Below are positions 1 through 64,000 of a DNA stretch of 64,000 bases, one piece after another. The stretch's first letter is position 1. Every line of letters starts with the position of its first letter. The position numbers were made by a program, and so were the translations under genes. Below the pieces are notes generated by a model. The model had not been told where the DNA came from, made no database searches, and worked only from the letters and a program-made list of their open reading frames with translations. Source of the DNA: Rivularia sp. MS3 (GTDB taxonomy: Bacteria > Cyanobacteriota > Cyanobacteriia > Cyanobacteriales > Nostocaceae); contig JAHCMI010000018.1 of assembly GCA_019192545.1 (NCBI GenBank), positions 1 through 64,000 on the forward strand, read 5' to 3'.

Positions 1-166
1 GCATTCTCAATATTTAAAACACCATAAATAATTAGTGCGCCTTTACCCAACCTACCACTACCACTTACATAATCTCGTTTAAAACCTTACATATTGATGT
101 TGGGTTGCGGCGCATTCTCAATATTTAAAACACCATAAATAATTAGTGCGCCTTTACCCAACCTAC
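1..166. repeat. 111-bp direct tandem repeat, about 1.5 copies visible
   Basis: The first 55 bases recur exactly at 112-166, giving a 111-bp period. The array may continue to the left beyond the window. No coding potential is seen. Probably an intergenic cyanobacterial repeat. Confidence 0.85.
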
Positions 167-184
167 GATTTAATTCTTGTATTA

Positions 185-309
185 GTAGGGTGTGTTGTTG
201 CGTAGCGCAACGCACCGTCAAACATAAAACAATAAAACGGTGCGTTAGGCGCGAAACAGATATATTTCGTCACAATCCAAATTGTTCGTCGCGCCATAAC
301 ACACCCTAC
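185..309. mobile_element. Small MITE-like inverted-repeat element
   Basis: The ends are perfect 12-bp inverted repeats: GTAGGGTGTGTT at 185-196 and AACACACCCTAC at 298-309. The interior holds further complementary pieces (CGCACCG and CGGTGCG). There is no ORF. Similar wording (GTGCGTTACGGC, CGTAACACACCCTAC) occurs near 33250-33315, 41910-41930 and 61665-61720, so it looks like a dispersed non-autonomous family. Confidence 0.6.
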
Positions 310-520
310 GAATAAACCCACGCAGGTGGGTTTTGCCTGTGTAGCCGCGATTTCAATCGCCAGGTGTTTTTCTAATTATTCCCAATCCCCCATCCCCAAT
401 TCCCCAAATTTTAAGATAAATGAAGTCCATACATCTAGGCGAAACTACCAATTGACTATTAAAATCTAGCAAAGTCGGAATATAAACCCGAACACAAACC
501 TTTAAATTACCTTCTGCGCT

Positions 521-1732
521 GTGAAATTGAAATTAAGCCGTTTGATTCCATTTCTTGATGATACTGTATCTAGTTGGGCATTAGAAGCCCGCTTGTTACG
601 TTGGTTAAGCTTGATTTGGCTGTTTATAGGTTTAGCCGTATTATTTTCGGCTTCTTACCCGGTTGCTGACGTTAAGCATGGTGATGGACTTTTCCTTTTC
701 AAACGTCAATTGATAACTGTATTTTTGGGCTTGATACTTTTCAATATCATTGTCAATTTACCGTTTCATAAAATAATTGGGGTATCCCATTGGCTGTTAA
801 TGCTGTTTTTAGGGTTGATTATTCTCACCTTAATTCCGGGTTTGGGTACTAGGGGGGTTTATGGTACCAGCCGTTGGCTAGCGATTGGAGGATTCCCGAT
901 TCAACCATCGGAATTTGTCAAACCTTTTTTAGTGTTGCAGAGCGCGCGAGTTTTTGGAAATTGGGACAGACTTAGTTGGGGAATTCGCATTGCTTGGCTG
1001 GGGGTTTTTGGTTTTGTGCTGTTGGGAATTCTCGCACAACCAAATTTAAGTACCACTGCACTTTGCGGAATGACTGTGTGGTTGATTGCTTTGGCAAGCG
1101 GTTTGCCTTACAAATATTTAGGAGGTAGCGCCGGTGCGGGAGTATTATTAGCGTTGATGAGCGTTACCGTGAATAAATACCAACGCTTGCGGATTACTTC
1201 TTTTATTAATCCTTGGGACGATCCTAGAGGTACAGATTACCAGTTAATTCAAAGTTTATTAGCGGTAGGCTCTGGTAATACTTGGGGTTCGGGATTTGGG
1301 CTTTCCCAACAAAAGCTTTCTTGGCTACCTATTGCAGATAGTGACTTTATTTTTGCAGTGTTTGCTGAAGAATTTGGTTTTGTTGGCAGCGTCACGCTAT
1401 TGGTAATGTTAGCCGTATTTGCAACTTTGGGATTTATAGTAGCTCTGAAAGCAAAAAGTGTTATATACAGGTTGTCGGCAATTGGAATTACTACTTTACT
1501 CACCGGACAATCTTTTATAAATATAGGTGTTGCCAGTGGAGTTTTACCAACAACTGGTTTACCTTTACCTTTCTTTAGTTACGGCGGAAGTTCGATAATT
1601 GCTACATTGATTGCCACAGCTTTATTAATTCGAGTTGCTAGGGAAAGTAACGAAGCTGAAGTAGTTCCCATCCGCAGACAGCCGCCAAAACCCAGACGCG
1701 AACGACGGTTTTTACATAGAAATAAATTTTAA
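521..1732 (+). CDS. ftsW: FtsW/RodA/SpoVE-family cell-division protein
   Basis: A SEDS-family polytopic membrane protein, expected to polymerise glycan strands from lipid II at the septum or lateral wall. The 403-residue protein has about ten hydrophobic segments. It contains the family-typical stretches GTSRWLAIGGFPIQPSEFVK and, near the C-terminus, TGLPLPFFSYGGSS, diagnostic of FtsW/RodA. The start is a GTG codon at 521. The last about 20 residues are basic and proline/arginine-rich, as expected of a cytoplasmic tail. A strong hairpin terminator follows, so it appears monocistronic. FtsW rather than RodA is inferred from overall similarity to cyanobacterial FtsW; the family call is certain, the symbol less so. 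Confidence 0.9.
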   Translation: MKLKLSRLIPFLDDTVSSWALEARLLRWLSLIWLFIGLAVLFSASYPVADVKHGDGLFLFKRQLITVFLGLILFNIIVNLPFHKIIGVSHWLLMLFLGLIILTLIPGLGTRGVYGTSRWLAIGGFPIQPSEFVKPFLVLQSARVFGNWDRLSWGIRIAWLGVFGFVLLGILAQPNLSTTALCGMTVWLIALASGLPYKYLGGSAGAGVLLALMSVTVNKYQRLRITSFINPWDDPRGTDYQLIQSLLAVGSGNTWGSGFGLSQQKLSWLPIADSDFIFAVFAEEFGFVGSVTLLVMLAVFATLGFIVALKAKSVIYRLSAIGITTLLTGQSFINIGVASGVLPTTGLPLPFFSYGGSSIIATLIATALLIRVARESNEAEVVPIRRQPPKPRRERRFLHRNKF

Positions 1733-1859
1733 TTTAATACTTTATTTTCTAAAACAAGCAAATATATATTAAATTTGCTTGAATTATTTTGAACAATATT
1801 AGTAGAGTAAGCTGTAAGTAGACTCATATTAAATTCAGTTTACCAACCGTTTTTTATAT

Positions 1860-1883
1860 AGCCCGCATCAGCGGGCTTTATTT
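1860..1883 (+). terminator. Rho-independent terminator after ftsW
   Basis: A perfect 7-bp stem (AGCCCGC / GCGGGCT) with a 4-nt loop is followed by TTATTT. It lies about 125 bases after the ftsW stop. Confidence 0.75.
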
Positions 1884-2051
1884 ATGATTGAAAGTGTTCA
1901 GAGGTTAAACGGAAAAGTCGTAATTAAAACCTGCAAACTTTCATTTTCACTAAATTTTCTCTGAATTTGCTCGAAAGAGGAGATAAAAACTATACTTGTT
2001 CGGCATCTTCTTAATATTTAAGATTTTACCTTTAATATTTTGGATTATTTA

Positions 2052-2130
2052 TATAGCAATCCTATACGAGTTGCGAAAAAGATAGGTGCCAAAAACCCGG
2101 TTTTTTCAAAAAAGCGGGTTTATTAAATCT
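2052..2130. repeat. Dispersed TAGCAATCCTATA-type repeat, copy 1
   Basis: The first 40 or so bases match, with few substitutions, the left part of the element at 17696-17800. Both contain TAGCAATCCTATA followed by AAAGATAGGTG and a CCCGGTTTTTT / AAGCGGG hairpin. This copy lacks the clear right-hand inverted end. The rest of the 1733-2225 gap holds the ftsW terminator and heptamer-like repeats ending right at the next start codon. Confidence 0.5.
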
Positions 2131-2225
2131 CAGTGCAAAATTATACGCGAACATAAGCTTATCTTTTTAATCATTCCAATACCACAAAAACACTGATAAC
2201 TGTTCACTGCTTACTGCTCACTGTT

Positions 2226-3098
2226 ATGTCTTGGTTTCTCTTCGCAATTTCTACAGCTTTCTTAGAATCAGTCAGGGATATTTTCAATAAAAAGACGGTT
2301 TCTGTAATTGATGAATACATTTTAGTTTTTTCTTTTAATCTATTAACCGCAATATTTGCTTTTCCCCTATTATTTTTTAACGATATTCCAACTTTCGGCA
2401 ATCACTTTTTGTATGCTTTAATTGCCATCGGAATTTTCAATACCATTGCATTTTTGCTTTTTTTCAAAGCCATCAAAGCATCAGATTTATCAATAGTAGC
2501 TCCCATCACAACATTAAGTCCGATATTACTTTTAATTACCTCTCCGTTTTTGGTTGGTGAATTTCCCAACGCTATCGGTATTTTGGGAATATTTATCATT
2601 GTAATCGGCGCTTATGTCTTAAAATTTCAAGATAAAACCGGCGGATATTTAGCTCCTTTTAAATCATTATTTAAAGAAACCGGTTCCAGATTGATGTTTG
2701 GGGTAGTATTAGTATGGAGTATTACCGCTAATGTTGATAAAATCGGCGTACAGAATTCCTCTCCAATTATCTGGACAATTACCGCTCATTTGAGCGTCGC
2801 TGTTTTTATCTTACCTATAGTAATTTTGAAATCAAAACCAAACATTCAAAATCTCAAATCTAATTTCAGAAACATAATTTTAATTGGTTTTATAAATACC
2901 TTGGCAATATTATGTCAAATGAGTGCGTTGCAGCTTGCTCTCGTATCTTTTGTAATTGCAGTCAAACGTACCAGTGCTTTATTTAATGTTTTATGGGGTT
3001 GGTTGATTTTTAAAGAGCAAGGTATTAAAGAAAGAATTGCCGGTTCAGTTATTATGATTTTGGGAGTTATGGTAATAACTTTGTCGAAGATGGTTTAG
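2226..3098 (+). CDS. EamA/DMT-family permease
   Basis: A 290-residue membrane protein with about ten hydrophobic helices in two repeated halves, matching the drug/metabolite transporter (EamA) fold. Family-like sequences are PITTLSPILLLITSP in the first half and KRTSALFNVLWGWLIFKEQG near the end of the second. The substrate cannot be told; family members export metabolites, amino acids or drugs. It is not obviously in an operon, since it has its own upstream repeat region and about 180 bases separate it from ccdA. No Shine-Dalgarno is visible: ACTG-type repeats run into the ATG. Codon use is AT-rich like its neighbours. Confidence 0.85.
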   Translation: MSWFLFAISTAFLESVRDIFNKKTVSVIDEYILVFSFNLLTAIFAFPLLFFNDIPTFGNHFLYALIAIGIFNTIAFLLFFKAIKASDLSIVAPITTLSPILLLITSPFLVGEFPNAIGILGIFIIVIGAYVLKFQDKTGGYLAPFKSLFKETGSRLMFGVVLVWSITANVDKIGVQNSSPIIWTITAHLSVAVFILPIVILKSKPNIQNLKSNFRNIILIGFINTLAILCQMSALQLALVSFVIAVKRTSALFNVLWGWLIFKEQGIKERIAGSVIMILGVMVITLSKMV

Positions 3099-3230
3099 CC
3101 GAAACCTCACCCCTTCCCCTTTCCTTGTAAAACGAGAGGGGTTAATCTCTCGTTACAAGGCTCTGTCTCCGCTACAATATGAAGGCAGCAGTACCCCTTA
3201 GACATTGATTCCTACTCAGAGAGTGGGAAG

Positions 3231-3276
3231 CTGATAACTGTTCACTGATAACTGATAACTGATAACTGTTAACTGT
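3231..3276. repeat. Short tandem repeats abutting the ccdA start
   Basis: Degenerate units of the type TGATAACTG / TTAACTG run directly up to the ATG at 3277. This is the STRR class typical of filamentous cyanobacteria. Confidence 0.7.
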
Positions 3277-4005
3277 ATGGAAACCCTGCAAACTCAACTT
3301 TATCAACTCGAACAATTCGCGAATTCGCTTGTTTCTAACCAATTAACTCACCTCAGTTTACTCAGCATCGGCATTATTTTCCTAGCTGGTTTGCTTACCA
3401 GTCTTACTCCTTGTATGCTTTCGATGCTGCCCATCACTATTGGTTATATCGGCGGTTATGAAGCGAAAAGCCGCGTGCAAGCAGCCGCACAATCGACTTG
3501 GTTTGCTTTTGGTTTGGCAACTACTCTTGCAGGGCTGGGAATTATAGCAGCAACGGTCGGAAAAGTCTACGGTCAAATTGGTATTGGTTTACCGATTGTT
3601 GTCAGCGTCATTGCTATTTTAATGGGATTAAATCTACTTGAAGCTTTACCTTTGCAGCTTCCTGATTGGGGTGGTACCGATTGGATTTCTCAAGAATTAC
3701 CCCAAGGTGTGCGAGCATACTGTATCGGATTAAGTTTCGGTTTGGTGGCTTCTCCTTGCAGCACTCCGGTTTTAGCAAGTTTATTGGGATGGGTTGCTAG
3801 CACAAAAGATTTAATTTTAGGTGCTGCTTTGCTGCTTTCCTACACGGCAGGTTATGTAACACCATTGATTTTAGCCGGTACTTTTACCGCTTCAATAAAA
3901 AAAATCATCGAAATACGGCGTTTTTCTGGTTGGATTAATCCCGTTAGCGGTGCATTATTAGTCGGATTCGGCGTATTTTCCCTAATTTCTCGCATCCCCT
4001 TTTAA
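3277..4005 (+). CDS. ccdA: Cytochrome c biogenesis protein CcdA
   Basis: A thiol-disulfide transporter of the System II (Ccs) pathway. It carries reducing power across the thylakoid or plasma membrane to keep apocytochrome c haem-binding cysteines reduced. The 242-residue protein has six hydrophobic segments. The two redox cysteines sit in matching positions of the two halves, in SLTPCMLSMLPI and VASPCSTPVLAS. It lies 55 bases upstream of ccs1 on the same strand, the usual pathway partner, so the pair is likely co-transcribed. No SD is evident because tandem repeats fill the leader. Confidence 0.93.
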   Translation: METLQTQLYQLEQFANSLVSNQLTHLSLLSIGIIFLAGLLTSLTPCMLSMLPITIGYIGGYEAKSRVQAAAQSTWFAFGLATTLAGLGIIAATVGKVYGQIGIGLPIVVSVIAILMGLNLLEALPLQLPDWGGTDWISQELPQGVRAYCIGLSFGLVASPCSTPVLASLLGWVASTKDLILGAALLLSYTAGYVTPLILAGTFTASIKKIIEIRRFSGWINPVSGALLVGFGVFSLISRIPF

Positions 4006-4060
4006 TAATTCCTAATTGATAACTCTTAACTCCTAACTCCTAACTTCTAACTAAAATAAA

Positions 4061-5464
4061 ATGACTTTAGAAGAATCCTCAAAAAAATCACCCTTAGCAG
4101 CATTATCAAGCTTCATCCGCAAGGAATTTCTACCAATACTCACAGACTTACGATTAGCGATAATTCTATTGTTAGCGATCGCTGCGTTTAGTATTGCGGG
4201 TACAGTCATCGAGCAAGGGCAGTCAATTGCTTTCTACCAAGCAAATTATCCCGAGAATCCGGCTTTATTTGGTTTTCTCACCTGGAAAGTGGTGATAATT
4301 CTTGGTTTAGACCATGTTTATCGGACTTGGTGGTTTTTATCTCTACTTATATTCTTCGGAGCTAGTTTAACGGCTTGTACTTTCACCCGTCAGCTTCCAG
4401 CATTAAAAGCAGCACGTCGCTGGAAGTTTTTCGATAAACCCCGGAGATTTCAAAAGTTAGCGTTGAGTGCCGAATTCGATGTTGACAAAGACAATTTTAC
4501 GTCTATTAAAAACCTTACCGAAATTCTGCAACAGCGCCGCTACAAAGTTTTTCAGGAAGACGATGATAAACTCTATGCTCGCAAGGGAATTATCGGTAAA
4601 ATTGGCCCAATTATAGTCCACATCGGTATTGTAGTTATTTTACTCGGTTCAATTCTAGGAGCAATGACGGGTTTTATGGCTCAGGAAATGGTTGCTAGTG
4701 GCGATACTTTCCAAGTTAAAAATATCATAGATGCCGGACCTTGGGCGATGTCGCAAGTTCCTAAAGATTGGGCAGTAAAAGTAAATCGCTTCTGGATTGA
4801 TTACACATCTACCGGAGATATTGACCAATTTTACTCGGATATGTCGGTAATAGATAAGGAAGGCAAAGAAGTAGATAAAGACACTATTTACGTCAACCAT
4901 CCTTTACGACACAAAGGAGTTACCCTTTATCAAACTGATTGGGGAATTGCAGCAGTAAAAGTAAAAGTCAACAGAAGTCCGATTTTTGAACTGCCGATGG
5001 CACAACTTGATACCGGCGGCAAAGGGCGGCTCTGGGGTACTTGGATTCCTACCAAGCCAGATTTGAGCGAAGGCGTTTCTTTATTGGCTAAAGATTTACA
5101 GGGAACCGTATTAATTTACGATCCTAAAGGTAAGCTAGTAAATACCGTCCGCGAAGGAATGACTACAGAAGTTAACGGCGTTACTTTAAAGGTTTTAGAA
5201 GTAGTTGGTTCTACTGGCTTACAAATAAAAGCAGACCCAGGTATACCAGTAGTTTACGCTGGATTTGCTTTGTTAATGTTGGGAGTAGTCATGAGTTATT
5301 TTTCTCACTCTCAGGTATGGGTATTGCAGGAAGCAGATAACTTATATGTTGGCGGTAAAACCAATCGCGCTCAAGTTGCTTTTGAAGGAGAAATGGTAGA
5401 GATTTTTGAGCAAATATCTCAATCTAAAGGTGAATCTACCAAGCCTTTAGTTTCGAGTGTTTAA
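4061..5464 (+). CDS. ccs1: Cytochrome c biogenesis protein Ccs1/ResB
   Basis: The large membrane component of System II cytochrome c maturation, which with CcsA delivers and ligates haem to apocytochromes on the lumenal side. The 467-residue protein has three N-terminal transmembrane helices (about residues 30-50, 85-115, 180-210), a long soluble domain (about 215-395) and a last helix (about 400-425). The ResB-type sequence [11 protein letters not shown]-like ([20 protein letters not shown] region) is present. It sits just after ccdA. CcsA is not in this window. The spacer 4012-4054 is made of TAACTCC-type heptamers. Confidence 0.92.
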
Positions 5465-5483
5465 GTTGGGGATTGGGGATGGG

Positions 5484-5518
5484 AGAGTTAGGAGTTAGGA
5501 GTTAGGAGTTAGGAGTTA
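5484..5518. repeat. Heptameric STRR array (GTTAGGA)n
   Basis: About five near-perfect GTTAGGA/GAGTTAG units follow the ccs1 stop. The mirror-image heptamer (TAACTCC) occurs before ccs1 at 4012-4054. Confidence 0.85.
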
Positions 5519-5564
5519 TTTTTTCTCTCCACATTTCTTCAATTATTCCCCTTTCTCATCTACT

Positions 5565-6323
5565 ATGCAGGATTTAAATATTGGATTTTTGATTGCGAAT
5601 CAATCAATTATAAAATCAAAAGGTAGAGAATTTTTCTACTTATTACGCACTCATCTACCAGCTTTTACTCCTTTTCGCTATGGAGCTTGGGAACCCTTAA
5701 ATAATGACTTTAACTTTGATAATATTGAAGAGCCTCTGCAATGCTGGAATCACGAATATTTTGTTTGGAAAAATAAGCGTCATGCTTGTGAAGGAATTGC
5801 TTCAATGGAAAATAAATTCATCCATTCAAGTATTGATATCATTGGAAAGTCAAAATTAGTCGATTGTAATCAAGTCGTTAGTTTCTTTTTAAAGACTGCT
5901 GAATTATTCAAACCCGACTTTGCCTATATTCACTTATTCTCGGATGAGGAACTAAATACAATTACTGAAGGAATTAATACAACTTTCTACGATATGTCAA
6001 TGCCCTTTCGGACTGGTATATCTACATATGAGTTACAAAAGTATATACCTAATTTGTGTTGGGGAACTATTTTTGGTTCTCCATATATCAAACTTTTTAC
6101 TAGAGAGCATATTTTGTCTTCTCCAGCTTCAAAATTTCAACAACTATCTGAAAATGCAATATATATTCAGCTAAGTGAAAACCTTACAGACTTGAAGTCA
6201 AATTATCAAAGCGTGAATGTAAGCCGTAAGAAAGTTAAACAACACCTAAATAATAATGCTTTTCTCGATTTTGAATTAGGTATCAAGCATCAATACAATA
6301 CTCCTGAGTTTTATTTTGTCTAG
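5565..6323 (+). CDS. Hypothetical protein, possibly immunity-protein-like (Imm52-type)
   Basis: A 252-residue soluble protein with no signal peptide or membrane segment. I do not recognise it with certainty. The early FTPFRYGAWEPLN stretch and the central WGTIFGSPYIKLFTREHILSSPA stretch resemble bacterial proteins annotated as polymorphic-toxin immunity proteins (Imm52 and relatives). That resemblance is from memory and weak. No toxin gene lies next to it, so it could be an orphan immunity gene or an unrelated conserved protein. It is flanked by ccs1 and by queF on the opposite strand. Its AT-rich, Asn/Lys/Phe-rich composition is slightly unlike the neighbours and fits an acquired gene. Confidence 0.55.
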   Translation: MQDLNIGFLIANQSIIKSKGREFFYLLRTHLPAFTPFRYGAWEPLNNDFNFDNIEEPLQCWNHEYFVWKNKRHACEGIASMENKFIHSSIDIIGKSKLVDCNQVVSFFLKTAELFKPDFAYIHLFSDEELNTITEGINTTFYDMSMPFRTGISTYELQKYIPNLCWGTIFGSPYIKLFTREHILSSPASKFQQLSENAIYIQLSENLTDLKSNYQSVNVSRKKVKQHLNNNAFLDFELGIKHQYNTPEFYFV

Positions 6324-6504
6324 GAATATTTTGGTTAGTACCTTAATGACTTAAAATTTAAATTTACTGTTGTACCGAATTATCGAAACACATGAAATAA
6401 GAGAAGACGTTGCATTGCAGCGCCTCTACATTGTTAATTTGTATGTATCGTAGTTAGATTATTATTTCTTAACTACGCCCAATCCCCAATCCCCAATCCC
6501 CGAT

Positions 6505-6891
6505 TTATTTTGTATGACTAACTTCCACAACCGTATGTACATTACCTCGTGGCGTAAAATCAGCTTTGACGTTAATTTCTAAAGGGTCGCAGGCTGCAAC
6601 AATATCATCTAAAATTTGATTGGCTGACTCTTCGTGAGAAATATATCTATCCCTGTAACTATTGATATAAAGCTTGATTGCTTTTAATTCCACAACCTTT
6701 TCGTCAGGGACATAATTTACATAAATAGTCGCAAAATCCGGATACCCAGAAAACGGGCATTTACAGGTAAATTCCGGCAAAGTAATGCTGATATTGTATC
6801 TTCTGCCAACGCGGGGATTGGGAAAAGTAATTAACTTTCCTTCCGAAATCTCGCGCTCGCCATACTTTACTTCAATATCTGTCTGTGTCAT
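6505..6891 (-). CDS. queF: NADPH-dependent 7-cyano-7-deazaguanine reductase QueF
   Basis: Reduces the nitrile of preQ0 to the amine preQ1 in queuosine tRNA-modification synthesis, in the cytoplasm. At 128 residues it is the short (type I, YkvM-like) form. The catalytic region is TCKCPFSGYPDFATIYVNYVPDEK, containing the nucleophilic cysteine of CPFSGYPDF and the nearby aspartate. The stretch ELKAIKLYINSYRDRYISHE carries the QueF E(S/L)K and YRxxxxSHE signature residues. It is monocistronic on the minus strand. No preQ1 riboswitch is recognisable in the short upstream region, which is filled with tandem repeats. Confidence 0.95.
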   Translation of the reverse strand: MTQTDIEVKYGEREISEGKLITFPNPRVGRRYNISITLPEFTCKCPFSGYPDFATIYVNYVPDEKVVELKAIKLYINSYRDRYISHEESANQILDDIVAACDPLEINVKADFTPRGNVHTVVEVSHTK

Positions 6892-6919
6892 TTATATTTA
6901 AAAATAATTAATAATTTTA

Positions 6920-7053
6920 GTAGGGAATAGGGAATAGGGAATAGGAAGATAATCTCAAATATAAAATTAAACAACTATTACTGTTAACTGTTAACTGCTC
7001 GCTGTTAACTGTTAACTGTTCACTGTTGAGTGTTAACTCCTAACTCCTAACTC
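6920..7053. repeat. Mixed STRR block
   Basis: Contains three GGGAATA units (6920-6945) and then a long run of TTAACTG / CACTGTT / TAACTCC heptamers reaching the stop codon of the next gene. No coding signal. Confidence 0.75.
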
Positions 7054-7461
7054 CTAACTTATTGATTCCCCTTCCCAATCGGGGCAGCTTTGATCTTCAT
7101 ACCCGCTTGGATGCATACCGCAAACTAGTAAATTACCGTTGTAAACTTGTCCGTGATAATTACGGCAACCCATACAGGCAGGATTTTGCTCTGCTGTGGG
7201 TTCAACGGGATAAGGCAAATGACTGCTCAAGTCATCACCTAAAACATCTTCAAAATCCCAATATACTTCTAAAAATGGTTCTGCTAAATCCTGCAAATAC
7301 TGATCTACTTCAGAAAGTAGCGAAGTTTGAACTTGTTCGCTAAGTTCTTCAGTCATTTCAATAAAAGTATCTACTACTTCAGTCATTCCCGTAAAGAAGC
7401 GTTCTACTTCATCCGATACCGACTTTACTATGTCCGAAAAATCTTTCTGCCACTCATCCAT
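7054..7461 (-). CDS. Conserved cyanobacterial protein with C-terminal Cys/His cluster
   Basis: 135 residues. The first about 90 are acidic and helical. The last about 40 contain ACMGCRNYHGQ followed by CGMHP and CPDWE, giving four cysteines and two histidines that could bind a metal or iron-sulfur centre. I know this architecture only as an uncharacterised cyanobacterial family, so no function is assigned. The stop lies inside a heptamer repeat block. An antisense reading frame at 7062-7343 is considered a shadow. Confidence 0.8.
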   Translation of the reverse strand: MDEWQKDFSDIVKSVSDEVERFFTGMTEVVDTFIEMTEELSEQVQTSLLSEVDQYLQDLAEPFLEVYWDFEDVLGDDLSSHLPYPVEPTAEQNPACMGCRNYHGQVYNGNLLVCGMHPSGYEDQSCPDWEGESIS

Positions 7462-7725
7462 AAAAAATAGTCCTCACTCTCTTTAATAATAGGACATTTA
7501 TTAAAACGCTTCTAACACGTTTTTAGGAGGGTGGCAATTAACAAATATAATCGTTTAGCACTCAAAAATAATTCATCAAAATTCTTCATGCTGTAACGGT
7601 CTAAAATACTAAAAGTTCACCCCAAGGGATATTCTATAATAATAATCCTGGAATGTCCGTTAATGATTTCCAGGCAATTACTAGCTTTTGGCTTAATAAT
7701 ACCCTAATTTTTACTAATATTTAAT

Positions 7726-8109
7726 TTACTGGTCGCGCTGTAAACGACGCAATTCCTCTTGCATCCGCTTAACTTGATCGCGCAACTTATCAACGTCTTG
7801 AACCTCTGATGATTCTTTTTCGCTGGGTTCTTCGTCATCGCCTAAAATTTCAATGCGACGGGGTTCAGCCCGAGTTGTGCTTTCCTTGCTTCCATCACTC
7901 GCAGATGACTGAGCTTGTTTCATCATATCCTCTACAAACTTCCGGGCTTCTTCGGCATTCATTTCGCCCTTCGCAACCATTTCATCTGCTAGTTTTTGGG
8001 CTTGCGATCGCAATTCGGCTAAAGTTCCACCTGCTTTTTCGCTAGCGTAAGAAGCTAACCCAACACCAAGGTAAAAAGCTTTTTTAGCAATATCTCCGAA
8101 ACCAGGCAT
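7726..8109 (-). CDS. Phasin-like coiled-coil protein
   Basis: A 127-residue soluble protein. The N-terminal part (FGDIAKKAFYLGVGLASYASEKAG) is amphipathic. It is followed by a helix with AEEARKFVEDMMKQ, as in proteins annotated as polyhydroxyalkanoate-synthesis-regulator phasin family. The end (about 100-127) is a heptad-patterned coiled coil, VDKLRDQVKRMQEELRRLQ, linked by an acidic Ser/Glu-rich spacer. No pha genes are visible here, so a PHA role is not supported by context. The gene is transcribed just downstream of the SRP RNA gene on the same strand. Confidence 0.75.
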   Translation of the reverse strand: MPGFGDIAKKAFYLGVGLASYASEKAGGTLAELRSQAQKLADEMVAKGEMNAEEARKFVEDMMKQAQSSASDGSKESTTRAEPRRIEILGDDEEPSEKESSEVQDVDKLRDQVKRMQEELRRLQRDQ

Positions 8110-8133
8110 TATACAGCAATACTCTATAAAAAT

Positions 8134-8232
8134 AGGGCGACCCGGAGTCTACGCCTACTGCAAGCATCCCGTATTGCTGCTACCGTCAGGTCCTGACAAG
8201 GTTTGGGCGTTGCAGTTGCATAGGTCCAGGTC
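8134..8232 (-). ncRNA. ffs: Bacterial small signal recognition particle RNA (4.5S-type)
   Basis: On the minus strand the core reads GTCAGGACCTGACGGTAGCAGC, the conserved apical domain IV that binds Ffh. The 5' end (GACCTGGACC) pairs with the 3' end (CCGGGTC), closing one long hairpin of about 97-99 nt, the usual size in cyanobacteria. Ends are estimated from the terminal pairing. It functions with Ffh in co-translational membrane targeting. Confidence 0.9.
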
Positions 8233-8289
8233 TAGAAATAATATAGCACTAATTTGTGCAAATGTGGAATAGGCTGCATGTAATTTTAT

Positions 8290-8556
8290 TTATTCGACTA
8301 TAAGCCGCCATTCGTATAGCTTATAGTCAACGCAATTATTTTCAATCAATGGATCGCGAGCAACAATTGCTTGGGCTTCATCCATTGAAGCCGCCTTAAA
8401 CAGTAGCATTCCGCCGCCATACTGCGCCCAATAACCAGTTTTTGCTTCGTGTCCTTTATTTTTCAAGTCTTCTACATAAGCTTTGTGAGCGGGGACGTAT
8501 TTATCGAAGGTGGATTTATCGACTTTACCTGTTTCTATTTTCACAAACCACGGCAT
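8290..8556 (-). CDS. YciI-family protein
   Basis: An 88-residue compact alpha/beta protein of the dimeric ferredoxin-like YciI superfamily, with the typical opening MPWFVKIE, then PAHKAYVEDLKNKGH, GGGMLLFKA and a closing DPLIENNCVDYKLYEW. Family members are small dimers with a conserved His/Asp pocket and mostly unknown or minor catalytic roles; the substrate is not predictable here. It lies just upstream of the SRP RNA on the same strand. Confidence 0.88.
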   Translation of the reverse strand: MPWFVKIETGKVDKSTFDKYVPAHKAYVEDLKNKGHEAKTGYWAQYGGGMLLFKAASMDEAQAIVARDPLIENNCVDYKLYEWRLIVE

Positions 8557-8718
8557 TTGATTCTATTTCCTTGAAAATATGATGGGCTATTTGTGCTTAT
8601 TCATAAACTGTAAAATAAAGTTGTACTTCGTCACATAAGTCATCAGAGGTAATACCAGTTTTGATTTTATTTAATAAGATTAATCCTCTGAACCTTCTTC
8701 CTTTGCGCCCTCAGCGCC

Positions 8719-8850
8719 CTAGTACTCGTTTTCATTAAAATTGACGGGTGAAGGCAAGCAGGGGGAGAGGGGGAGAGTGGGGGAGTGGGGGAAGAAAATA
8801 ATAAAACCCTCTTTTATAAACCCCTCGAAATTAATGAAATGAACTACTAG
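8719..8850. mobile_element. G-rich MITE-like element (family D), copy 1
   Basis: The ends are imperfect inverted repeats starting CTAGTACTCGTTTTCATT and ending in the mirror AATGAAATGAACTACTAG. Inside, 8761-8791 is four runs of exactly five G separated by AGA, AGAGT and AGT. No ORF. Related copies lie near 41995-42126, 45756-46007 and 52101-52190. The remainder of the gap (8557-9108) holds GCAGGGA tandem units near 8930-8955 and nothing recognised otherwise. Confidence 0.65.
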
Positions 8851-9108
8851 AAGGGTTTTTTTTAAGAGAGTTTATAACCCCTCATAGCTTATAAATAGGG
8901 TTTGTTGAAAAAGTTTTCTTTGACAAGGGCAGGGAGCAGGGAGCAGGGAGCAGGGAGAAAAAAGTTTAATGGGAACTCTGTGACACTTCGAGTTACTTTG
9001 AAAGTAGTAATAATGTTTTTAGTGTCACGTACCAGCCGAGATTTGTGACAATTGCGACCATTCCTGTTGATAAGGAAACGAATTACCATTAAGCAAAAAC
9101 AGAATTTA

Positions 9109-9651
9109 ATGAGTCTCTATTTCATTGCTTTATTGCCACCGCAGGCAATTCAAGATTACGCTACCGAAGTTAAACAGTATTTTGCTGACAAATACGACAG
9201 CAAACACGCTTTTAAATCACCACCACACATTACTTTACAACCTCCATTTGAATGGAATACCGACAAAGCCATCGCTTTAGAGGAATGTTTGCAGAAGTTT
9301 GTGATGGGAAGAAATGCAATACCGATAATTCTCGACGGCTATAATGCCTTTGCACCTCGGGTTATATATATAGATGTAGTTCAGACTCCAGATTTAATGA
9401 TTTTGCAAGGTGATTTAATAGCGTATCTGGAGAATAATTTAGGAATAATCGATAAGTTAGGAAAATCTCGCGGTTTTACTCCTCATATGACAGTTGCTTT
9501 TAAAGATTTAAAGCGAAGTCAATTTAAAGCTGCTTGGACAGAATTTGAAAATCAAGAATTACATTTTGAGTTCGATGCCCAAAAGTTAACACTATTGAAG
9601 CATGAAAACAAACGATGGAATATTACCAAAGAGTTTGAATTTGTATTTTAA
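9109..9651 (+). CDS. 2'-5' RNA ligase family protein (2H phosphoesterase)
   Basis: A 180-residue protein with the two hallmark HxT motifs of the 2H superfamily: H40-I-T42 in PPHITLQPP and H126-M-T128 in TPHMTVAF. These form a cyclic-phosphodiesterase or RNA-ligase active site. The ATG at 9109 (MSLYFIALL) was chosen because family members begin directly with this beta strand; the longer frame from 9052 adds 19 basic residues not expected in the family. Physiological substrate unknown. Confidence 0.88.
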   Translation: MSLYFIALLPPQAIQDYATEVKQYFADKYDSKHAFKSPPHITLQPPFEWNTDKAIALEECLQKFVMGRNAIPIILDGYNAFAPRVIYIDVVQTPDLMILQGDLIAYLENNLGIIDKLGKSRGFTPHMTVAFKDLKRSQFKAAWTEFENQELHFEFDAQKLTLLKHENKRWNITKEFEFVF

Positions 9652-9660
9652 CCAACACAA

Positions 9661-9694
9661 AAGCCTTACTATATCATCATTAGGCTTAACTTTT
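9661..9694 (+). terminator. Putative terminator
   Basis: AAGCCT and AGGCTT flank a 15-nt loop just after the preceding stop, followed by AACTTTT. The stem is short. Confidence 0.45.
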
Positions 9695-9820
9695 AAATAT
9701 TTATTTTATTTGTATTTAACACTCGTAGAAATGTGACTTAATATTCTTTATACTATCACTGCGTAATCTAGTTTACTTTTCAAACTGTTTAAGCAGTAGT
9801 TTTATCAGGAGATAATTTTA

Positions 9821-10114
9821 ATGCAGCCAGAAACAAAGCAGGCTTATCAAGAAAAAGTAAAGGCTCAACTCGACAAGCTAAATGCTCAAATCGATCAAAT
9901 GAAAGCACAGGCGGCTGTTGCTAAAGCTGATGCCCAGATTGATTATCATGAGATGATAGAGGACTTAACTAGCAAGCGCGATGCAGCCCAAGCAAAGTTA
10001 GATGAAATTAGTAAGGCTTCTGAGGATGCCTGGAAAGATTTAAAAGTCGGTTTTGAAAGTGCTTGGAATGAACTTGATGCAGCTTTCAAAAATGCAATGA
10101 ATAAATTCCAATAA
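9821..10114 (+). CDS. Small alpha-helical coiled-coil protein
   Basis: A 97-residue, nearly all-helical protein (KVKAQLDKLNAQIDQMKAQA followed by AKLDEISKASEDAWKDLKVG), rich in Ala, Lys, Glu and Gln. It resembles small cyanobacterial coiled-coil proteins of unknown function. No membrane segment or signal peptide. A strong SD, CAGGAGAT, lies 8 bases before the ATG. It is flanked by terminators on both sides, so it is probably an independently and perhaps highly expressed transcript. Confidence 0.85.
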   Translation: MQPETKQAYQEKVKAQLDKLNAQIDQMKAQAAVAKADAQIDYHEMIEDLTSKRDAAQAKLDEISKASEDAWKDLKVGFESAWNELDAAFKNAMNKFQ

Positions 10115-10241
10115 TCCTCGATTTTAATCCGTAATAACAATAAAAGCTATAGCAATACAGTTAGTCATCACGTTTCTACAGCTTTTCTCTGATAGGCATT
10201 GAAAGATTGCAATATGGTTTGACTTTTCTTTGTCATAGTAT

Positions 10242-10275
10242 GTCCCCTAAATCTCTTATTTTTGGGGGACTTTTA
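10242..10275 (+). terminator. Rho-independent terminator
   Basis: GTCCCC (10242-10247) pairs with GGGGAC (10265-10270), with additional A/T pairing, followed by TTTTAACT. It ends the coiled-coil gene transcript. The remaining bases to 10540 are AT-rich with no feature recognised. Confidence 0.7.
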
Positions 10276-10540
10276 ACTATCTTTTCCCCGCTTTTTTGGG
10301 ATTTAAAGCTATTCATGCTTTGAATAAGCAAAAGTATTTAATATTACTAAAAAACAATAGCTTCATAGAAACTTAACATTTATAAAGTTTAGAAAAAATT
10401 ACTGTAAAGGTGATAATTCTTACTGATAGAGATATTTCTGATTCGTACTATGACTAGAACGTAAAGCAGTAATAAAAATTCTCAGTATATTGATCGATAT
10501 CAACGTTCCACTAGATTGTTAAAAAAACCTGTTTTTTCTA

Positions 10541-11791
10541 ATGGAAATAAAATCTCAGAATCCAAGATTTAAAGTATTCTTCTTTTTTGCTATATTTCTT
10601 GTTTATTTCACAGTATTTTTTATTGAAGATAAACTTGCATTTGCACCTGTATGGGATGAAACACATTTTTGGGAAACTAGTTTACGATTTAGTAAAAGTT
10701 TGATTCCTGATTTGAGTTTATTAAGGAATTACGGACAACTGAATACACCACTACCATTTATTGTCTTCGGAGCCTTAGAATACTTGTTCAAAGGTGGAAT
10801 ATTTGCTGGGAGGTTTTTAAATTTTATCCTCTCGTTTGCTATAACTTGTACAATCGGATTTTCTCATACAGCGAATAAAAAGCATGTAATTTTAGCAGTA
10901 TTAGGTTTGCTATTGTTCCCTTATTATCTCAAATATTCTACCCTGTTATATACAGATATTATTGCTACGTTCTTTGTAATATACGGTTTTTGGTTCTACC
11001 TTCGTTCTTTGAATATTCTTAGCAGTATCGCTTTTATATTGGCAATTGCTTCGCGTCAATACATGTTAGTTTTTCCTGTATCTCTAGTTGCATTTGAAAT
11101 TTATAATGCAGTTAAACCTAAGTTTAGTAAACATAGTGCAAAACATATAAATACAGCTAACGATAATCAATATAAAAAACAAAGTCCTATACTATCAAGC
11201 CGTGTGATAATGCTATTCATTGCTTCATTATCTATTGGCGGATGGTTTTTATTATTTGGCGGTATTGCTCCTCAAAGTGGACTTAATTTATCCTATGCAC
11301 CAAAAGTACAGCAAAGCTTATTCGCAGTCACACCAGCAAGTAGCCTTTATTTTCTCGCTTGTGTTGGGCTGCATTTCGTGATGCCAGAATTATTATTATT
11401 TCATACTCGCATTCTATTTCGCCCTTGGATTGCAATCCGAAAGCTATTGACTCTCAAAAATTTGTTATTAGCTGTTGCTTTAATCTTATTATTTGCTCTA
11501 TTTCCGCTTTCCCATAGCCACGGATTATTAACTAAGATGGGAAGATTATTGCCGAATGATTTTTTACAGTTGATTCTATATTACTTTTTTGCATTAATCG
11601 CTGCCGTGCGGTTTTCTCGTCGTATTGATATTGCCTTTTGGATTTTATTAGTTAACTGCGGTTTGATGATGAAAGCATATTCTTGGGATAAATATGTTCT
11701 GCCATTAGCTGTTGTGTTTTGGTATTTAAAATCTATCAATCGCTTGGATACACAAACACCCGAACAAATGGTTTTGACGAATAAGTCGTAA
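10541..11791 (+). CDS. GT-C-like polytopic membrane protein (ALG10/DIE2-like)
   Basis: 416 residues with about ten hydrophobic segments. The first extracytoplasmic loop contains WDETHFWETSLRF, an acidic D-E motif in the place used by GT-C glycosyltransferases for catalysis. It is followed by NTPLPFIVFGALEYLF and SRQYMLVFPVSLVAFE, which recall the DIE2/ALG10 glucosyltransferase family. A glycosyltransferase using a polyprenyl-phosphate sugar is the best inference; acceptor unknown. No glycan genes are adjacent. Family assignment is moderate, membrane character certain. Confidence 0.7.
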   Translation: MEIKSQNPRFKVFFFFAIFLVYFTVFFIEDKLAFAPVWDETHFWETSLRFSKSLIPDLSLLRNYGQLNTPLPFIVFGALEYLFKGGIFAGRFLNFILSFAITCTIGFSHTANKKHVILAVLGLLLFPYYLKYSTLLYTDIIATFFVIYGFWFYLRSLNILSSIAFILAIASRQYMLVFPVSLVAFEIYNAVKPKFSKHSAKHINTANDNQYKKQSPILSSRVIMLFIASLSIGGWFLLFGGIAPQSGLNLSYAPKVQQSLFAVTPASSLYFLACVGLHFVMPELLLFHTRILFRPWIAIRKLLTLKNLLLAVALILLFALFPLSHSHGLLTKMGRLLPNDFLQLILYYFFALIAAVRFSRRIDIAFWILLVNCGLMMKAYSWDKYVLPLAVVFWYLKSINRLDTQTPEQMVLTNKS

Positions 11792-11935
11792 ATAACTTCT
11801 GCCTGCTGCCTTTTGCGTCACATCGCACTGTATTAAAATATTCCCGTATTCCAGTAAAGGTGCAATATATTTCCGGAAAGGTTACGGATAATATGTAGTT
11901 ATGAAAGCGAAAAAGATACAATCACCCAACATATC

Positions 11936-13000
11936 ATGACTACAAGCTTTATTGTTCTCGAAGTTGGTGCTGCTGGATTAAAAGTTACTAAGTTGCAAGA
12001 AGCTTTGAAACAGCTTAATTTCTATTTTGGTACAGTCGATGGTATTTTCGGTACTAAAACTAAATCTGCCGTAATCAAATTTCAACAGTCTTACAGTCAT
12101 CTCCCCGATAACGGGCTTGTTGATGCAGAAACAATTTTGCAGCTAGATGAAGATGTATGGCTATCAGCAAAAGAGGTTTTGCGAGAAGGCTGCACGGGTG
12201 AAGATGTCAAAGCACTTCAAGAAATATTTACTGTCTTTGATTTACATACTTTAATTGTTGATGGATATTTTGGCAGAAAAACAAAGGCAGCTGTAATTTG
12301 GTTTCAAGAAAATAGAGGTTTGCAAGCAGACGGTGTTGTCGGCAAACAAACTTGGGCTGCTTTATATCGCTATCAGGTTCATGATATTCCTTATGCAGAC
12401 AGGGTAAAAGCTTTTTTTGGGGAATTAGAAACAGAATCATTTATTCAATTACCGCTGCAAAAAGGTGATAAGGGAAACGATGTTTTAGTTTTACAAAAGT
12501 TTTTGAATTATGTTTCTGGTAGCACCCACGGAATTTTAGAAGATGGTGATTTTGGAGAAGCAACCGAACAAGCTGTGAAAAATTTTCAGCAAAGCAGCGG
12601 TTTAACTTCTGATGGATGTGTGGGGATGCAAACTTATCAAGAGATGCTGGCGAAAGGATTAAATCAGCAGTTGATAAATGAGTTATTGAGTATTCGTAAA
12701 AGTAAATCAATTAATTTTACTAATGGTAACGAGTATGAAGTTATAGAAGATGCTGCTATACGGGGTGAAACTGTTATTCACAGATTTGAAGTTGCACCTA
12801 AGCAAAATTTTAGAATTGTAATTACTTCTCTAGAGAATAATGCGATTTTTGAATTGTTTAAAGTTGGAGAGCCTCGGATATACGCTGAAAAAGCCAGCAA
12901 TGTGCGGCTATTTTTAGAAGCAGGTGAATATTATTTTACCGTTAGCGCTATTCGAGGTAATGCTACTTATAAATTAAAGGTGGAATCAATAAATTGTTAA
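11936..13000 (+). CDS. Peptidoglycan-binding protein with three PG_binding_1 domains
   Basis: 354 residues with three consecutive peptidoglycan-binding repeats (about 8-70, 85-150 and 165-235). Each has the D-G-x-F/Y-G-x-x-T/K-x-x-A-V-x-x-F-Q pattern, for example DGIFGTKTKSAVIKFQ and DGYFGRKTKAAVIWFQ. The C-terminal about 90 residues form a beta-rich domain resembling a pre-peptidase C-terminal (PPC) fold. No catalytic hydrolase domain and no evident signal peptide are present. A role in binding the cell wall is inferred. A strong terminator follows. Confidence 0.85.
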   Translation: MTTSFIVLEVGAAGLKVTKLQEALKQLNFYFGTVDGIFGTKTKSAVIKFQQSYSHLPDNGLVDAETILQLDEDVWLSAKEVLREGCTGEDVKALQEIFTVFDLHTLIVDGYFGRKTKAAVIWFQENRGLQADGVVGKQTWAALYRYQVHDIPYADRVKAFFGELETESFIQLPLQKGDKGNDVLVLQKFLNYVSGSTHGILEDGDFGEATEQAVKNFQQSSGLTSDGCVGMQTYQEMLAKGLNQQLINELLSIRKSKSINFTNGNEYEVIEDAAIRGETVIHRFEVAPKQNFRIVITSLENNAIFELFKVGEPRIYAEKASNVRLFLEAGEYYFTVSAIRGNATYKLKVESINC

Positions 13001-13009
13001 TTTATAAAA

Positions 13010-13035
13010 CCCCTCCTAGAAGTTTTAAGGAGGGG
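13010..13035 (+). terminator. Rho-independent terminator
   Basis: A 7-bp GC stem, CCCCTCC / GGAGGGG, with a 12-nt loop, ten bases after the preceding stop codon. The downstream tract is not a pure T-run. Confidence 0.6.
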
Positions 13036-13090
13036 AACAAATCTGCATTTAACTTGTCTTAAATAATCTAATCTATTCTTAAAAACTGTT

Positions 13091-13561
13091 ATGAATAATT
13101 CTATGAAAAAATTAGCTGTCCTATCTATTTTAATGGCGACTCCGTTGTTATGGTTGCTGAATAATCAAGTTTCTGCGACACCAAAACAAAACGTTGCTAA
13201 TTCTATATATTCTCAAGCTAAACCAGCACCAGCAAAATGGCGCAGAATGAACCAGAAACAAGAATTAGAGCAAATTAAGTCAATAATTAATCATCGTATG
13301 GGCGTAGCGGCTCTGAATCAATTAGCCTTAGAAGGTTTTATTGGCTATGATTGTCAACGCAGCTTTTATTTTAACGAACTCTATGGCAATCTTCAAACTT
13401 TAATGCGAGTCAAATGTAATAGTCCTAGAGGTGCTTCTAGTGCAATCGGCTATGACGAAATTCGAGTTATTTTTAATCGATTTGAAAGTAATATTGAAGA
13501 TTTTAAAATTGAAAGGGTTTCTAAAGAAACTGGTTCCCCGAAAACTAAATTACCCGATTAA
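13091..13561 (+). CDS. Exported hypothetical protein
   Basis: 156 residues. The N-terminus (KKLAVLSILMATPLLWLLNNQVSATP) is a clear signal peptide with a likely AxA-type cleavage near residue 30. The mature part is basic, with two cysteines, C113-region and CQRSFYF, that could form a disulfide. It resembles cyanobacterial periplasmic proteins of unknown function. Followed by a hairpin terminator. No function assigned. Confidence 0.75.
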   Translation: MNNSMKKLAVLSILMATPLLWLLNNQVSATPKQNVANSIYSQAKPAPAKWRRMNQKQELEQIKSIINHRMGVAALNQLALEGFIGYDCQRSFYFNELYGNLQTLMRVKCNSPRGASSAIGYDEIRVIFNRFESNIEDFKIERVSKETGSPKTKLPD

Positions 13562-13613
13562 TTTAGATTTTGATAATTTGAATTAACTTGAATATTTATT
13601 ATTTTTTTTAATT

Positions 13614-13648
13614 ACCTGAGTTGATTGCAATCGACTCGGGTTTAATTC
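13614..13648 (+). terminator. Putative bidirectional terminator
   Basis: A long imperfect stem (ACCTGAGTTGATT / AATCGACTCGGGT) is followed by TTTAATT and preceded by a T-run on the other side. It lies between convergent genes 13091-13561 (+) and rca (-). Confidence 0.65.
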
Positions 13649-13807
13649 AAAAACAGAATTTATTTAATTAAAATTAGGTTGATATTTGCATTTTTTGGGG
13701 CTGCCTTAATTAATAGTGTATAAAAAATGATAGCGGTTAACTGCGATAATTTCACGGTATTTTAAAGACGTAGCAATGCTACGTCTCTACATTATTGGTG
13801 GGATAGT

Positions 13808-15994
13808 TTATTTAGTTACAAGTTTTCCTCCGGGGCGTTGAACCATTACTTCCCTTAACCGTCGCTTGGCTTTGGGATCGATGCCAAAAATGCGTATGTA
13901 GTCGTTATTATGTTCGACTAAACATGCTTCTACGGCGGCAATTGCTTCTGCCATATCTTCTATTTGATGTCCTGCGTAACTGTTCCAAGAACCCGTGCGG
14001 AATCGACGCTGGTCTACGTATTCTATACCAATATGGTTTCCTGATGCCAAGATTTCCCGCATTTGTTCTAAAACTTCTAGCTCTAAGTGGGCTGAAGGTA
14101 TTTGTGCATTATTTGGATTACCTGTTCGGTAGGTATGACTATTTTCTACGGTTTGGTGGGGGTTACTGGTTGCCGTGTAGCTATGGGCTGCCGTGTGGGG
14201 ATGAGGAAATGGATCGGATTTTGGATATACGAAAGTGGAATCACTACTTTGTTGGCTGTAATCTGGAGTAGTTGATTCTGGATAATGAAATGTTGAACCA
14301 CCTAATTGTTGGTTGGGAGTTACCGTTTCTGGATAATGAAATGTCGAACCACCTAATTGTTGGTTGGGAGTTACCGTTTCTGGATAATGAAATGTCGAAC
14401 CACCTAATTGTTTGTTGATAGTAGTTGATTCTGGATAGCGGAATGTTGAACCACCTAATTGTTTTTTGGGAGCTACTGTTTCGGGATAGCGAAAAGTAGA
14501 ATCTGCCTGAATTTTTTCTGTGGGATATATTTCTTGTGTGGGTGGATAATGGAAAGTCGAACCACCGACTTCATTGGGATCTTGAATTATAGTTCCCATT
14601 ACTGCTTTCTTGGTTTTATAATCAATGCCAGCTACGCGCACGTAGTCGTCTGTATGCTTAATTAAACATCTTTCTAAATCTCCAATTGCATCTGCCATAT
14701 CATCTATTTCGTGAGTGGAAAATTTTTGCCAATCACCTTTACCAAATTTGTCTTTGCTGGCATATTCGATGCTGAGATGATTGCCCGATGCCAAAATTTT
14801 CTGCATATAGCTGAGTATTTCAGGCCCAACATGGGTTGATGCTGCGGGTGTATTCTGGTTTAAGCTGTTGGGGTTTTGACCTAAACTACGGTTTCTGCCA
14901 GTTCCCGATTTACTAGATGGAATATCAGGTATATGCACTGGTTCCGCTTGTGCTTGATAGCTGGGTCTGGCATGATAAGTTGGTAATGGTTCGCCGTCAA
15001 AATTTGCTGTCGGTCTGGCTTGATAAGTTGGTAAATTAGCGTCAAAATGCGAGGTAGGTCTTGCTTCGTATACTGATGTCTGTGCAGGCTGGGGTACAAA
15101 ATACTTTTGATGGCGTAGGGCACCACGGTTGTATTCTTCTACCAAATGCGAATTGTCTACCCGTTGCTGTTCCTCAACCATCAAGTTAGCTACTTCCATC
15201 AAATCGGATAAACCAAACTTGGGTTTTTGGAAGGATGGAATATTGTTACTGTTGACTACCTGTGAAGAAACTTTATCTACTCCTTTATTGTGGATAAACC
15301 GACGGATTTGTTCGTCATATATCCGCGATCGCAATGCACTGTAGAAATCAACGGCTTGATTGGCGAAATTATCTACAAGTTGCTCAACATCTTGCTTTGA
15401 CAATCCATCTTCACTAAAAATTCCCGCGACGATGCCAATTTTATCTTCTCTTGTCGGCTCCCAATAAAATTTATCCATCCTGCCGTCGCGAATCAAGGGA
15501 GCATATAAAGTAGAAAAATCATTTCCCGTAACGATAATTGGCACGCGGTGTAGAGGTGTAGAATCATAACTCCCCGGTAGCTGCACATCGGTGGGATTAT
15601 CCGCAATATTCATCAATGTGGCGTTTACTAATTGCGTATTCACCGTATACTGCGTTCCTTCGTCAAAACGTCCAGCACCTGCATCGAGATCGTTAATCAT
15701 CAACACGCACATTTTGCCGCGCACCTTAATTAATTCCGCCGTTTCCCGATATCGCAAGCGAATTAAACGAGCCGGATCTCCGGCATCGGGACTTTCTAAT
15801 TCACCCCCAGAAATATGAGTTACATCCACACCCATTTTCTGGAACACCAATTCGCATTGAAAAGATTTTCCTTCGCCTTTACGCCCGTGAATACCCAAAA
15901 TTAAAGGTACTCGCACTTTAGGCAAATCGAGATAATTTTTAGTAATGTGAACGGAAAGTTTATCTTGAAAACGAGGAGAAATATAGTAGCTCAT
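13808..15994 (-). CDS. rca: RuBisCO activase with two SSUL domains and a repeat linker
   Basis: The AAA+ ATPase that remodels inhibited RuBisCO to release sugar phosphates. Residues about 1-290 are the AAA+ module with Walker A GRKGEGKS (37-44), Walker B LMINDLDAG (98-106) and sensor region VPIIVTGNDF. Two RuBisCO-small-subunit-like (SSUL) domains follow, at about 391-473 and 640-721, both with ILASGNH and the second with RRFRTGSW as in CcmM. Between them, residues 475-600 carry seven STF(H/R/V)YP motifs. An earlier linker (305-345) repeats ARPT..FD. At 728 residues it is far longer than the usual about 410-430 with one SSUL. In Nostocales rca lies a few genes downstream of rbcLXS; here the gap is 17 kb. 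The SSUL domains should tether it to RuBisCO or carboxysomes. Confidence 0.93.
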   Translation of the reverse strand: MSYYISPRFQDKLSVHITKNYLDLPKVRVPLILGIHGRKGEGKSFQCELVFQKMGVDVTHISGGELESPDAGDPARLIRLRYRETAELIKVRGKMCVLMINDLDAGAGRFDEGTQYTVNTQLVNATLMNIADNPTDVQLPGSYDSTPLHRVPIIVTGNDFSTLYAPLIRDGRMDKFYWEPTREDKIGIVAGIFSEDGLSKQDVEQLVDNFANQAVDFYSALRSRIYDEQIRRFIHNKGVDKVSSQVVNSNNIPSFQKPKFGLSDLMEVANLMVEEQQRVDNSHLVEEYNRGALRHQKYFVPQPAQTSVYEARPTSHFDANLPTYQARPTANFDGEPLPTYHARPSYQAQAEPVHIPDIPSSKSGTGRNRSLGQNPNSLNQNTPAASTHVGPEILSYMQKILASGNHLSIEYASKDKFGKGDWQKFSTHEIDDMADAIGDLERCLIKHTDDYVRVAGIDYKTKKAVMGTIIQDPNEVGGSTFHYPPTQEIYPTEKIQADSTFRYPETVAPKKQLGGSTFRYPESTTINKQLGGSTFHYPETVTPNQQLGGSTFHYPETVTPNQQLGGSTFHYPESTTPDYSQQSSDSTFVYPKSDPFPHPHTAAHSYTATSNPHQTVENSHTYRTGNPNNAQIPSAHLELEVLEQMREILASGNHIGIEYVDQRRFRTGSWNSYAGHQIEDMAEAIAAVEACLVEHNNDYIRIFGIDPKAKRRLREVMVQRPGGKLVTK
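14280..14590 (-). repeat. In-frame tandem repeat inside rca, mostly 51-bp units
   Basis: Units of 51 bp encode GGSTF(H/R)YPE plus eight linker residues. Neighbouring units near 14285-14410 are almost identical at DNA level. Outer units are diverged. This indicates recent expansion by recombination or slippage in frame. Confidence 0.85.
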
Positions 15995-16366
15995 GGAATT
16001 AATACAAATTATTTATCATCCTGTAAACTATGTTAAGTTTTTATGGTTACTATTTTTCATGTACTTTTGTAAGCTAAATCCTTGTTGTATATATAGAGGT
16101 AATATTTTTATCTAATTAATGCTTGGTAATGCTCATGATTTCCAATACAAAATCAATCATAATCTTTGCTTTCTTTTAAAAGCTAAATTAGGATAGTTCG
16201 CTGTAATTTTAACTGTAAATAAATTATCTATATTTTTTCAAAATATATAAAAAGGTATAATCAGTTTATAGATTATTCATTCTTTAGACAGATGTAGTGC
16301 AACTACATTCGGGAAATTCAAACGTTTGAAATGCTCAACATATTGTTGCGATCGCGCTAGTTCCAT
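15995..16366. other. Intergenic region upstream of rca, no gene seen
   Basis: AT-rich, no plausible ORF. It must contain the rca promoter (read on the minus strand) but no clear consensus could be picked out. The stretch 16476-16814 after the nearby MITE is likewise without a convincing gene: a 71-codon frame at 16460-16675 lies partly in the repeat and is not credible. Confidence 0.5.
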
Positions 16367-16475
16367 ATATAGCGGTTTTCAGTTAAATAGAATATAAGTA
16401 AAGTTGTTCAAAACCGGGCGGGCAGGGATGCCCACCCCACAATACTGTATTGCACCCAAGTGAAAAGCGCTATAT
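16367..16475. mobile_element. MITE-like element, ATATAGCG family, copy 1
   Basis: Terminal inverted repeats ATATAGCGGTTTTCA and TGAAAAGCGCTATAT bound a 109-bp non-coding element. A longer relative with the same ends lies at 51954-52082. The outer ATAT on each side is probably the duplicated target. Confidence 0.65.
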
Positions 16476-16814
16476 CTCCTAACTTGCACATTTTAAAATC
16501 CTTACCCAGCAAGGATTGGACATTTTTAATACAAATGTGTAAGTTACATTCGCTGCTCCCGGAATTTAATACCTTTAACCTCTCCCTTGTGGGAGGCTCA
16601 AATCTAGCACTATTTTTCGCAAACCCAGTTTATGCAGCGCCGATTAAGAATGCTGCCAGATACAAGCTACGCTAGCTAAAATCTCCAGAGTCATACAATA
16701 TCCGATTTGTCTGATTTTTCGTCGATGGTAGAAAATATTAGATATTATTAATAGTAAATCAGATTGAAGATGATTTTGAGACCATCATTTTTTAATACAT
16801 CAGGGTAACATATT

Positions 16815-17690
16815 ATGGCAAAATCAATAGTTGACTTGGTTGATAACTTACCTGCCGATAACATTACTGTCAAAGTATTAAAGGCGCTTGATTTTATAGT
16901 ACCCGGCGAATGGGAAAATTTGGTTGGCTTTGATAATGCTATCAGTCAAATCACTGGAGAAACCAAGCCCAAAAAGATTAAGAAAATTCGCAAACAAGCT
17001 GAAAAATTATACGACGATAAAGAAAACGGATATCAAACCGCTGTTTGGATTTATCAGACTCTCGATACAACAGATAAAGCTGTAGGTGCTGCCGCTTTAG
17101 CTAATAAAATTGGTAATTCTTTTAGTTTTATACCTTTTCTCAAAGAATTAACTCCTAAAGCCGATACTTTACAAAGCATTGATTTAAAAATAAAATTGGT
17201 CGCGGAATTAATTGCTTACAGCAAACTGAATGGACTCACTCTTTCTCCTCAAAAATTTGCCGCTTCTCTTCGGGAAAACTATCAAAATGAAGCTTTAATG
17301 CGGATGGTAGCTTTAGTTTGTATTGATGGAGTACTTCCTTTGGGTACAAATTTCGTTCCTAAAATTGAAAATGATATTACTCAAAGAGAAAATTTAGAAA
17401 ATAATCCGGCTTTTTCGGCAGTGAGCAAATTAATTCCTAGCTCTGATAAAACGGGTTTTATTAATGATAGTTTCAAAGCTGTTGACGAGTGGATGGCAAA
17501 GTTAACTGATTCGGCTGGCTTAACTCGCGAATCTATTGCGAGTCATCTGAGTAATTTTATTGATATTGCTGACGATAAGTTAGACTATCTCGCAGCTTTT
17601 TTAGATACCAGCACTAATTATTTTGAACATACAGGAATTCAAACTGTTGCACGTAAATTAATCAAAGAAGCTTATAAAGAAATTGATTAA
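16815..17690 (+). CDS. Conserved hypothetical protein, mostly helical
   Basis: 291 residues, soluble, helix-rich, without signal peptide. It opens MAKSIVDLVDNLPADN. A basic segment, KPKKIKKIRKQAEKLYDDKENG, lies near residue 55-75. The central part (AALANKIGNSFSFIPFLKEL; LKIKLVAELIAYSKLNGL) looks like a packed helical domain of the kind seen in uncharacterised cyanobacterial proteins. I do not recognise the family. It stands alone between a non-coding region and a repeat, at the left border of the accessory region. Confidence 0.75.
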   Translation: MAKSIVDLVDNLPADNITVKVLKALDFIVPGEWENLVGFDNAISQITGETKPKKIKKIRKQAEKLYDDKENGYQTAVWIYQTLDTTDKAVGAAALANKIGNSFSFIPFLKELTPKADTLQSIDLKIKLVAELIAYSKLNGLTLSPQKFAASLRENYQNEALMRMVALVCIDGVLPLGTNFVPKIENDITQRENLENNPAFSAVSKLIPSSDKTGFINDSFKAVDEWMAKLTDSAGLTRESIASHLSNFIDIADDKLDYLAAFLDTSTNYFEHTGIQTVARKLIKEAYKEID

Positions 17691-17695
17691 TATTG

Positions 17696-17800
17696 ATAGC
17701 AATCCTATATGAGTCGCGAGAAAGATAGGTGTCTCTATTCCCGGTTTTTTTAACAACCAGGTTTCTCAAATCTCACGCATGATTAATTAGGATTGCTATA
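17696..17800. mobile_element. MITE-like element, TAGCAATCCTA family, copy 2
   Basis: It begins ATAGCAATCCTATAT and ends with the mirror TTAGGATTGCTATAT, about 105 bp apart. An internal CCCGG... hairpin is present. The left part matches the repeat at 2052-2130. Confidence 0.6.
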
Positions 17801-19302
17801 TGCCAACGAAATTATGGCTGTTACCTTCATAAATATCATATTATTTATTAACCTTAAAACCCACTTAATTATAGATTTAAATTTAGTTTTTGATATTTAA
17901 TAAAAAATATGCGATATGTCAGCTAAAACAAATGTTTATAGCAGTATTTCGCTTGCCATTCTTGCTCAGAAAATAAAAATATTGTCAAATATTTCATAAA
18001 TCTATTACTTTTGATAGATGTAAAACCTATAATATATCTTTTTACTGGTGCAACGCCTCTGATATACCTTTAGAGAGATGCGAAATACTCCTGACTATAT
18101 ACAAACAGTATAAAATAATATTGTTTTAATAATTATAATCATTTACTGCTTAAGAGTATTGAAATTAAGATATAAATATGCATTTTCAGAACTTTATGTT
18201 TATTTAATTATTTTAAAATTGTCTTTAAAATACCGGTGAAAATAACTCGCTTGTTGTTTCTCTACGTATAACGTCAATATCAACCCAGATTTTCAAGAAA
18301 CTCTATTTTAAAGTTTTGATGAAGATACTGTAGTTTTTTGATGAAACCCCCTTTTTGATGTGATAAACTCTTGACAGAATGTTTTATAACTTGTTTAGGA
18401 AGTATATTGGTTTTAATAAACCGCTGCTTTCAAAGGAAAACTGTTTTCTATGCAGTTTGGACTTAGTAAAAAGTTATTTAAAGCATAATCCCTACCGATA
18501 GGCAAGTTCGGTAAATATTAGTTCCCTTAAATTGATGTGTAAAAGGCATTTACGGTGTCAATCTGTAAATGTTTGTAATTTTTGATTGGCGGAATCAAAA
18601 ATGTTGGAGCATCGTACATCACGTTTAAAGTTCGCAAATCTAACTTGCGGTAGTCGCATTTTTGCTTTACGAAATCCTAATTTAATTTAGAATCAAAGCG
18701 TGTATAGGTGCGACTTGTTCCGACATATGTGTCAAAAAAAACTTTTGACTTGTATGGAGTTATAAATAGCTACAATAATTTGACTTTTGCTATAAAGCAT
18801 AGTTGATTGTTAGCGTAGTAAATACTTATTAACTTGGTATTCGACGAAGCTATTTACTGCATTTTTATTGGCTGCATGCAAAAATTTTGCCGCCAGAGTT
18901 TAAGCCTTAGTTGCACATAAAAGCAGCACAAATCGTTGAAATCGATTTGTTTGCGATAGTTTACAGATGTGTAAAGCTATTTTAAGCATGTGATTCAATG
19001 ATGGCATAATACGTAAGGAAGGAAAAATATTGATTCTTAAGGGAAGGTAGAAATGCTAAAAGACGCGAAGCTCGGTTTATAAAGGAATTAGCTTACAGTG
19101 AAGGCTCATAACCTTCTTGATCGAAATTAAGTTAAAGAGTATTAGTAATTGATGTAATCTCAATAACTTGATGAAAATGTGAGAAATATTAGCGATAAAG
19201 CTCGTTAACATGCACAATTGCTGAATAAACCGTTCAAATTCTGTTTATTTAAGATTAATTCGGAGATTAGCTTATGAAGAGATTTGCTGGCACTACTTAA
19301 AT
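17801..19302. other. Long AT-rich stretch with no convincing gene
   Basis: About 1.5 kb without an ORF of note on either strand. It holds AT-rich tracts and short imperfect repeats, and a TTGACA hexamer at 18371-18376 without a good -10 partner. It may be the regulatory region of the secretion locus, or decayed DNA. No RNA gene could be recognised. Confidence 0.5.
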
Positions 19303-19380
19303 ATGAAGCTTTTTATCAGTAACAACCAAGGGGCAACCCCTAGCTCTGGTACAGCTAGAGGCGATACTTCCCAAGGTTAG
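19303..19380 (+). CDS. Possible 25-residue peptide
   Basis: An ATG-to-TAG frame encoding MKLFISNNQGATPSSGTARG plus five residues, rich in Gly, Ser and Thr. It is noted only because it precedes the peptide-secretion locus. No clear SD, no known relative. Chance is a fair explanation. Confidence 0.15.
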   Translation: MKLFISNNQGATPSSGTARGDTSQG

Positions 19381-19475
19381 TTGCATATTTCAAAGCTGAT
19401 AAGCAAAACTGTAGAATCTTGTCAGGGATTTAACCTACAGCGATGCATGACTATTGAAGGCAACTTATAGAGATT

Positions 19476-20003
19476 ATGTCATACCAATTTAGTTTCCTAC
19501 AAGTTTTTGCAGGGTACGATTTTGTAGGAAGTAGGTTATTTGCTACTTTGAATCGAAACGAACTGTTACAAAGTTTACGTCGCTGTTTGCGGGTAGATTT
19601 TTATCGGCAAATAGAAACTTTGTTATTAGTGGATACGAGCAAACATTCAATTCATATCTGCTACAGGTTAAAGTTTTTTCGCCAAATGTTCTTTAATTGC
19701 TTTGCTATAAAGTATGCAACACTGGATCTAAGGTGGCTTTATAGGATTGGTGAGAAATTTAAGCCTCTACAAACCCAGTATTCCTGGCATTTTAGACAAC
19801 ATCTTAAAGAGTCTTCGAGTGACTGCAATAGAAGTTATATATTTGACAATTACATAGCTAAATTCCTATGTAAATATTTGTTACGTGTAGAGCTTTCCAA
19901 AAATAAAAAAATAGCTTTATGGGAAGGAAGCTTTACTGGCGAATTGCATTCACTTCTTAAGTGCAAAGCAAAGTATATCAATTGCTTGGGTTTATCTAGA
20001 TAA
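19476..20003 (+). CDS. Hypothetical protein upstream of the C39 exporter
   Basis: A 175-residue frame ending 20 bases before the exporter gene. It is rich in Phe, Tyr, Leu, Cys and basic residues (LLQSLRRCLRVDFYRQIETLLLVD; HICYRLKFFRQMFFNCFAIKY). No signal peptide, known motif or family is recognised. Only a weak AGAG-type SD precedes the ATG. Its length in AT-rich DNA and its spacing to the next gene favour a real gene; its odd composition argues against. If real it could be the first gene of the secretion operon. Confidence 0.35.
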   Translation: MSYQFSFLQVFAGYDFVGSRLFATLNRNELLQSLRRCLRVDFYRQIETLLLVDTSKHSIHICYRLKFFRQMFFNCFAIKYATLDLRWLYRIGEKFKPLQTQYSWHFRQHLKESSSDCNRSYIFDNYIAKFLCKYLLRVELSKNKKIALWEGSFTGELHSLLKCKAKYINCLGLSR

Positions 20004-20023
20004 TATATTTAAATAATAGGGCT

Positions 20024-23000
20024 ATGGGAACAATGCTGAATGTATGCTCCCAGAAGGAGCTGCGTGAAAAGATATTCGCTATTTTGGGCGAAAATCTCGA
20101 AGAGTCAGAATTAGAAAGCTGTTTGAAGAGTTTAGAGATAATTGATTCAGAAGCGACAAAGCTTTTTTGGCAAGCAACAGAAGCTCAACCGGGTATTTAT
20201 GTTGTGCTTGAGGGTAGGGTTCGTATTCTGGATAATTCAGATAATTTAATTGCAACTGTTTCCTCGGGCGCAGCTTTTGGGGAGCAGAGTTTATTTAACG
20301 AGCAAGCTTTTCTCTTTTTAGCTGCTAAAGCTTCAACATCTGTAAAGCTTTGTTTTATTCCAGGTGCAATTCTGTCCGATTTGATGGCTAGTAACCCTCA
20401 AGTTAAAGATAATTTGTGCAAACGGGCTGAATTTTGGGATTTATTGCTGGTATGTCGTCAAAACTCCGAACTTCCTAGCAATATCTCTGTGGAAAATATG
20501 TTTAAAGCCTTATTTTTATTTGAGCGCTATCAAATTAAATCAGGGCAGAATATTTCTGAATTACATTCAAATTGCAAGATATTATTGCTGCGACAAGGTG
20601 AATTAAAAACTGCGGGGGGTGAAACCTTCGTACCGGGTAAAATTTATAGCAACCTGACTGAAAAACTGCAAGTAACTCAATCATCTATTGCTTATAGATT
20701 GAAAAATGCTGATTTAAATGCAGCTTTAGAAAAATGTCCGCAATTGGATAGATGGTCTAACCCATCACGGGCTTTACCCTCTACAAAATCTCGAAACAGT
20801 GTCAATACTTGGGTAAAACCATCCGGCAATAATAACGATCGCAAAGTGATCCCGTTTCCTTCCCAAGGAAAGCAGGAACAAGACAAGCGCGTATTATTTC
20901 CTTCACCTAAAGTCAAAGCCAAGCAATTTTGGCAGAGTTTTACTAAAACCTATCCTTTCTTTGCTCAGCAGAGTGGAAGTGATTGCGGTGCGGCTTGTTT
21001 GGTAATGATTGCGCGGCATTGGGGGCAACGTCTTAGCGCTAATCGCGTCAGAGAAATTGCCAACGTTAACCGGGAGGGGGCATCTTTAAGAAGTTTGGCT
21101 GCTGCTGCCGAAAGTGTTGGCTTTGCTTCTCGCCCGGTTAAAGCAACTCTGGATAAGTTGGCGCAGCAAACTTTACCGGCTGTAGTTCATTGGGAAGGTA
21201 GACACTACATTGTTGTTTATGAAATCACTCCTAAAAAAATAATTGTTTGCGATCCTGCTATCGGGCAGCGTAGTTATAGCCATAGTGAATTCAAAGCTAA
21301 ATGGACTGGTTACGCTTTGTTGCTACAGCCTACAGTTAAGCTCAAGGATAATCAAGGCAAAAGTACCGGGCTGTGGAAATATTTAGAGCTAGTCAAACCC
21401 CACTGGAAAATACTTTTAGAAATTTTCGTTGCTTCATTAGTAATTCAAGTATTTGGATTAATAACGCCGCTGTTTACTCAGTTGCTTCTAGATAAAGTCA
21501 TAGTTCAAGGAAGCATCGTCACTTTAAATGCTGTTGGTTTGGGATTAATAATTTTCGGATTATTCCGCATTGCTGTGGATGCTGTACGGCAGTATTTATT
21601 GTCACATACTGCTAATAGAATCAGCGTTTCTATGCTTGTAGGGTTCCTCAAACATACCTTTCGCTTACCTTTGAGTTACTTCGAGTCTCGTTATGTTGGT
21701 GACATCACTTCTCGTATCCAAGAAAACCAGAGCATCCAAAGTTTTCTCACCGGCGAAACCCTGTCAATTATATTGGACTTGCTGACAGTCATCGTCTACA
21801 TGGGAATGATGTTTTGGTATAACTGGCAGCTGGCTATTTTAGTACTGCTGATTGTGCCTCCGTTCTTTATTTTGGCATTAGCGAGTACCAGTATTCTGCG
21901 TAAAATGTCGAGAGAGATATTTAATGCCAGTGCCGAACAAAGCAGTTATTTAATTCAATCGCTGACAGGAATTCGTTCTGTACGCTCGATGGCAATTGAA
22001 CAGACAGTGCGATGGCGTTGGGAGGAGCTGCTGAACCATTTAATAAAAATTGATTTTAGGGCAGAAATAATCGGATTAAGATTGCAAATTATCAGTTCGA
22101 GCATTGACACAATTATGACTACAGGGTTGCTGTGGTATGGCTCCTACTTAGTAATTGATGGTCAACTTACTATCGGACAATTAATTGCTTTTAATATGTT
22201 GTTGGGTAATGTAATCAGTCCCTTCAAGCGATTGTCTTCGGTATGGAATGATTTTCAAGAGATACTGATTTCTGCCGAACGTTTAAACGATGTTTTGGAA
22301 GCCGAACCGGAAGAAGATTTACTTTTAAAACCCCGCAAACCCATATCTAAACTTCGCGGCTACATTCGCTTTGAGAACGTAACTTTCAGATATCACCCAG
22401 AAAGCGAGAAAAATGTCTTAGAGAATCTTAACTTTGAGATTCATCCAGAGCAGATGGTAGCTGTTGTCGGACGTAGCGGTTCGGGAAAAACTACCCTTTC
22501 AAAACTGATTTTGGGTTTATATCCTGCCACAAATGGAAAAGTGATTGTTGACGGTCACGATGTATCTAAAATTGCTTTGAAATCACTCCGCCGACAAATT
22601 GGTGTTGTAGACCAAGATACATTCTTATTTGGTGGAACTATCAGGGAAAATATTAGTTTGGCTCATCCAGAGGCGACTTTAGAAGACATTATTGAAGCCG
22701 CCCGTTTAGCAGGAGCAGACGAATTTATACAGCAATTACCGATGGGCTACGAAACTCAAATTGGTGAAGGTGGAGGAATGCTGTCTGGAGGGCAGCGTCA
22801 GCGTTTAGCGATTGCTCGTGCTTTATTAGGTAATCCCAGGTTTTTAATTTTTGATGAAGCCACTAGTAGTTTGGATGCCGAATCCGAAAGAATTATTCAG
22901 AACAATTTAAAAACAATTCTTAAAGGACGTACTAGTTTAATAATTGCTCATCGTCTTTCTACCGTGCGTAATGCCGATTTATTACTAGTTTTAGACCAAG

Positions 23001-23095
23001 GTGTATTAGTAGAAAGCGGTACTCACGATGAATTGATAGCGAAAAAAGGTCATTACTACTACCTAAATCAGCAGCAATTATCGCAAGTAGGGTAA
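20024..23095 (+). CDS. CNBD-like / C39 peptidase / ABC exporter fusion
   Basis: A peptidase-containing ABC transporter (PCAT) that should cut double-glycine leaders and export peptides. Of 1023 residues, about 30-130 form a cyclic-nucleotide-binding-like domain (GIYVVLEGRVRILD, GAAFGEQSLF). About 305-430 is a C39 protease with QQSGSDCGAA (Cys321), His394 and Asp410, all intact. Residues about 455-750 hold six membrane helices. The nucleotide-binding domain has Walker A GRSGSGKTT (from 816), signature LSGGQ (from 920) and Walker B Asp944-Glu945. Length is about 300 more than a plain PCAT because of the N-terminal region. HlyD and isomerase genes follow, then the precursor peptides. Start chosen at the first ATG; a second at 20033 is possible. 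Confidence 0.93.
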   Translation: MGTMLNVCSQKELREKIFAILGENLEESELESCLKSLEIIDSEATKLFWQATEAQPGIYVVLEGRVRILDNSDNLIATVSSGAAFGEQSLFNEQAFLFLAAKASTSVKLCFIPGAILSDLMASNPQVKDNLCKRAEFWDLLLVCRQNSELPSNISVENMFKALFLFERYQIKSGQNISELHSNCKILLLRQGELKTAGGETFVPGKIYSNLTEKLQVTQSSIAYRLKNADLNAALEKCPQLDRWSNPSRALPSTKSRNSVNTWVKPSGNNNDRKVIPFPSQGKQEQDKRVLFPSPKVKAKQFWQSFTKTYPFFAQQSGSDCGAACLVMIARHWGQRLSANRVREIANVNREGASLRSLAAAAESVGFASRPVKATLDKLAQQTLPAVVHWEGRHYIVVYEITPKKIIVCDPAIGQRSYSHSEFKAKWTGYALLLQPTVKLKDNQGKSTGLWKYLELVKPHWKILLEIFVASLVIQVFGLITPLFTQLLLDKVIVQGSIVTLNAVGLGLIIFGLFRIAVDAVRQYLLSHTANRISVSMLVGFLKHTFRLPLSYFESRYVGDITSRIQENQSIQSFLTGETLSIILDLLTVIVYMGMMFWYNWQLAILVLLIVPPFFILALASTSILRKMSREIFNASAEQSSYLIQSLTGIRSVRSMAIEQTVRWRWEELLNHLIKIDFRAEIIGLRLQIISSSIDTIMTTGLLWYGSYLVIDGQLTIGQLIAFNMLLGNVISPFKRLSSVWNDFQEILISAERLNDVLEAEPEEDLLLKPRKPISKLRGYIRFENVTFRYHPESEKNVLENLNFEIHPEQMVAVVGRSGSGKTTLSKLILGLYPATNGKVIVDGHDVSKIALKSLRRQIGVVDQDTFLFGGTIRENISLAHPEATLEDIIEAARLAGADEFIQQLPMGYETQIGEGGGMLSGGQRQRLAIARALLGNPRFLIFDEATSSLDAESERIIQNNLKTILKGRTSLIIAHRLSTVRNADLLLVLDQGVLVESGTHDELIAKKGHYYYLNQQQLSQVG

Positions 23096-23158
23096 GTACT
23101 AGAGAACAGTCAACAGTGAGCAGTCAACAGTTATCGTCAATTACCAATGTAGAATCTC

Positions 23159-24709
23159 ATGACACACACACCGTTAAAAAATCCAGAACCGGATGAGTAT
23201 CAATCCTATGTTTCTAACTTTGTTGATACTTCTAATCCATCTATAGACGAACGCGATGGCAAGCAAGAAGATGTTACTGAGGAAAATAGCGGAATATTTT
23301 ATGGTACGGAAGAACTTCTAGATGCTTTACCCAGAGTTTGGACGCGCTCTTTATTGTACGTACTCGTAGTCTTTGCTGCTGTTGGCGTACCTCTATCTAT
23401 GGTTTCTAGAGTCGATGAGACTGGTACGGCTAAGGGGAAAGTCGAACCGTTAGGTGCTACCAGAAAATTAGATAGTATCGCCGGTGGTATAGTCAAAGCT
23501 GTCAAAGTCAACGAAGGAGATAAGGTACAAAAAGGACAAATTTTGTTAGAGCTTGATTCTAAAGTTTTAGAGTCAGATATCAACGAAGCTAAAGAAAAAC
23601 TATCTGGATTTAAAAAGCAGCAATCGCAGCTTGAACTTTTAAAGAATCAACTACAGTTAACGATTGATACTCAAACGCAACAAAATAAATCTCAAATTTT
23701 AGAAAAACAAGCACAAGTTAGTCAGGCACAGACGGACTTACATGCGAAACAAAGTAATTACAATCTGCAAAAGTTAGAAAAAAAAGCTCAAGTTGAACGA
23801 GCAAAACAGCAGATTAAAATCTTTGAAAACGAACAACAGGCTGCTCAGAATCGTTTGTTTATAGATACAAAGCAGGTAGAGCGTTTTAGCAAACTTCTTA
23901 AAGACGGCGCAGTTTCTGCTTCTCAAATTGACGGGTTGAAAAAAGAACAGCAAGAAAGTAAGCGACTTTATCAAAAAGCTGCATCCGATATCAAACAAGC
24001 AGAGTTGAGCTTAACTGAAGAATTTAATAACTATTTAGCAACAATGAATCAGTTAGAGTCTGATATCGAACAAGCACAACTCCGCTTACAAGAAGAAAAG
24101 AGTAATTATCAAAGTTTAGTTAATGCTGGAAAACTGGCATTACTCAAAACTCAAGAGCAATTTAAAGATTTACAAGCACAACTCGATTTATTAAAATCGC
24201 AGATTGCTCAAACCAGCACTCAAATTCAATCCTTAAATATCCAATTGCAACAAAGAACAGTGCGATCGCCTATTGATGGAATAATTTTTGAGTTACCTGT
24301 ATCCAAGCCGGGACAAGTATTACAGCCGGGACAAAGAATTGCCCGCATTGCCCCTAAAGGTAAAGATATGGTTATCAAAGCTCAGATGCCAAGTTCGGAA
24401 ACAGGTTTCTTGAAAGTGGGAATGCCGGTAAAAATAAAATTCGATGCTTATCCGTTTCAGGAATACGGAATAGGTAAAGGAAAAGTCAAATGGATTTCTC
24501 CAGACTCGAAACAAACTGCCCAAGGAGGTGCAGAAATTTATGAATTAGAAATTGCTTTAGATAAACCCTATATCCAAAATGGCGATAAACGTATCAACTT
24601 AGCGCCAGGGCAATCAGCTACTGCGGAAGTCATCGTTCGTCAGCGTCGCGTTATTGATTTACTTTTAGATCCGTTTAAGAAGTTGCAAAAAGGAGGATTG
24701 GAACTTTGA
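23159..24709 (+). CDS. HlyD-family membrane-fusion protein
   Basis: The periplasmic adaptor linking the ABC exporter to an outer-membrane channel. 516 residues: cytoplasmic N-terminus, one transmembrane helix (about 63-82, LLYVLVVFAAVGVPLS), a split lipoyl-like domain (GGIVKAVKVNEGDKVQKGQ at about 104-122), a very long alpha-helical hairpin (about 135-365), and the returning beta barrel (VRSPIDGIIFELPVSKPGQV). It follows the exporter by 63 bases and is likely in the same operon. No TolC gene is in the window; cyanobacteria usually encode one elsewhere. Confidence 0.92.
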   Translation: MTHTPLKNPEPDEYQSYVSNFVDTSNPSIDERDGKQEDVTEENSGIFYGTEELLDALPRVWTRSLLYVLVVFAAVGVPLSMVSRVDETGTAKGKVEPLGATRKLDSIAGGIVKAVKVNEGDKVQKGQILLELDSKVLESDINEAKEKLSGFKKQQSQLELLKNQLQLTIDTQTQQNKSQILEKQAQVSQAQTDLHAKQSNYNLQKLEKKAQVERAKQQIKIFENEQQAAQNRLFIDTKQVERFSKLLKDGAVSASQIDGLKKEQQESKRLYQKAASDIKQAELSLTEEFNNYLATMNQLESDIEQAQLRLQEEKSNYQSLVNAGKLALLKTQEQFKDLQAQLDLLKSQIAQTSTQIQSLNIQLQQRTVRSPIDGIIFELPVSKPGQVLQPGQRIARIAPKGKDMVIKAQMPSSETGFLKVGMPVKIKFDAYPFQEYGIGKGKVKWISPDSKQTAQGGAEIYELEIALDKPYIQNGDKRINLAPGQSATAEVIVRQRRVIDLLLDPFKKLQKGGLEL

Positions 24710-24789
24710 GGAAATATAGCCAAGAAAAGGAGAGAGAACAATAAATTCTTAACTACTAACTATCAACCACTAACAACCATTAACAAATT

Positions 24790-25572
24790 ATGTCAAACGA
24801 ATTGCATATATCGGCTACGGAAATAATTCATAACTTAAAAATTAGCTGTCAAATTCCTGATGTGATTGAGGCAATCGCCAAACGCAAGGTTATCGTCGAT
24901 GCTGCCGCAGAAGCAGGTATCGTTGTTGAGGATGAAGAATTACAGCAAGAAGGTGACAGACTGCGGTTTGCCAAAAAACTTGTTAAGGCAACGGAAACTT
25001 GGGCTTGGCTGAAAAAGCATCATCTTACCCTTGATAATTTTGAAGAATTAGCTTTTAACAGCGTACTTTCTCAAAAATTAGCTCATCATCTGTTTGATTC
25101 TAAAGTCGAGCCTTTGTTTTATCAAAACCAACTTGATTACGTTGCTGCTGTTACCTATGAAGTGATTATTGATGAGTGGGATCTAGCTTTGGAATTGTTT
25201 TTTGCAGTGCAAGAGTTAGAAGTAACTTTTCTTCAAATTGCCCGCGAATATATTTCAGATCCAGATTTACGTAGGGCTGGAGGGTTTAAGGGCGTTCAGC
25301 AGCGTACTGATTTCCGCCCAGAAGTTGCTGCTGCGGTGTTTGCGGCTTCTCCCCCCGGAATCATTAAACCGGTTACAACTCCTAAAGGCATACATCTAAT
25401 TTGGGTTGAAGAAATTATTCAACCAAAACTAGACGAGCAGCTACATGAAAAAATCATCATGGAGTTGTTTGATTGTTGGTTACAACAACAAATCGACCAG
25501 ATGGAAATTTCTACTCAATTAGATAGATTTGTTGATACTAACACACCTGAAAAAGTATTGAATCCAGTTTGA
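24790..25572 (+). CDS. Parvulin-type peptidyl-prolyl isomerase of the secretion operon
   Basis: 260 residues. An N-terminal SurA/PrsA-like helical domain is followed by a parvulin-type domain (about 140-240) with FLQIAREYISDPDLRRAGG and PKGIHLIWVEEI, which match the rotamase fold. No signal peptide is visible, so it probably acts in the cytoplasm. Proteins of this type are commonly found beside C39 exporters in cyanobacteria; helping precursor folding or presentation is inferred. The start is preceded by AACTA/TAACAA tandem repeats rather than an SD. Confidence 0.85.
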   Translation: MSNELHISATEIIHNLKISCQIPDVIEAIAKRKVIVDAAAEAGIVVEDEELQQEGDRLRFAKKLVKATETWAWLKKHHLTLDNFEELAFNSVLSQKLAHHLFDSKVEPLFYQNQLDYVAAVTYEVIIDEWDLALELFFAVQELEVTFLQIAREYISDPDLRRAGGFKGVQQRTDFRPEVAAAVFAASPPGIIKPVTTPKGIHLIWVEEIIQPKLDEQLHEKIIMELFDCWLQQQIDQMEISTQLDRFVDTNTPEKVLNPV

Positions 25573-25814
25573 TTTTTTCAGTTCTATAATCATTACTTCT
25601 TCAATATTTATATTTATGTTTATGGAGGTAGTAATAATAAACTATTTAGCTATTTTTTCCAAAAAATATTATAAATAATTTACCAAATATGCTTTTAAAA
25701 CTATAAAAAAAGCATTAAAAAAGGTTAAGAGTCTAGGCTTTTAACCCTAAAGGCGCTGGAAATAATAAGCAAAAATAAATTTTAAAAATAATTAGAAAAA
25801 AACTAAAAAAAGAC
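25573..25814. other. AT-rich leader of the precursor-peptide genes
   Basis: No ORF. A hairpin GGTTAA(12 nt)TTAACC lies at about 25719-25742 and could end the exporter transcript or act as a regulatory stem. Confidence 0.45.
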
Positions 25815-25842
25815 TTGACTTTTATTTTAAATGTAGTAAATT
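25815..25842 (+). promoter_or_regulatory. Putative sigma70-type promoter for precursor peptide genes
   Basis: TTGACT (25815-25820) and TAAATT (25837-25842) are separated by 16 bases. The first precursor ATG lies about 75 bases downstream, with an AGGAGA SD. Based on consensus only. Confidence 0.4.
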
Positions 25843-25918
25843 AGTAAGTGTGAGGGGCGAAACAAAACCTCTCATAAAATCCCAGAAAAAATTTATCAGT
25901 TTCCAGGAGAATTACATC

Positions 25919-26218
25919 ATGTTAATTTCTGACTTAAACAATCTAGAAACCGTACAAGGTAACGATGTTGTTGGTGGATATCGCAACGTTAACAAGAAAG
26001 AAAAATTATCCAGAGACATCAAGAATAGTCTTAAGAATGACGTTAAGTCTATAGTAAGAATTAGTGGTAATGCTGCTGATGCTCAAGCTGATGCTTCTGC
26101 TTTAGGTCGCAACACCGTAACCAATACCTACACCGATACCACCGTTGTACAGGGTAAAGGTTCTTCTTCCTCATCCGTTTCTACATCTGCTACAAGTGGG
26201 TTCAAAAGATTTCACTAG
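25919..26218 (+). CDS. Double-glycine precursor peptide, Ala/Ser/Thr-rich core
   Basis: A 99-residue secreted-peptide precursor. The leader MLISDLNNLETVQGNDVVGG ends in Gly19-Gly20, the expected C39 cut site. The mature part is first basic (KKEKLSRDIKNSLKNDVKS), then carries an alternating pattern ADAQADASALGRNTVTNTYT, then a Ser run and TSATSGFKRFH. ATG at 25919 was chosen over upstream codons because CCAGGAGA stands 9 bases before it and a leader then begins properly. The same ADAxAxAxALG pattern occurs in the peptide at 29877-30182. Activity unknown; no Cys, so not a disulfide or lanthionine peptide. Confidence 0.85.
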   Translation: MLISDLNNLETVQGNDVVGGYRNVNKKEKLSRDIKNSLKNDVKSIVRISGNAADAQADASALGRNTVTNTYTDTTVVQGKGSSSSSVSTSATSGFKRFH

Positions 26219-26446
26219 AACTATAAAGTTCTAACTCTAGTTCTAGTATTTTCGTAAGTTTATTACAGATAAGTACTAGACCTAGTGTATCGGGAGTTAG
26301 TAAATATTCGATTGATTGCTTCTCCCGATATAAACGATATAAATAGCAATTTGCCGGCAATTTTGTACAAAGTTTATATCGCTGAAAATTTCAATAATAT
26401 TGACTTGTTTTTAGCGATGTAAAATAATAATTGTTTTGAGCCTATT

Positions 26447-26746
26447 ATGAGCAAGATAAGAATTCACGAACTAAGTTTCTGTGAAAGGGAAGATAGCGAA
26501 CTTCATAATGTGGTGGGAGGCGAAAGTGCTTTCTTTACAACATATTATGACACTATAAGTTTGTCAGAAGAACGACCTGACTATTACTATTTCTCAGAAG
26601 ACCTATTATATCCTTCAGATACGTACACTGATTCTGTGCAAGAAACTGTTGTTAATAAAGATGGATATTACGGGCAAGCGAGAGTAGTAAAGGGTAGAAA
26701 AAATGGTAGAAAATTTGTTCGTTCTTCGGCAAGTGCCAGAGTTTAA
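26447..26746 (+). CDS. Double-glycine precursor peptide with YPSD motif
   Basis: 99 residues. The leader MSKIRIHELSFCEREDSELHNVVGG ends at Gly24-Gly25. The core is tyrosine-rich and acidic (TTYYDTISLSEERPDYYYFSEDLLYPSD) and its tail is basic (VVKGRKNGRKFVRSSASARV). YPSD at residues 55-58, followed by TYTD, recalls the KYPSD of microviridin cores but lacks the Lys and the proper acid spacing. It lies between another precursor and the microviridin genes. A hairpin terminator or attenuator follows it. Function unknown. Confidence 0.75.
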   Translation: MSKIRIHELSFCEREDSELHNVVGGESAFFTTYYDTISLSEERPDYYYFSEDLLYPSDTYTDSVQETVVNKDGYYGQARVVKGRKNGRKFVRSSASARV

Positions 26747-26854
26747 TAAAATTAGTTGCTTGTAACATCGCATGATTAATATCAGGTGTATCTAATTTCA
26801 TGACTCAGGGAATTTTTTTGAATTAACATATTTGGGAACCTTTTCAATTTTATG

Positions 26855-26885
26855 AGCTATTAAGTCTAACTTAATAGCTTTTTCA
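26855..26885 (+). terminator. Rho-independent terminator or attenuator
   Basis: A perfect 10-bp stem, AGCTATTAAG / CTTAATAGCT, with a 5-nt loop and then TTTTTC. It separates the second precursor from the poly-Ser peptide and microviridin genes, so expression downstream may be reduced or separately promoted. Confidence 0.8.
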
Positions 26886-26912
26886 TAAATAAAAAATAAC
26901 GGTGTTAAAAAC

Positions 26913-27116
26913 ATGGAACAAGAAGAAATTGTAGTTAGGAAGATAGTTTCGGCTGACGGCAAAGTAATAACTCAATCAACAAGTAAAGCTAAAGCCGTTG
27001 GAGATAATGTAAGGGTTAGAACCAGGATTTCTTCTAGCTCCAGTAGCTCTAGCAGTTCCTCTAGCTCTAGTAGTTCGAGTAGTAGTTCTTCTAGCTCTAG
27101 CAGTTCTAGTTCTTAA
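26913..27116 (+). CDS. Leaderless peptide with 28-Ser C-terminal tract
   Basis: 67 residues. The first 39 read EIVVRKIVSADGKVITQSTS and then KAKAVGDNVRVRTRI; residues 40-67 are all serine. The serine codons are a mixture of TCN and AGY types. There is no double-glycine leader, and an in-frame stop lies at 26886-26888, so none is hidden upstream. The SKAKAVGDN stretch loosely matches the AxALGRN pattern of the neighbouring precursor, suggesting a related core without leader. The reading frame may also be a decayed or unusual gene. No function known. Confidence 0.55.
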   Translation: MEQEEIVVRKIVSADGKVITQSTSKAKAVGDNVRVRTRISSSSSSSSSSSSSSSSSSSSSSSSSSSS

Positions 27117-27178
27117 TAATTACATAAGAATATTTAAAGCGACTAAGACTTGTATTTATCTTTAGCAAGGAGCGACAT

Positions 27179-27514
27179 ATGTCCCAGAAAGATAATAAAA
27201 AAAATAACTCTAATGCAGTACCATTTTTTGCTCGTTATTTGGAAGGGCAGTATTGCGAAGATTTATCTGAAGAAGAGATGAATGAGGTTTATGGAGGCTT
27301 ATCAAAACGAGAAAAAATATCAAAAGAGCATCCCCGTAACTTAAAAGATATAGTCATGACTATGAAATATCCTTCGGATAACGAAGATAGTTCTCCTAAG
27401 CATCCTCCTATTGCAATGACTAAAAAATATCCTTCTGATGCTGATGAAGCGATGACAAACAAGTTTCCATCAGACGGTGATGATGAATTACCTCCACACT
27501 ATACAAGATGGTAG
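27179..27514 (+). CDS. mdnA: Three-core microviridin (graspetide) precursor with Gly-Gly leader
   Basis: 111 residues. The leader contains PFFARYLEGQ (15-24), the helix recognised by microviridin ATP-grasp ligases, and ends EVYGG (Gly39-Gly40). Three cores follow: TMKYPSDNED (61-70), TKKYPSDADE (81-90) and TNKFPSDGDD (93-102), each with the Thr, Lys, Ser donors and Asp/Glu acceptors of a tricyclic microviridin. Acceptor acids vary between cores. An ideal SD, AAGGAG, precedes the ATG. Both ligases lie immediately downstream. Microviridins are usually serine-protease inhibitors. Multi-core precursors are known in cyanobacteria. Confidence 0.95.
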   Translation: MSQKDNKKNNSNAVPFFARYLEGQYCEDLSEEEMNEVYGGLSKREKISKEHPRNLKDIVMTMKYPSDNEDSSPKHPPIAMTKKYPSDADEAMTNKFPSDGDDELPPHYTRW

Positions 27515-27594
27515 GTAAAACCTAGAAATAGACATAAGCTTTATCAAGTAGTAAGGATAATTGCTGTATAACGTTTAATTGTTTAGGAATCTTT

Positions 27595-28581
27595 ATGCAT
27601 CTATCTCGTGACGTTGTCCTCTTAATCACTCACAGCGGTGATTTCTATACAGTAGACAGAGTAGCAGAAGCGTTATCTAGACTTGGCGCAAATCCGTTTC
27701 GTCTTGATACAGATATGTTTCCTTTATCGATAGAGCTAGCAGCACATATTAATCACTCGGGAAGCAAGCATTGCTTAAAGTATGGCGAAGAATATTTAAA
27801 TATAGAGCGGGTGCAAGCTGTGTGGATGCGACGTATTTGGCAACCGCAATTGACTAAAGAATTAGCTCCACAATTTCAAACAGCCTGTATTCGAGAGTCG
27901 GTAACAACCTTAGATGGTTTTTGGGACAGTCTAAAAGAAGCCCATTGGGTAGATGATTTACAACGGATAAATATTGCAGAAAATAAGCTGCGTCAGCTGA
28001 GGGTAGCGCAAGAAATAGGTTTGAATATTCCTCAAACTCTTGTAACTAACAATCCTGCCCAAGCAAGGGAGTTTTTCTTAAAGCTAGAAGGAAAAGTAGT
28101 TGTGAAATTGTCAACTCCTCTTTCTTATAGTATGAAAGGCTCCTCATTTTTTCTTTTCACTAGCAAAGTAAAACAGGAAGATTTATTAGATGCAGAGACA
28201 TTAAGTTATTGCCCGATGATTTTTCAAGAGCAAATACCCAAGCAGCGAGAGCTGAGAATTGTTTTTGTAGATGGTAATTTTTTTGTAGGAGCGCTTGATG
28301 CATCTCAATATGCAGCTTCAGCAATTGACTGGCGATGTGCTGATGACAAGAATTTTGTATGGCAACCGTTTCAGCTACCGGAAGAATTAACTGTTAGTTT
28401 AAATTCATTTATGAACAAGTTTGGGCTTTTGTTTGGAGCCTTTGATTTTATTCAGACTCCCTCGGATGAATATATTTTTTTAGAAGTTAATCCCACGGGA
28501 GAATGGGGCATGTTAGAAAGAGATTTACAACTTCCTATTAGTAGTGCGATCGCAAATGCACTGCTCAAAAGTCAAAAATAA
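27595..28581 (+). CDS. mdnB: ATP-grasp ligase, MdnB/MvdC-like (omega-amide forming)
   Basis: 328 residues of the graspetide ATP-grasp family. It opens VVLLITHSGDFYTVDRVAEA and has FRLDTDMFP, VWMRRIW, and the nucleotide/metal-binding end FLEVNPTGEWGMLERDLQ. By its resemblance to MdnB/MvdC it should make the Lys-to-acid amide that closes the third ring of each core after the esters are made. It follows the precursor by 80 bases with SD AGGAA. It is about 35-40 percent like the next gene by eye, so the two arose by duplication. Confidence 0.88.
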   Translation: MHLSRDVVLLITHSGDFYTVDRVAEALSRLGANPFRLDTDMFPLSIELAAHINHSGSKHCLKYGEEYLNIERVQAVWMRRIWQPQLTKELAPQFQTACIRESVTTLDGFWDSLKEAHWVDDLQRINIAENKLRQLRVAQEIGLNIPQTLVTNNPAQAREFFLKLEGKVVVKLSTPLSYSMKGSSFFLFTSKVKQEDLLDAETLSYCPMIFQEQIPKQRELRIVFVDGNFFVGALDASQYAASAIDWRCADDKNFVWQPFQLPEELTVSLNSFMNKFGLLFGAFDFIQTPSDEYIFLEVNPTGEWGMLERDLQLPISSAIANALLKSQK

Positions 28582-28650
28582 AAAAATTATATTATCATTC
28601 GCTTCTGAATTTTTAACAATTACCTTTAACCTTTAACCTCTTATCTCTTC

Positions 28651-29670
28651 ATGACTATTTTAATTATTACTCATAGTCAGGATAACGAAAGCATTTCTTC
28701 AGTAATGGCAGCTATCGAAGCTCGGGGAGAAAAAGCATTTCGTTTCGACACTGATAAATTCCCCACGCAAACCCGGTTAGATATTTCTTATAGTAACGGT
28801 AGTCGAAATATTATTATTGCTAACGAGCAACAGAAATTAAATTTAAAAGAAGTATCTTCTGTGTGGTATCGACGGATTGCTATTGGCGCAAAGATTCCCT
28901 ACAGCATGAACAAACAGCTTAGGCAAGCTTCAATTCAAGAATCCCGCACTACAATTGCCGGAATGATTGCTAGTATCGAAGCATTTCATCTCGATAAAGT
29001 TGTAAATATTCGTCTGGCTGAAAACAAACAGCTACAATTACAAGTTGCTGAGGAAATAGGTTTAAAGATTCCTCGCACCCTAATTACAAACAATCCAGAA
29101 ACAGTAAAGCAATTCGCCCAAGAATGTCAGCAAGACATTGTAACAAAAATGCTTTCTTCTTTTGCTATCTACGATAATTTTGGGCAGGAAAAAGTTGTTT
29201 TTACAAATCCGGTGACATCAGAAGATATTAATAACCTTGATGGGCTAAATTTATGTCCGATGACTTTTCAAGAGAAAATCCCTAAAGCTCTGGAATTACG
29301 GACAATTATTGTAGGAAAAAATCTATTTACTGCTGCGGTTGATTCTCAAGCCGTGCATAAGGCTCGTTACGATTGGAGAAGGGAAGGGCTAGCTTTAATT
29401 AATACTTGGCAACCTCACAATTTACCTAAATATGTTGAACAAAAGCTTCTAAAGCTAATGGCTTATTTTCAGTTAAACTACGGTGCAGTTGATATTATTT
29501 TGACACCGGATAATGAATATATATTTCTAGAAGTTAACCCAGTTGGAGAATTTTTCTGGTTGGAACACTCTCCAGGATTACCAATTTCTCAAAGCATTGC
29601 AGAATTACTGGTAAGCTGTTCGCATAACCTAAAATCATTATTCTCAGAATCCCAATTTATTGTTGGTTAA
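28651..29670 (+). CDS. mdnC: ATP-grasp ligase, MdnC/MvdD-like (omega-ester forming)
   Basis: 339 residues. It opens TILIITHSQDNESISSVMAA, then FRFDTDKFPT, VWYRRIA, CPMTFQEKIPKALELR and FLEVNPVGEFFWLE, very close to characterised MdnC. MdnC-type enzymes first form the two ester rings (Thr to Asp and Ser to Glu) after binding the PFFARxLE leader helix. It acts in the cytoplasm with ATP and magnesium. A bidirectional terminator follows. No MdnD-type GNAT acetyltransferase is adjacent, unlike several described clusters. Confidence 0.9.
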   Translation: MTILIITHSQDNESISSVMAAIEARGEKAFRFDTDKFPTQTRLDISYSNGSRNIIIANEQQKLNLKEVSSVWYRRIAIGAKIPYSMNKQLRQASIQESRTTIAGMIASIEAFHLDKVVNIRLAENKQLQLQVAEEIGLKIPRTLITNNPETVKQFAQECQQDIVTKMLSSFAIYDNFGQEKVVFTNPVTSEDINNLDGLNLCPMTFQEKIPKALELRTIIVGKNLFTAAVDSQAVHKARYDWRREGLALINTWQPHNLPKYVEQKLLKLMAYFQLNYGAVDIILTPDNEYIFLEVNPVGEFFWLEHSPGLPISQSIAELLVSCSHNLKSLFSESQFIVG

Positions 29671-29768
29671 ACAACCTGCCTAATATATTTTTATAAACAT
29701 AAATTGAGTTTATTTTATTTGCTTAAAAATGCTACAATAAATTAGATAAAATAAAATTAATCAAAATG

Positions 29769-29805
29769 AAATCCCTTGTTGATTTAGATTAATAACAAGG
29801 GATTT
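29769..29805. terminator. Bidirectional terminator between convergent peptide genes
   Basis: A perfect 12-bp stem, AAATCCCTTGTT / AACAAGGGATTT, with a 13-nt loop and A/T-rich flanks on both sides. It separates mdnC (+) from the minus-strand precursor. Confidence 0.85.
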
Positions 29806-29876
29806 ATAATATGTATGATTTGAGAACACTTTTCAATTTAATATTAGATAGCGATAAATTTTAGAACACTGGTTGT

Positions 29877-30182
29877 TTAACCAATTTTTGACCAATAAGA
29901 AATACTCGTATCAGAAGAACGAGAAATATTTTTTCCATCTCTTGCAGTTGATATAGCTCTTCCAGAAGCGCGTGAAGATGAAAATAAATCATCTTTACGG
30001 GTAGATGCTGAAGTTTTAGTAACAGTCTTAGTTATTTTTCCCAGAGCGGCAGCTTCAGCATTTGCATCGGCTATTCCAGGACCAGCTTTACTATTAGCGT
30101 TAGCTGTAGTTATTACACCTCCTCCCATAATGCAACCTGAAAATTCAGCAAAATCTAGAATCCCTAAATCTCTTATAATCAT
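29877..30182 (-). CDS. Double-glycine precursor peptide, opposite strand
   Basis: 101 residues. The leader MIIRDLGILDFAEFSGCIMG ends in a Gly-Gly-Gly (20-22). The core has ADANAEAAALGKITKTVTKT and a Ser/Arg-rich end (SSSRASGRAISTARDGKNIS). The pattern matches the peptide at 25919-26218, so the two are diverged members of one family flanking the microviridin genes. SD GTAGGAGA is 8 bases before the ATG. Export by the C39 transporter is inferred. Confidence 0.85.
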   Translation of the reverse strand: MIIRDLGILDFAEFSGCIMGGGVITTANANSKAGPGIADANAEAAALGKITKTVTKTSASTRKDDLFSSSRASGRAISTARDGKNISRSSDTSISYWSKIG

Positions 30183-30820
30183 TTTTGACTCTCCTACAAC
30201 TACTTGTTTTTTCTAGGAATAAACCAATTAAATAAAATATATTCTAGGTAGAATAAAATAGTTCCTTGCTAAAGGGTAGATACGTCTTGCAACCTCTTTA
30301 TACGGAAAAAATTATTCAAGCAACTACTTCTATTAGTACATATTTCAATAATTGATATATACCCATTTTTTTAGTTGTTTTTTTATGTACAACTTGTCAA
30401 AGGATAACATATTTTATACTACTTGTTGATTTTTTAAACTATTTTTTTTCACTTAAATAAAGCATATATATTATCATCTTGGATATAAGTTAAAAGTAAG
30501 TATTAACGGATAACATGCAATAGTAAACTAAAAGCTTTAGTAGAATACCAACAGCAAATTGCATCAGTTTAGAAAAACCGCAAGATTGAGAAAATGCTTT
30601 GTATTTACACAAAGCCTTTATAAAGACAGCTTTGCTATATTTCTATAACTGTTTTCTCGATTTAAAATATTACCTTTCCATCAAATTTAATTAAAATATC
30701 CCTGACATATGACGTTGTTAGCTATTCGTCATTTTATACATAATCTCTTGAATCTTTATGCACAGCGATAATACTTAAATTGTTTCGTAATCAATATGAC
30801 TGTAAAATACCGATCGCGAT
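30183..30820. other. AT-rich intergenic stretch, no gene seen
   Basis: About 640 bases with AT-rich composition and no credible ORF on either strand. It should contain the promoter of the minus-strand precursor close to 30190-30300, but no strong consensus stands out. Confidence 0.5.
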
Positions 30821-31435
30821 TTATTCAAACCAATTTAACCAAGCTTGCCAATTCTGCACGATTCGAGCAAATTCTTGATATCCTGCTGCTCTAGGATGGG
30901 CACCATCATATTTTTTTATGTCATCCATCCAAATATTTGATTTTAATAAATCTGAAACAACATCTAAATAAGGTACATTTAATTGACTGCAAACTTTTTC
31001 AAACTCTGTTGATAAATCAGAAATTCTTTGATTCTGTTCCTCATCATCTATTGGTGGTGGACTAACTACCAATACTGGATATAAATCTTTCGCTATACAT
31101 AAAATATCCCGCAAATTAGTAATCGAATCTTGTAGATAAATTCGAGTTTTACCATTTTCTATAGTTGTATCGTTAGCTCCGAAAGAAAATACTACTCTAC
31201 CGTCATATTTTTTAGGTAAACGATAAGAAACTTCCTGCAACCAACGCTTTCTTAACTCGCGACTCGTCTCTCCTCTAACCCCTAAATTATAGTAAGTAAT
31301 CTCAAAACCTTTTGAAAAAGCATTTTGACATATTCTTCCAGCCCAGCCCAAACATTCAGCGTCGCCGGTACCATTTATATGTGACTCACCAACAAAGCAA
31401 ATTCTAATTTTTTTCATAGCACTAAATTCATTCAA
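30821..31435 (-). CDS. SGNH/GDSL-family hydrolase
   Basis: 204 residues with the SGNH blocks: RICFVGESHINGTGD (block I, with Ser in GES), an Asn-containing FSFGANDT (block III, GxND) and DGAHPRAAGY (block V, catalytic Asp and His). These enzymes are esterases, acyl-hydrolases or deacetylases. There is no signal peptide, so it is probably cytoplasmic. It sits next to the peptide locus. A role in deacylating a peptide product is possible but not shown. The start at 31435 could instead be a few codons later (MKKIRICFVG). Confidence 0.85.
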   Translation of the reverse strand: MNEFSAMKKIRICFVGESHINGTGDAECLGWAGRICQNAFSKGFEITYYNLGVRGETSRELRKRWLQEVSYRLPKKYDGRVVFSFGANDTTIENGKTRIYLQDSITNLRDILCIAKDLYPVLVVSPPPIDDEEQNQRISDLSTEFEKVCSQLNVPYLDVVSDLLKSNIWMDDIKKYDGAHPRAAGYQEFARIVQNWQAWLNWFE

Positions 31436-31502
31436 ACAATGGCAATGAAATCTATTGATTGTTAACTATTGATTTTACGATACTCTTAAACAATAAAAAT
31501 AA

Positions 31503-31700
31503 GTATTTAATTTAACGCTGCTTAAACAGCATCCTAACTCACCATATTCAAACGTTAGAATATGGCACGAAGTCATTTTACAATCAAAGCAGTACGGCAA
31601 TAAGACTTATGTCGCTGACTTTGACACAGCCATTAGTTTATTCTTCTACGGATATCCCTACTGTATCAAAACTTTTATCTTGTCTCGATGTATTCTATGA
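31503..31700 (+). pseudogene. Possible gene remnant without start codon
   Basis: 65 codons are open in one frame with no ATG, reading NVRIWHEVILQSKQYGNKTY then VADFDTAISLFFYGYPYC, which looks protein-like, before a TGA at 31698. It could be the 3' part of a lost gene. The competing ATG frame from 31609 is less convincing. Confidence 0.2.
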
Positions 31701-31727
31701 TTACTTTGTTGAGATAGTTAATTTTTT

Positions 31728-31904
31728 ATGGACAAAGCAGAGGTTGTTAAAGTCTTGCAGAAAGCGATTTCGTACATTCGTGAAAATAGAAGAAGCGATG
31801 CCATCAAAGAATTGCACATACTGCAAGATGACTTGGAAAGAAGAATCAAAGAAGATGATTTTGACAACGAGTATGATGAATATATAGTTGACGAAAACAA
31901 CTAA
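31728..31904 (+). CDS. Small acidic helical protein (58 residues)
   Basis: A 58-residue frame, MDKAEVVKVLQKAISYIREN then RRSDAIKELHILQDDLERRI and an acidic Asp/Glu/Tyr tail. Regular amphipathic helices and a balanced charge pattern favour this frame over the longer overlapping one (31609-31887), whose peptide is basic and irregular. No strong SD. The family is unknown. It could be a small regulatory or antitoxin-like protein, but nothing shows this. Confidence 0.5.
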   Translation: MDKAEVVKVLQKAISYIRENRRSDAIKELHILQDDLERRIKEDDFDNEYDEYIVDENN

Positions 31905-31989
31905 CTATTTAAATTTTAGATCGGGGTGCTAAAAAATTAGGGCATTCTTGCCCATTCAATTTCACTTTATTCAAATCTAAACGCTTGCA

Positions 31990-32796
31990 TCATTTGCTTT
32001 TGGCTTTCAACCAATTTACACCGAAATCAACAGCGCCTCTAACAGCAAAAAATTTCGTATCAGCCGAACCAACTTTTGAATTTTTGACACAACCGGTTTT
32101 TTCAAAATTTTTACCTAAATCACTAAAAGAGTTCCCATCAAAATCAATATCAAGATAAGTCTTCCAAACTTTTTTTCCCGCTTCTAAAATTGGCGCTCCG
32201 TAATTTACCGTTTCAATATCACCTTTTCTGTATTCTGCTAAATGAAAAGCTGTACAACTATCGTATTGGGTTCCTAATAAAAGTACGTAACCGTTCAAAT
32301 CGTAAAGCCGAGCCAGAGGTGATTCTTCGCCAAGAGAATAATTCAATGAATGGTTGTTGATAATAGTTTCAGCTTCCAGCCCCCAAGCAGCAAAAGAAAA
32401 ACTTGGGTGAGAACTTCGTAAAACGTTTTCACAACTGCGGAAAACTTCAACAATTTTCCCCATATTTCTTGTGGGAGTTATTCTGGCATCGTAAGCTGGC
32501 ATTGTATCGCGAATTATCTGCCACCATTCATAAGGAACCGGTGGAGCTTGCCAAGGTTCGGGATCTGAATAATCGGTACTATGAGTGGGCATTACCAAAG
32601 TACCATTTGACGTAACTACATCCATTAAAGCTTGAATTACTGTAACCGCACCACCGCAAACCCATCCCAAAGAACTCAAGGAAGAATGTACAATTACCGT
32701 TATTCCTGGAGTCAAACCAGCATTTATTAAGTCTTGTGTTAAAGTCTTGCGAGTGCGGGGGAATTGCGATTTTGCAATAGCTTCTGCTTCCGTCAT
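31990..32796 (-). CDS. AAC(3)-family N-acetyltransferase
   Basis: 268 residues of the aminoglycoside 3-N-acetyltransferase superfamily, with the acetyl-CoA-binding HSSLSSLGWVCGG, then GTLVMPTHSTDYSDP, HPSFSFAAWG and GEESPLARLYDLNGYVLLLG. Family members acetylate aminoglycosides or other amino compounds such as phosphonate products. As a chromosomal cyanobacterial copy the native substrate is more likely a metabolite than an antibiotic. It lies between the peptide locus and rbcLXS. The ATG follows about 20 bases of AT-rich DNA without strong SD. Confidence 0.9.
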   Translation of the reverse strand: MTEAEAIAKSQFPRTRKTLTQDLINAGLTPGITVIVHSSLSSLGWVCGGAVTVIQALMDVVTSNGTLVMPTHSTDYSDPEPWQAPPVPYEWWQIIRDTMPAYDARITPTRNMGKIVEVFRSCENVLRSSHPSFSFAAWGLEAETIINNHSLNYSLGEESPLARLYDLNGYVLLLGTQYDSCTAFHLAEYRKGDIETVNYGAPILEAGKKVWKTYLDIDFDGNSFSDLGKNFEKTGCVKNSKVGSADTKFFAVRGAVDFGVNWLKAKSK

Positions 32797-33384
32797 TTTA
32801 GATTAATTGAAATTTTGATGAAAAATAATATAGATATAGAAAGTTTATTACAAAAGTTCAAAGAAATAATCCAAATAAAAACCGTGTTTATATACGATTT
32901 TCTCAGTCCATTTTAATGGACTTATGCTATTAGCCTGGGAATTGCATTCCCAGGTGGATGAAAGCAAAGTCTAATTATCTATAATCTTTAATCTTTATTG
33001 ATACATTTAGCTTCGCCGCAATAGATTCTACTCTTTATCTTTTTTCAGAATATAAATGTAGGGTTACGACACGATTCATAAATTTTTCGTTGTCAATCAA
33101 ATTGTTTTATGTCCTCCGAACATGCTAACGCTAACGTGTTTAACCTAACCTACAAACTTCCCCTCTACTTGATAAGGAGAGGGGTGCGCGAAGCGCGGGG
33201 TGAGGTAATAGTTTATTTTAGTTAACTCAAATTTGCCGATAATTAATGGTGCGTTACGGCATGATTTAAATAGTATTATTCAATTAATATTGATCTGTGC
33301 CGTAACACACCCTACAAATTATATGATAAATCTCTTGTGGGGGTAGGCATCCCTGCCTGCCTAAATTCAATTAACAAACCAAAA
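32797..33384. other. Intergenic repeats downstream of rbcS
   Basis: No gene. It contains an element with CCCCTCTACTTG...AGAGGGG and GCGCGAAGCGCGGGGTGAGG (33160-33206), another with GTGCGTTACGGC...CGTAACACACCCTAC (33250-33315), and a GCAGGCAGGGATGCCTACC stem near 33340-33360. These match dispersed repeats elsewhere in the window. Confidence 0.55.
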
Positions 33385-33413
33385 TTCCCTCTCTACATTT
33401 AGCAGAAAGGGAA
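33385..33413 (-). terminator. Putative rbcLXS operon terminator
   Basis: Read on the minus strand, TTCCCT and AGGGAA pair around a loop and are followed by TTTTGG. It lies about 50 bases past the rbcS stop. Confidence 0.5.
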
Positions 33414-33462
33414 AACTTATTTAATATTTAAAAGGTTAAAATCTGCCTTTCAAAATTAAACC

Positions 33463-33804
33463 TTAGTATCTGTAACCGCCTTGGTTTGGCTTGTTAACAA
33501 TAAAGCTAAGAACTTGACATTGCTTAACGTTATCAAAACCAACTACACGAATGTAGCAGTTAGGAAACTGAGAGCGACAACCTTGAACTTCAGCTAATAC
33601 CTCTTGTGGGCTTCTAGCATTGAACAAAGGTAACTTCCACATTGTCCAATACATTTCTGTAGGTTCGGAAGTTTCGTTAAATTCAATTGCAGGGAAATAA
33701 CCCTGATCTAATACATATTGAATTTGACGAGCGATTTGAGCATCGTTTAAAGGTGGTAAGTATGAAAGGGTTTCGTACCGACGCTCTTTTGGTAAAGTTT
33801 GCAT
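33463..33804 (-). CDS. rbcS: RuBisCO small subunit
   Basis: 113 residues, normal for cyanobacteria. It opens [19 protein letters not shown] and has [28 protein letters not shown] and the usual C-terminal tail. It caps the L8 core of form I RuBisCO in the carboxysome. Third gene of the rbcLXS operon, after a 152-base spacer of heptamer repeats. Confidence 0.98.
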
Positions 33805-33813
33805 TTTTTCTAT

Positions 33814-33955
33814 TAGTTGTTGGTTGTTAGTTGTTAGTTGTTAGTTGGTAGTTGTTAGTTGTTAGTTGGTAGTTGGTAGTTGGTAGTTGGTAGTTGTTTA
33901 AAATCCACTATCCACTATCCACTATCCACTATCCACTATCCACTATCCACTAACC
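33814..33955. repeat. STRR array between rbcX and rbcS
   Basis: About twelve GTTAGTT/GGTAGTT heptamers (33820-33897) are followed by about seven perfect ATCCACT heptamers (33903-33951). The change of unit in mid-spacer indicates two separate expansions inside the operon. Confidence 0.9.
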
Positions 33956-33956
33956 T

Positions 33957-34376
33957 CTAACTTTTGTCGCTCGAAGTTTCATCCGAGCTAGTATCCGTTG
34001 GATTTGATTCTGATTCTTGAATACTGGGGTTAGATAAATCTAATTGCGTAATCCGTTCAAGATGCTGGCGACGATGTTCCATATTAGCTTGGGTAATCCC
34101 GGTGCTTACCATCTCCGGCAAAAATTCTGTGACTTCTTCCGCTAAATGTTGCCTTACTGTCATTATCCGCAAAGCCAGTTCCGGCTTTTCTAGGAATAAT
34201 TGCTCAATATACTTTTCTCCATCTTGAATTCTTTCTTTGGTAGAAAAGCGATGCAGCCAAGCCGCAACATAGGGATTCGTTTCATTAATTTGAGCCGACA
34301 CCGTTCTAACCGCCTGATATGTCAAGTAGCTTTGCAGCATCTTGGATGTGTCTTTGGCAATTTGCTTTATATTCAT
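33957..34376 (-). CDS. rbcX: RuBisCO assembly chaperone RbcX
   Basis: 139 residues. The homodimeric helical chaperone that clamps the RbcL C-terminal tail (EIKFEFE motif) during L8 assembly. It has MNIKQIAKDTSKMLQSYLTYQAVRTV, an RFSTKERIQDGEKYIE turn and the helix RIMTVRQHLAEEVTEFLPEM typical of the family. The C-terminal about 25 residues are a Ser/Asp/Thr-rich disordered tail (SSDETSSDKS). Middle gene of the operon, 103 bases after rbcL. Confidence 0.97.
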   Translation of the reverse strand: MNIKQIAKDTSKMLQSYLTYQAVRTVSAQINETNPYVAAWLHRFSTKERIQDGEKYIEQLFLEKPELALRIMTVRQHLAEEVTEFLPEMVSTGITQANMEHRRQHLERITQLDLSNPSIQESESNPTDTSSDETSSDKS

Positions 34377-34479
34377 ACTTGACCCCAGCCCATAATAGTT
34401 ATGAGTTATAAGTGTTGAGTTTTAAATTAAGGAGATTTTAAACTTAAAACCCAAAACAAAAAACTCACAACTAATACAA

Positions 34480-35910
34480 TTAGACGGTATCCATTGCCTC
34501 GAACTCGAACTTGATTTCTTTCCAAAGTTCGCAAGCAGCAGCTAATTCTGGAGACCATTTTGCAGCTTCGCGGATAATTTCGTTACCTTCGCGAGCCAAG
34601 CTACGTCCTTCGTTACGTGCTTGAACGCAAGCTTCTAAAGCAACACGGTTTGCAGTCGCACCAGGAGCATTACCCCAAGGGTGACCCAAAGTACCACCAC
34701 CAAACTGGAGTACGGAATCGTCGCCGAAGATTTCTAACAGTGCAGGCATGTGCCATACGTGGATACCACCAGAAGCAACAGCCATTACACCAGGCATGGA
34801 AGCCCAATCTTGAGTAAAGTAAATACCGCGAGACTTGTCTTGCTCAACGTAGTTTTCACGCAATAGGTCAACAAAACCCATTGTGATACCGCGTTCACCT
34901 TCTAATTTACCAACCACAGTACCTGTATGAATGTGGTCACCACCAGACATTCTCAAGCACTTAGCCAATACCCGGAAGTGAATACCGTGGTTCTTTTGAC
35001 GGTCAATTACCGCGTGCATAGCTCTGTGGATGTGCAGTAACAAACCGTTGTCGCGACACCAGCGAGCCAAAGTTGTATTAGCGGTGAAACCTGCGGTGAG
35101 GTAGTCATGCATGATGATAGGCATTCCCAACTCTTTCGCATACTCAGCCCGTTGGAGCATTTGCTCGCAAGTCGGAGCGGTTACGTTGAGGTAGTGACCC
35201 TTGATTTCGCCGGTTTCTGCTTGTGCTTTGTAGATAGCGTCAGCAACGAAAGTAAAACGGTCTCTCCATCTTTGGAAAGGAGCGGAGTTGATGTTTTCAT
35301 CATCTTTTGTGAAGTCCAAACCACCGCGCAAACATTCGTATACAGCGCGTCCGTAGTTCTTAGCGGATAAACCTAACTTAGGCTTAATGGTACAACCCAA
35401 TAAAGGACGACCATACTTATTCAACTTGTCGCGCTCAACTTGAATACCGTGGGGAGGTCCTTGGAAAGTTTTTAAATAAGCAACAGGTATACGTAAATCT
35501 TCCAAACGTAGCGCACGAAGAGCTTTGAAACCAAATACGTTACCTACAATCGAAGTCAATACGTTGGTTACAGAACCTTCTTCAAACAAATCCAAAGGAT
35601 AAGCTACGTAACAAATGTACTGATTATCTTCACCGCGAACTGGCTCGATGTCGTAGCAACGACCTTTGTAACGATCTAGGTCGGTAAGCAAGTCAGTCCA
35701 TACAGTTGTCCAGGTACCTGTAGAAGATTCAGCAGCCACAGCAGCACCAGCTTCTTCTGGAGGTACTCCGGGTTGAGGAGTCATCCGGAAAGCCGCCAAA
35801 AGGTCTGTATCTTTAGGAGTGTAGTCGGGGGTGTAATAAGTTAATCTATAATCTTTTACCCCAGCTTCATACCCTGATTTAGACTGAGTTCTCGTTTGAG
35901 AGTAAGACAT
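34480..35910 (-). CDS. rbcL: RuBisCO large subunit, form IB
   Basis: 476 residues, full length. The carbamylated lysine lies in [14 protein letters not shown]. Loop 6 ([11 protein letters not shown]) and the catalytic [11 protein letters not shown] are present. The C-terminus ends [12 protein letters not shown], including the RbcX-binding EIKFEFE. It fixes CO2 onto ribulose-1,5-bisphosphate in carboxysomes. First gene of the rbcLXS operon. The start is ATG with a weak AGGATTGG-type leader. Confidence 0.99.
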
Positions 35911-36666
35911 ATTTATCCAATCCTAAAAGTCAATATGAATGCTTACAAATCACGCTACAGAACAGCTATCGCTTGAATAGTCCTTTCCTGTTAAACAAAA
36001 AAGAACACCAATTTATTTCGTTAGAACTCGGTTCTGCTAAAGGATTTTCTATCCAAACAAAGGAAATATCGAAAAACCTCGATTTATTCGAGTCTCCCTT
36101 AATTGCCTATCCCTTTTTCAAACTCCAAGCGAATCAAAAAAATTTTCTTACCCGTTCCAAAATACCAGACTTAGTTGTTAATCCGTGTGAACATGATTTT
36201 CGAGTTTCAATATCGCAACAGAAGAACCTCAAGTCCTAAAACTTTTACTCCTTCAAGTCAACAAAGAAAGTGAAATCACTTCAACTTAACCAGTTGAGAT
36301 ATAGACAAGCGGTAAGCGAGAGCCTAAACTGTGCGCCACGCAATCTGTAGCCTGTTTCACAATATATCAAGAATTTGAATCGTTATTATTTGAATATTTT
36401 TAACTTTTATATTTGAATTTCTTATCACATATTATTTTAAACATTTTATTAAGAAGCCTTTACAGAATGCTCGCTATAATAGTATGCATTTTTGTGAAAG
36501 GGGAATTGGGTATTGGTTATTAGGTGATAAGGAGAACAATCAAAATTTAGTTACTTACTGCTAGCTACTGGCTACTTGCTACTCCCTAACTGATAACTGC
36601 TCGCTGTTAACTGTCAACTGATTAAGGGGAACACTGTAATTAGTTGTTACCGTAGAAATTATTGTT
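35911..36666. other. rbcL upstream region, no gene
   Basis: About 750 bases between divergent rbcL (-) and the propeller gene (+). The first 330 bases are probably the rbcL leader. An 88-codon frame (35973-36239, +) has no family resemblance and lies antisense to it. 36545-36625 is TTAACTG/TAACTGC-type repeats. Confidence 0.5.
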
Positions 36667-37749
36667 GTGGTGTTTTTTAGTCAGCGTAATAGTTTAATAA
36701 TCTGTTCTTCTTTATTGGGTTTAGTAGCACTTTCAGGATTTAGCGATCGCGTGTTGGCGCAGAAACTTCTGGACGTTAATCCGTCGGAATTAACTCCGTC
36801 TTATCCTGCTTCACCACCACCGCCACGCAGAAAACCTTTACCAGTTCAAAGACGACGCATAGAAAATAGAAAAGAAACTGATTTTCGCGTGAAAGCTTTG
36901 CAGCCAGATTATACAGGTAATCTTTGGGTGGGTTACGGACGAGGTTTAACCCGGATTAATCCCCATACTGGTGAAATTTTAGCTCGCGTTAGCCTACCGA
37001 ATCGCGCAATTAGTGCAATGGTGCAAGATAAAGTAGGACGCTTATGGGTTGGTAGTTACGCAGGTTTGAAGCGAGTAGATCCCCGTAGTAATGAAATTAC
37101 AGCCCAAAATTTATTTTTACCTTCCAAAAGAGTATTATCTTTACAAGTTGATAAACGCGGCTATGTTTGGGCGGGTACTGATAACGGTTTGGCTTTGATT
37201 AGTCCCGATGAAGGTTTAATTATGACAACCTTGAAAAAACTTCCCGGTGTCAGCGCTAATGCCATGACAATGGACGCTGAAGGTCATCTTTGGGTTGGTA
37301 CTTTGGATGGTTTGGTGCGAGTTAACACCAAAAATGCTTTTGTGATGAAGCATATCAAAGATTTACCCGGTACAACCGTTCAAACATTAGCGATTGACTC
37401 TTTGGGATTAATTTGGGCGGGCACCCCGAATAACTTATTGGTCATCAACCCAAAAAATGGTTCAATATTACGTTCTGTTACACGGTTGCGCGGAAAAAAT
37501 GTTACATCTATAAGTTTTGCTGATGATAAGAGTGTTTGGGTCGGTACAGATAACGGTTTATTAAGATTAAATCCATATACGGGAGCCGTATTAGATCGAG
37601 TTGCCGGACTTCCTTCCAGTAGAATTATTTCTATCGCTCCCGATGTTGGTAACAAATTATGGATTGGCACCAGTGAAGGTTTAGCTTGGTTAATGCCAAA
37701 AATGGAAAGAGCGAAACCGCACCTTGCTTTTACTCGCGCAGTGCAATGA
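36667..37749 (+). CDS. Exported seven-bladed beta-propeller (Reg_prop-type) protein
   Basis: 360 residues. An N-terminal signal peptide (IICSSLLGLVALSGFSDRVLAQ), a Pro/Arg-rich linker (about 45-65), then seven blades of about 40 residues. Each blade has a W(V/A/I)G motif and a GL.R(I/V)(N/D)P turn, as in two-component-regulator propeller repeats. No kinase domain is attached, so a sensing or binding role in the periplasm is inferred. The start is a GTG (GTGGTG, 36667). It resembles propeller proteins common in cyanobacteria. Confidence 0.85.
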   Translation: MVFFSQRNSLIICSSLLGLVALSGFSDRVLAQKLLDVNPSELTPSYPASPPPPRRKPLPVQRRRIENRKETDFRVKALQPDYTGNLWVGYGRGLTRINPHTGEILARVSLPNRAISAMVQDKVGRLWVGSYAGLKRVDPRSNEITAQNLFLPSKRVLSLQVDKRGYVWAGTDNGLALISPDEGLIMTTLKKLPGVSANAMTMDAEGHLWVGTLDGLVRVNTKNAFVMKHIKDLPGTTVQTLAIDSLGLIWAGTPNNLLVINPKNGSILRSVTRLRGKNVTSISFADDKSVWVGTDNGLLRLNPYTGAVLDRVAGLPSSRIISIAPDVGNKLWIGTSEGLAWLMPKMERAKPHLAFTRAVQ

Positions 37750-37754
37750 CAAGT

Positions 37755-37926
37755 TAGGAGTTAAGAGTTAGGAGTTAAGAGTTAAGAGTTATGAGTTATG
37801 AGTTATGAGTTATGAGTTATGAGTTATGAGTTAATAATTTATAATTCTGGCGTTGCTCATTCCTAACCACTAATTCCTAACTCCTCACTCCTGACTTCTA
37901 ATTCCTCACTCCTAACTCCTAACTAA
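37755..37926. repeat. Large STRR block upstream of panB
   Basis: GTTAGGA / GTTAAGA / GTTATGA heptamers (37755-37835) are followed by the opposite-strand forms CCTAACT / CTCACTC (37860-37926), which could fold into a long imperfect hairpin directly before panB. Confidence 0.85.
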
Positions 37927-37930
37927 TTAA

Positions 37931-38698
37931 ATGGCTATTACTATCCAAAAGTTAATTCAATATAAGCAGCAGCAGCGTCCGATTGTGGTGTTGACTGCTT
38001 GGGATTATCTAATCGCTCAGTTATTAGATGATAATGGGGTGGATTTAATTTTGGTTGGTGACTCGATGGCTGTGGTTTTGGGTTATCAAAATACTCTACC
38101 GATTTCTTTGGAAGAAATGATATACCATGCAAAAGCTGTAAGACGTGGAGTCAAGCAAGCTTTAATGGTAGTAGATTTACCATTTATGACTTATCAAGAA
38201 AGTGTTTCTCAAGCGATGCATTCGGCGGGAAGGGTATTAAAAGAAACCGGAGCCTCTGCTGTCAAATTAGAAGGCGGATATCCGGAAATGATAGATACCG
38301 TGTCTCGTTTGGTACGTGCTGGAATTCCGGTAATGGGACATGTTGGTTTAACGCCACAGTCGATAAATCAAATCGGTTTGCGTCAGAAAGGTAAAACGCA
38401 AGAGTCGCGAAACCGGATTTTACAAGAAGCGATCGCCTTAGAACAAGCAGGTGTTTTTTCTATAGTTTTAGAGCATATTCCCACAGATTTAGCATTAGAA
38501 ATTACTCAGAAAATTAGCATTCCTACCATTGGTATTGGTGCGGGATCTGATTGTGATGGACAAGTTTTAGTCACTTCCGATTTACTTGGACTTTCGGAAA
38601 AACAGCCACCATTCGCCAAAGTTTATACACATTTACGCGAGACAATTACTCAAGCGGTAGGGCAGTTTAGTCAGGAAGTTAGAGAAGGAAAGTTTTGA
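37931..38698 (+). CDS. panB: 3-methyl-2-oxobutanoate hydroxymethyltransferase
   Basis: 255 residues. The TIM-barrel enzyme that transfers a hydroxymethyl group from methylene-tetrahydrofolate to alpha-ketoisovalerate, the first step of pantothenate and CoA synthesis. Motifs: [30 protein letters not shown] (metal-binding Asp), AVKLEGG and [18 protein letters not shown]. Standard length. STRR heptamers run to within a few bases of the ATG. Confidence 0.96.
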
Positions 38699-38699
38699 A

Positions 38700-38825
38700 C
38701 AGTTAACAGCGAACAGTTAACAGTAGCAAGTAGCAAGTAGCAAGTAATAAGTAGTTAAGAATAATAAATTACCAATTACCAATTACCAATTACCAATTAA
38801 CAATTACCTATTACCCATTAACTAT
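38700..38825. repeat. STRR block downstream of panB
   Basis: AACAGTT, AGCAAGT and ACCAATT/ACCAATTA heptamer runs, each repeated three to five times. The rest of the gap to 39121 has no gene; it includes a short CCGTAG...AAAGGCTTTTTT hairpin near 39046-39065. Confidence 0.8.
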
Positions 38826-39121
38826 TCGGTAAATACTTTTACATCAAGCGACTTTTGCAGTATTTTTCGCTTTCTGAATTTTTAATAAATAGATGAACTA
38901 GGGGCGCTATTCATGTTATTGGTGGATTATGTCTACCCTATGAGGAAAACGCTATAGGTCTCCTAACAAATCTCTCATCACGTGACCTACAGGTCGGCGG
39001 ATAATTCTCATCGGATATTAAAAATAGTAATTTGCACGCTAATGGCCGTAGTAAAGGCTTTTTTGCATTCAAGACCTACATTTTCCCCTACAACAACAAG
39101 TAAGCTTTAAAATAAGCAGTT

Positions 39122-40702
39122 ATGTCTAAGGTTCTAGTTTCCGATTCAATTGACCAAGCAGGGATTGACATCCTATCCCAAGTTGCTAGCGTTGATGTCA
39201 AGTTAGGTTTAAAACCAGAAGAATTACAGCAAATTATTGGTGAATACGATGCCCTGATGATTCGTTCTGGGACTCGCGTTACCCAAGAAGTTGTTGAAGC
39301 AGCTACAAATCTAAAAATTATCGGTCGTGCCGGTGTAGGTGTTGATAATGTAGATGTACCGGCAGCTACGCGCCGAGGAATCGTAGTAGTAAATTCCCCC
39401 GAAGGTAATACCATTGCCGCAGCCGAACATGCCTTGGCAATGATGATGGCTTTATCTCGGAATATTGCAGACGCTAATGCTTCGGTGAAAAAAGGGGAAT
39501 GGAACCGCAAAACTTTTGTTGGTGCTGAGGTTTATAAAAAAACTTTAGGTATTGTCGGTTTAGGTAAAATTGGTTCTCATGTTGCTAGCGTTGCAAAAGC
39601 AATGGGAATGAAATTACTGGCTTTTGACCCTTTTATTTCTACCGAAAGAGCCGAACAAATGGGCGTTCAGTTGGTAGATATGGATTTGTTAATCCAGCAA
39701 GCTGATTACGTGACGCTGCACATCCCTAAAACTCCAGAAACGACTCATTTAATTAACGCCGAAATGTTGGCGAAGATGAAGCCTAACGCTCGCATTATCA
39801 ATTGCGCTCGCGGCGGAATTATCGATGAAGAAGCTTTAGCCGCAGCCCTTAAGGAAGGTAAAATCAAAGGCGCAGCTTTGGACGTTTACGAGTCCGAACC
39901 TTTAGGTGAATCTCCTTTAAAAGCTTTAGGTAAAGAAGTTGTTCTCACACCGCATTTAGGAGCATCAACCGCAGAAGCCCAAGTAAACGTTGCCATTGAT
40001 GTAGCCGAACAAATCCGCGATGTGCTTTTGGGTTTGCCAGCGCGTTCTGCTGTAAATATCCCAGGACTAAATCCCAATGTTTTGGAAGAACTTAAACCCT
40101 ATATGCAGCTTGCAGAAACATTAGGTAACTTAGTAGGGCAACTTGCTGGTGGTAGAGTCGAGTTACTCAACGTCAGTTTGCAAGGTGAACTTGCAACTAA
40201 CAAAAGCCAACCTTTAGTTATTGCTTCTCTCAAAGGATTGCTTTACCAAGCTTTGCGCGAAAGAGTAAATTATGTAAATGCCAACATTGAAGCTAAAGAA
40301 AGAGGAATTCGCGTTATTGAGACGCGGGATGATTCTGTTAAGGATTATGCCGGTTCGCTGCATTTAGAAGCTACGGGTAACTTGGGAACTCATGCTGTCA
40401 CCGGTGCTTTGTTGGGTGATGGAGAAATTCGGATTACTAACCTTGATAGTTTTCCTATCAACGTACCACCAAATCGTTATATGCTATTTACCGTACACCG
40501 CGATATGCCCGGAATTATCGGTAAAATCGGTTCCTTACTCGGCAGTTTTAACGTTAATATCGCCAGTATGCAGGTAGGACGTAAGATTGTTCGGGGTGAT
40601 GCAGTAATGGTTATAAGTATAGATGACCCATTACCAGACGGAATTTTGAAAGAGATTACCAAAGTACCTGGTATTCGAGATGCATATACGGTAACACTTT
40701 AA
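39122..40702 (+). CDS. serA: D-3-phosphoglycerate dehydrogenase
   Basis: 526 residues. Oxidises 3-phosphoglycerate with NAD in the first step of serine synthesis. Substrate domain at the N-terminus, Rossmann NAD-binding GLGKIGSHVASVAKAMGM (about 146-163), catalytic ARGGIIDEEAL and HLGAST region, then an intervening domain and C-terminal ACT domain (VHRDMPGIIGKIGSLLGSF), the long (type I) form. The ATG is in a GCAGTTATG context without strong SD. Its product precursor comes from CO2 fixation, but there is no operon link to rbc. Confidence 0.96.
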   Translation: MSKVLVSDSIDQAGIDILSQVASVDVKLGLKPEELQQIIGEYDALMIRSGTRVTQEVVEAATNLKIIGRAGVGVDNVDVPAATRRGIVVVNSPEGNTIAAAEHALAMMMALSRNIADANASVKKGEWNRKTFVGAEVYKKTLGIVGLGKIGSHVASVAKAMGMKLLAFDPFISTERAEQMGVQLVDMDLLIQQADYVTLHIPKTPETTHLINAEMLAKMKPNARIINCARGGIIDEEALAAALKEGKIKGAALDVYESEPLGESPLKALGKEVVLTPHLGASTAEAQVNVAIDVAEQIRDVLLGLPARSAVNIPGLNPNVLEELKPYMQLAETLGNLVGQLAGGRVELLNVSLQGELATNKSQPLVIASLKGLLYQALRERVNYVNANIEAKERGIRVIETRDDSVKDYAGSLHLEATGNLGTHAVTGALLGDGEIRITNLDSFPINVPPNRYMLFTVHRDMPGIIGKIGSLLGSFNVNIASMQVGRKIVRGDAVMVISIDDPLPDGILKEITKVPGIRDAYTVTL

Positions 40703-40705
40703 TCA

Positions 40706-40920
40706 ATTTTGGATTTTAGATTTTGGATTTTGGATTATTGCTATTAGTAAGTTGATTGCCTATATCGCTAGTTATTAATAGCAGTTAAGAATCGCCTTCG
40801 GGCTTTCTCCTACAATCTAAAATCTAAAATCTGTCTTGCAAAGTTTGGTACGAAGAACATCTGTGCGCCAACTTTTGTCTTCGACACGCTACGCGAACGC
40901 AAAATCTAAAATCTAAAATC
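40706..40920. repeat. Heptamer repeats in inverted arrangement before prmA
   Basis: GATTTTG/GGATTTT units at 40712-40738 and the complementary AAAATCT units at 40815-40833 and 40899-40921. The last run directly abuts the prmA ATG. Confidence 0.75.
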
Positions 40921-40922
40921 TG

Positions 40923-41843
40923 ATGGCAAAAACTTGGTGGGAATTACAAATTTTATGTTCTCCAGAAATTGAAGATTCTGTATATTGGCGACTGGAGGAA
41001 TTTGGCTGTCGGGGAACTGCCAGTCAAAAAAAAGGTAATGTTGTTTCAGTTCAAGCTTATTTACCTCAATTTCAAGCGCATTTACTCGATTTGGCTGCTC
41101 TATCCCTGTGGCTGCGTCAAGATGCACTTTGCTTTGAAACTTCTTTACCTTCCTTGCAATGGAAGCTAATTGATGAAGAAGACTGGTCGAGTAGCTGGAA
41201 ACAACACTGGGAACCGCAAGAAATAGGCGATCGCTTTCTAATCAATCCTTCTTGGATAGCCGTTCCGGAAAACACAGAACGGTTGATTCTTCAGCTAGAT
41301 CCCGGTTCAGCTTTTGGTACGGGCGCTCATGCAACAACCCAACTTTGTTTGGAGTCCTTAGAAATGCGTTTTAGTGGTATACCAGAATCTTTCGTCAATT
41401 CCGCAGAGGAAAAACATGACGTGGTAATTGCTGATATTGGTTGCGGTTCCGGTATTCTTTCTATCGGAGCTTTATTGTTAGGAGCAGAAAAATCCTACGC
41501 AGTTGACGTTGATTCTTTAGCAGTAAGGTCAACCATAGAAAACCGCGAAATCAATGGCTTTCCCCCAGAGCGGTTAATTGTAGGGCAAGGAAGCGTGGAA
41601 GCAGTACAAAAAATGCTTACTCAACCGGTAGATGGTATAGTTTGCAACATATTGGCGGAAATTATTATGGAAATACTTCCTGCCATGAGCGAAATTGTTA
41701 AACCTAGCACCTGGGGTATTTTTAGCGGTATTTTATTAGAACAATCCAACGCTGTCACAGATGTTTTAGAAAAGAATGGCTGGATGGTTGCGACTTTGTG
41801 GAAGCGCAAAGAATGGTGTTGTCTGAATGTCAGGAGACAGTAA
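40923..41843 (+). CDS. prmA: Ribosomal protein L11 methyltransferase
   Basis: 306 residues. Trimethylates ribosomal protein L11 using S-adenosylmethionine. N-terminal substrate domain with WSSSWKQHW, linker [20 protein letters not shown]-binding motif [21 protein letters not shown], and the NILAEII motif (C-N-I-L-A). Standard length and order. It follows serA by 220 bases of repeat, so joint transcription is possible. Confidence 0.95.
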
Positions 41844-41994
41844 TTAGTAATCAGTGAACAGTGAACAGTGAACAGTGAACAGTTGCGAGTAAATAAATTA
41901 ATAAATGATTCTTGTAGGTGTGTTACGGCTCGACATCATACCTCACCCTGCCTTCCGGGCACCCCTCTGCTTATAAAATTGAGGGGGAAGAAGT

Positions 41995-42126
41995 GTAGTG
42001 GTTTGTCCTATTAATAATGACGGGTAAGGGCAGGGAGGGGGAGAGGGGGAGAGTGGGGGAGTGGGGGAAGAAAATATTTTTTATATTTACGATATGCCCA
42101 TCAAAACTAACGGGACAGACCAGTAG
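41995..42126. mobile_element. G-rich MITE-like element (family D), copy 2
   Basis: Ends GTAGTGGTTTGTCC and the imperfect mirror GGGACAGACCAGTAG. Inside, 42037-42067 repeats the four runs of five G found at 8761-8791, with identical spacers. It is followed by a GAAAATATTTTTTATATTTACG tract also seen at 52155-52180. No ORF. Confidence 0.65.
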
Positions 42127-42135
42127 ATTTAACAG

Positions 42136-42726
42136 TTAAAGCTTATATAACCGAACTACCATCGGCTGATTGCGTTTTTGCCCAGAAGAAAGATTATTAG
42201 CTGAAGGGTTTGGATTTTTGTGGGAAATAATTATTTTATTTTTCAAACCAAGATGACGTAAATAACCGGCTACTTCCTCACCACGCTGTTTTCCTATTTT
42301 TTTGCTAAATTCGGATTCGCCAAAATTAGCATAAATTCGGATACCAACTGTTTGAGAGTCAAATTCTTTGACTTTCTCTTTTAATTTATTTAGTTTTTCT
42401 ACTCCTTGATTAGTGATTCTATTAGAATCAAACAAAAATTGGATTTCTGCCTGTATCGGATTTGCAATTAATTCTTCTGCCGTTTTTAACCTTTTAGGTG
42501 TAGCAGTAGGAGTAGGATTAGGTGTGGTAATACTATTTGCTGTGGATTCCGATGTGTTATTTTTATCTAACTTGGAAATACTTTTAACATCTTCAGCGTA
42601 AGTATATTCAATCTTAGAATCCGGTGCAAACCCAATTCGATAAGCCGACCAAATACCAGCGATGCTTAAGCCGAAGGTAACTAATAGAACAGAAATCAAT
42701 CCAACCGGACTTTCATGCTTATTCAT
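42136..42726 (-). CDS. OmpA-like domain protein with N-terminal membrane anchor
   Basis: About 196 residues from the chosen ATG (MNKHESPVGLISVLLVTFGL); an ATG eight codons upstream (42750) is possible. One transmembrane helix (about 8-28), a Thr/Pro/Asn-rich linker, then an OmpA C-terminal-type domain with IQAEIQFLFDSNRITNQG, KKIGKQRGEEVAGYLRHLGL and NQPMVVRLY, which normally binds peptidoglycan. The usual core TD and NxxLSxxRA motifs are degenerate, so binding may be weak. Monocistronic, minus strand. Confidence 0.8.
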   Translation of the reverse strand: MNKHESPVGLISVLLVTFGLSIAGIWSAYRIGFAPDSKIEYTYAEDVKSISKLDKNNTSESTANSITTPNPTPTATPKRLKTAEELIANPIQAEIQFLFDSNRITNQGVEKLNKLKEKVKEFDSQTVGIRIYANFGESEFSKKIGKQRGEEVAGYLRHLGLKNKIIISHKNPNPSANNLSSGQKRNQPMVVRLYKL

Positions 42727-42750
42727 AAGATATCTGAAGCGGCATATCAT

Positions 42751-43119
42751 CCGACTATTTTAAACTTAACTTTTTTTACAATATATCTGAGTATTTTTCA
42801 GTAAAGAGCATTACTTGTTGTTAATAAAATATTAATTGTTTTTTCTTTGGTTTCTAGTACTTCACCACATAAGTTTTTAAGGGTTAATCATCGTTCGTAG
42901 TTGAGCTTACAGCGCCAAATATGTGGCAGATGAAGATAGTGCTACTACTAACCTTTTACCCATTAAAACTAATGAAAAGAACTACTGGTATTCCACCACA
43001 TAAGTTATGAGGGGCTAATCCCCTCATAATCAATGATTATTGGCGATCTCCGTAACTTCGGGAGACGCAGCATTGCGCTACGTCTCTACAATTCCTCGAC
43101 ATTAATGAAGAAGAATACT
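42751..43119. other. Intergenic with dispersed repeats
   Basis: No gene. Two direct copies of CCACCACATAAGTT(T/A)T... lie at about 42861 and 42993. The stretch 42891-42930 (TCGTTCGTAGTTG...GCGCCAAATATGTGGCA) is an uninterrupted copy of the repeat that is split by a MITE at 51954-52082. Confidence 0.6.
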
Positions 43120-43437
43120 TTACATAAATGCTTGTAAATGCTGAACTAATTGCGGTGCTTGCATTACGCCTTCAATTTTATCCACTGGCTTCCCTTGCTT
43201 GAACAATACCAAAGTAGGGAGAGCGTAGATTTCATATTGACTTGCTAGCGCGGGATATTTTTCGGTATCAATTTTAACGATTCTTAATTTTCCTTGGAGT
43301 TGTGAATTCACTCGATCCAAAATCGGTGCCATCATCTGGCAAGGTCCGCACCAGTCAGCGTAAAAATCAACTAGCACTGGTACATCGGAACCAGATAACA
43401 TCTCTTCAAAGCTGTTGAATTCCTTTTTGGTAGCCAT
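43120..43437 (-). CDS. trxA: Thioredoxin
   Basis: About 105 residues, with active site WCGPCQM, VDFYADWCGPC, KIDTEKYPALASQYEIYALPTLVLFKQG (cis-Pro in the IYALPT turn) and the closing helix LVQHLQAFM. A disulfide reductase of the cytoplasm. The ATG at 43437 (MATKKEFNSF) fits family length better than the TTG eight codons upstream. Divergent from fabG with 136 bases between. Confidence 0.95.
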   Translation of the reverse strand: MATKKEFNSFEEMLSGSDVPVLVDFYADWCGPCQMMAPILDRVNSQLQGKLRIVKIDTEKYPALASQYEIYALPTLVLFKQGKPVDKIEGVMQAPQLVQHLQAFM

Positions 43438-43564
43438 ATAACGAAGTCCGTTTTTTTCCAATAAGTTTTATATTAGTGCCTACGACAAAATAGTCGTAAA
43501 TCCCAGGTACGAATCAGCCTATTATATTTAGCGGGGTTGAATGATGAAATTATATTGAGGATGA

Positions 43565-44338
<774 letters not shown>

Positions 44339-44385
44339 ATCAGCGAGCAGTGAGCAGTGAGCAGCGAGCAGCGAGCAGTTATTAG
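44339..44385. repeat. AGCAGTG/AGCAGCG heptamer array
   Basis: Six or so units directly follow the fabG stop. Same class as the AACAGTG array at 41850-41884 after prmA. Confidence 0.85.
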
Positions 44386-44481
44386 TAATCATTGATTCTT
44401 TTAAAAGTACGGTTGATAATCCAGAAGAATTAGAGCCGGTAACTGGTAACTGACGATCCACACCCTCCGGGTGAATAACTG

Positions 44482-45489
44482 CTAGCTGTTTGCTGATTTT
44501 CGGCTAAAATAAATGATTAAAATCACGAATAAAGCTATTCCAGTCAAATATTTAATGGGGTTAGGAACATTCGGATTAGGAGAGAAAAATCCTTCAATTA
44601 AACCTGCAACAACTAACATCGGTACAATACCAAAGACCAATTTTATCGCTTGAGAACCATAAATTTTTATTGCATCTAGATGACAATATTGTCCCGGAAA
44701 CAATATTGCTTTACTAATTAATAATCCTGCACTTCCAGCAAGAATAATCGCAGGTAATTCTAAGGAGCCATGTGGAAAAATAAACGCCCAAAAAGGATAA
44801 GCCAAATTGTTTTGACTAACTAAATTTGCTACTGCGCCAATAAGTAGACCATTAAATACCATTACATAAATTGTGAATACTCCGGCAGTAATTCCTCCGG
44901 CAACCGCACTAAAACAAACTTTTAAATTATGATTAATTGTAATTCCGGAACATATTAAAGGTTCAATACCTACAACCGAATCCATCCATAATTTACCATC
45001 GTCACGAACTTTGGAAATTATTCTTGATGGTAATATTAATGAGATGAAATTAGGGTCTTGCCAAATATACAACCAAGCGGCTAATATTCCCAAAATAAAT
45101 AAAGCAGTAGCCACCGCAATATAAGGAAAAGTTTGTTGTACTGTTGCAGGTAGTCCCCAACTGTAGAATTTTACGGCTCTCAAGTATTTTTTTTGTCGCG
45201 CACCTTGATTAACTTGTTTATAAGCACGAGCTTTCAAAGCTTGTAAATTTTGTATCAAATGACGATTTAAGTTGTGAGCGCGAGCAGATGTTAAATCTCC
45301 GACTATTAAATGGTAGAGATTTGATAATTCTTTAACTTCTGTTGTTCTAAGAGACTTTAAACCTTTTTTTTCTATTTGATTCAACAAGGAGTCCAAGCGT
45401 TGCCAATTTAGTTCTCGTCTTGCAATCCAACGTTGAATATCCATATCCCGAATTAGTGATTTATTCCAATTTGTATTTGGGCGAAGCAC
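44482..45489 (-). CDS. SpoIIM-family (DUF95) integral membrane protein
   Basis: 335 residues. The N-terminal about 100 residues are soluble and helical (DIQRWIARRELNWQRLDSLL); then about six membrane helices including GGITAGVFTIYVMVFNGLLIGAV and FPHGSLELPAIILAGSAGL, the signature of the stage II sporulation protein M superfamily. In non-sporulating bacteria its role is unknown; it often neighbours RDD-domain proteins. The C-terminus is short and basic. Confidence 0.88.
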   Translation of the reverse strand: MLRPNTNWNKSLIRDMDIQRWIARRELNWQRLDSLLNQIEKKGLKSLRTTEVKELSNLYHLIVGDLTSARAHNLNRHLIQNLQALKARAYKQVNQGARQKKYLRAVKFYSWGLPATVQQTFPYIAVATALFILGILAAWLYIWQDPNFISLILPSRIISKVRDDGKLWMDSVVGIEPLICSGITINHNLKVCFSAVAGGITAGVFTIYVMVFNGLLIGAVANLVSQNNLAYPFWAFIFPHGSLELPAIILAGSAGLLISKAILFPGQYCHLDAIKIYGSQAIKLVFGIVPMLVVAGLIEGFFSPNPNVPNPIKYLTGIALFVILIIYFSRKSANS

Positions 45490-45755
45490 TATACATTGAG
45501 TATGTCTATTTCTAGATTATCTTTTACAGAACTAATCAATCAACCACAAAATACGTGCATCATATAAAAAAACTACGCTAAATTGCCTTCATTTTATAAA
45601 AATACAGCTACACAAACAAAGCTCTATCTGAAGCTAAGCTAAATTTACGCTATTTTTTTAAGAACGATTAATAAAGTAAAAGTAAGAAGTAAGAAGTAAG
45701 ATTTTTTAGGCTTTTCCAGTATTTTTAATGGTTGCCTTATTTACGCCGACTTGTA

Positions 45756-46007
45756 CTAGTACTCCAATATGCCTAAATTGTCAGGTGTTCATTAAATCTG
45801 ATGGGTGAGTGTTAGGAGTGGGGGAGGGGGAGAGGGGGAGAGTGGGTGAGAATTTTTTTAGTCTTTTTGTTTTACCCCTCACAACTAAATCATCAGTTAT
45901 GACGGGTTTATGAAAGAGGGTTTTATTATTTTCTTCCCCTGCTCCCCTGCCTCCCCTGCTCCCCCTGCTTGCCCTAACCCATCATATTTAATGAAAACGA
46001 GTAATAG
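45756..46007. mobile_element. Composite of two inverted family-D elements
   Basis: The left end CTAGTACTCC and right end ACGAGTAATAG are family-D termini. The left half has runs of G (45820-45824, 45826-45830, 45834-45838, 45844-45846). The right half has the C-rich complement (45945-45970), so the whole is a large inverted repeat. No gene. The rest of the 45490-46068 gap is AT-rich. Confidence 0.55.
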
Positions 46008-46068
46008 GGCGGGTTTTCAAACCTAATTAGCCCGCAGGCTAAAAGCCTGGGGCTATACACATAGTTTT

Positions 46069-46866
46069 CTAATTATCGAAAATCAAAACTGGCGATTCTG
46101 GTTCTCGATAATATTGTGTCATGTCATCAAATTTACGAAGTTCGGCACGATGCACCGTTAGTGTAGGTAAATTCTCAACCCATTTTTGATTTAGCTCTGA
46201 GAGCATGGTGGCGAAATTTACACGATTTAAATCTGCTGGAATTTCTTTAAAATAGCCTAAAGTTATGTGTGCCGTAAAATTGTACTGTTGCTCAATTCCT
46301 AATGCCATCAGCTTGGGATTTTGATAAACAGCCCGACGTAAGTTAATAATTTGCTCGTAACTTTCTTGAGAAGAGGGAATCAAACAAACTGCTATAGCCC
46401 TTGGCATAAGCATTAATCCCAGCATTTGCCATTTAGGAGAATTTTTTGGAACCGCACCTTTTTGATATTGTTGGAAAATATCTTGAAAACATGACTGTAG
46501 TTGTGTTTCAAAATCCGGATTGCTTGCCTTCGCATCGCGATAGGCACTGTCCCAAATTAAGTCCGCTATAGTCAAGTGAAAGCTATGGTGCGGTACCGGA
46601 ATCATCAAATCGGAACCTATGGGCAATTGTAAAAGTTCCTTTTGATAATCCTGCATTTTTGAGTAAAAGACAGAATTTTTTGAATTGTCTTCTCCACTAG
46701 GCGTTGTAATTAATGTATAGCCAGGAAAAGATACAGCCTGCGTTTTTTCTTCTGACTGTGATGCAAATTTAGCAGATTTCTTCAAATGTTGGATTTGAGA
46801 TACATAAGCGGAGAGTAACGTCATGGGCGCTACCCGATTCATATAAGTTTGATAATTTTCGTCCAA
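46069..46866 (-). CDS. DUF1868-type 2H phosphoesterase-like protein
   Basis: 265 residues. Two HxT motifs, HSFHLTIADLIWDSAYRD (about residues 95-115) and FTAHITLGYF, place it in the 2H/LigT superfamily; the fold order matches the DUF1868 group. Cytoplasmic, with no signal peptide. Substrate unknown, probably a cyclic or 2'-phosphate of an RNA or nucleotide. It is the second 2H protein of the window (see 9109-9651) but is not close in sequence. Confidence 0.8.
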   Translation of the reverse strand: MDENYQTYMNRVAPMTLLSAYVSQIQHLKKSAKFASQSEEKTQAVSFPGYTLITTPSGEDNSKNSVFYSKMQDYQKELLQLPIGSDLMIPVPHHSFHLTIADLIWDSAYRDAKASNPDFETQLQSCFQDIFQQYQKGAVPKNSPKWQMLGLMLMPRAIAVCLIPSSQESYEQIINLRRAVYQNPKLMALGIEQQYNFTAHITLGYFKEIPADLNRVNFATMLSELNQKWVENLPTLTVHRAELRKFDDMTQYYREPESPVLIFDN

Positions 46867-47044
46867 CTTTCATATTCTCCCGCACTCATTGCATAAATTG
46901 TAGGCAAAATCACTCAATTTAACCAAAGTAACTTTCATTTTGGATAAGTTAGGAATTATTTAATAGGTAAAAGTAAAAGAAAAGGTAAAACGTTCCTATG
47001 CTAAAGATAATAAATTGATAAGTTTCAGTTATTATCCTTTAATC

Positions 47045-48037
47045 ATGCCAATTTACATCTACTGGGGCGAAGATGATTTTGCTATGGAAAAGGCGATCGC
47101 TAATTTACGTAACGAAGTTCTCGACGAGAATTGGGCATCGTTCAACTACACAACTTTTCCCCCCGATTATCCGAATGCTGTCATAGAAGCATTGAATCAA
47201 GCAATGACACCACCTTTTGGGGCTGGTGGACGTTTGGTATGGCTGATGAATACTAATATCACTCAGCAATCTGATAGCAATGTCTTATCTGAGCTACAGC
47301 GTACTTTAGAAGTAATTCCCGATAATTCCCATTTATTAATTACTAGCGGCAGCAAACCGGATGAAAGACTCAAATCTACAAAACATTTAAAAAAATTTGC
47401 TAAATTTCAAGAGTTTGGGTTAATATCACCCTGGAAAACTGACTTACTACTAAAATCTGTTAATGATGCGGCGAAATCTTTAGGAATCAAGTTAGCCCCT
47501 AACTGTGCGGAATTTCTAGTAGAAGCTATAGGTAACGATACCCGTTTGCTATACAACGAATTAAATAAATTGCAGCTTTACCTACTATCGGGCAATCAAC
47601 CATTAACTGTTGATACCGCCGCTCAATTAATCCAAAACTCTACTCAAAATAGCCTACAATTAGCTGGTGCTATTAGAATCGGAGACACGGTAAAAGCTTT
47701 AAATTTAGTAGCAGATTTGATCGATGCAGCCGAACCTTCTTTAAAGATAGTAGCCACTCTCATCGGTCAATTTCGGACTTGGTTGTGGGTTAGAATTATG
47801 ATGGAAACAGGCGAACGTTCTCCCCAAGTCATAGCTCAAGCAGCCGAAGTTCGCAATCATTTTCGTATCAAATATTTACAACAAGAAGTTCAGCTTCTTT
47901 CAGTACAACAATTAATTTCCTGTATGCCTATACTACTTGAATTAGAAGTTAATCTAAAACAAGGAGCGACCCAAACTTTAATACTTCAAACTAAAATTAT
48001 AGAACTATGTCAAATATGCCAAAAAAGACGACAATGA
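47045..48037 (+). CDS. holA: DNA polymerase III subunit delta
   Basis: 330 residues from ATG 47045 (MPIYIYWGEDDFAMEKAI), preferred over the ATG ten codons earlier because family members start at this beta strand. It opens the sliding clamp during loading. Family landmarks: early GEDDFAMEKAI, a SGSKPDERLKSTKHLKK segment, and helical C-terminal domain ending LELEVNLKQGATQTLILQTKI. The Walker A is absent as normal for delta. Monocistronic. Confidence 0.92.
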   Translation: MPIYIYWGEDDFAMEKAIANLRNEVLDENWASFNYTTFPPDYPNAVIEALNQAMTPPFGAGGRLVWLMNTNITQQSDSNVLSELQRTLEVIPDNSHLLITSGSKPDERLKSTKHLKKFAKFQEFGLISPWKTDLLLKSVNDAAKSLGIKLAPNCAEFLVEAIGNDTRLLYNELNKLQLYLLSGNQPLTVDTAAQLIQNSTQNSLQLAGAIRIGDTVKALNLVADLIDAAEPSLKIVATLIGQFRTWLWVRIMMETGERSPQVIAQAAEVRNHFRIKYLQQEVQLLSVQQLISCMPILLELEVNLKQGATQTLILQTKIIELCQICQKRRQ

Positions 48038-48140
48038 ATATATTTGTTTGATTTATTCGATGATTCAAGGGAACAACTACTCCTTGAAACAATTCAAAGT
48101 GATTAACATCTTCTTACTGTAATTAATTATCACACAGCAT

Positions 48141-48617
48141 ATGAAGAGAATTACTCATTCATCCTTTGGAACTAATATCGCTCGAATGCTTTATAAGTCT
48201 TTTTTCGTAGGTACTTTAGCTGCCGTCAGCTTTGCTGCTAGCAGTATAGTTTCGAGTGCAAAAGCTGATACTCAAACTCCTTCACCAATTAATAGTAATG
48301 ATATAGAGAAATATTCCAGAGCTTTATTAACAATAGAGCAAAGCAGGCTGCAAGCATTTGAAGAACTAAAAAAAATCTCCGGTCAAGTACCTACCATAAC
48401 CTGCAATAAACCTAAAACTATAGCTGCTCTGCCTACAAGCAAAGCAAGAGATATTGCCAAAAAATACTGTCAGCGTTCTCAGGCAATTGTTAAAGATAGC
48501 GGATTGAGCGTTCAACTCTTTAACAACATTACACTCAAATTACGCAATGATGACAGTTTAAAAGAGCAGATTCACAATACATTAATCCGTTTACAGAGAA
48601 ATCGTAATTCTCGATAG
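48141..48617 (+). CDS. Exported DUF4168-like protein
   Basis: 158 residues. A basic N-terminus and hydrophobic stretch SFFVGTLAAVSFAASSIVSS ending SAKA form a signal peptide with cleavage near residue 43. The mature protein is helical, with YSRALLTIEQSRLQAFEEL and FNNITLKLRNDDSLKEQIHN, a pattern of the DUF4168 family of secreted cyanobacterial and proteobacterial proteins. Two cysteines could pair. Function unknown. Confidence 0.75.
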   Translation: MKRITHSSFGTNIARMLYKSFFVGTLAAVSFAASSIVSSAKADTQTPSPINSNDIEKYSRALLTIEQSRLQAFEELKKISGQVPTITCNKPKTIAALPTSKARDIAKKYCQRSQAIVKDSGLSVQLFNNITLKLRNDDSLKEQIHNTLIRLQRNRNSR

Positions 48618-48658
48618 ATGAAACTTAAACAAAAATTTAGATTTATCGAATGAAAGAT

Positions 48659-48698
48659 TATTCCCCCCGGATGAGCCGGGGGAGTGGAATAATTTTTG
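48659..48698 (+). terminator. Rho-independent terminator
   Basis: ATTCCCCCCGG and CCGGGGGAGTGGAAT form a long GC-rich stem with a 4-6-nt loop, followed by AATTTTTG. It closes the DUF4168-like gene. The remainder to 49081 shows no gene. Confidence 0.8.
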
Positions 48699-49081
48699 AA
48701 TTTGACTTATAAAATATTAAGCATGTTTATAAGTAATAAGTGGAGCAATCTTAACTTTTTACATTGCCTTAAGGTTAACTTGTTGTAGCTTTAACAACTA
48801 TTACAAACTAACAACTAATGATTAAAAAAACAAATATTCTACCCAATACCCTATAAGGGTATGGCTATTAACATCTTGCCTTCTAAGCTCAACAACCAAC
48901 CGAATAAGTAAATTCTTCCCCCAAGTATACAAAGTTTTCCAAAAGACATCTGCGGGAAAGAAAAAATACCTCTCTCCTGCAAGGAGAGAGGCTTTAAAAG
49001 CCCACTTACCTACTCGCTACTTATTTCTTTCACCCAGCAATGTTGGCTATATATTTAGTCACGCCGTTTGAGTTTTGAATA

Positions 49082-49657
49082 TTACGCCGGATAAAACCTC
49101 TGCTGTTTTGCACGAATATTTTTAATATGCTTTTTAACTGTATTTACAGTAATAAAAAGTTTTTGAGCAATTTGTTTATAGCTTGATGTAACCCGGTAGA
49201 GACTCCATATTTCTGCTTCGCGCTGGGTTAAATGATACTGATAAGCTTCAGAAAAAGCTGCATTTTTCAAAGACTCGTAGCGATTCTCTATTGTTACGAG
49301 TAGTAATGATTGCTGTGCTAATTCTAAATTAAACCGTCTTACCCTAAAACGAAATACCAGTGACTGATTGATAATTATTTCGTCCGAAAAAATTGTGAAA
49401 TTTTGAGATTCAGACTGACATTCTCTCAGAGAATTGCAAAGATTCCAAATCACCGATGGTACTGAATTTACATTCAAATCAGATTGATTGATTTGACTGC
49501 AAATATTGTCAGCACTAGCATTGCTATGAACTAATTCACCAGTTTCAGTTAAGATTAAAATGCCATCTTCTAAGTTGTCTACTATTTCTTGTAAAAAGTA
49601 TAGTTGTTCTTGAAACTGCTGCTCTGTTTGAGTTGCTGTACGTTTGGAAATACTCAT
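49082..49657 (-). CDS. PAS-LuxR-type transcriptional regulator
   Basis: 191 residues. The N-terminus is a PAS-like sensory domain (LQEIVDNLEDGILILTETGELVHSN), with no receiver domain. The C-terminal about 60 residues are a LuxR helix-turn-helix (LTQREAEIWSLYRVTSSYKQIAQKLFITVNTVKKHIKNI). A single-domain sensor-regulator of unknown signal; possibly redox- or light-linked as in other cyanobacterial small LuxR proteins. It stands alone on the minus strand. Confidence 0.85.
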   Translation of the reverse strand: MSISKRTATQTEQQFQEQLYFLQEIVDNLEDGILILTETGELVHSNASADNICSQINQSDLNVNSVPSVIWNLCNSLRECQSESQNFTIFSDEIIINQSLVFRFRVRRFNLELAQQSLLLVTIENRYESLKNAAFSEAYQYHLTQREAEIWSLYRVTSSYKQIAQKLFITVNTVKKHIKNIRAKQQRFYPA

Positions 49658-49899
49658 ATATTTGTTCTCGATATATTAAAATTTGACGCAAAAATCTGTG
49701 ATGACTACAAGTTTATAAGTCATCTACAAAGCCGGTATAAATGAGTTTTGATGGCTAACAGTTAACCTTTAAGCATGATACTTTTTTATACAGCTTGATA
49801 TTAATGCATTTCGGATTTCAACTTAAGGCTTGTGTAAAGAGACTTGGATTATGTCAAACCTTATACTTATTTTGTTATTACGTAAGTCTTAAAAATAAT

Positions 49900-49926
49900 A
49901 AACCCGGCTTAAAAAAACCGGGTTTA
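49900..49926 (-). terminator. Terminator downstream of the GH13 gene
   Basis: AAACCCGG / CCGGGTTT with a 10-nt loop, followed on the minus strand by ATTATTTTT. It lies 55 bases beyond the GH13 stop codon. Confidence 0.75.
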
Positions 49927-49980
49927 TAAAATGGTATGAATAAAAAAATTTCGCAGCTTAATCAGCTAAAGAAAATCAAA

Positions 49981-51639
49981 TTAGCCCCAAACAAACACCT
50001 TTGCTTCAAAATGTCCTAAATCAGTCATAATTCCGTCATCCCCAGCTTCAACATCATAATTAGCCGTCCATTCATGCCATTTACCGGCAGCAGGGAAATT
50101 AGGAACTTTATAACCAGCTAAGAAATTTTCGGAAAAGTTAGCTACAACCACAATGCGAGAACCTTCATCATTCCAACGGGTGTATGCTAATACTTTAGCT
50201 TCAGGGTTTTCGTGAATAAATTCAATATTTTCCCCATATAGAGCATGATTATTTTTACGTAGGTTAATTAAACCTTTGTAATACTCAAATAATTCTCTAT
50301 TTAAATCATTTCCTAGTAATCCCCATTCGATTTTTGATGATTCTTGAGTCTGAGGCTTATATTCTCCGAATTCTTGCCCCATCCACAGCATTGGCACGCC
50401 CACTGCCGTCATTAAAATGGCTGCTGCAAACTTTAATCGATGAAATGCTTCACCATCAAGAATTTCGCGATCGCCTAACTCTACCATTATTCTGTCATGG
50501 TCATGGTTGGTAATATAGTTGACAACGTTTGTTGCTCCCATGAAGCCTTGACGCTTACAATCGATGACATCTTTTAGTTCTTCTAAATCAAATTTATCGC
50601 CACAGATATGTTCCCGAATACAATGGTAAAAACTATCGTGCCAGCAACCATCCATTGGGCCATCTAAATTTGTAATGCTGGTAGTTTCAGGAATATGTTC
50701 GGCAATATTATAAAAAGGTTTGGCACCGGCAGTTTTTTTCGCTTCATCTACTATCCAATGCATGAAATCGTAATTAGCGATTTGTCTGGCTGCATCGTAG
50801 CGAATGCCGTCAATATGATACTCTTCAATCCAGAAACGCACTGTATCGCCAATAAATCTTCTGGCTGGATAAGTATCTAAATTATCATCATATTTTTCGT
50901 AATTAAATTCTGGTCCCCAGTTATTATCCGGGTCGCGGGGTTCGTGATGATACCAGTAATCATGGTCGATTTGTGTTAAAGGAGATGATGCTTCTGAATG
51001 GTTATAAATACCATCCATCAAAACCCTAATTCCTCTTCCATGACATTCATCAATCAACTTTTTTAAATCGGCAGTTTCACCGTAACTAGTTTCAGTTGCG
51101 AAGAAATGACGGGGGTTGTATCCCCAGCTATAATCACCTGGATACTCTTTAATCGGCATTAACTCAATAGCGTTAATTCCTAATTCTGTTAAGTAATCTA
51201 ATTTTTCAATCACGTGTTGATATTTTCCACGGGCATATTTATCATCTTCTCCACCGGAAAAATCAGCAACGTGCAATTCGTAGATAACTAACTCATTATC
51301 TGGAGGTAAAGGCTTATCATCGTTAAACCAAACATAGGTATCGACAATTCTTTCCCCATCTTTAATGCGGACGATACCATTTTCGTAACCGCCTAATGCA
51401 TCAATATCAGTTGCATAAGGATCGGTTACATCTACCCATTGATCTTCTTTAAAAAACCAAGACTTTGAACGGACTTTAAATTTATATTTATAAACACCGT
51501 CTTCTAAATCAACCTTGACGCGAAAATAGCCATCTTTGCCTTTTTCCATATCAATTGGTTCCCAATCCATAAATGAACCAATTAAAACTGCGTCTTTGTT
51601 ATAAGGAGCAAAGAGCTTGAATTCAATGGGCTTTGCCAT
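49981..51639 (-). CDS. GH13 alpha-glucan enzyme with CBM48 (branching/debranching-like)
   Basis: 552 residues. The N-terminal CBM48/E-set module (about 1-90, LIGSFMDWEPIDMEKGKDGYF) is followed by a GH13 barrel with MDGIYNHS (region I), GIRYDAARQ (region II, Asp nucleophile), FYNIAEHIPE (region III, Glu acid) and ITNHDHDR (region IV). The C-terminal beta domain starts at about 460. It acts on glycogen or oligosaccharides, likely as a branching or related transglycosylase; exact specificity cannot be read. No glg genes are adjacent. Confidence 0.9.
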   Translation of the reverse strand: MAKPIEFKLFAPYNKDAVLIGSFMDWEPIDMEKGKDGYFRVKVDLEDGVYKYKFKVRSKSWFFKEDQWVDVTDPYATDIDALGGYENGIVRIKDGERIVDTYVWFNDDKPLPPDNELVIYELHVADFSGGEDDKYARGKYQHVIEKLDYLTELGINAIELMPIKEYPGDYSWGYNPRHFFATETSYGETADLKKLIDECHGRGIRVLMDGIYNHSEASSPLTQIDHDYWYHHEPRDPDNNWGPEFNYEKYDDNLDTYPARRFIGDTVRFWIEEYHIDGIRYDAARQIANYDFMHWIVDEAKKTAGAKPFYNIAEHIPETTSITNLDGPMDGCWHDSFYHCIREHICGDKFDLEELKDVIDCKRQGFMGATNVVNYITNHDHDRIMVELGDREILDGEAFHRLKFAAAILMTAVGVPMLWMGQEFGEYKPQTQESSKIEWGLLGNDLNRELFEYYKGLINLRKNNHALYGENIEFIHENPEAKVLAYTRWNDEGSRIVVVANFSENFLAGYKVPNFPAAGKWHEWTANYDVEAGDDGIMTDLGHFEAKVFVWG

Positions 51640-51953
51640 ATTCTTGTTTAGAACCTAAAAAGTATAGAACCAGGTTTAGGAAATAAACATACTCTGCTCT
51701 TACTGCTTGTAGCTAATTGTTTATTTATTAATAGCAATCGGCAGTTACCGAGTAAGAAGTATTGTTTAATTACTCGTACCTTGTAATCATTATTTTGTAC
51801 TTTAAGTTTTGTAAATAAATCTTTCGTCAGGAATAATTCATATCAATATAGCTATTTCTCGGGAAGTATAGTTTAGTTGGTTTTCATAAGTACTTATTTA
51901 ATCGCTTCCATTCTCTAGGTTAGGATTGTTCGTAGTTGCGCTTAGTGCGCCAA

Positions 51954-52082
51954 ATATAGCGGTTTTCATTTGAGTGTAATACACGAAACTACCCCCTTCC
52001 CCTCTCCAAAATAGCAAAGAGGGGTGCCGGTTGGGCGGGGTGAGGTAAAAAATGTAGTGGACTCAACTGAAATTCGCTATAT
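51954..52082. mobile_element. MITE-like element, ATATAGCG family, copy 2, with readable insertion site
   Basis: Terminal inverted repeats ATATAGCGGTTTTCATTTG and, imperfectly, CAACTGAAATTCGCTATAT. The flanks (GTAGTTG..CTTA...GCGCCAA on the left, GTGGCA on the right) match the uninterrupted repeat at 42893-42927, where GCGCCAAATATGTGGCA is continuous. The 4-bp ATAT is therefore single in the empty site and double here. A CCCCTCT...AGAGGGG stem is inside. Confidence 0.8.
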
Positions 52083-52100
52083 GTGGCATCCGAAGACGAG

Positions 52101-52190
52101 TACTCGTTTTCATTAAAATTGACGGGTTAGGGCAGGGAGGGGAGAGGGGGAAGAAAATGTTTTTTATATTTACGATATGCCCATCAGAAC
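52101..52190. mobile_element. Family-D G-rich element, copy 4, abutting the flippase stop
   Basis: Begins TACTCGTTTTCATTAAAATT, then GGGAGGGGAGAGGGGGAAG and the ATTTACGATATGCCCATCA tail also present at 42090-42108. It ends at the TAG stop of the flippase gene. Confidence 0.6.
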
Positions 52191-53533
52191 TAAAATAATT
52201 GGTCAATGGGAAATCCGAATCCTAGGTTATAGCGAATGAATAAAAATAGAGCAAGAGTGGTTATAAACAGGGCAGTAGTTTGAATATCTTGAATAAAGCA
52301 GAAGAGTTTTTCTCGCCATAATCCGTAAAGATTGACTATATATAAAGGTAAATCGCTAAATGCAATCACACCAATAGCACCTATTACCCCAAATACTTGG
52401 TATGCACTAGGTACGGCTAAGATAATAATTGCGAATCGGGCAAAATTACTTTGTGCTGAATATAGAGGTTTGCCAATCGCCAGAAGTGCTGGGCTAATCG
52501 TATAAAACAGTAAAGAAAACCACATGCCGCAGCACAAAATAGGCATCATCCAAGTAGCTTCAATATATCTCTGGTCGTAAAGCAAGCCAATAACTAAATC
52601 ACCAATTGTTACTAGTGCGGCTAAGACGACTCCACATCCTAATAAGATTAATCGTCTCTGCTTGAGAATCTTGCCTCTTAAAATGTGTCTGGGCAAATCT
52701 TGTTGTTTAGAAATAGCGGGAAAAATAACTTTGTAGCTTAGCTGTCTAATTACTTCTTTAGGAATGCTTGCCAAAGTATAAGCGACAGTATAAACACCTA
52801 ATAGTTTAAATGACAGTAATTTGGCTAAAACTAAGCGATCTGCTTGCTCTGCGGCAAACATTAATCCAGATGCAATAAACATCCATCTACCGAAGGACAA
52901 AATTTCTTTAACTGCTTCCTTTTCCCATGCCAAGCGATTTGTATAACCAGGTATTAACCAAAAGCTGCTAACTGATTTGTATATTCCGACTAAAGCGTTT
53001 CCAATTGCTAAAGACCAAATACTTGGGTAAAAATAAACTAATAGGATTAAGGTGCCGAAGAAAACTGCTTGCAATACTAATTCGTACAGTGAAAGTTTGC
53101 CCAGTTCCATTCGTCTGTGAAGAGTATGAAGACTAGTTGAACTGAATCCTTCAAAAAGAGAGTACAGTACGCAAACCGGAATTAAACCTAGCAAACGTTG
53201 GTCGTTATAAAAATACGAAGCTGGATAAGTAATAAATATCACGCAGACCAGCCAAATAACTATACCTCGAATTATTTGTAGAGTCCAAGCTGTATTTAAA
53301 AAAACTGGATCGTCACCTCGTTTGCTATTTACTATATTTTGAGAAATTCCAATATCCGAAAATAGTTCTAAGCCTATTCTAAAAGTTGTCACCAGAGCCA
53401 TTAAACCGAAATACTCTGGTTGCAGCAGACGAGTTAAAACCAAATTATTCCCAAATCTGAGAATATATTTTCCTCCAAAACCCGCAGTTGTCCAAATTGC
53501 ACCACGAATGGCACGTTGCTTCAAGGATGTCAT
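52190..53533 (-). CDS. Wzx-type polysaccharide flippase
   Basis: 447 residues of the oligosaccharide flippase (PST/MATE-like) family with about 12-14 membrane helices. It opens LKQRAIRGAIWTTAGFGGKYILRFGNNLVLTRLLQPEYFGLMALV, the usual family start. Should move the lipid-linked repeat unit across the plasma membrane. Last gene of the exopolysaccharide locus as transcribed. The stop codon lies in a repeat, so the C-terminus may have been altered by insertion. Confidence 0.9.
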   Translation of the reverse strand: MTSLKQRAIRGAIWTTAGFGGKYILRFGNNLVLTRLLQPEYFGLMALVTTFRIGLELFSDIGISQNIVNSKRGDDPVFLNTAWTLQIIRGIVIWLVCVIFITYPASYFYNDQRLLGLIPVCVLYSLFEGFSSTSLHTLHRRMELGKLSLYELVLQAVFFGTLILLVYFYPSIWSLAIGNALVGIYKSVSSFWLIPGYTNRLAWEKEAVKEILSFGRWMFIASGLMFAAEQADRLVLAKLLSFKLLGVYTVAYTLASIPKEVIRQLSYKVIFPAISKQQDLPRHILRGKILKQRRLILLGCGVVLAALVTIGDLVIGLLYDQRYIEATWMMPILCCGMWFSLLFYTISPALLAIGKPLYSAQSNFARFAIIILAVPSAYQVFGVIGAIGVIAFSDLPLYIVNLYGLWREKLFCFIQDIQTTALFITTLALFLFIRYNLGFGFPIDQLF

Positions 53534-54190
53534 TTAATTTTATATTCCAGATGTACGATTTTGGATTTATCTTCCGCTTTAAAGACAAAGCTTGAAGATG
53601 TATAATTTCTAATTAAGATTTAGGAATTCTATATTATCTTTTATTTAAAAGCCAGGATAGAAAATTTTCATCCAAAATTTGCTACGGTTACGTTTTAACT
53701 CTGAAGAATATCTTCGCTGCTTGTACATTATGGGTTAGCGTTATTTATCAAAAATGATGAGAAGGAAGAAGGAAGAGGGCACAGGGCAGAAGGGAACCCT
53801 ATAAATAAATTTAAGGGTTTCAAATAAAGACACCTTTTTTTCTTGTAAGCTGTTGTGCATTCAATTTATATATTAGGACGGGCAAGGATGCCCATCCCAC
53901 AAGAATTAGAAAATGTAAGATTATTCAATTTAAATGCGTTTTAACTTACTACATATCTCAAAAATAATATTGTAGTTTTTTTCATAAATAAATAATGGTG
54001 CCTTTAAACTCGATAACGGAGGGCGAAAAAAACTATTTCTTCCTTGTGCCTACAGCAAATCTGCTCGGCAGCCAATACTGCTCGGTAATTTTTTTCGCTG
54101 CTCGCTGCTTGTTTTTCTTACCTGGTAATTTAGGCTTGTGGCAATAATAGGTATGATGACCAGAAATATTTTCAGGATTGCTATAAACAA
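53534..54190. other. Gap between acyltransferase and flippase genes
   Basis: About 650 bases with no gene, AT-rich, with a GACGGGCAAGGATGCCCATCCCAC stem near 53878-53902 like that at 16415-16440. A remnant cannot be excluded, but no protein-like frame was found. Confidence 0.5.
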
Positions 54191-54871
54191 TTAGGCTGCA
54201 CCGTTTTTGCTGAATTTAATCACCTTGGCAGGTACTCCAACTGCTATAGAACCAGGAGGAATATTCTTAGTGACAACAGAACCAGCCCCAATTACACTTC
54301 CTCTACCGATAGTAACTCCATCTAATATTCTAACTCCGGTACCTATCCAGCACTTGTCTTCGATTTCGATACCTTCACGGCTTAGCCCGTAATCTCTATG
54401 GTTGTTAGCATATAAACTACTATGTGAAGCAATCTGGCAATCTCTGCCAATTTTTATATTACCCGGCCCAGCCATACATACATAAGGGCCAAGGTAAGAG
54501 TTTTCGCCAATTTCAATCCAACAATTAGAACCTGCCGTCCGAATATCGACACCGCAATCTATACAAACTCCGCTATCAATAAATATAAAACTGTTGGCAT
54601 TTTTAATTTCTAGGCGCGTATTCCGAAGAATTTTAACGTTATCTCCAATTTCCATGCCGCAAGCACCAATGAGTTCAACTCCTTGAAAAATGCTTACTTT
54701 ATTGCCTATTTGAGCTAAAGTTAAAGCATAAATTAATTTTCTTAATAAGCTTCCGATGGGGTGAGGAATCCATCCTACAAGAGAAAATGCAATTAGCTCT
54801 AAAATACGCGATGTATTGGTAGGCGATCTTGAATAAGACTTCCAATCAAGATCGAATTGTGCAATGGTCAT
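54191..54871 (-). CDS. Hexapeptide-repeat acyltransferase (WcaF/maa-like)
   Basis: 226 residues. Left-handed beta-helix repeats from about 60 to 215, such as IEIGENSYLGPYVCMAGPGNIKIG and WIGTGVRILDGVTIGRGSVIGAGSVVTKNIPPGSIAVG. The active His lies in YANNHRDYG. Transfers acetyl or another acyl group to a sugar of the repeat unit. Sits in the polysaccharide operon, 66 bases after a GT4 gene. Confidence 0.9.
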   Translation of the reverse strand: MTIAQFDLDWKSYSRSPTNTSRILELIAFSLVGWIPHPIGSLLRKLIYALTLAQIGNKVSIFQGVELIGACGMEIGDNVKILRNTRLEIKNANSFIFIDSGVCIDCGVDIRTAGSNCWIEIGENSYLGPYVCMAGPGNIKIGRDCQIASHSSLYANNHRDYGLSREGIEIEDKCWIGTGVRILDGVTIGRGSVIGAGSVVTKNIPPGSIAVGVPAKVIKFSKNGAA

Positions 54872-54937
54872 AGTTTGTAAGTTCTAAAAAGCAAAATATT
54901 GTTGCTGAGACAGATTATTTTACATTTGACAGAATTT

Positions 54938-56074
54938 TTATTGATAAGTAAATGATTGCAATTTATCCTGTTTAGTTTCAACTAATAGCTTATTGTCATC
55001 TAAATTTCCAAACTTTGAAAATAACCGTGTAGTTAAATCTTGAACGTACTTTTCATTATTATGTTTACTTCGTACAAATTCATAACCTAATCGAGCTTGG
55101 TGTTCGGCAAGTTGAGGATTATGCAAAAGTTTTTCAATTGCTTGTTTGAGTTCCAAACTATCGCCTGTTGTCACACCAGTTACCACCCCTGAATCAATCA
55201 ACTGGTTGATAATTCCTGGTTTTGGCGAACGAGTGATAATAACAGGTCTTCTGCAAGCCATCGCTTCAAACAAAGTGCTTAGTCCAGCTTGATAATTATT
55301 CTTTAAAAGAGGTAAAACAACTAAGTCAGCATCGCAATAAAGCTGTACCAGATTACACCATTCGTAAAAGCCACAGAACATATTGTTGGGCAATATTTTA
55401 GGAAAGGTGACTCTCGATGAAGTTCTATTGGGTGAAAAAGCACATATATTAACATCAATATCCATAAATCGAGTTGCGTTAGCCAAAGTTTGATAATCTC
55501 GCTTTTCCATGCCGCCACTAGCAATTAAAGGACGTACTTTTTTGTATGATAGTGATTTCGGAGTGAAGAAAGATGTATCCGTCGATGGATGGGAAGCAAT
55601 TTGAAAAATCCGACTTTCTGACAATTTTAAGTGATTTCGGAGAAAGTTTGCTTGTGGTGTAGTACCTGTGACGAATAAATCAATCGAGTCAGCAAATTTG
55701 AGTACGTTCACTGCTAGCAAACCTTTTGGTCGATTTAGATTGTGAAAAAGTACGGCTATTTTAGGTCGTTTCTGTTTTTGACTGCAAAGAGTCGCAATTG
55801 GGATACCTAAAGGTTCGCCATCGCAGAATATAACATCGTTATCATCTAGCTGTTCCGATAATTGACGTGCTAAAGCCCAATGTTCGGGAAAACCAAATAT
55901 TTTCGCTAAGCGTCTATCTTTCGGCAAAACTTCTACATCGATTGGCTGATGGATTTTAGCTTTTAGAACTTGACTCATGTCCCACATTACATGAGCGGGG
56001 TGCTGTCCTAATTGATTTTTGATAGCAACTGTTTCTATATCATCTATTGAATTAAGTGCTATATGATATTTCAC
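54938..56074 (-). CDS. Glycosyltransferase family 4 protein
   Basis: 378 residues with a two-Rossmann GT-B fold. N-terminal acceptor domain; the C-terminal donor domain has SGGMEKRDYQTLANATRF, the motif LVVLPLLKNNYQAGLSTLFEAMACRRPVI (E-x7-E type, with EAMACRRP), and IEKLLHNPQLAEHQARLG. Part of the exopolysaccharide locus; sugar specificity unknown. More diverged than the next GT4. Confidence 0.85.
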   Translation of the reverse strand: MKYHIALNSIDDIETVAIKNQLGQHPAHVMWDMSQVLKAKIHQPIDVEVLPKDRRLAKIFGFPEHWALARQLSEQLDDNDVIFCDGEPLGIPIATLCSQKQKRPKIAVLFHNLNRPKGLLAVNVLKFADSIDLFVTGTTPQANFLRNHLKLSESRIFQIASHPSTDTSFFTPKSLSYKKVRPLIASGGMEKRDYQTLANATRFMDIDVNICAFSPNRTSSRVTFPKILPNNMFCGFYEWCNLVQLYCDADLVVLPLLKNNYQAGLSTLFEAMACRRPVIITRSPKPGIINQLIDSGVVTGVTTGDSLELKQAIEKLLHNPQLAEHQARLGYEFVRSKHNNEKYVQDLTTRLFSKFGNLDDNKLLVETKQDKLQSFTYQ

Positions 56075-56518
56075 TTTTTTTACCTTTAAATAATTTAATT
56101 TACTTGATAGAGGTGTGTTAGGTTGTAGCTATTTAGTTTGTAAAAAGATAGCTGCTGAAAGTTATAAAATCAACAAAATATCTCTGATATTTTTTCTTGA
56201 TAGAAGTAAAAAAAACTGACTTCTAAGTGTTTTTACAACTCAATAGACACTATAAATAAAAAAAAACTTATACGGTACTAAATCAGATGTTTTTCTATTA
56301 AAGTTTTGATGAACTTATTCATGAATATAGAAGTTTCTGGGTAAATACTTTAAATAAACATAACTATGCAGGGAGTTATGTAAATAATCTTGAAAAGGGA
56401 AAACTTTAAACGGCAATTCGTTACTAGTCTATAATTTCTGAATATGCCTAGGCGTTTTTATTTTATTCATGGTAGATGCAAATTTTGCTTCTCTGCTGAA
56501 TTTTAAATTATAAAATAA
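56075..56518. other. Gap between two GT4 genes
   Basis: 444 bases of AT-rich DNA with no credible gene. It may hold a promoter for the downstream part of the locus; none could be singled out. Confidence 0.5.
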
Positions 56519-57778
56519 TTATTTTGTCAAAGAAAATTGCTTTTCCTGATATTCGGGACGAATTGATTCCACCCGATTTTGCAAAGCACTATTCATCACC
56601 TGATGAAGTCTTGCTACTTCATGGTATATATTGAAATCTCTCTCTACTTTTGCACGTCCAGCTTTACCAAAAGCCGCTCTTAATTTATAGTCTGCTAGTA
56701 AGTCTTGGATTCGTTTTGCTAAAACTTTGGAATCTCCCGGTGGAACTAGATAACCATTAATATTATCTTCCACCAACTCGCTAATGCCTGCGATTTGAGT
56801 TGCTACCACCGGTACACCAGCAGCCATTGCTTCCATTAGCACCACCGGTATTCCTTCCGCAAAACTCGACATTACGAATACGTCGGTTTTTTGAAAATAT
56901 TCTCTGACTTCAGCTTGAGATTTATAACCAACGAATTTTACATTATGGCTTAATCCCAGCTTAACACTCATAGATTCTAACTCTTTGCGGTCTGAACCAT
57001 CACCAACTACAGTTAATACAATTTGAGGATGTTGCTGTTTCAGAATAGCTAAGCTTTCAAGCAAAATCGGCAATCCTTTTGCTGCTGCTAGTCTACCTAC
57101 ATAAAGTAACCTTGTACCCTGATGCTGATGAGAAACTACATCGAATAAAGAGGGATCTACTCCGCAGTGAATTATATGCATTTTATCCCACATCTCGATG
57201 GGTGCGAAAATCATTCCCTGGCTGCGAGCATAGTTACTAATACAACTAACGAACAGTGCCCGTTTTATTTTTTCATCAAGTCGCCATTGATACGGCTTAA
57301 AAAAAATATAAGGCCCGTGTAAGGTAAAACTGTAGCTGAAGCCTCCCATTTTTGCTGCCAGCATTGCTACCGTACCGCTAGCTTCAGCAATATGGTTATG
57401 TAGATGTTCTATTTGTCTGCGTCTTATTTGGTTAGCAACAATCCCAGCTTCCAAAAAATAGAATAGCTGATAGAATGCACCTCGCAATCCTGGTTGACTT
57501 ATAGACCATGCTAGCCTTATACTTTCTAGGTATTTACTAGGAGAACTAAATAGTAAATTTAGATGGGCTGAAACTAAATTAATAATATTTGCAGGGAGAA
57601 TATAAAAAGTGCGATCGCGCTCTGTTTTTTGTTCTTCTCCAACGATATGTTCGTCACCGGTGCGACGAATCGAGAATGTATGTACATCAGCCCCCATCGA
57701 GCGTAAGTTGGCAACTTCTCGTTGAATAAAAGTATCTGTAGCTCTAGGGTATTCCCCAGTTAAATAAGCAATACGCAT
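56519..57778 (-). CDS. Glycosyltransferase family 4 protein (colanic-acid WcaL/EpsD-like)
   Basis: 419 residues, GT-B fold. It opens MRIAYLTGEYPRATDTFIQREVANLR, typical of colanic acid-type GT4 enzymes; HNHIAEASGTVAMLAAKM and the donor domain with LLYVGRLAAAKGLPILLESL, SFAEGIPVVLMEAMAAGVPVVAT (E-x7-E) and VPPGDSKVLAKRI. A retaining transferase using a nucleotide sugar. In the same transcriptional direction as the other EPS genes. Confidence 0.92.
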   Translation of the reverse strand: MRIAYLTGEYPRATDTFIQREVANLRSMGADVHTFSIRRTGDEHIVGEEQKTERDRTFYILPANIINLVSAHLNLLFSSPSKYLESIRLAWSISQPGLRGAFYQLFYFLEAGIVANQIRRRQIEHLHNHIAEASGTVAMLAAKMGGFSYSFTLHGPYIFFKPYQWRLDEKIKRALFVSCISNYARSQGMIFAPIEMWDKMHIIHCGVDPSLFDVVSHQHQGTRLLYVGRLAAAKGLPILLESLAILKQQHPQIVLTVVGDGSDRKELESMSVKLGLSHNVKFVGYKSQAEVREYFQKTDVFVMSSFAEGIPVVLMEAMAAGVPVVATQIAGISELVEDNINGYLVPPGDSKVLAKRIQDLLADYKLRAAFGKAGRAKVERDFNIYHEVARLHQVMNSALQNRVESIRPEYQEKQFSLTK

Positions 57779-57957
57779 AGTTTATTAATAGTTATCGGCG
57801 AGCAGTTAGCATTTACTAACCCTAAATACAGCAGTCAGTGTATCTGGGTGAAAATAAAAAATAATTGTAGTTTGAGGCAAATAGTCTGCCTTTTGTATGC
57901 AAGTTAAATAGGCAGCAGCTTAGTGAATATTAGTGAATATCAACAATTGTGCCGAAC

Positions 57958-58998
57958 CTATTTGTTAGTTTCTAATTCCTTAGACTTTTCTACCTGTAAT
58001 AGTTCCTCGTTACTGCAACTGCGCTGTAATGCTGTATCGAGGGAATATTTCGGTTTCCAGTTTAAAATTTCTTTTGCACGGACATTACTAAAGCGGAAAT
58101 GCTTAAATCTAGCATCTAGAATTACCGGATTCGCAATTCCAGGTAATTTTGCTTTTCCTTGAAATATGACTTTATTGCACTTCCAAATAGCCCAAGCTGT
58201 TGCACGCATAAGCGTCCAATTAACTGGAATCATTTTAGGTAGAGAGTATTTATACTGTTTTAATTTACGAACATAAGCTTTTTGAGTAGGTAAGTTGTCA
58301 TCAACAATATTGATAGTTTCGCCGATGGCTTGATAACGCTCCGCAGCCCGAACAATTGCGATCGCGCAATTTTCGACATATACCAATGGCATTGTGGCAT
58401 AACCACCAATTCGCAACCATAGATTTTTAACTAGTTTTCCACCGAGTAGAGAATTCCATAAGTTATCTCTCCCGTAGATTAATCCAGGACGAATATTTGT
58501 AACCCGAGCATTATGAGTTTGTTCAAACTTTTGTACTAATTCTTCTTGAAGTAGTTTGGTTTGAGCGTATTCGTCTCTTTCTAAAGGGTTGCTTTCAATC
58601 AGTGATTTTTCTGTGATAGTAGTTCCTGATGGACTACGAAAATAATCATACACTGAAAAGGTACTGATATTAACCAGTCGCATCATATTTGCTGCTTGCA
58701 TGGCATCAAGCAAGTTTTGAGTAGTGGTTACAGTACCGGCGAAGCGAGTATTAAAATCTCCATTTTTGACGGCAGCTAAATGAATTACAGCATCTACAGA
58801 ACTTAATGCCTCAGAGATACCATTTTTATTTAGTAAATCAAGATGAATAAATTCAATGTTGGGACAATCGTGCCAAGCTAAGCGCTCTTCATTAGTTTGA
58901 GGACGAATAACGGCACATACTTGATGTCCGTTTCGCAATGCTTGGGCGACAACATATTGTCCTAAAAATCCTGATGCACCTGTAACTAGTAATTTCAT
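57958..58998 (-). CDS. NAD-dependent epimerase/dehydratase (extended SDR)
   Basis: 346 residues. The N-terminal GASGFLGQYVVA is the NAD-binding glycine motif; HLAAVKNGD and the YAQTKLLQEELVQ stretch (catalytic Tyr-x3-Lys) follow; the C-terminus binds substrate (NIRPGLIYGRDNLWNSL). It acts on a nucleotide sugar of the repeat unit, or on a 3-beta-hydroxysteroid-like substrate; the exact sugar is unknown. Located between two glycosyltransferase genes. Confidence 0.9.
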   Translation of the reverse strand: MKLLVTGASGFLGQYVVAQALRNGHQVCAVIRPQTNEERLAWHDCPNIEFIHLDLLNKNGISEALSSVDAVIHLAAVKNGDFNTRFAGTVTTTQNLLDAMQAANMMRLVNISTFSVYDYFRSPSGTTITEKSLIESNPLERDEYAQTKLLQEELVQKFEQTHNARVTNIRPGLIYGRDNLWNSLLGGKLVKNLWLRIGGYATMPLVYVENCAIAIVRAAERYQAIGETINIVDDNLPTQKAYVRKLKQYKYSLPKMIPVNWTLMRATAWAIWKCNKVIFQGKAKLPGIANPVILDARFKHFRFSNVRAKEILNWKPKYSLDTALQRSCSNEELLQVEKSKELETNK

Positions 58999-59146
58999 GT
59001 AGTTATCGCGTCATTTATAGTGTTTGAAATCTGGAAATACATAAAAAAAGGGGTCTAAATGATTGACAGTTCGTGTTACTGCCAATAATTGTCTTAATTC
59101 TCCTAATTTTATTTATTTTTACTATTTTTACTATTTGTAACTATTT

Positions 59147-60154
59147 TCAACTCGCCGAAATCGTATTTTTGTACTCAACAATAGTGGATTGTTGTCTTAA
59201 GAGCTTAGAAACAAAAAATTTAATCTGACCGATTAATATGGGATACTTATCCAATACACCGCAAAATATGGCATAAGCAATAGCATCTTTGGGCTTAAAG
59301 CCCTTATTTAGAGTCATTCGGTAAACTTTGAAAGTTAATAGAGCATAAACTATCAATAGTAATAAAACACTTAACCCTTGAGTAGGCACCAAAGCTATTA
59401 AAGCCACCGAAGGCAACAGGAAAGCCCAAAACCAACACCTTAAGCTTTCTCTAACCCAGTGTCGTTCGCGGCTAGAACCGTGCAGCCACATACCTTCTGC
59501 ATAAGCATGACCGTTACGAATTTCGCGCTTCCACCATTGGCTAAAGTGTAGAATTTTAGCATCATGGTATGTCATATCCGCATCCAGACGTAAAATACGA
59601 CCCTTTTCTCGACGCAATCTGACACATAATTCTGGTTCTTCTCCAGCAATTAAAGTCGGATTGAAACCTCCTACTTTTTTAAAAGCCGCTACTCGCATCA
59701 TGGAATCACCACCACATGCTTTTGCTTCACCTACAGGAGTATTCCATTCCACGTCGCAAAGCAAGTTATAAATAGAGTTTTCGGGGAATTCTTCGCGACG
59801 ACGGCCGCATACAACTACAACATCGGCATGTGCGAGTAATTGATTGCGGGCAATTTTCAACCATCGCGGAGCAACCAAACAATCTCCATCTACAAACTGC
59901 ACGAATTCGATATCCGGTTCTAGCTGTACAAGATAAGAAAAACCGGCATTTCTAGCCCGAGCGGCGGTAAATGGTATGGATAAATCTAAATCGACAACAT
60001 GCACTCCCAAAGAACGAGCAATTTTGACACTATCATCCGTCGAACCCGAATCAACATAAACTACAGTTGTTTGTTCTCCTACAACTGATAGTAAAGATGC
60101 TTTCAGACGATTACCTTCATTACGCCCAATAACTACAACCCCAATTGAATTCAT
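59147..60154 (-). CDS. Glycosyltransferase family 2 protein with membrane anchor
   Basis: 335 residues. The GT-A domain is at the N-terminus: IGVVVIGRNEGNRLKASLLS, VDSGSTDDSVKIA and the DxD-like FVDGDCLVAP, then GGFNPTLIAGEEPELCVRLR (acid catalytic ED/EP). Two hydrophobic helices follow (AFLLPSVALIALVPTQGLSVLLLLIVYALLTF). Likely adds a sugar to the lipid-linked repeat unit at the membrane. EPS locus. Confidence 0.92.
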   Translation of the reverse strand: MNSIGVVVIGRNEGNRLKASLLSVVGEQTTVVYVDSGSTDDSVKIARSLGVHVVDLDLSIPFTAARARNAGFSYLVQLEPDIEFVQFVDGDCLVAPRWLKIARNQLLAHADVVVVCGRRREEFPENSIYNLLCDVEWNTPVGEAKACGGDSMMRVAAFKKVGGFNPTLIAGEEPELCVRLRREKGRILRLDADMTYHDAKILHFSQWWKREIRNGHAYAEGMWLHGSSRERHWVRESLRCWFWAFLLPSVALIALVPTQGLSVLLLLIVYALLTFKVYRMTLNKGFKPKDAIAYAIFCGVLDKYPILIGQIKFFVSKLLRQQSTIVEYKNTISAS

Positions 60155-60230
60155 TTGTTATAGCTCCGTAAATTAACTATGGTGCAAATTGTGTTTATAG
60201 ATTTATCAAGCATAGTCAAAACTATTAAGT

Positions 60231-61526
60231 TTAATTGTGATTAAAATACGAATGCCTTTGATGCATAATATAGTTTTCTTCTATGTCTTCATCTTCATCT
60301 TCATCTTCATCAATCCATTCTTTCTGGCTCAAAGTAAAAGCAGTAGTGAGAAACAAAACCCAATATATGTTACTTTGATAGATTAATAAACTTTCGGTAA
60401 TATTATTCATTATTAATAACAATAAAAAACTTAAAGGGAACAAATCTTCTGGATTATGACTTGCATAAGCCTGTTTTAATGCTCGAGTAAAATTAACTAA
60501 GTAAATAATGATAAATAATCCCAAACCAATTAAACCAATATCAACAGCTAAATCGAGAAAACCATTGTGACCGTGAGGCGGAATCCAGCCACTTCTTATT
60601 GCTTGACCGGCTTCAAATGCATAAGAACTTTTAGGAGCAAAAAACGCCCCGCGCCCATAGCCAAAAAATGGTCTATCCATTAATCTTGATATCATTATTC
60701 CCCAAATCGGGGTTCTTCCTGTTAAAGTTGCATCTCTTCCCAAGCCAGTTAAAAGCTCTACCCAATAAGTAAAAACGAAAAAGCTGACACATCCTAAAAT
60801 CAATATACCAACATCTAGCAAAACAACGCTAATTTTGCCTTTCCAGCGAAAGTTTTTATAAAAAAAGACAATTGAAATTAATAATAGAGAAATAACTAAG
60901 GAAGTTTTGGAAGTTGAAAGTAGTATCAAAAAAACTGAAAACATCATCCCAAAATACTTATATATTTTGAGATTTTCTTTCGGCAGTGAAAAAAATGTTA
61001 ACCACATTAAAATCATCATGCCACCAAAATGATTTTTATGTCCGTATAATCCTTTTAAAGCTCCTGCGTGGTGGTCTGTGTGAATGCCGACGCTAGGTAA
61101 TGCAACGACACTAAGTATACTTCCTATAGCTCCGATAAATAAAGTAAATGCAATTAATTCTACTTGTTCTTTCAAGCTAAATCTTGTGGCAAAATATAGA
61201 CCGAAGCAGGTAGTCATCAAGATATCTCTTGAGTTAAAATACGTCACCTCTGGAAACTGCGACCAAATAAATGAAAAATAAGCTATAGCGACTAAAATAA
61301 ATAGTAGTAAATTTTGACTAATTTTGATTAGCGTATTTTGCCAAAGGAGCAATACTAAAAACGCTGATATTCCCCAAGTAGAGAATCTAAATAACGAAAC
61401 AACACTTTGAGGAAGCACAAGACCTAAAGAATCTACCCCGAATGCTCCGCTGAAGAAAGTTAAGCCTACAACTATAAAACTTTTTTCTAATAGTCTAATA
61501 ATTTGACTGAATATTTGTTGAGTCAT
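60231..61526 (-). CDS. O-antigen ligase/Wzy-type polymerase
   Basis: 431 residues with about ten or more membrane helices. The large periplasmic loop has GRTPIWGIMISRLMDRPFFGYGRGAFF and IPPHGHNGFLDLAVDIG (the H-x-N-x-x-L motif), typical of the Wzy_C/O-antigen ligase family. It polymerises or attaches repeat units outside the membrane. The C-terminus is an acidic tail (WIDEDEDEDEDIEEN) coded by GAAGAT hexamer repeats (about 60283-60312). EPS locus. Confidence 0.9.
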   Translation of the reverse strand: MTQQIFSQIIRLLEKSFIVVGLTFFSGAFGVDSLGLVLPQSVVSLFRFSTWGISAFLVLLLWQNTLIKISQNLLLFILVAIAYFSFIWSQFPEVTYFNSRDILMTTCFGLYFATRFSLKEQVELIAFTLFIGAIGSILSVVALPSVGIHTDHHAGALKGLYGHKNHFGGMMILMWLTFFSLPKENLKIYKYFGMMFSVFLILLSTSKTSLVISLLLISIVFFYKNFRWKGKISVVLLDVGILILGCVSFFVFTYWVELLTGLGRDATLTGRTPIWGIMISRLMDRPFFGYGRGAFFAPKSSYAFEAGQAIRSGWIPPHGHNGFLDLAVDIGLIGLGLFIIIYLVNFTRALKQAYASHNPEDLFPLSFLLLLIMNNITESLLIYQSNIYWVLFLTTAFTLSQKEWIDEDEDEDEDIEENYIMHQRHSYFNHN

Positions 61527-61799
61527 TGGTTATATTTATGCTTCAGATCGAAAACTATTGTCCTTTCTTCATGAATAGAAACCGTTTTTAATAAATTTAG
61601 TTCCCCCTATAGGCTACAATTTACACACAAATATAAAAATCATCATGCCGGTAATATCCTTCGTAGGGTGCGTTATCAGCGGAAGGCTTTAACGCACCGT
61701 TTTACTCTGCGTGGTGCGTTACTTAATATGTTTTTCTCCTCCTTACTACCTTCGCTTCCTCTGCTTGCCTTAAGCAGTCAATTCTAATGAAATCGAGTA
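61527..61799. other. Intergenic, repeats
   Basis: Contains GTAGGGTGCGTTATC...CGCACCG...GTGCGTTACTT (61663-61723), a relative of the 185-309 element, and a degenerate family-D end (61785-61802) whose CTAG supplies the stop codon of the next gene. Confidence 0.55.
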
Positions 61800-63014
61800 C
61801 TAGTCTCTGTCTGTACGAACCCACGCTTTTTGAGGTGCAACTATAAATTTAAAATAGACTGGAATTTTACCAAACACATACAGAGGAATGGTTAAAAGTT
61901 TATCCAAAGGTATTAGCTTAACGGCAAATTTAGCCCAAGCTAAAAATAATCCTGCGAATAAACATAATCCCGCAGTCAGTGAAACGATAGCGGGCATCCA
62001 GAATCCTTGGAAGAGAGCAAATATTAGAGAAATAATCATTAAACCCCACCAAGTCATTACAGCAAGAGTCAAAGGAGGTATGCATAAATCTAAAATAGTA
62101 GGTAATAAATCAAACCTTTTTTGCAGTATAGCTTTTTTGAGCAATATCGGAATATAAGTTTGAATAAGTTGTAAATGGCCGTGTATCCAACGGGTTTTTT
62201 GGCTTGTTGCAGCTTGAGAAGACGAGGGTAAATAAGCAGTGACTCTAGCTTGCGGATAAAAAATTGGTTTATAGCCAATCAAATTTAAATCTAATCCTAA
62301 TTTAATATCCTCTAACAAATTACCGCTGGCTACATTTACCGAACGAATTACTGGAAAAGGAAAAGCCATGCCCGTTCCTAATAAGGGACTCGGTACTCCT
62401 AAGCGCTTTAATCCTAATGGACGAACGAAGTTTCTGACAATGATAGAAAATTGCGAAACAAAGTCTTTGGCAGACTGGGAATTCTTCGGTTTTACCATCA
62501 GGTAATTTGCTTGTACGGGGCGATTGCTGGAAATAGAGCATTCCGTTAATTTTTCGATAGCTCCTGGTTCAACACTGCAATCAGCATCAATTACCACTAC
62601 TACATCAGGTGGTTCTGCTTCCATATACTGCAAACCATAATCTAAAGCATATCCTTTACCTTGATTTAATGCATCAAAGCGTTCAATTACCGTCGCACCA
62701 ACTGAGCGAGCTATTTCGGCTGTTTTATCGCTGCAATTATCGGCAACTACAACTACGTCGTCTTGTTTTTTTAAGACTGGAATAATTGTTTCTAAAGTGG
62801 ATGCAATAGAAATTTCTTCGTTATGTGCCGGTATCAACACTGTAACTTTTGTATCTTGCCATTTATCTTTATAGACAGAAAAATTTTTGGATACTAAGGC
62901 AGCAGTACATTCAATCAGAAAAAATAAACAGACAATAAATATAATTGATGACAGAGAAATTAGAATAAATTCGATAGTATACAAAATCATAACTTCGAGA
63001 GTAAATTCGTGCAT
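61800..63014 (-). CDS. Membrane-bound glycosyltransferase family 2 (processive-type)
   Basis: 404 residues. One N-terminal helix, then a GT-A domain with VTVLIPAHNEEISIASTLET, VVADNCSDKTAEIA, VVVIDADCSVEPGAIEKL (DxD) and the QKTRWIHGHLQ motif (Q-x-x-RW, as in cellulose and hyaluronan synthases); three to four C-terminal helices. Could make a beta-linked backbone or a lipid-linked step. The stop codon is in the end of a repeat element. EPS locus. Start ATG 63014 could be ten codons later (MILYTIEFIL). Confidence 0.9.
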   Translation of the reverse strand: MHEFTLEVMILYTIEFILISLSSIIFIVCLFFLIECTAALVSKNFSVYKDKWQDTKVTVLIPAHNEEISIASTLETIIPVLKKQDDVVVVADNCSDKTAEIARSVGATVIERFDALNQGKGYALDYGLQYMEAEPPDVVVVIDADCSVEPGAIEKLTECSISSNRPVQANYLMVKPKNSQSAKDFVSQFSIIVRNFVRPLGLKRLGVPSPLLGTGMAFPFPVIRSVNVASGNLLEDIKLGLDLNLIGYKPIFYPQARVTAYLPSSSQAATSQKTRWIHGHLQLIQTYIPILLKKAILQKRFDLLPTILDLCIPPLTLAVMTWWGLMIISLIFALFQGFWMPAIVSLTAGLCLFAGLFLAWAKFAVKLIPLDKLLTIPLYVFGKIPVYFKFIVAPQKAWVRTDRD

Positions 63015-63186
63015 TCTTTCCTTATAAGTGTTTAATGGATGAATATTTTTATTAGAAATTCTCAGTAATTTAACTGACTAGATTAACAGTAGATGCACGT
63101 ACTAAATGAATTTAGGAAATAGTGCTTTTTAAATTAATAAAAATTAAGTTCTTTAGGCTGCTATTTCCTCAAACTTAAATAAAACT

Positions 63187-64000
63187 CTACTTTTTAACCC
63201 ATTCTTTGCTATCAACTTCTGCTTGAGTTTCGTTTGTAGGTTTTGCCCCTCGTGGCTCGGCATAGTAGAAGTAGCTTTCCGGCTCTTGTTTAACGTTGAC
63301 TGCATTAGCTACGATTCCTAACACTTTTGCTTCAGAGCGTTCTAACAAAGATTTGGCAGCAGTCGCACTAGCTGAATCTACAACTCGTGGGCGAGCTACA
63401 AGTAATACTCCATCTACCATTTTTCCGAGAACAGCTGCGTCGGGTGTTCCAGCCAAAGGAGGAGTATCAAATATTATATAGTCGTAATTTGGCAGTAATT
63501 GTTGAATTAAGGAATCCATACCGGCAGAATCAATTAAAGCCGATGGGTTAGGAGGTTGAACACCCGCAGTTAATACCGATAAATTTTCAGTTACCTGATG
63601 GTGACATCGATAAAGTTCATCTTGCCCCACAATCACATTGCTTAAGCCACCGGAATTTATCAAACCCCATAAATGATGCTGCATTGGCTGACGCATATCT
63701 GCATCGACTATTAAAACTTTTTGTCCGCCTTGAGCCAGGATAGCGCCTAAGTTAGCAGTTACTTCGGATTTACCTTCACCCACTACCGAGCTTGTAACTG
63801 CAATTGTTCGCACTTCTTTATGACTAATAAATTTGAGATTTGCCTGAAGCATCTGATAGGCTTCATGAATCATCGTGCGCGGAGAAGAAGCAACAATAAT
63901 TCTGGGTGAGATAGTATTAACAACATTTGAATCGGCTGATTTACTATCAGGTTCAAATTTAGGAATAAGCCCAACCAAGGTGTAGTTGAAAAATGCTTCA
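63187..64000 (-). CDS. Wzc/CpsD-type tyrosine kinase, 5' part beyond the window
   Basis: The C-terminal kinase domain of a polysaccharide co-polymerase. The frame stays open to the window edge, so the gene continues upstream, probably with a Wzz chain-length domain. Visible are RTMIHEAYQMLQANLKF, Walker A SSVVGEGKSEVTANL, A' VLIVDADMRQP, and Walker B YIIFDTPPLAGTPDA. A C-terminal Tyr cluster (SYFYYAEP) is a likely autophosphorylation site. It controls chain length and export of the polysaccharide made by the genes that follow. Confidence 0.92.
   Translation of the reverse strand, partial: EAFFNYTLVGLIPKFEPDSKSADSNVVNTISPRIIVASSPRTMIHEAYQMLQANLKFISHKEVRTIAVTSSVVGEGKSEVTANLGAILAQGGQKVLIVDADMRQPMQHHLWGLINSGGLSNVIVGQDELYRCHHQVTENLSVLTAGVQPPNPSALIDSAGMDSLIQQLLPNYDYIIFDTPPLAGTPDAAVLGKMVDGVLLVARPRVVDSASATAAKSLLERSEAKVLGIVANAVNVKQEPESYFYYAEPRGAKPTNETQAEVDSKEWVKK

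Follow-up and report, generated by a model that had tools for sequence, protein, structure and literature searches.

Microviridin genes within a conserved export island of double-glycine peptides in Rivularia sp. MS3

Organization and conservation of the locus

We determined the genes, gene order, conservation and motifs of a peptide locus in Rivularia sp. MS3, using a window of 64,000 nt (contig JAHCMI010000018.1). The small SRP RNA was the sole Rfam match in this window. All parts that a sequence-only reading of the DNA had listed were found between positions 20,024 and 30,182:

20024..23095, plus strand: long-type peptidase-containing ABC exporter (cNMP-C39-ABC), 1023 aa; ORF and Pfam
23159..24709, plus strand: HlyD-family adaptor, 516 aa; TIGR01843, 240.6 bits (cut-off 208.65)
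24790..25572, plus strand: PpiC-type peptidyl-prolyl isomerase, 260 aa; passes the cut-off of rotamase PF00639 but not that of TIGR04500; alignment
25919..26218, plus strand: GG1, family A double-glycine peptide, 99 aa; dN/dS 0.21-0.35
26447..26746, plus strand: GG2, family B double-glycine peptide, leader ELSFCE...VVGG, 99 aa; dN/dS 0.20-0.30
26913..27116, plus strand: poly-Ser protein (polySer), family D, 67 aa, without GG leader; dN/dS of the first 39 codons 0.20-0.35
27179..27514, plus strand: mvdE, three-core microviridin precursor of class II type, bearing a GG site; NF033738, 80.4 bits (cut-off 26), and Inhibitor_I10
27359-27388, 27419-27448 and 27455-27484, plus strand: mvdE cores; sequence motifs
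27595..28581, plus strand: mvdC, ATP-grasp ligase; TIGR04185, 498.8 bits (cut-off 425)
28651..29670, plus strand: mvdD, ATP-grasp ligase; TIGR04184, 532.2 bits (cut-off 475)
29877..30182, minus strand: GG4, family C double-glycine peptide, 101 aa; dN/dS 0.34-0.49

Three plus-strand double-glycine precursors had been proposed besides a poly-Ser peptide, and GG1, GG2 and mvdE were confirmed as such; the start of GG1 had to be corrected, most likely to the ATG at 25919 instead of the GTG at 25850 that opens the listed ORF. In comparisons with three congeners, dN/dS was 0.16-0.49 for GG1, GG2, the first 39 codons of the poly-Ser gene, mvdE and GG4, indicating that these small genes are conserved beyond chance. 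The order exporter-HlyD-PpiC-GG1-GG2-polySer-[mvdE-mvdC-mvdD]-GG4, with GG4 on the opposite strand, is kept in congeners and several other genera. Calothrix parasitica NIES-267 (L088) is among the relatives that carry the complete island. Scattering of the precursor genes in relatives, which the sequence-only reading had named as evidence against a mixed-cargo locus, was not what we observed, as the genes are linked there.

For the MvdD tree, the leader and position tallies and the poly-Ser upstream tally, 17 named loci were omitted because they were taken for copies of genomes already included. Five of these 17 (L099, L100, L106, L107 and L108), and L105 as well, turned out not to be represented there by any fetched counterpart, which makes the locus tallies undercounts. 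The share of mvd genes in them is also biased because loci were fetched partly for their GG1, MvdE or MvdD matches; for this share, a census of 145 family genomes is preferable, in which PpiC genes are listed as the best 150 places.

The isomerase goes with the exporter

The exporter combines cNMP_binding (PF00027), Peptidase_C39 (PF03412), ABC_membrane and ABC_tran domains, each above its own Pfam cut-off. Its peptidase and transport residues are intact, in agreement with the sequence-only reading: Gln315, Cys321, His394 and Asp410 are in place, as are Walker A, signature and Walker B. It is the only C39 exporter in the island; elsewhere, at locus L058, mvd genes come with their own HlyD and short-type C39 exporter. 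The sequence-only reading had spoken of a dedicated isomerase, but our data do not support dedication to this product: the isomerase profile finds a match in all but one of the 145 family genomes (144), and the gene sits in islands whether or not these carry mvd genes. It goes with the exporter rather than with microviridin.

Double-glycine peptides and their leaders

None of GG1, GG2, GG4 and the poly-Ser protein matched an NCBIfam or Pfam family over cut-off, and these companion families, including one ending in a serine run, appear to be undescribed. GG1 and GG4 come from related families with alternating Ala/Thr cores, and GG2 from a third family. The alternation exceeded z = 2 in 16 of the 24 A peptides and, among the E-labelled ones (GG4 included), in 19 of 26, compared with 1 of 20 B peptides and 13 of 200 control ORFs; a second measure was weaker (A 5/24, E 14/26, B 0/20, controls 5/200), and both sets of scores come from related sequences and are hence not independent. 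During search iteration the seed families C and E merged into each other, and they are counted jointly as C/E.

The A (48), B (37) and C (51) peptides examined had a GG-type site, as did the MvdE of 22/22 islands; sequences without a recognizable leader had been dropped from the peptide sets beforehand. As had been claimed, a PFFAR-type motif is confined to the microviridin precursor (0/48 A, 0/37 B, 0/51 C). Position -4 of the GG sites is hydrophobic in 95-98% of A, B, C and MvdE peptides. The pattern LSEEEMxxVxGG of MvdE is missing from the leaders of A, B and C, and the fraction with a hydrophobic residue at -7 is 0.42 in A, 0.24 in B, 0.18 in C and 0.76 in MvdE. Because the two kinds of leader are unlike, one C39 domain would have to accept both. 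The GG of MvdE is itself no sign of the island exporter, as it is kept in 37/38 non-island loci (chosen by precursor match).

These features bear on whether the locus is a bacteriocin island, with GG1, GG2 and GG4 as antimicrobials and microviridin as a further defensive product, which we consider unlikely. GG leaders are present, clusters with exporters of this type initially received the bacteriocin label, and the exporter plan, HlyD and rotamase fit groups I, II and VI, called 'bacteriocin', as described in the portions of PMC3140520 consulted. GG1, GG2 and GG4, on the other hand, matched neither NHLP, Nif11 nor any other bacteriocin family over cut-off in NCBIfam or Pfam, and the same libraries recognized no modifying enzyme in the island besides MvdC and MvdD; nor did an immunity gene come up in this general annotation. 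The mature peptides contain no Cys and have GRAVY values of -0.44 to -0.80; their predicted monoisotopic masses following cleavage at GG are 8433.34 Da for GG1, 8584.15 Da for GG2 and 8115.20 Da for GG4, values that will differ in relatives. Isomerase relatives in 144/145 family genomes seem too widespread for an arms-race trait.

The exported peptides might instead be messages between filament cells. HetC, which has the same cNMP-C39-ABC plan, needs its peptidase residues for heterocyst formation according to the sections of PMC10986499 used here, and the A/B/C leader resembles the motif KIxDLxYLEx10GG of HetP proteins as given in PMC3140520. The former source, as far as its text was used, places no membrane-fusion gene near hetC, whereas HlyD is adjacent here. 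At 74-80 residues, the mature cargoes would also be long for signals. Furthermore, islands with the poly-Ser gene extend beyond the taxonomic order (the gene was found by profile in 9/11 loci fetched) and include one in a Moorena genome, an organism not known to form heterocysts. Signaling of this kind is a very improbable role.

The poly-Ser protein

In the 145 family genomes, 55 of 59 poly-Ser places have a listed PpiC (best 150 places) within 25 kb, and all 55 lie on the same strand and downstream of it. Among the four others, G390 does contain PpiC in its fetched stretch (L132), the fetched stretches of G318 and G448 contain A/B/C peptides yet lack PpiC, and G388:C76 (E 4e-4, in a 1195-aa frame) is probably a false match.

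Two origins of the protein were rejected. For a leaderless copy of A, B or C cores, profile-comparison probabilities were 1-3%. Scores did exceed shuffled-column nulls for D-A (15.0, null maximum 11.6, n = 60), D-C (13.9 against 8.6, n = 60) and D-B in the C-terminal part (13.6 against 9.4, n = 100), but we claim no homology, since family B, the intended control, scored equally high (15.7). For a cut-down GG precursor, an in-frame GG upstream of the core was found in 0/51 sequences; fewer than 25 codons separate the upstream stop from the core in 33/51. Tentatively, the protein may act in the cytosol and there assist the exporter or its cargoes.

The microviridin cassette is an optional passenger

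MvdE carries PFFARYL at residues 15-21, GG at 39-40 and the three cores TMKYPSDNED, TKKYPSDADE and TNKFPSDGDD. After removal of the leader at GG, the undivided three-core product with nine waters lost has a predicted monoisotopic mass of 8076.90 Da. In all 21 loci having both genes, mvdE lies 3' of the poly-Ser gene on the same strand. Of 77 MvdD places over cut-off in the 145 genomes, 20 have a listed PpiC (best 150 places) within 25 kb, compared with roughly 0.7% estimated for a random place. MvdD proteins of the island are grouped on the tree, with 4 label changes compared to 17.5 after shuffling. A single branch for all island-linked MvdD was rejected, 3 of the 4 label changes being forced. 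The second island of the same genome retains mvdE and mvdD as remnants only, so the island can do without them. An optional addition to the island, the cassette occupies a single site in it.

Whether this passenger shares the exporter is a separate matter. The exporter could serve GG1, GG2 and GG4, with microviridin handled or retained otherwise and its cassette placed by history. The 57/77 MvdD places with no listed PpiC (best 150 places) within 25 kb speak for such mere neighborhood, as do the dissimilar leaders and the remnants in the second island, and class I microviridin leaders are removed by a separate protease, NosP, in the portion of PMC13039773 consulted. The constant cassette site (21/21 loci) and the clustering of island MvdD on the tree argue in the opposite direction, and class II precursors are reportedly often accompanied by C39 exporters (same source, in part). 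We hold mere neighborhood to be improbable.

A model of shared export

From the sequences, we infer that one exporter probably serves the GG peptides and, in some lineages, microviridin. The locus would be a conserved cyanobacterial type I secretion island, in which the long-type exporter, together with its HlyD adaptor and the PpiC-type isomerase, would cleave small precursors at the C-terminal side of the double glycine and export the remainder. Families A (GG1), B (GG2) and C (GG4) would be the standing cargoes. In some lineages, MvdC and MvdD would cyclize the three MvdE cores, guided by the PFFAR-type leader, after which the same exporter would strip this leader and release the protease inhibitor alongside the other peptides; the poly-Ser protein would perhaps assist in the cytosol. 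In the available parts of the sources, the C39 exporter of another graspetide is reported to cut its precursor after GG in vitro (PMC13039773), and the microcin V exporter to accept very diverse small cargo (PMC10231218). A point against shared export is that the three MvdE cores remain one chain after the GG cut, and that Pfam recognized no further protease in the 20 ORFs of the window submitted to it.

Alternating Ala/Thr suits flat beta strands, and A and C may thus be extracellular structural or surface peptides. Their role could then resemble that of EbfG, the biofilm proteins known from Synechococcus elongatus; we regard this structural reading as plausible but somewhat doubtful. It is a good deal more speculative, and we think it very unlikely, that the locus is a matrix-building system common in heterocystous cyanobacteria, with A and C as beta fibers, the poly-Ser protein as a cytosolic anti-aggregation or loading factor and microviridin shielding the matrix from serine proteases. 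We know of no leaderless partner of this kind for these exporters.

Comparison with known systems

The exporter and the inhibitor are of known kinds. Class II microviridin clusters, such as AMdnA/AMdnC from Anabaena sp. PCC 7120 (PMC5934393, PMC13039773, PMC7823629, each in part), are multi-core and share with the island the PFFAR-type leader, the GG site, several cores per chain, two ATP-grasp ligases and a C39 exporter with HlyD nearby. Our locus belongs to this class by its PFFARxL leader, several TxKYPSDxD/E cores, MvdC and MvdD, GG site and C39 exporter. It differs in its long-type exporter, rotamase, three standing non-microviridin GG peptides, poly-Ser protein and fixed order; the class II descriptions, in the portions used and with PCC 7120 compared by description, do not mention these rotamase, GG and poly-Ser partners.

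The clusters that Wang et al. 2011 placed in groups I, II and VI (PMC3140520, in part) share the cNMP-C39-ABC exporter, HlyD, a SurA-type rotamase and several precursors per cluster, on average 3.78 in group II, whose precursors were mostly classed as 'Other' (58/87). The island is a long-type cluster of this kind, with cNMP, C39 and ABC in one protein, HlyD and a rotamase; since a Pfam search of 20 ORFs from the window gave no M16 peptidase, which is a group II trait, we do not claim membership in group II. Families A, B and C, the poly-Ser protein and the fixed order are not named in the consulted text of that survey.

EbfG1-4/PteB of Synechococcus elongatus (PMC4997328, PMC9981879, in part), likened here by description, comprises several small GG proteins whose secretion is aided by a C39 exporter. 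EbfG1-3 reportedly form amyloid structures, and mature EbfG is stated to have no homologs in other cyanobacteria (PMC4997328); unlike the island, the system comes with no mention of a poly-Ser protein or microviridin in these portions. HetC of Nostoc PCC 7120 shares the cNMP-C39-ABC domain plan, its substrate being given as unknown and no GG peptide gene as lying nearby, again unlike the island (PMC10986499, in part).

With C39 exporters beside multi-core microviridins and long-type multi-precursor clusters both in print, the locus does not represent a novel type of system. The earlier suggestion of a multi-product system not described as such stands for the peptide families and their fixed order, which the consulted texts do not name, and falls for the kinds of components. 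What we add is that microviridin genes are plugged into a conserved export island. Small GG peptides beside cyanobacterial C39 exporters have been counted since 2011, many of them unclassified (PMC3140520, in part), and in the literature surveyed a function is shown for the EbfG proteins only. The fixed order, recurring cargo families and leaderless poly-Ser partner make the island a defined system that can be dissected gene by gene, and one that could reveal whether a single exporter handles a cyclized protease inhibitor as well as plain peptides, and for what purpose microviridin is exported.

Organisation of the island

The island of Rivularia sp. MS3 (source genome of 9.19 Mb in 174 contigs) spans window positions 20,024–30,182. 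It comprises a long-type C39 exporter, an HlyD protein, a PpiC-type isomerase, the double-glycine (GG) peptides GG1 and GG2, a poly-Ser protein, the microviridin precursor gene mvdE and the ATP-grasp ligases MvdC and MvdD, with GG4 on the opposite strand within the same interval; both NCBIfam and Pfam bore out the family assignments. The exporter has the peptidase residues Gln315, Cys321, His394 and Asp410, and its residues 305–1017 could be aligned to 4ry2, a chain of a solved bacteriocin transporter. Three cores fitting TxK[YF]PSDx[DE][DE] are present in the mvdE precursor. Compared with three congeners, the small island genes had dN/dS values of 0.16–0.49, and we therefore regard them as real genes.

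Genes around the island in the window

13808–15994 (−): protein combining AAA parts of RuBisCO activase with two stretches that match the RuBisCO small chain
19476–20003 (+): 175-aa ORF immediately 5′ of the exporter that matches nothing in Pfam; loci L028, L029, L030 and L045 have relatives of it, likewise 5′ of the exporter
30821–31435 (−): GDSL-like lipase/acylhydrolase gene (PF13472) adjoining GG4, in the same position in L029 and L030
31990–32796 (−): strong aminoglycoside 3-N-acetyltransferase match (PF02522, 303 bits)
33463–33804: RuBisCO small chain gene

Conservation of gene order

The full order, including the opposite-strand GG4, was repeated in two congeneric loci (L029 and L030), and a third, on a 7.3-kb contig (L031), showed the same order minus the exporter. 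Other genera repeated it with extra C-type peptides and with the mvd genes present or absent; island loci bearing the poly-Ser gene came from Scytonema, Tolypothrix, Brasilonema, Nostoc and Moorena. In 45 loci that combine PpiC with one or more of the peptide families, selected in part for carrying such genes, we found family A (GG1) in 41, family B (GG2) in 35, families C and E (GG4; counted jointly) in 37, poly-Ser in 35, mvdE in 26 and mvdD in 23. Given the gene order, the GG sites and the presence of just one adjoining exporter, a single export system that handles several cargoes is the most likely reading of these sequences.

The same genome has a second island at about 38,000–47,000 of contig C47 (L028), where exporter, HlyD and PpiC are accompanied by A/C-type, B and poly-Ser genes. 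On the same contig, four consecutive family A matches with ∼430-base spacing (63,048–64,652; L146) adjoin another exporter, HlyD and PpiC; a TAA within the aligned stretch was flagged for each of the four.

The census covered 145 genomes of a family that we take to be close to Nostocaceae. Isomerase profile matches were present in 144 of them, and the best 150 PpiC places were used for neighbour counts. Family A was matched in 85 genomes, poly-Ser in 49 (59 places) and MvdD in 88, the last above cut-off in 64 (77 places). Among the matches listed, 55 of the 59 poly-Ser places were within 25 kb of PpiC, all 55 downstream on the same strand, and 20 of the 77 MvdD places were equally close to PpiC, 16 of them with poly-Ser as well. 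MvdD above cut-off lay within 25 kb of 18 of the 59 poly-Ser places. At class level, poly-Ser was matched in 15 of 242 genomes; the 13 places outside the family all had PpiC, 12 had a long exporter ORF, and our own profile recovered poly-Ser in 11.

Cargo peptides and the poly-Ser protein

Profile comparison indicates that families A and C are related, both with leaders (97.7%, E = 2.5e-12) and without them (89.6%, E = 1.9e-6). Ala/Thr alternation in the cores, scored against shuffles in tests that are non-independent because the sequences are related, exceeded z = 2 in 16 of 24 A, 19 of 26 E-labelled (including GG4) and one of two C-labelled peptides, compared with 1 of 20 B peptides and 13 of 200 control ORFs. 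Alternation of small residues was weaker (z > 2 in 5/24 A, 14/26 E, 0/20 B and 5/200 controls). Family B stands apart from A/C and has an LSFCE-type leader. Position −4 was hydrophobic in 95–98% of leaders in each family, and no PFFAR-type motif occurred in the peptides whose leader could be recognised (48 A, 37 B and 51 C). Among MvdE, A, B and C, the pattern LSEEEMxxVxGG was confined to MvdE leaders, so that a shared exporter would have to accept two leader types.

The head of the poly-Ser protein is conserved (M1, I11, S13, D15, G16 and S24 invariant in 11 sequences), and its C-terminal part contained at least 40% Ser in 41 of 51 sequences (median 57%, minimum 0). We found no leader in it, and profile comparisons did not demonstrate homology to the cargo families. 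Both Ser codon blocks are used for the 28 Ser codons in the window (TCT 10, AGT 9, AGC 6, TCC 2, TCG 1), which suggests selection on the protein, although expansion of a mixed unit could yield the same codon mix.

The microviridin cassette as a passenger of the island

In all 21 loci having both genes, mvdE lay downstream of poly-Ser on the same strand. When 56 MvdD proteins, 22 of them from islands, were placed on a tree, the island label required 4 changes as opposed to 17.5 in shuffles, and three of the four were forced by well-supported branches. By this topology, mvd genes and island were joined either long ago or on a few occasions, with losses. The second island on C47 has mvd traces only, a short stretch resembling mvdE (28.6 bits) and a fragment resembling MvdD (67.5 bits), both of which are read as remnants. 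Elsewhere, some microviridin loci come with HlyD and a C39 exporter of the short type (Pfam confirmed this for L058), and for further ones our own searches found no exporter within the fetched stretch. The GG was retained in the MvdE precursors of all 22 islands and of 37 of the 38 loci outside islands.

In three of the 13 loci outside the family (L134, L141 and L143), an MvdD-like ATP-grasp frame adjoins the poly-Ser gene, and our own profile detected no mvdE; other graspetide-like ligases may thus use the same islands. A microviridin-type precursor was also present on a 168,338-base plasmid of Nostoc sp. UHCC 0870 (NZ_CP091915.1); a search started from the window's precursor gave no other plasmid record.

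Comparison with known systems

Among the papers listed (15 of 54), the word polyserine did not occur, and no paper was found that combines a serine-rich partner with PpiC, HlyD and bacteriocin. For microviridin together with GG, C39 or cargo terms, no listed title or abstract opening described this mixed island. As far as we searched, the mixed island is apparently not in print, although single peptides may well be listed in supplementary tables or elsewhere. A TIGR04500 isomerase family is reported among the genes associated with ATP-grasp loci, mostly in actinobacteria (PMC8939145), and numerous short peptide genes at such clusters are left unclassed (PMC4558948). Precedents exist for broad cargo in the microcin V exporter (PMC10231218) and for structural cargo in the EbfG proteins (PMC4997328, PMC9981879). 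Two parts of the arrangement have already been published: long-type exporter clusters with several precursors (PMC3140520) and class II microviridins with C39 exporters (PMC13039773, PMC7823629).
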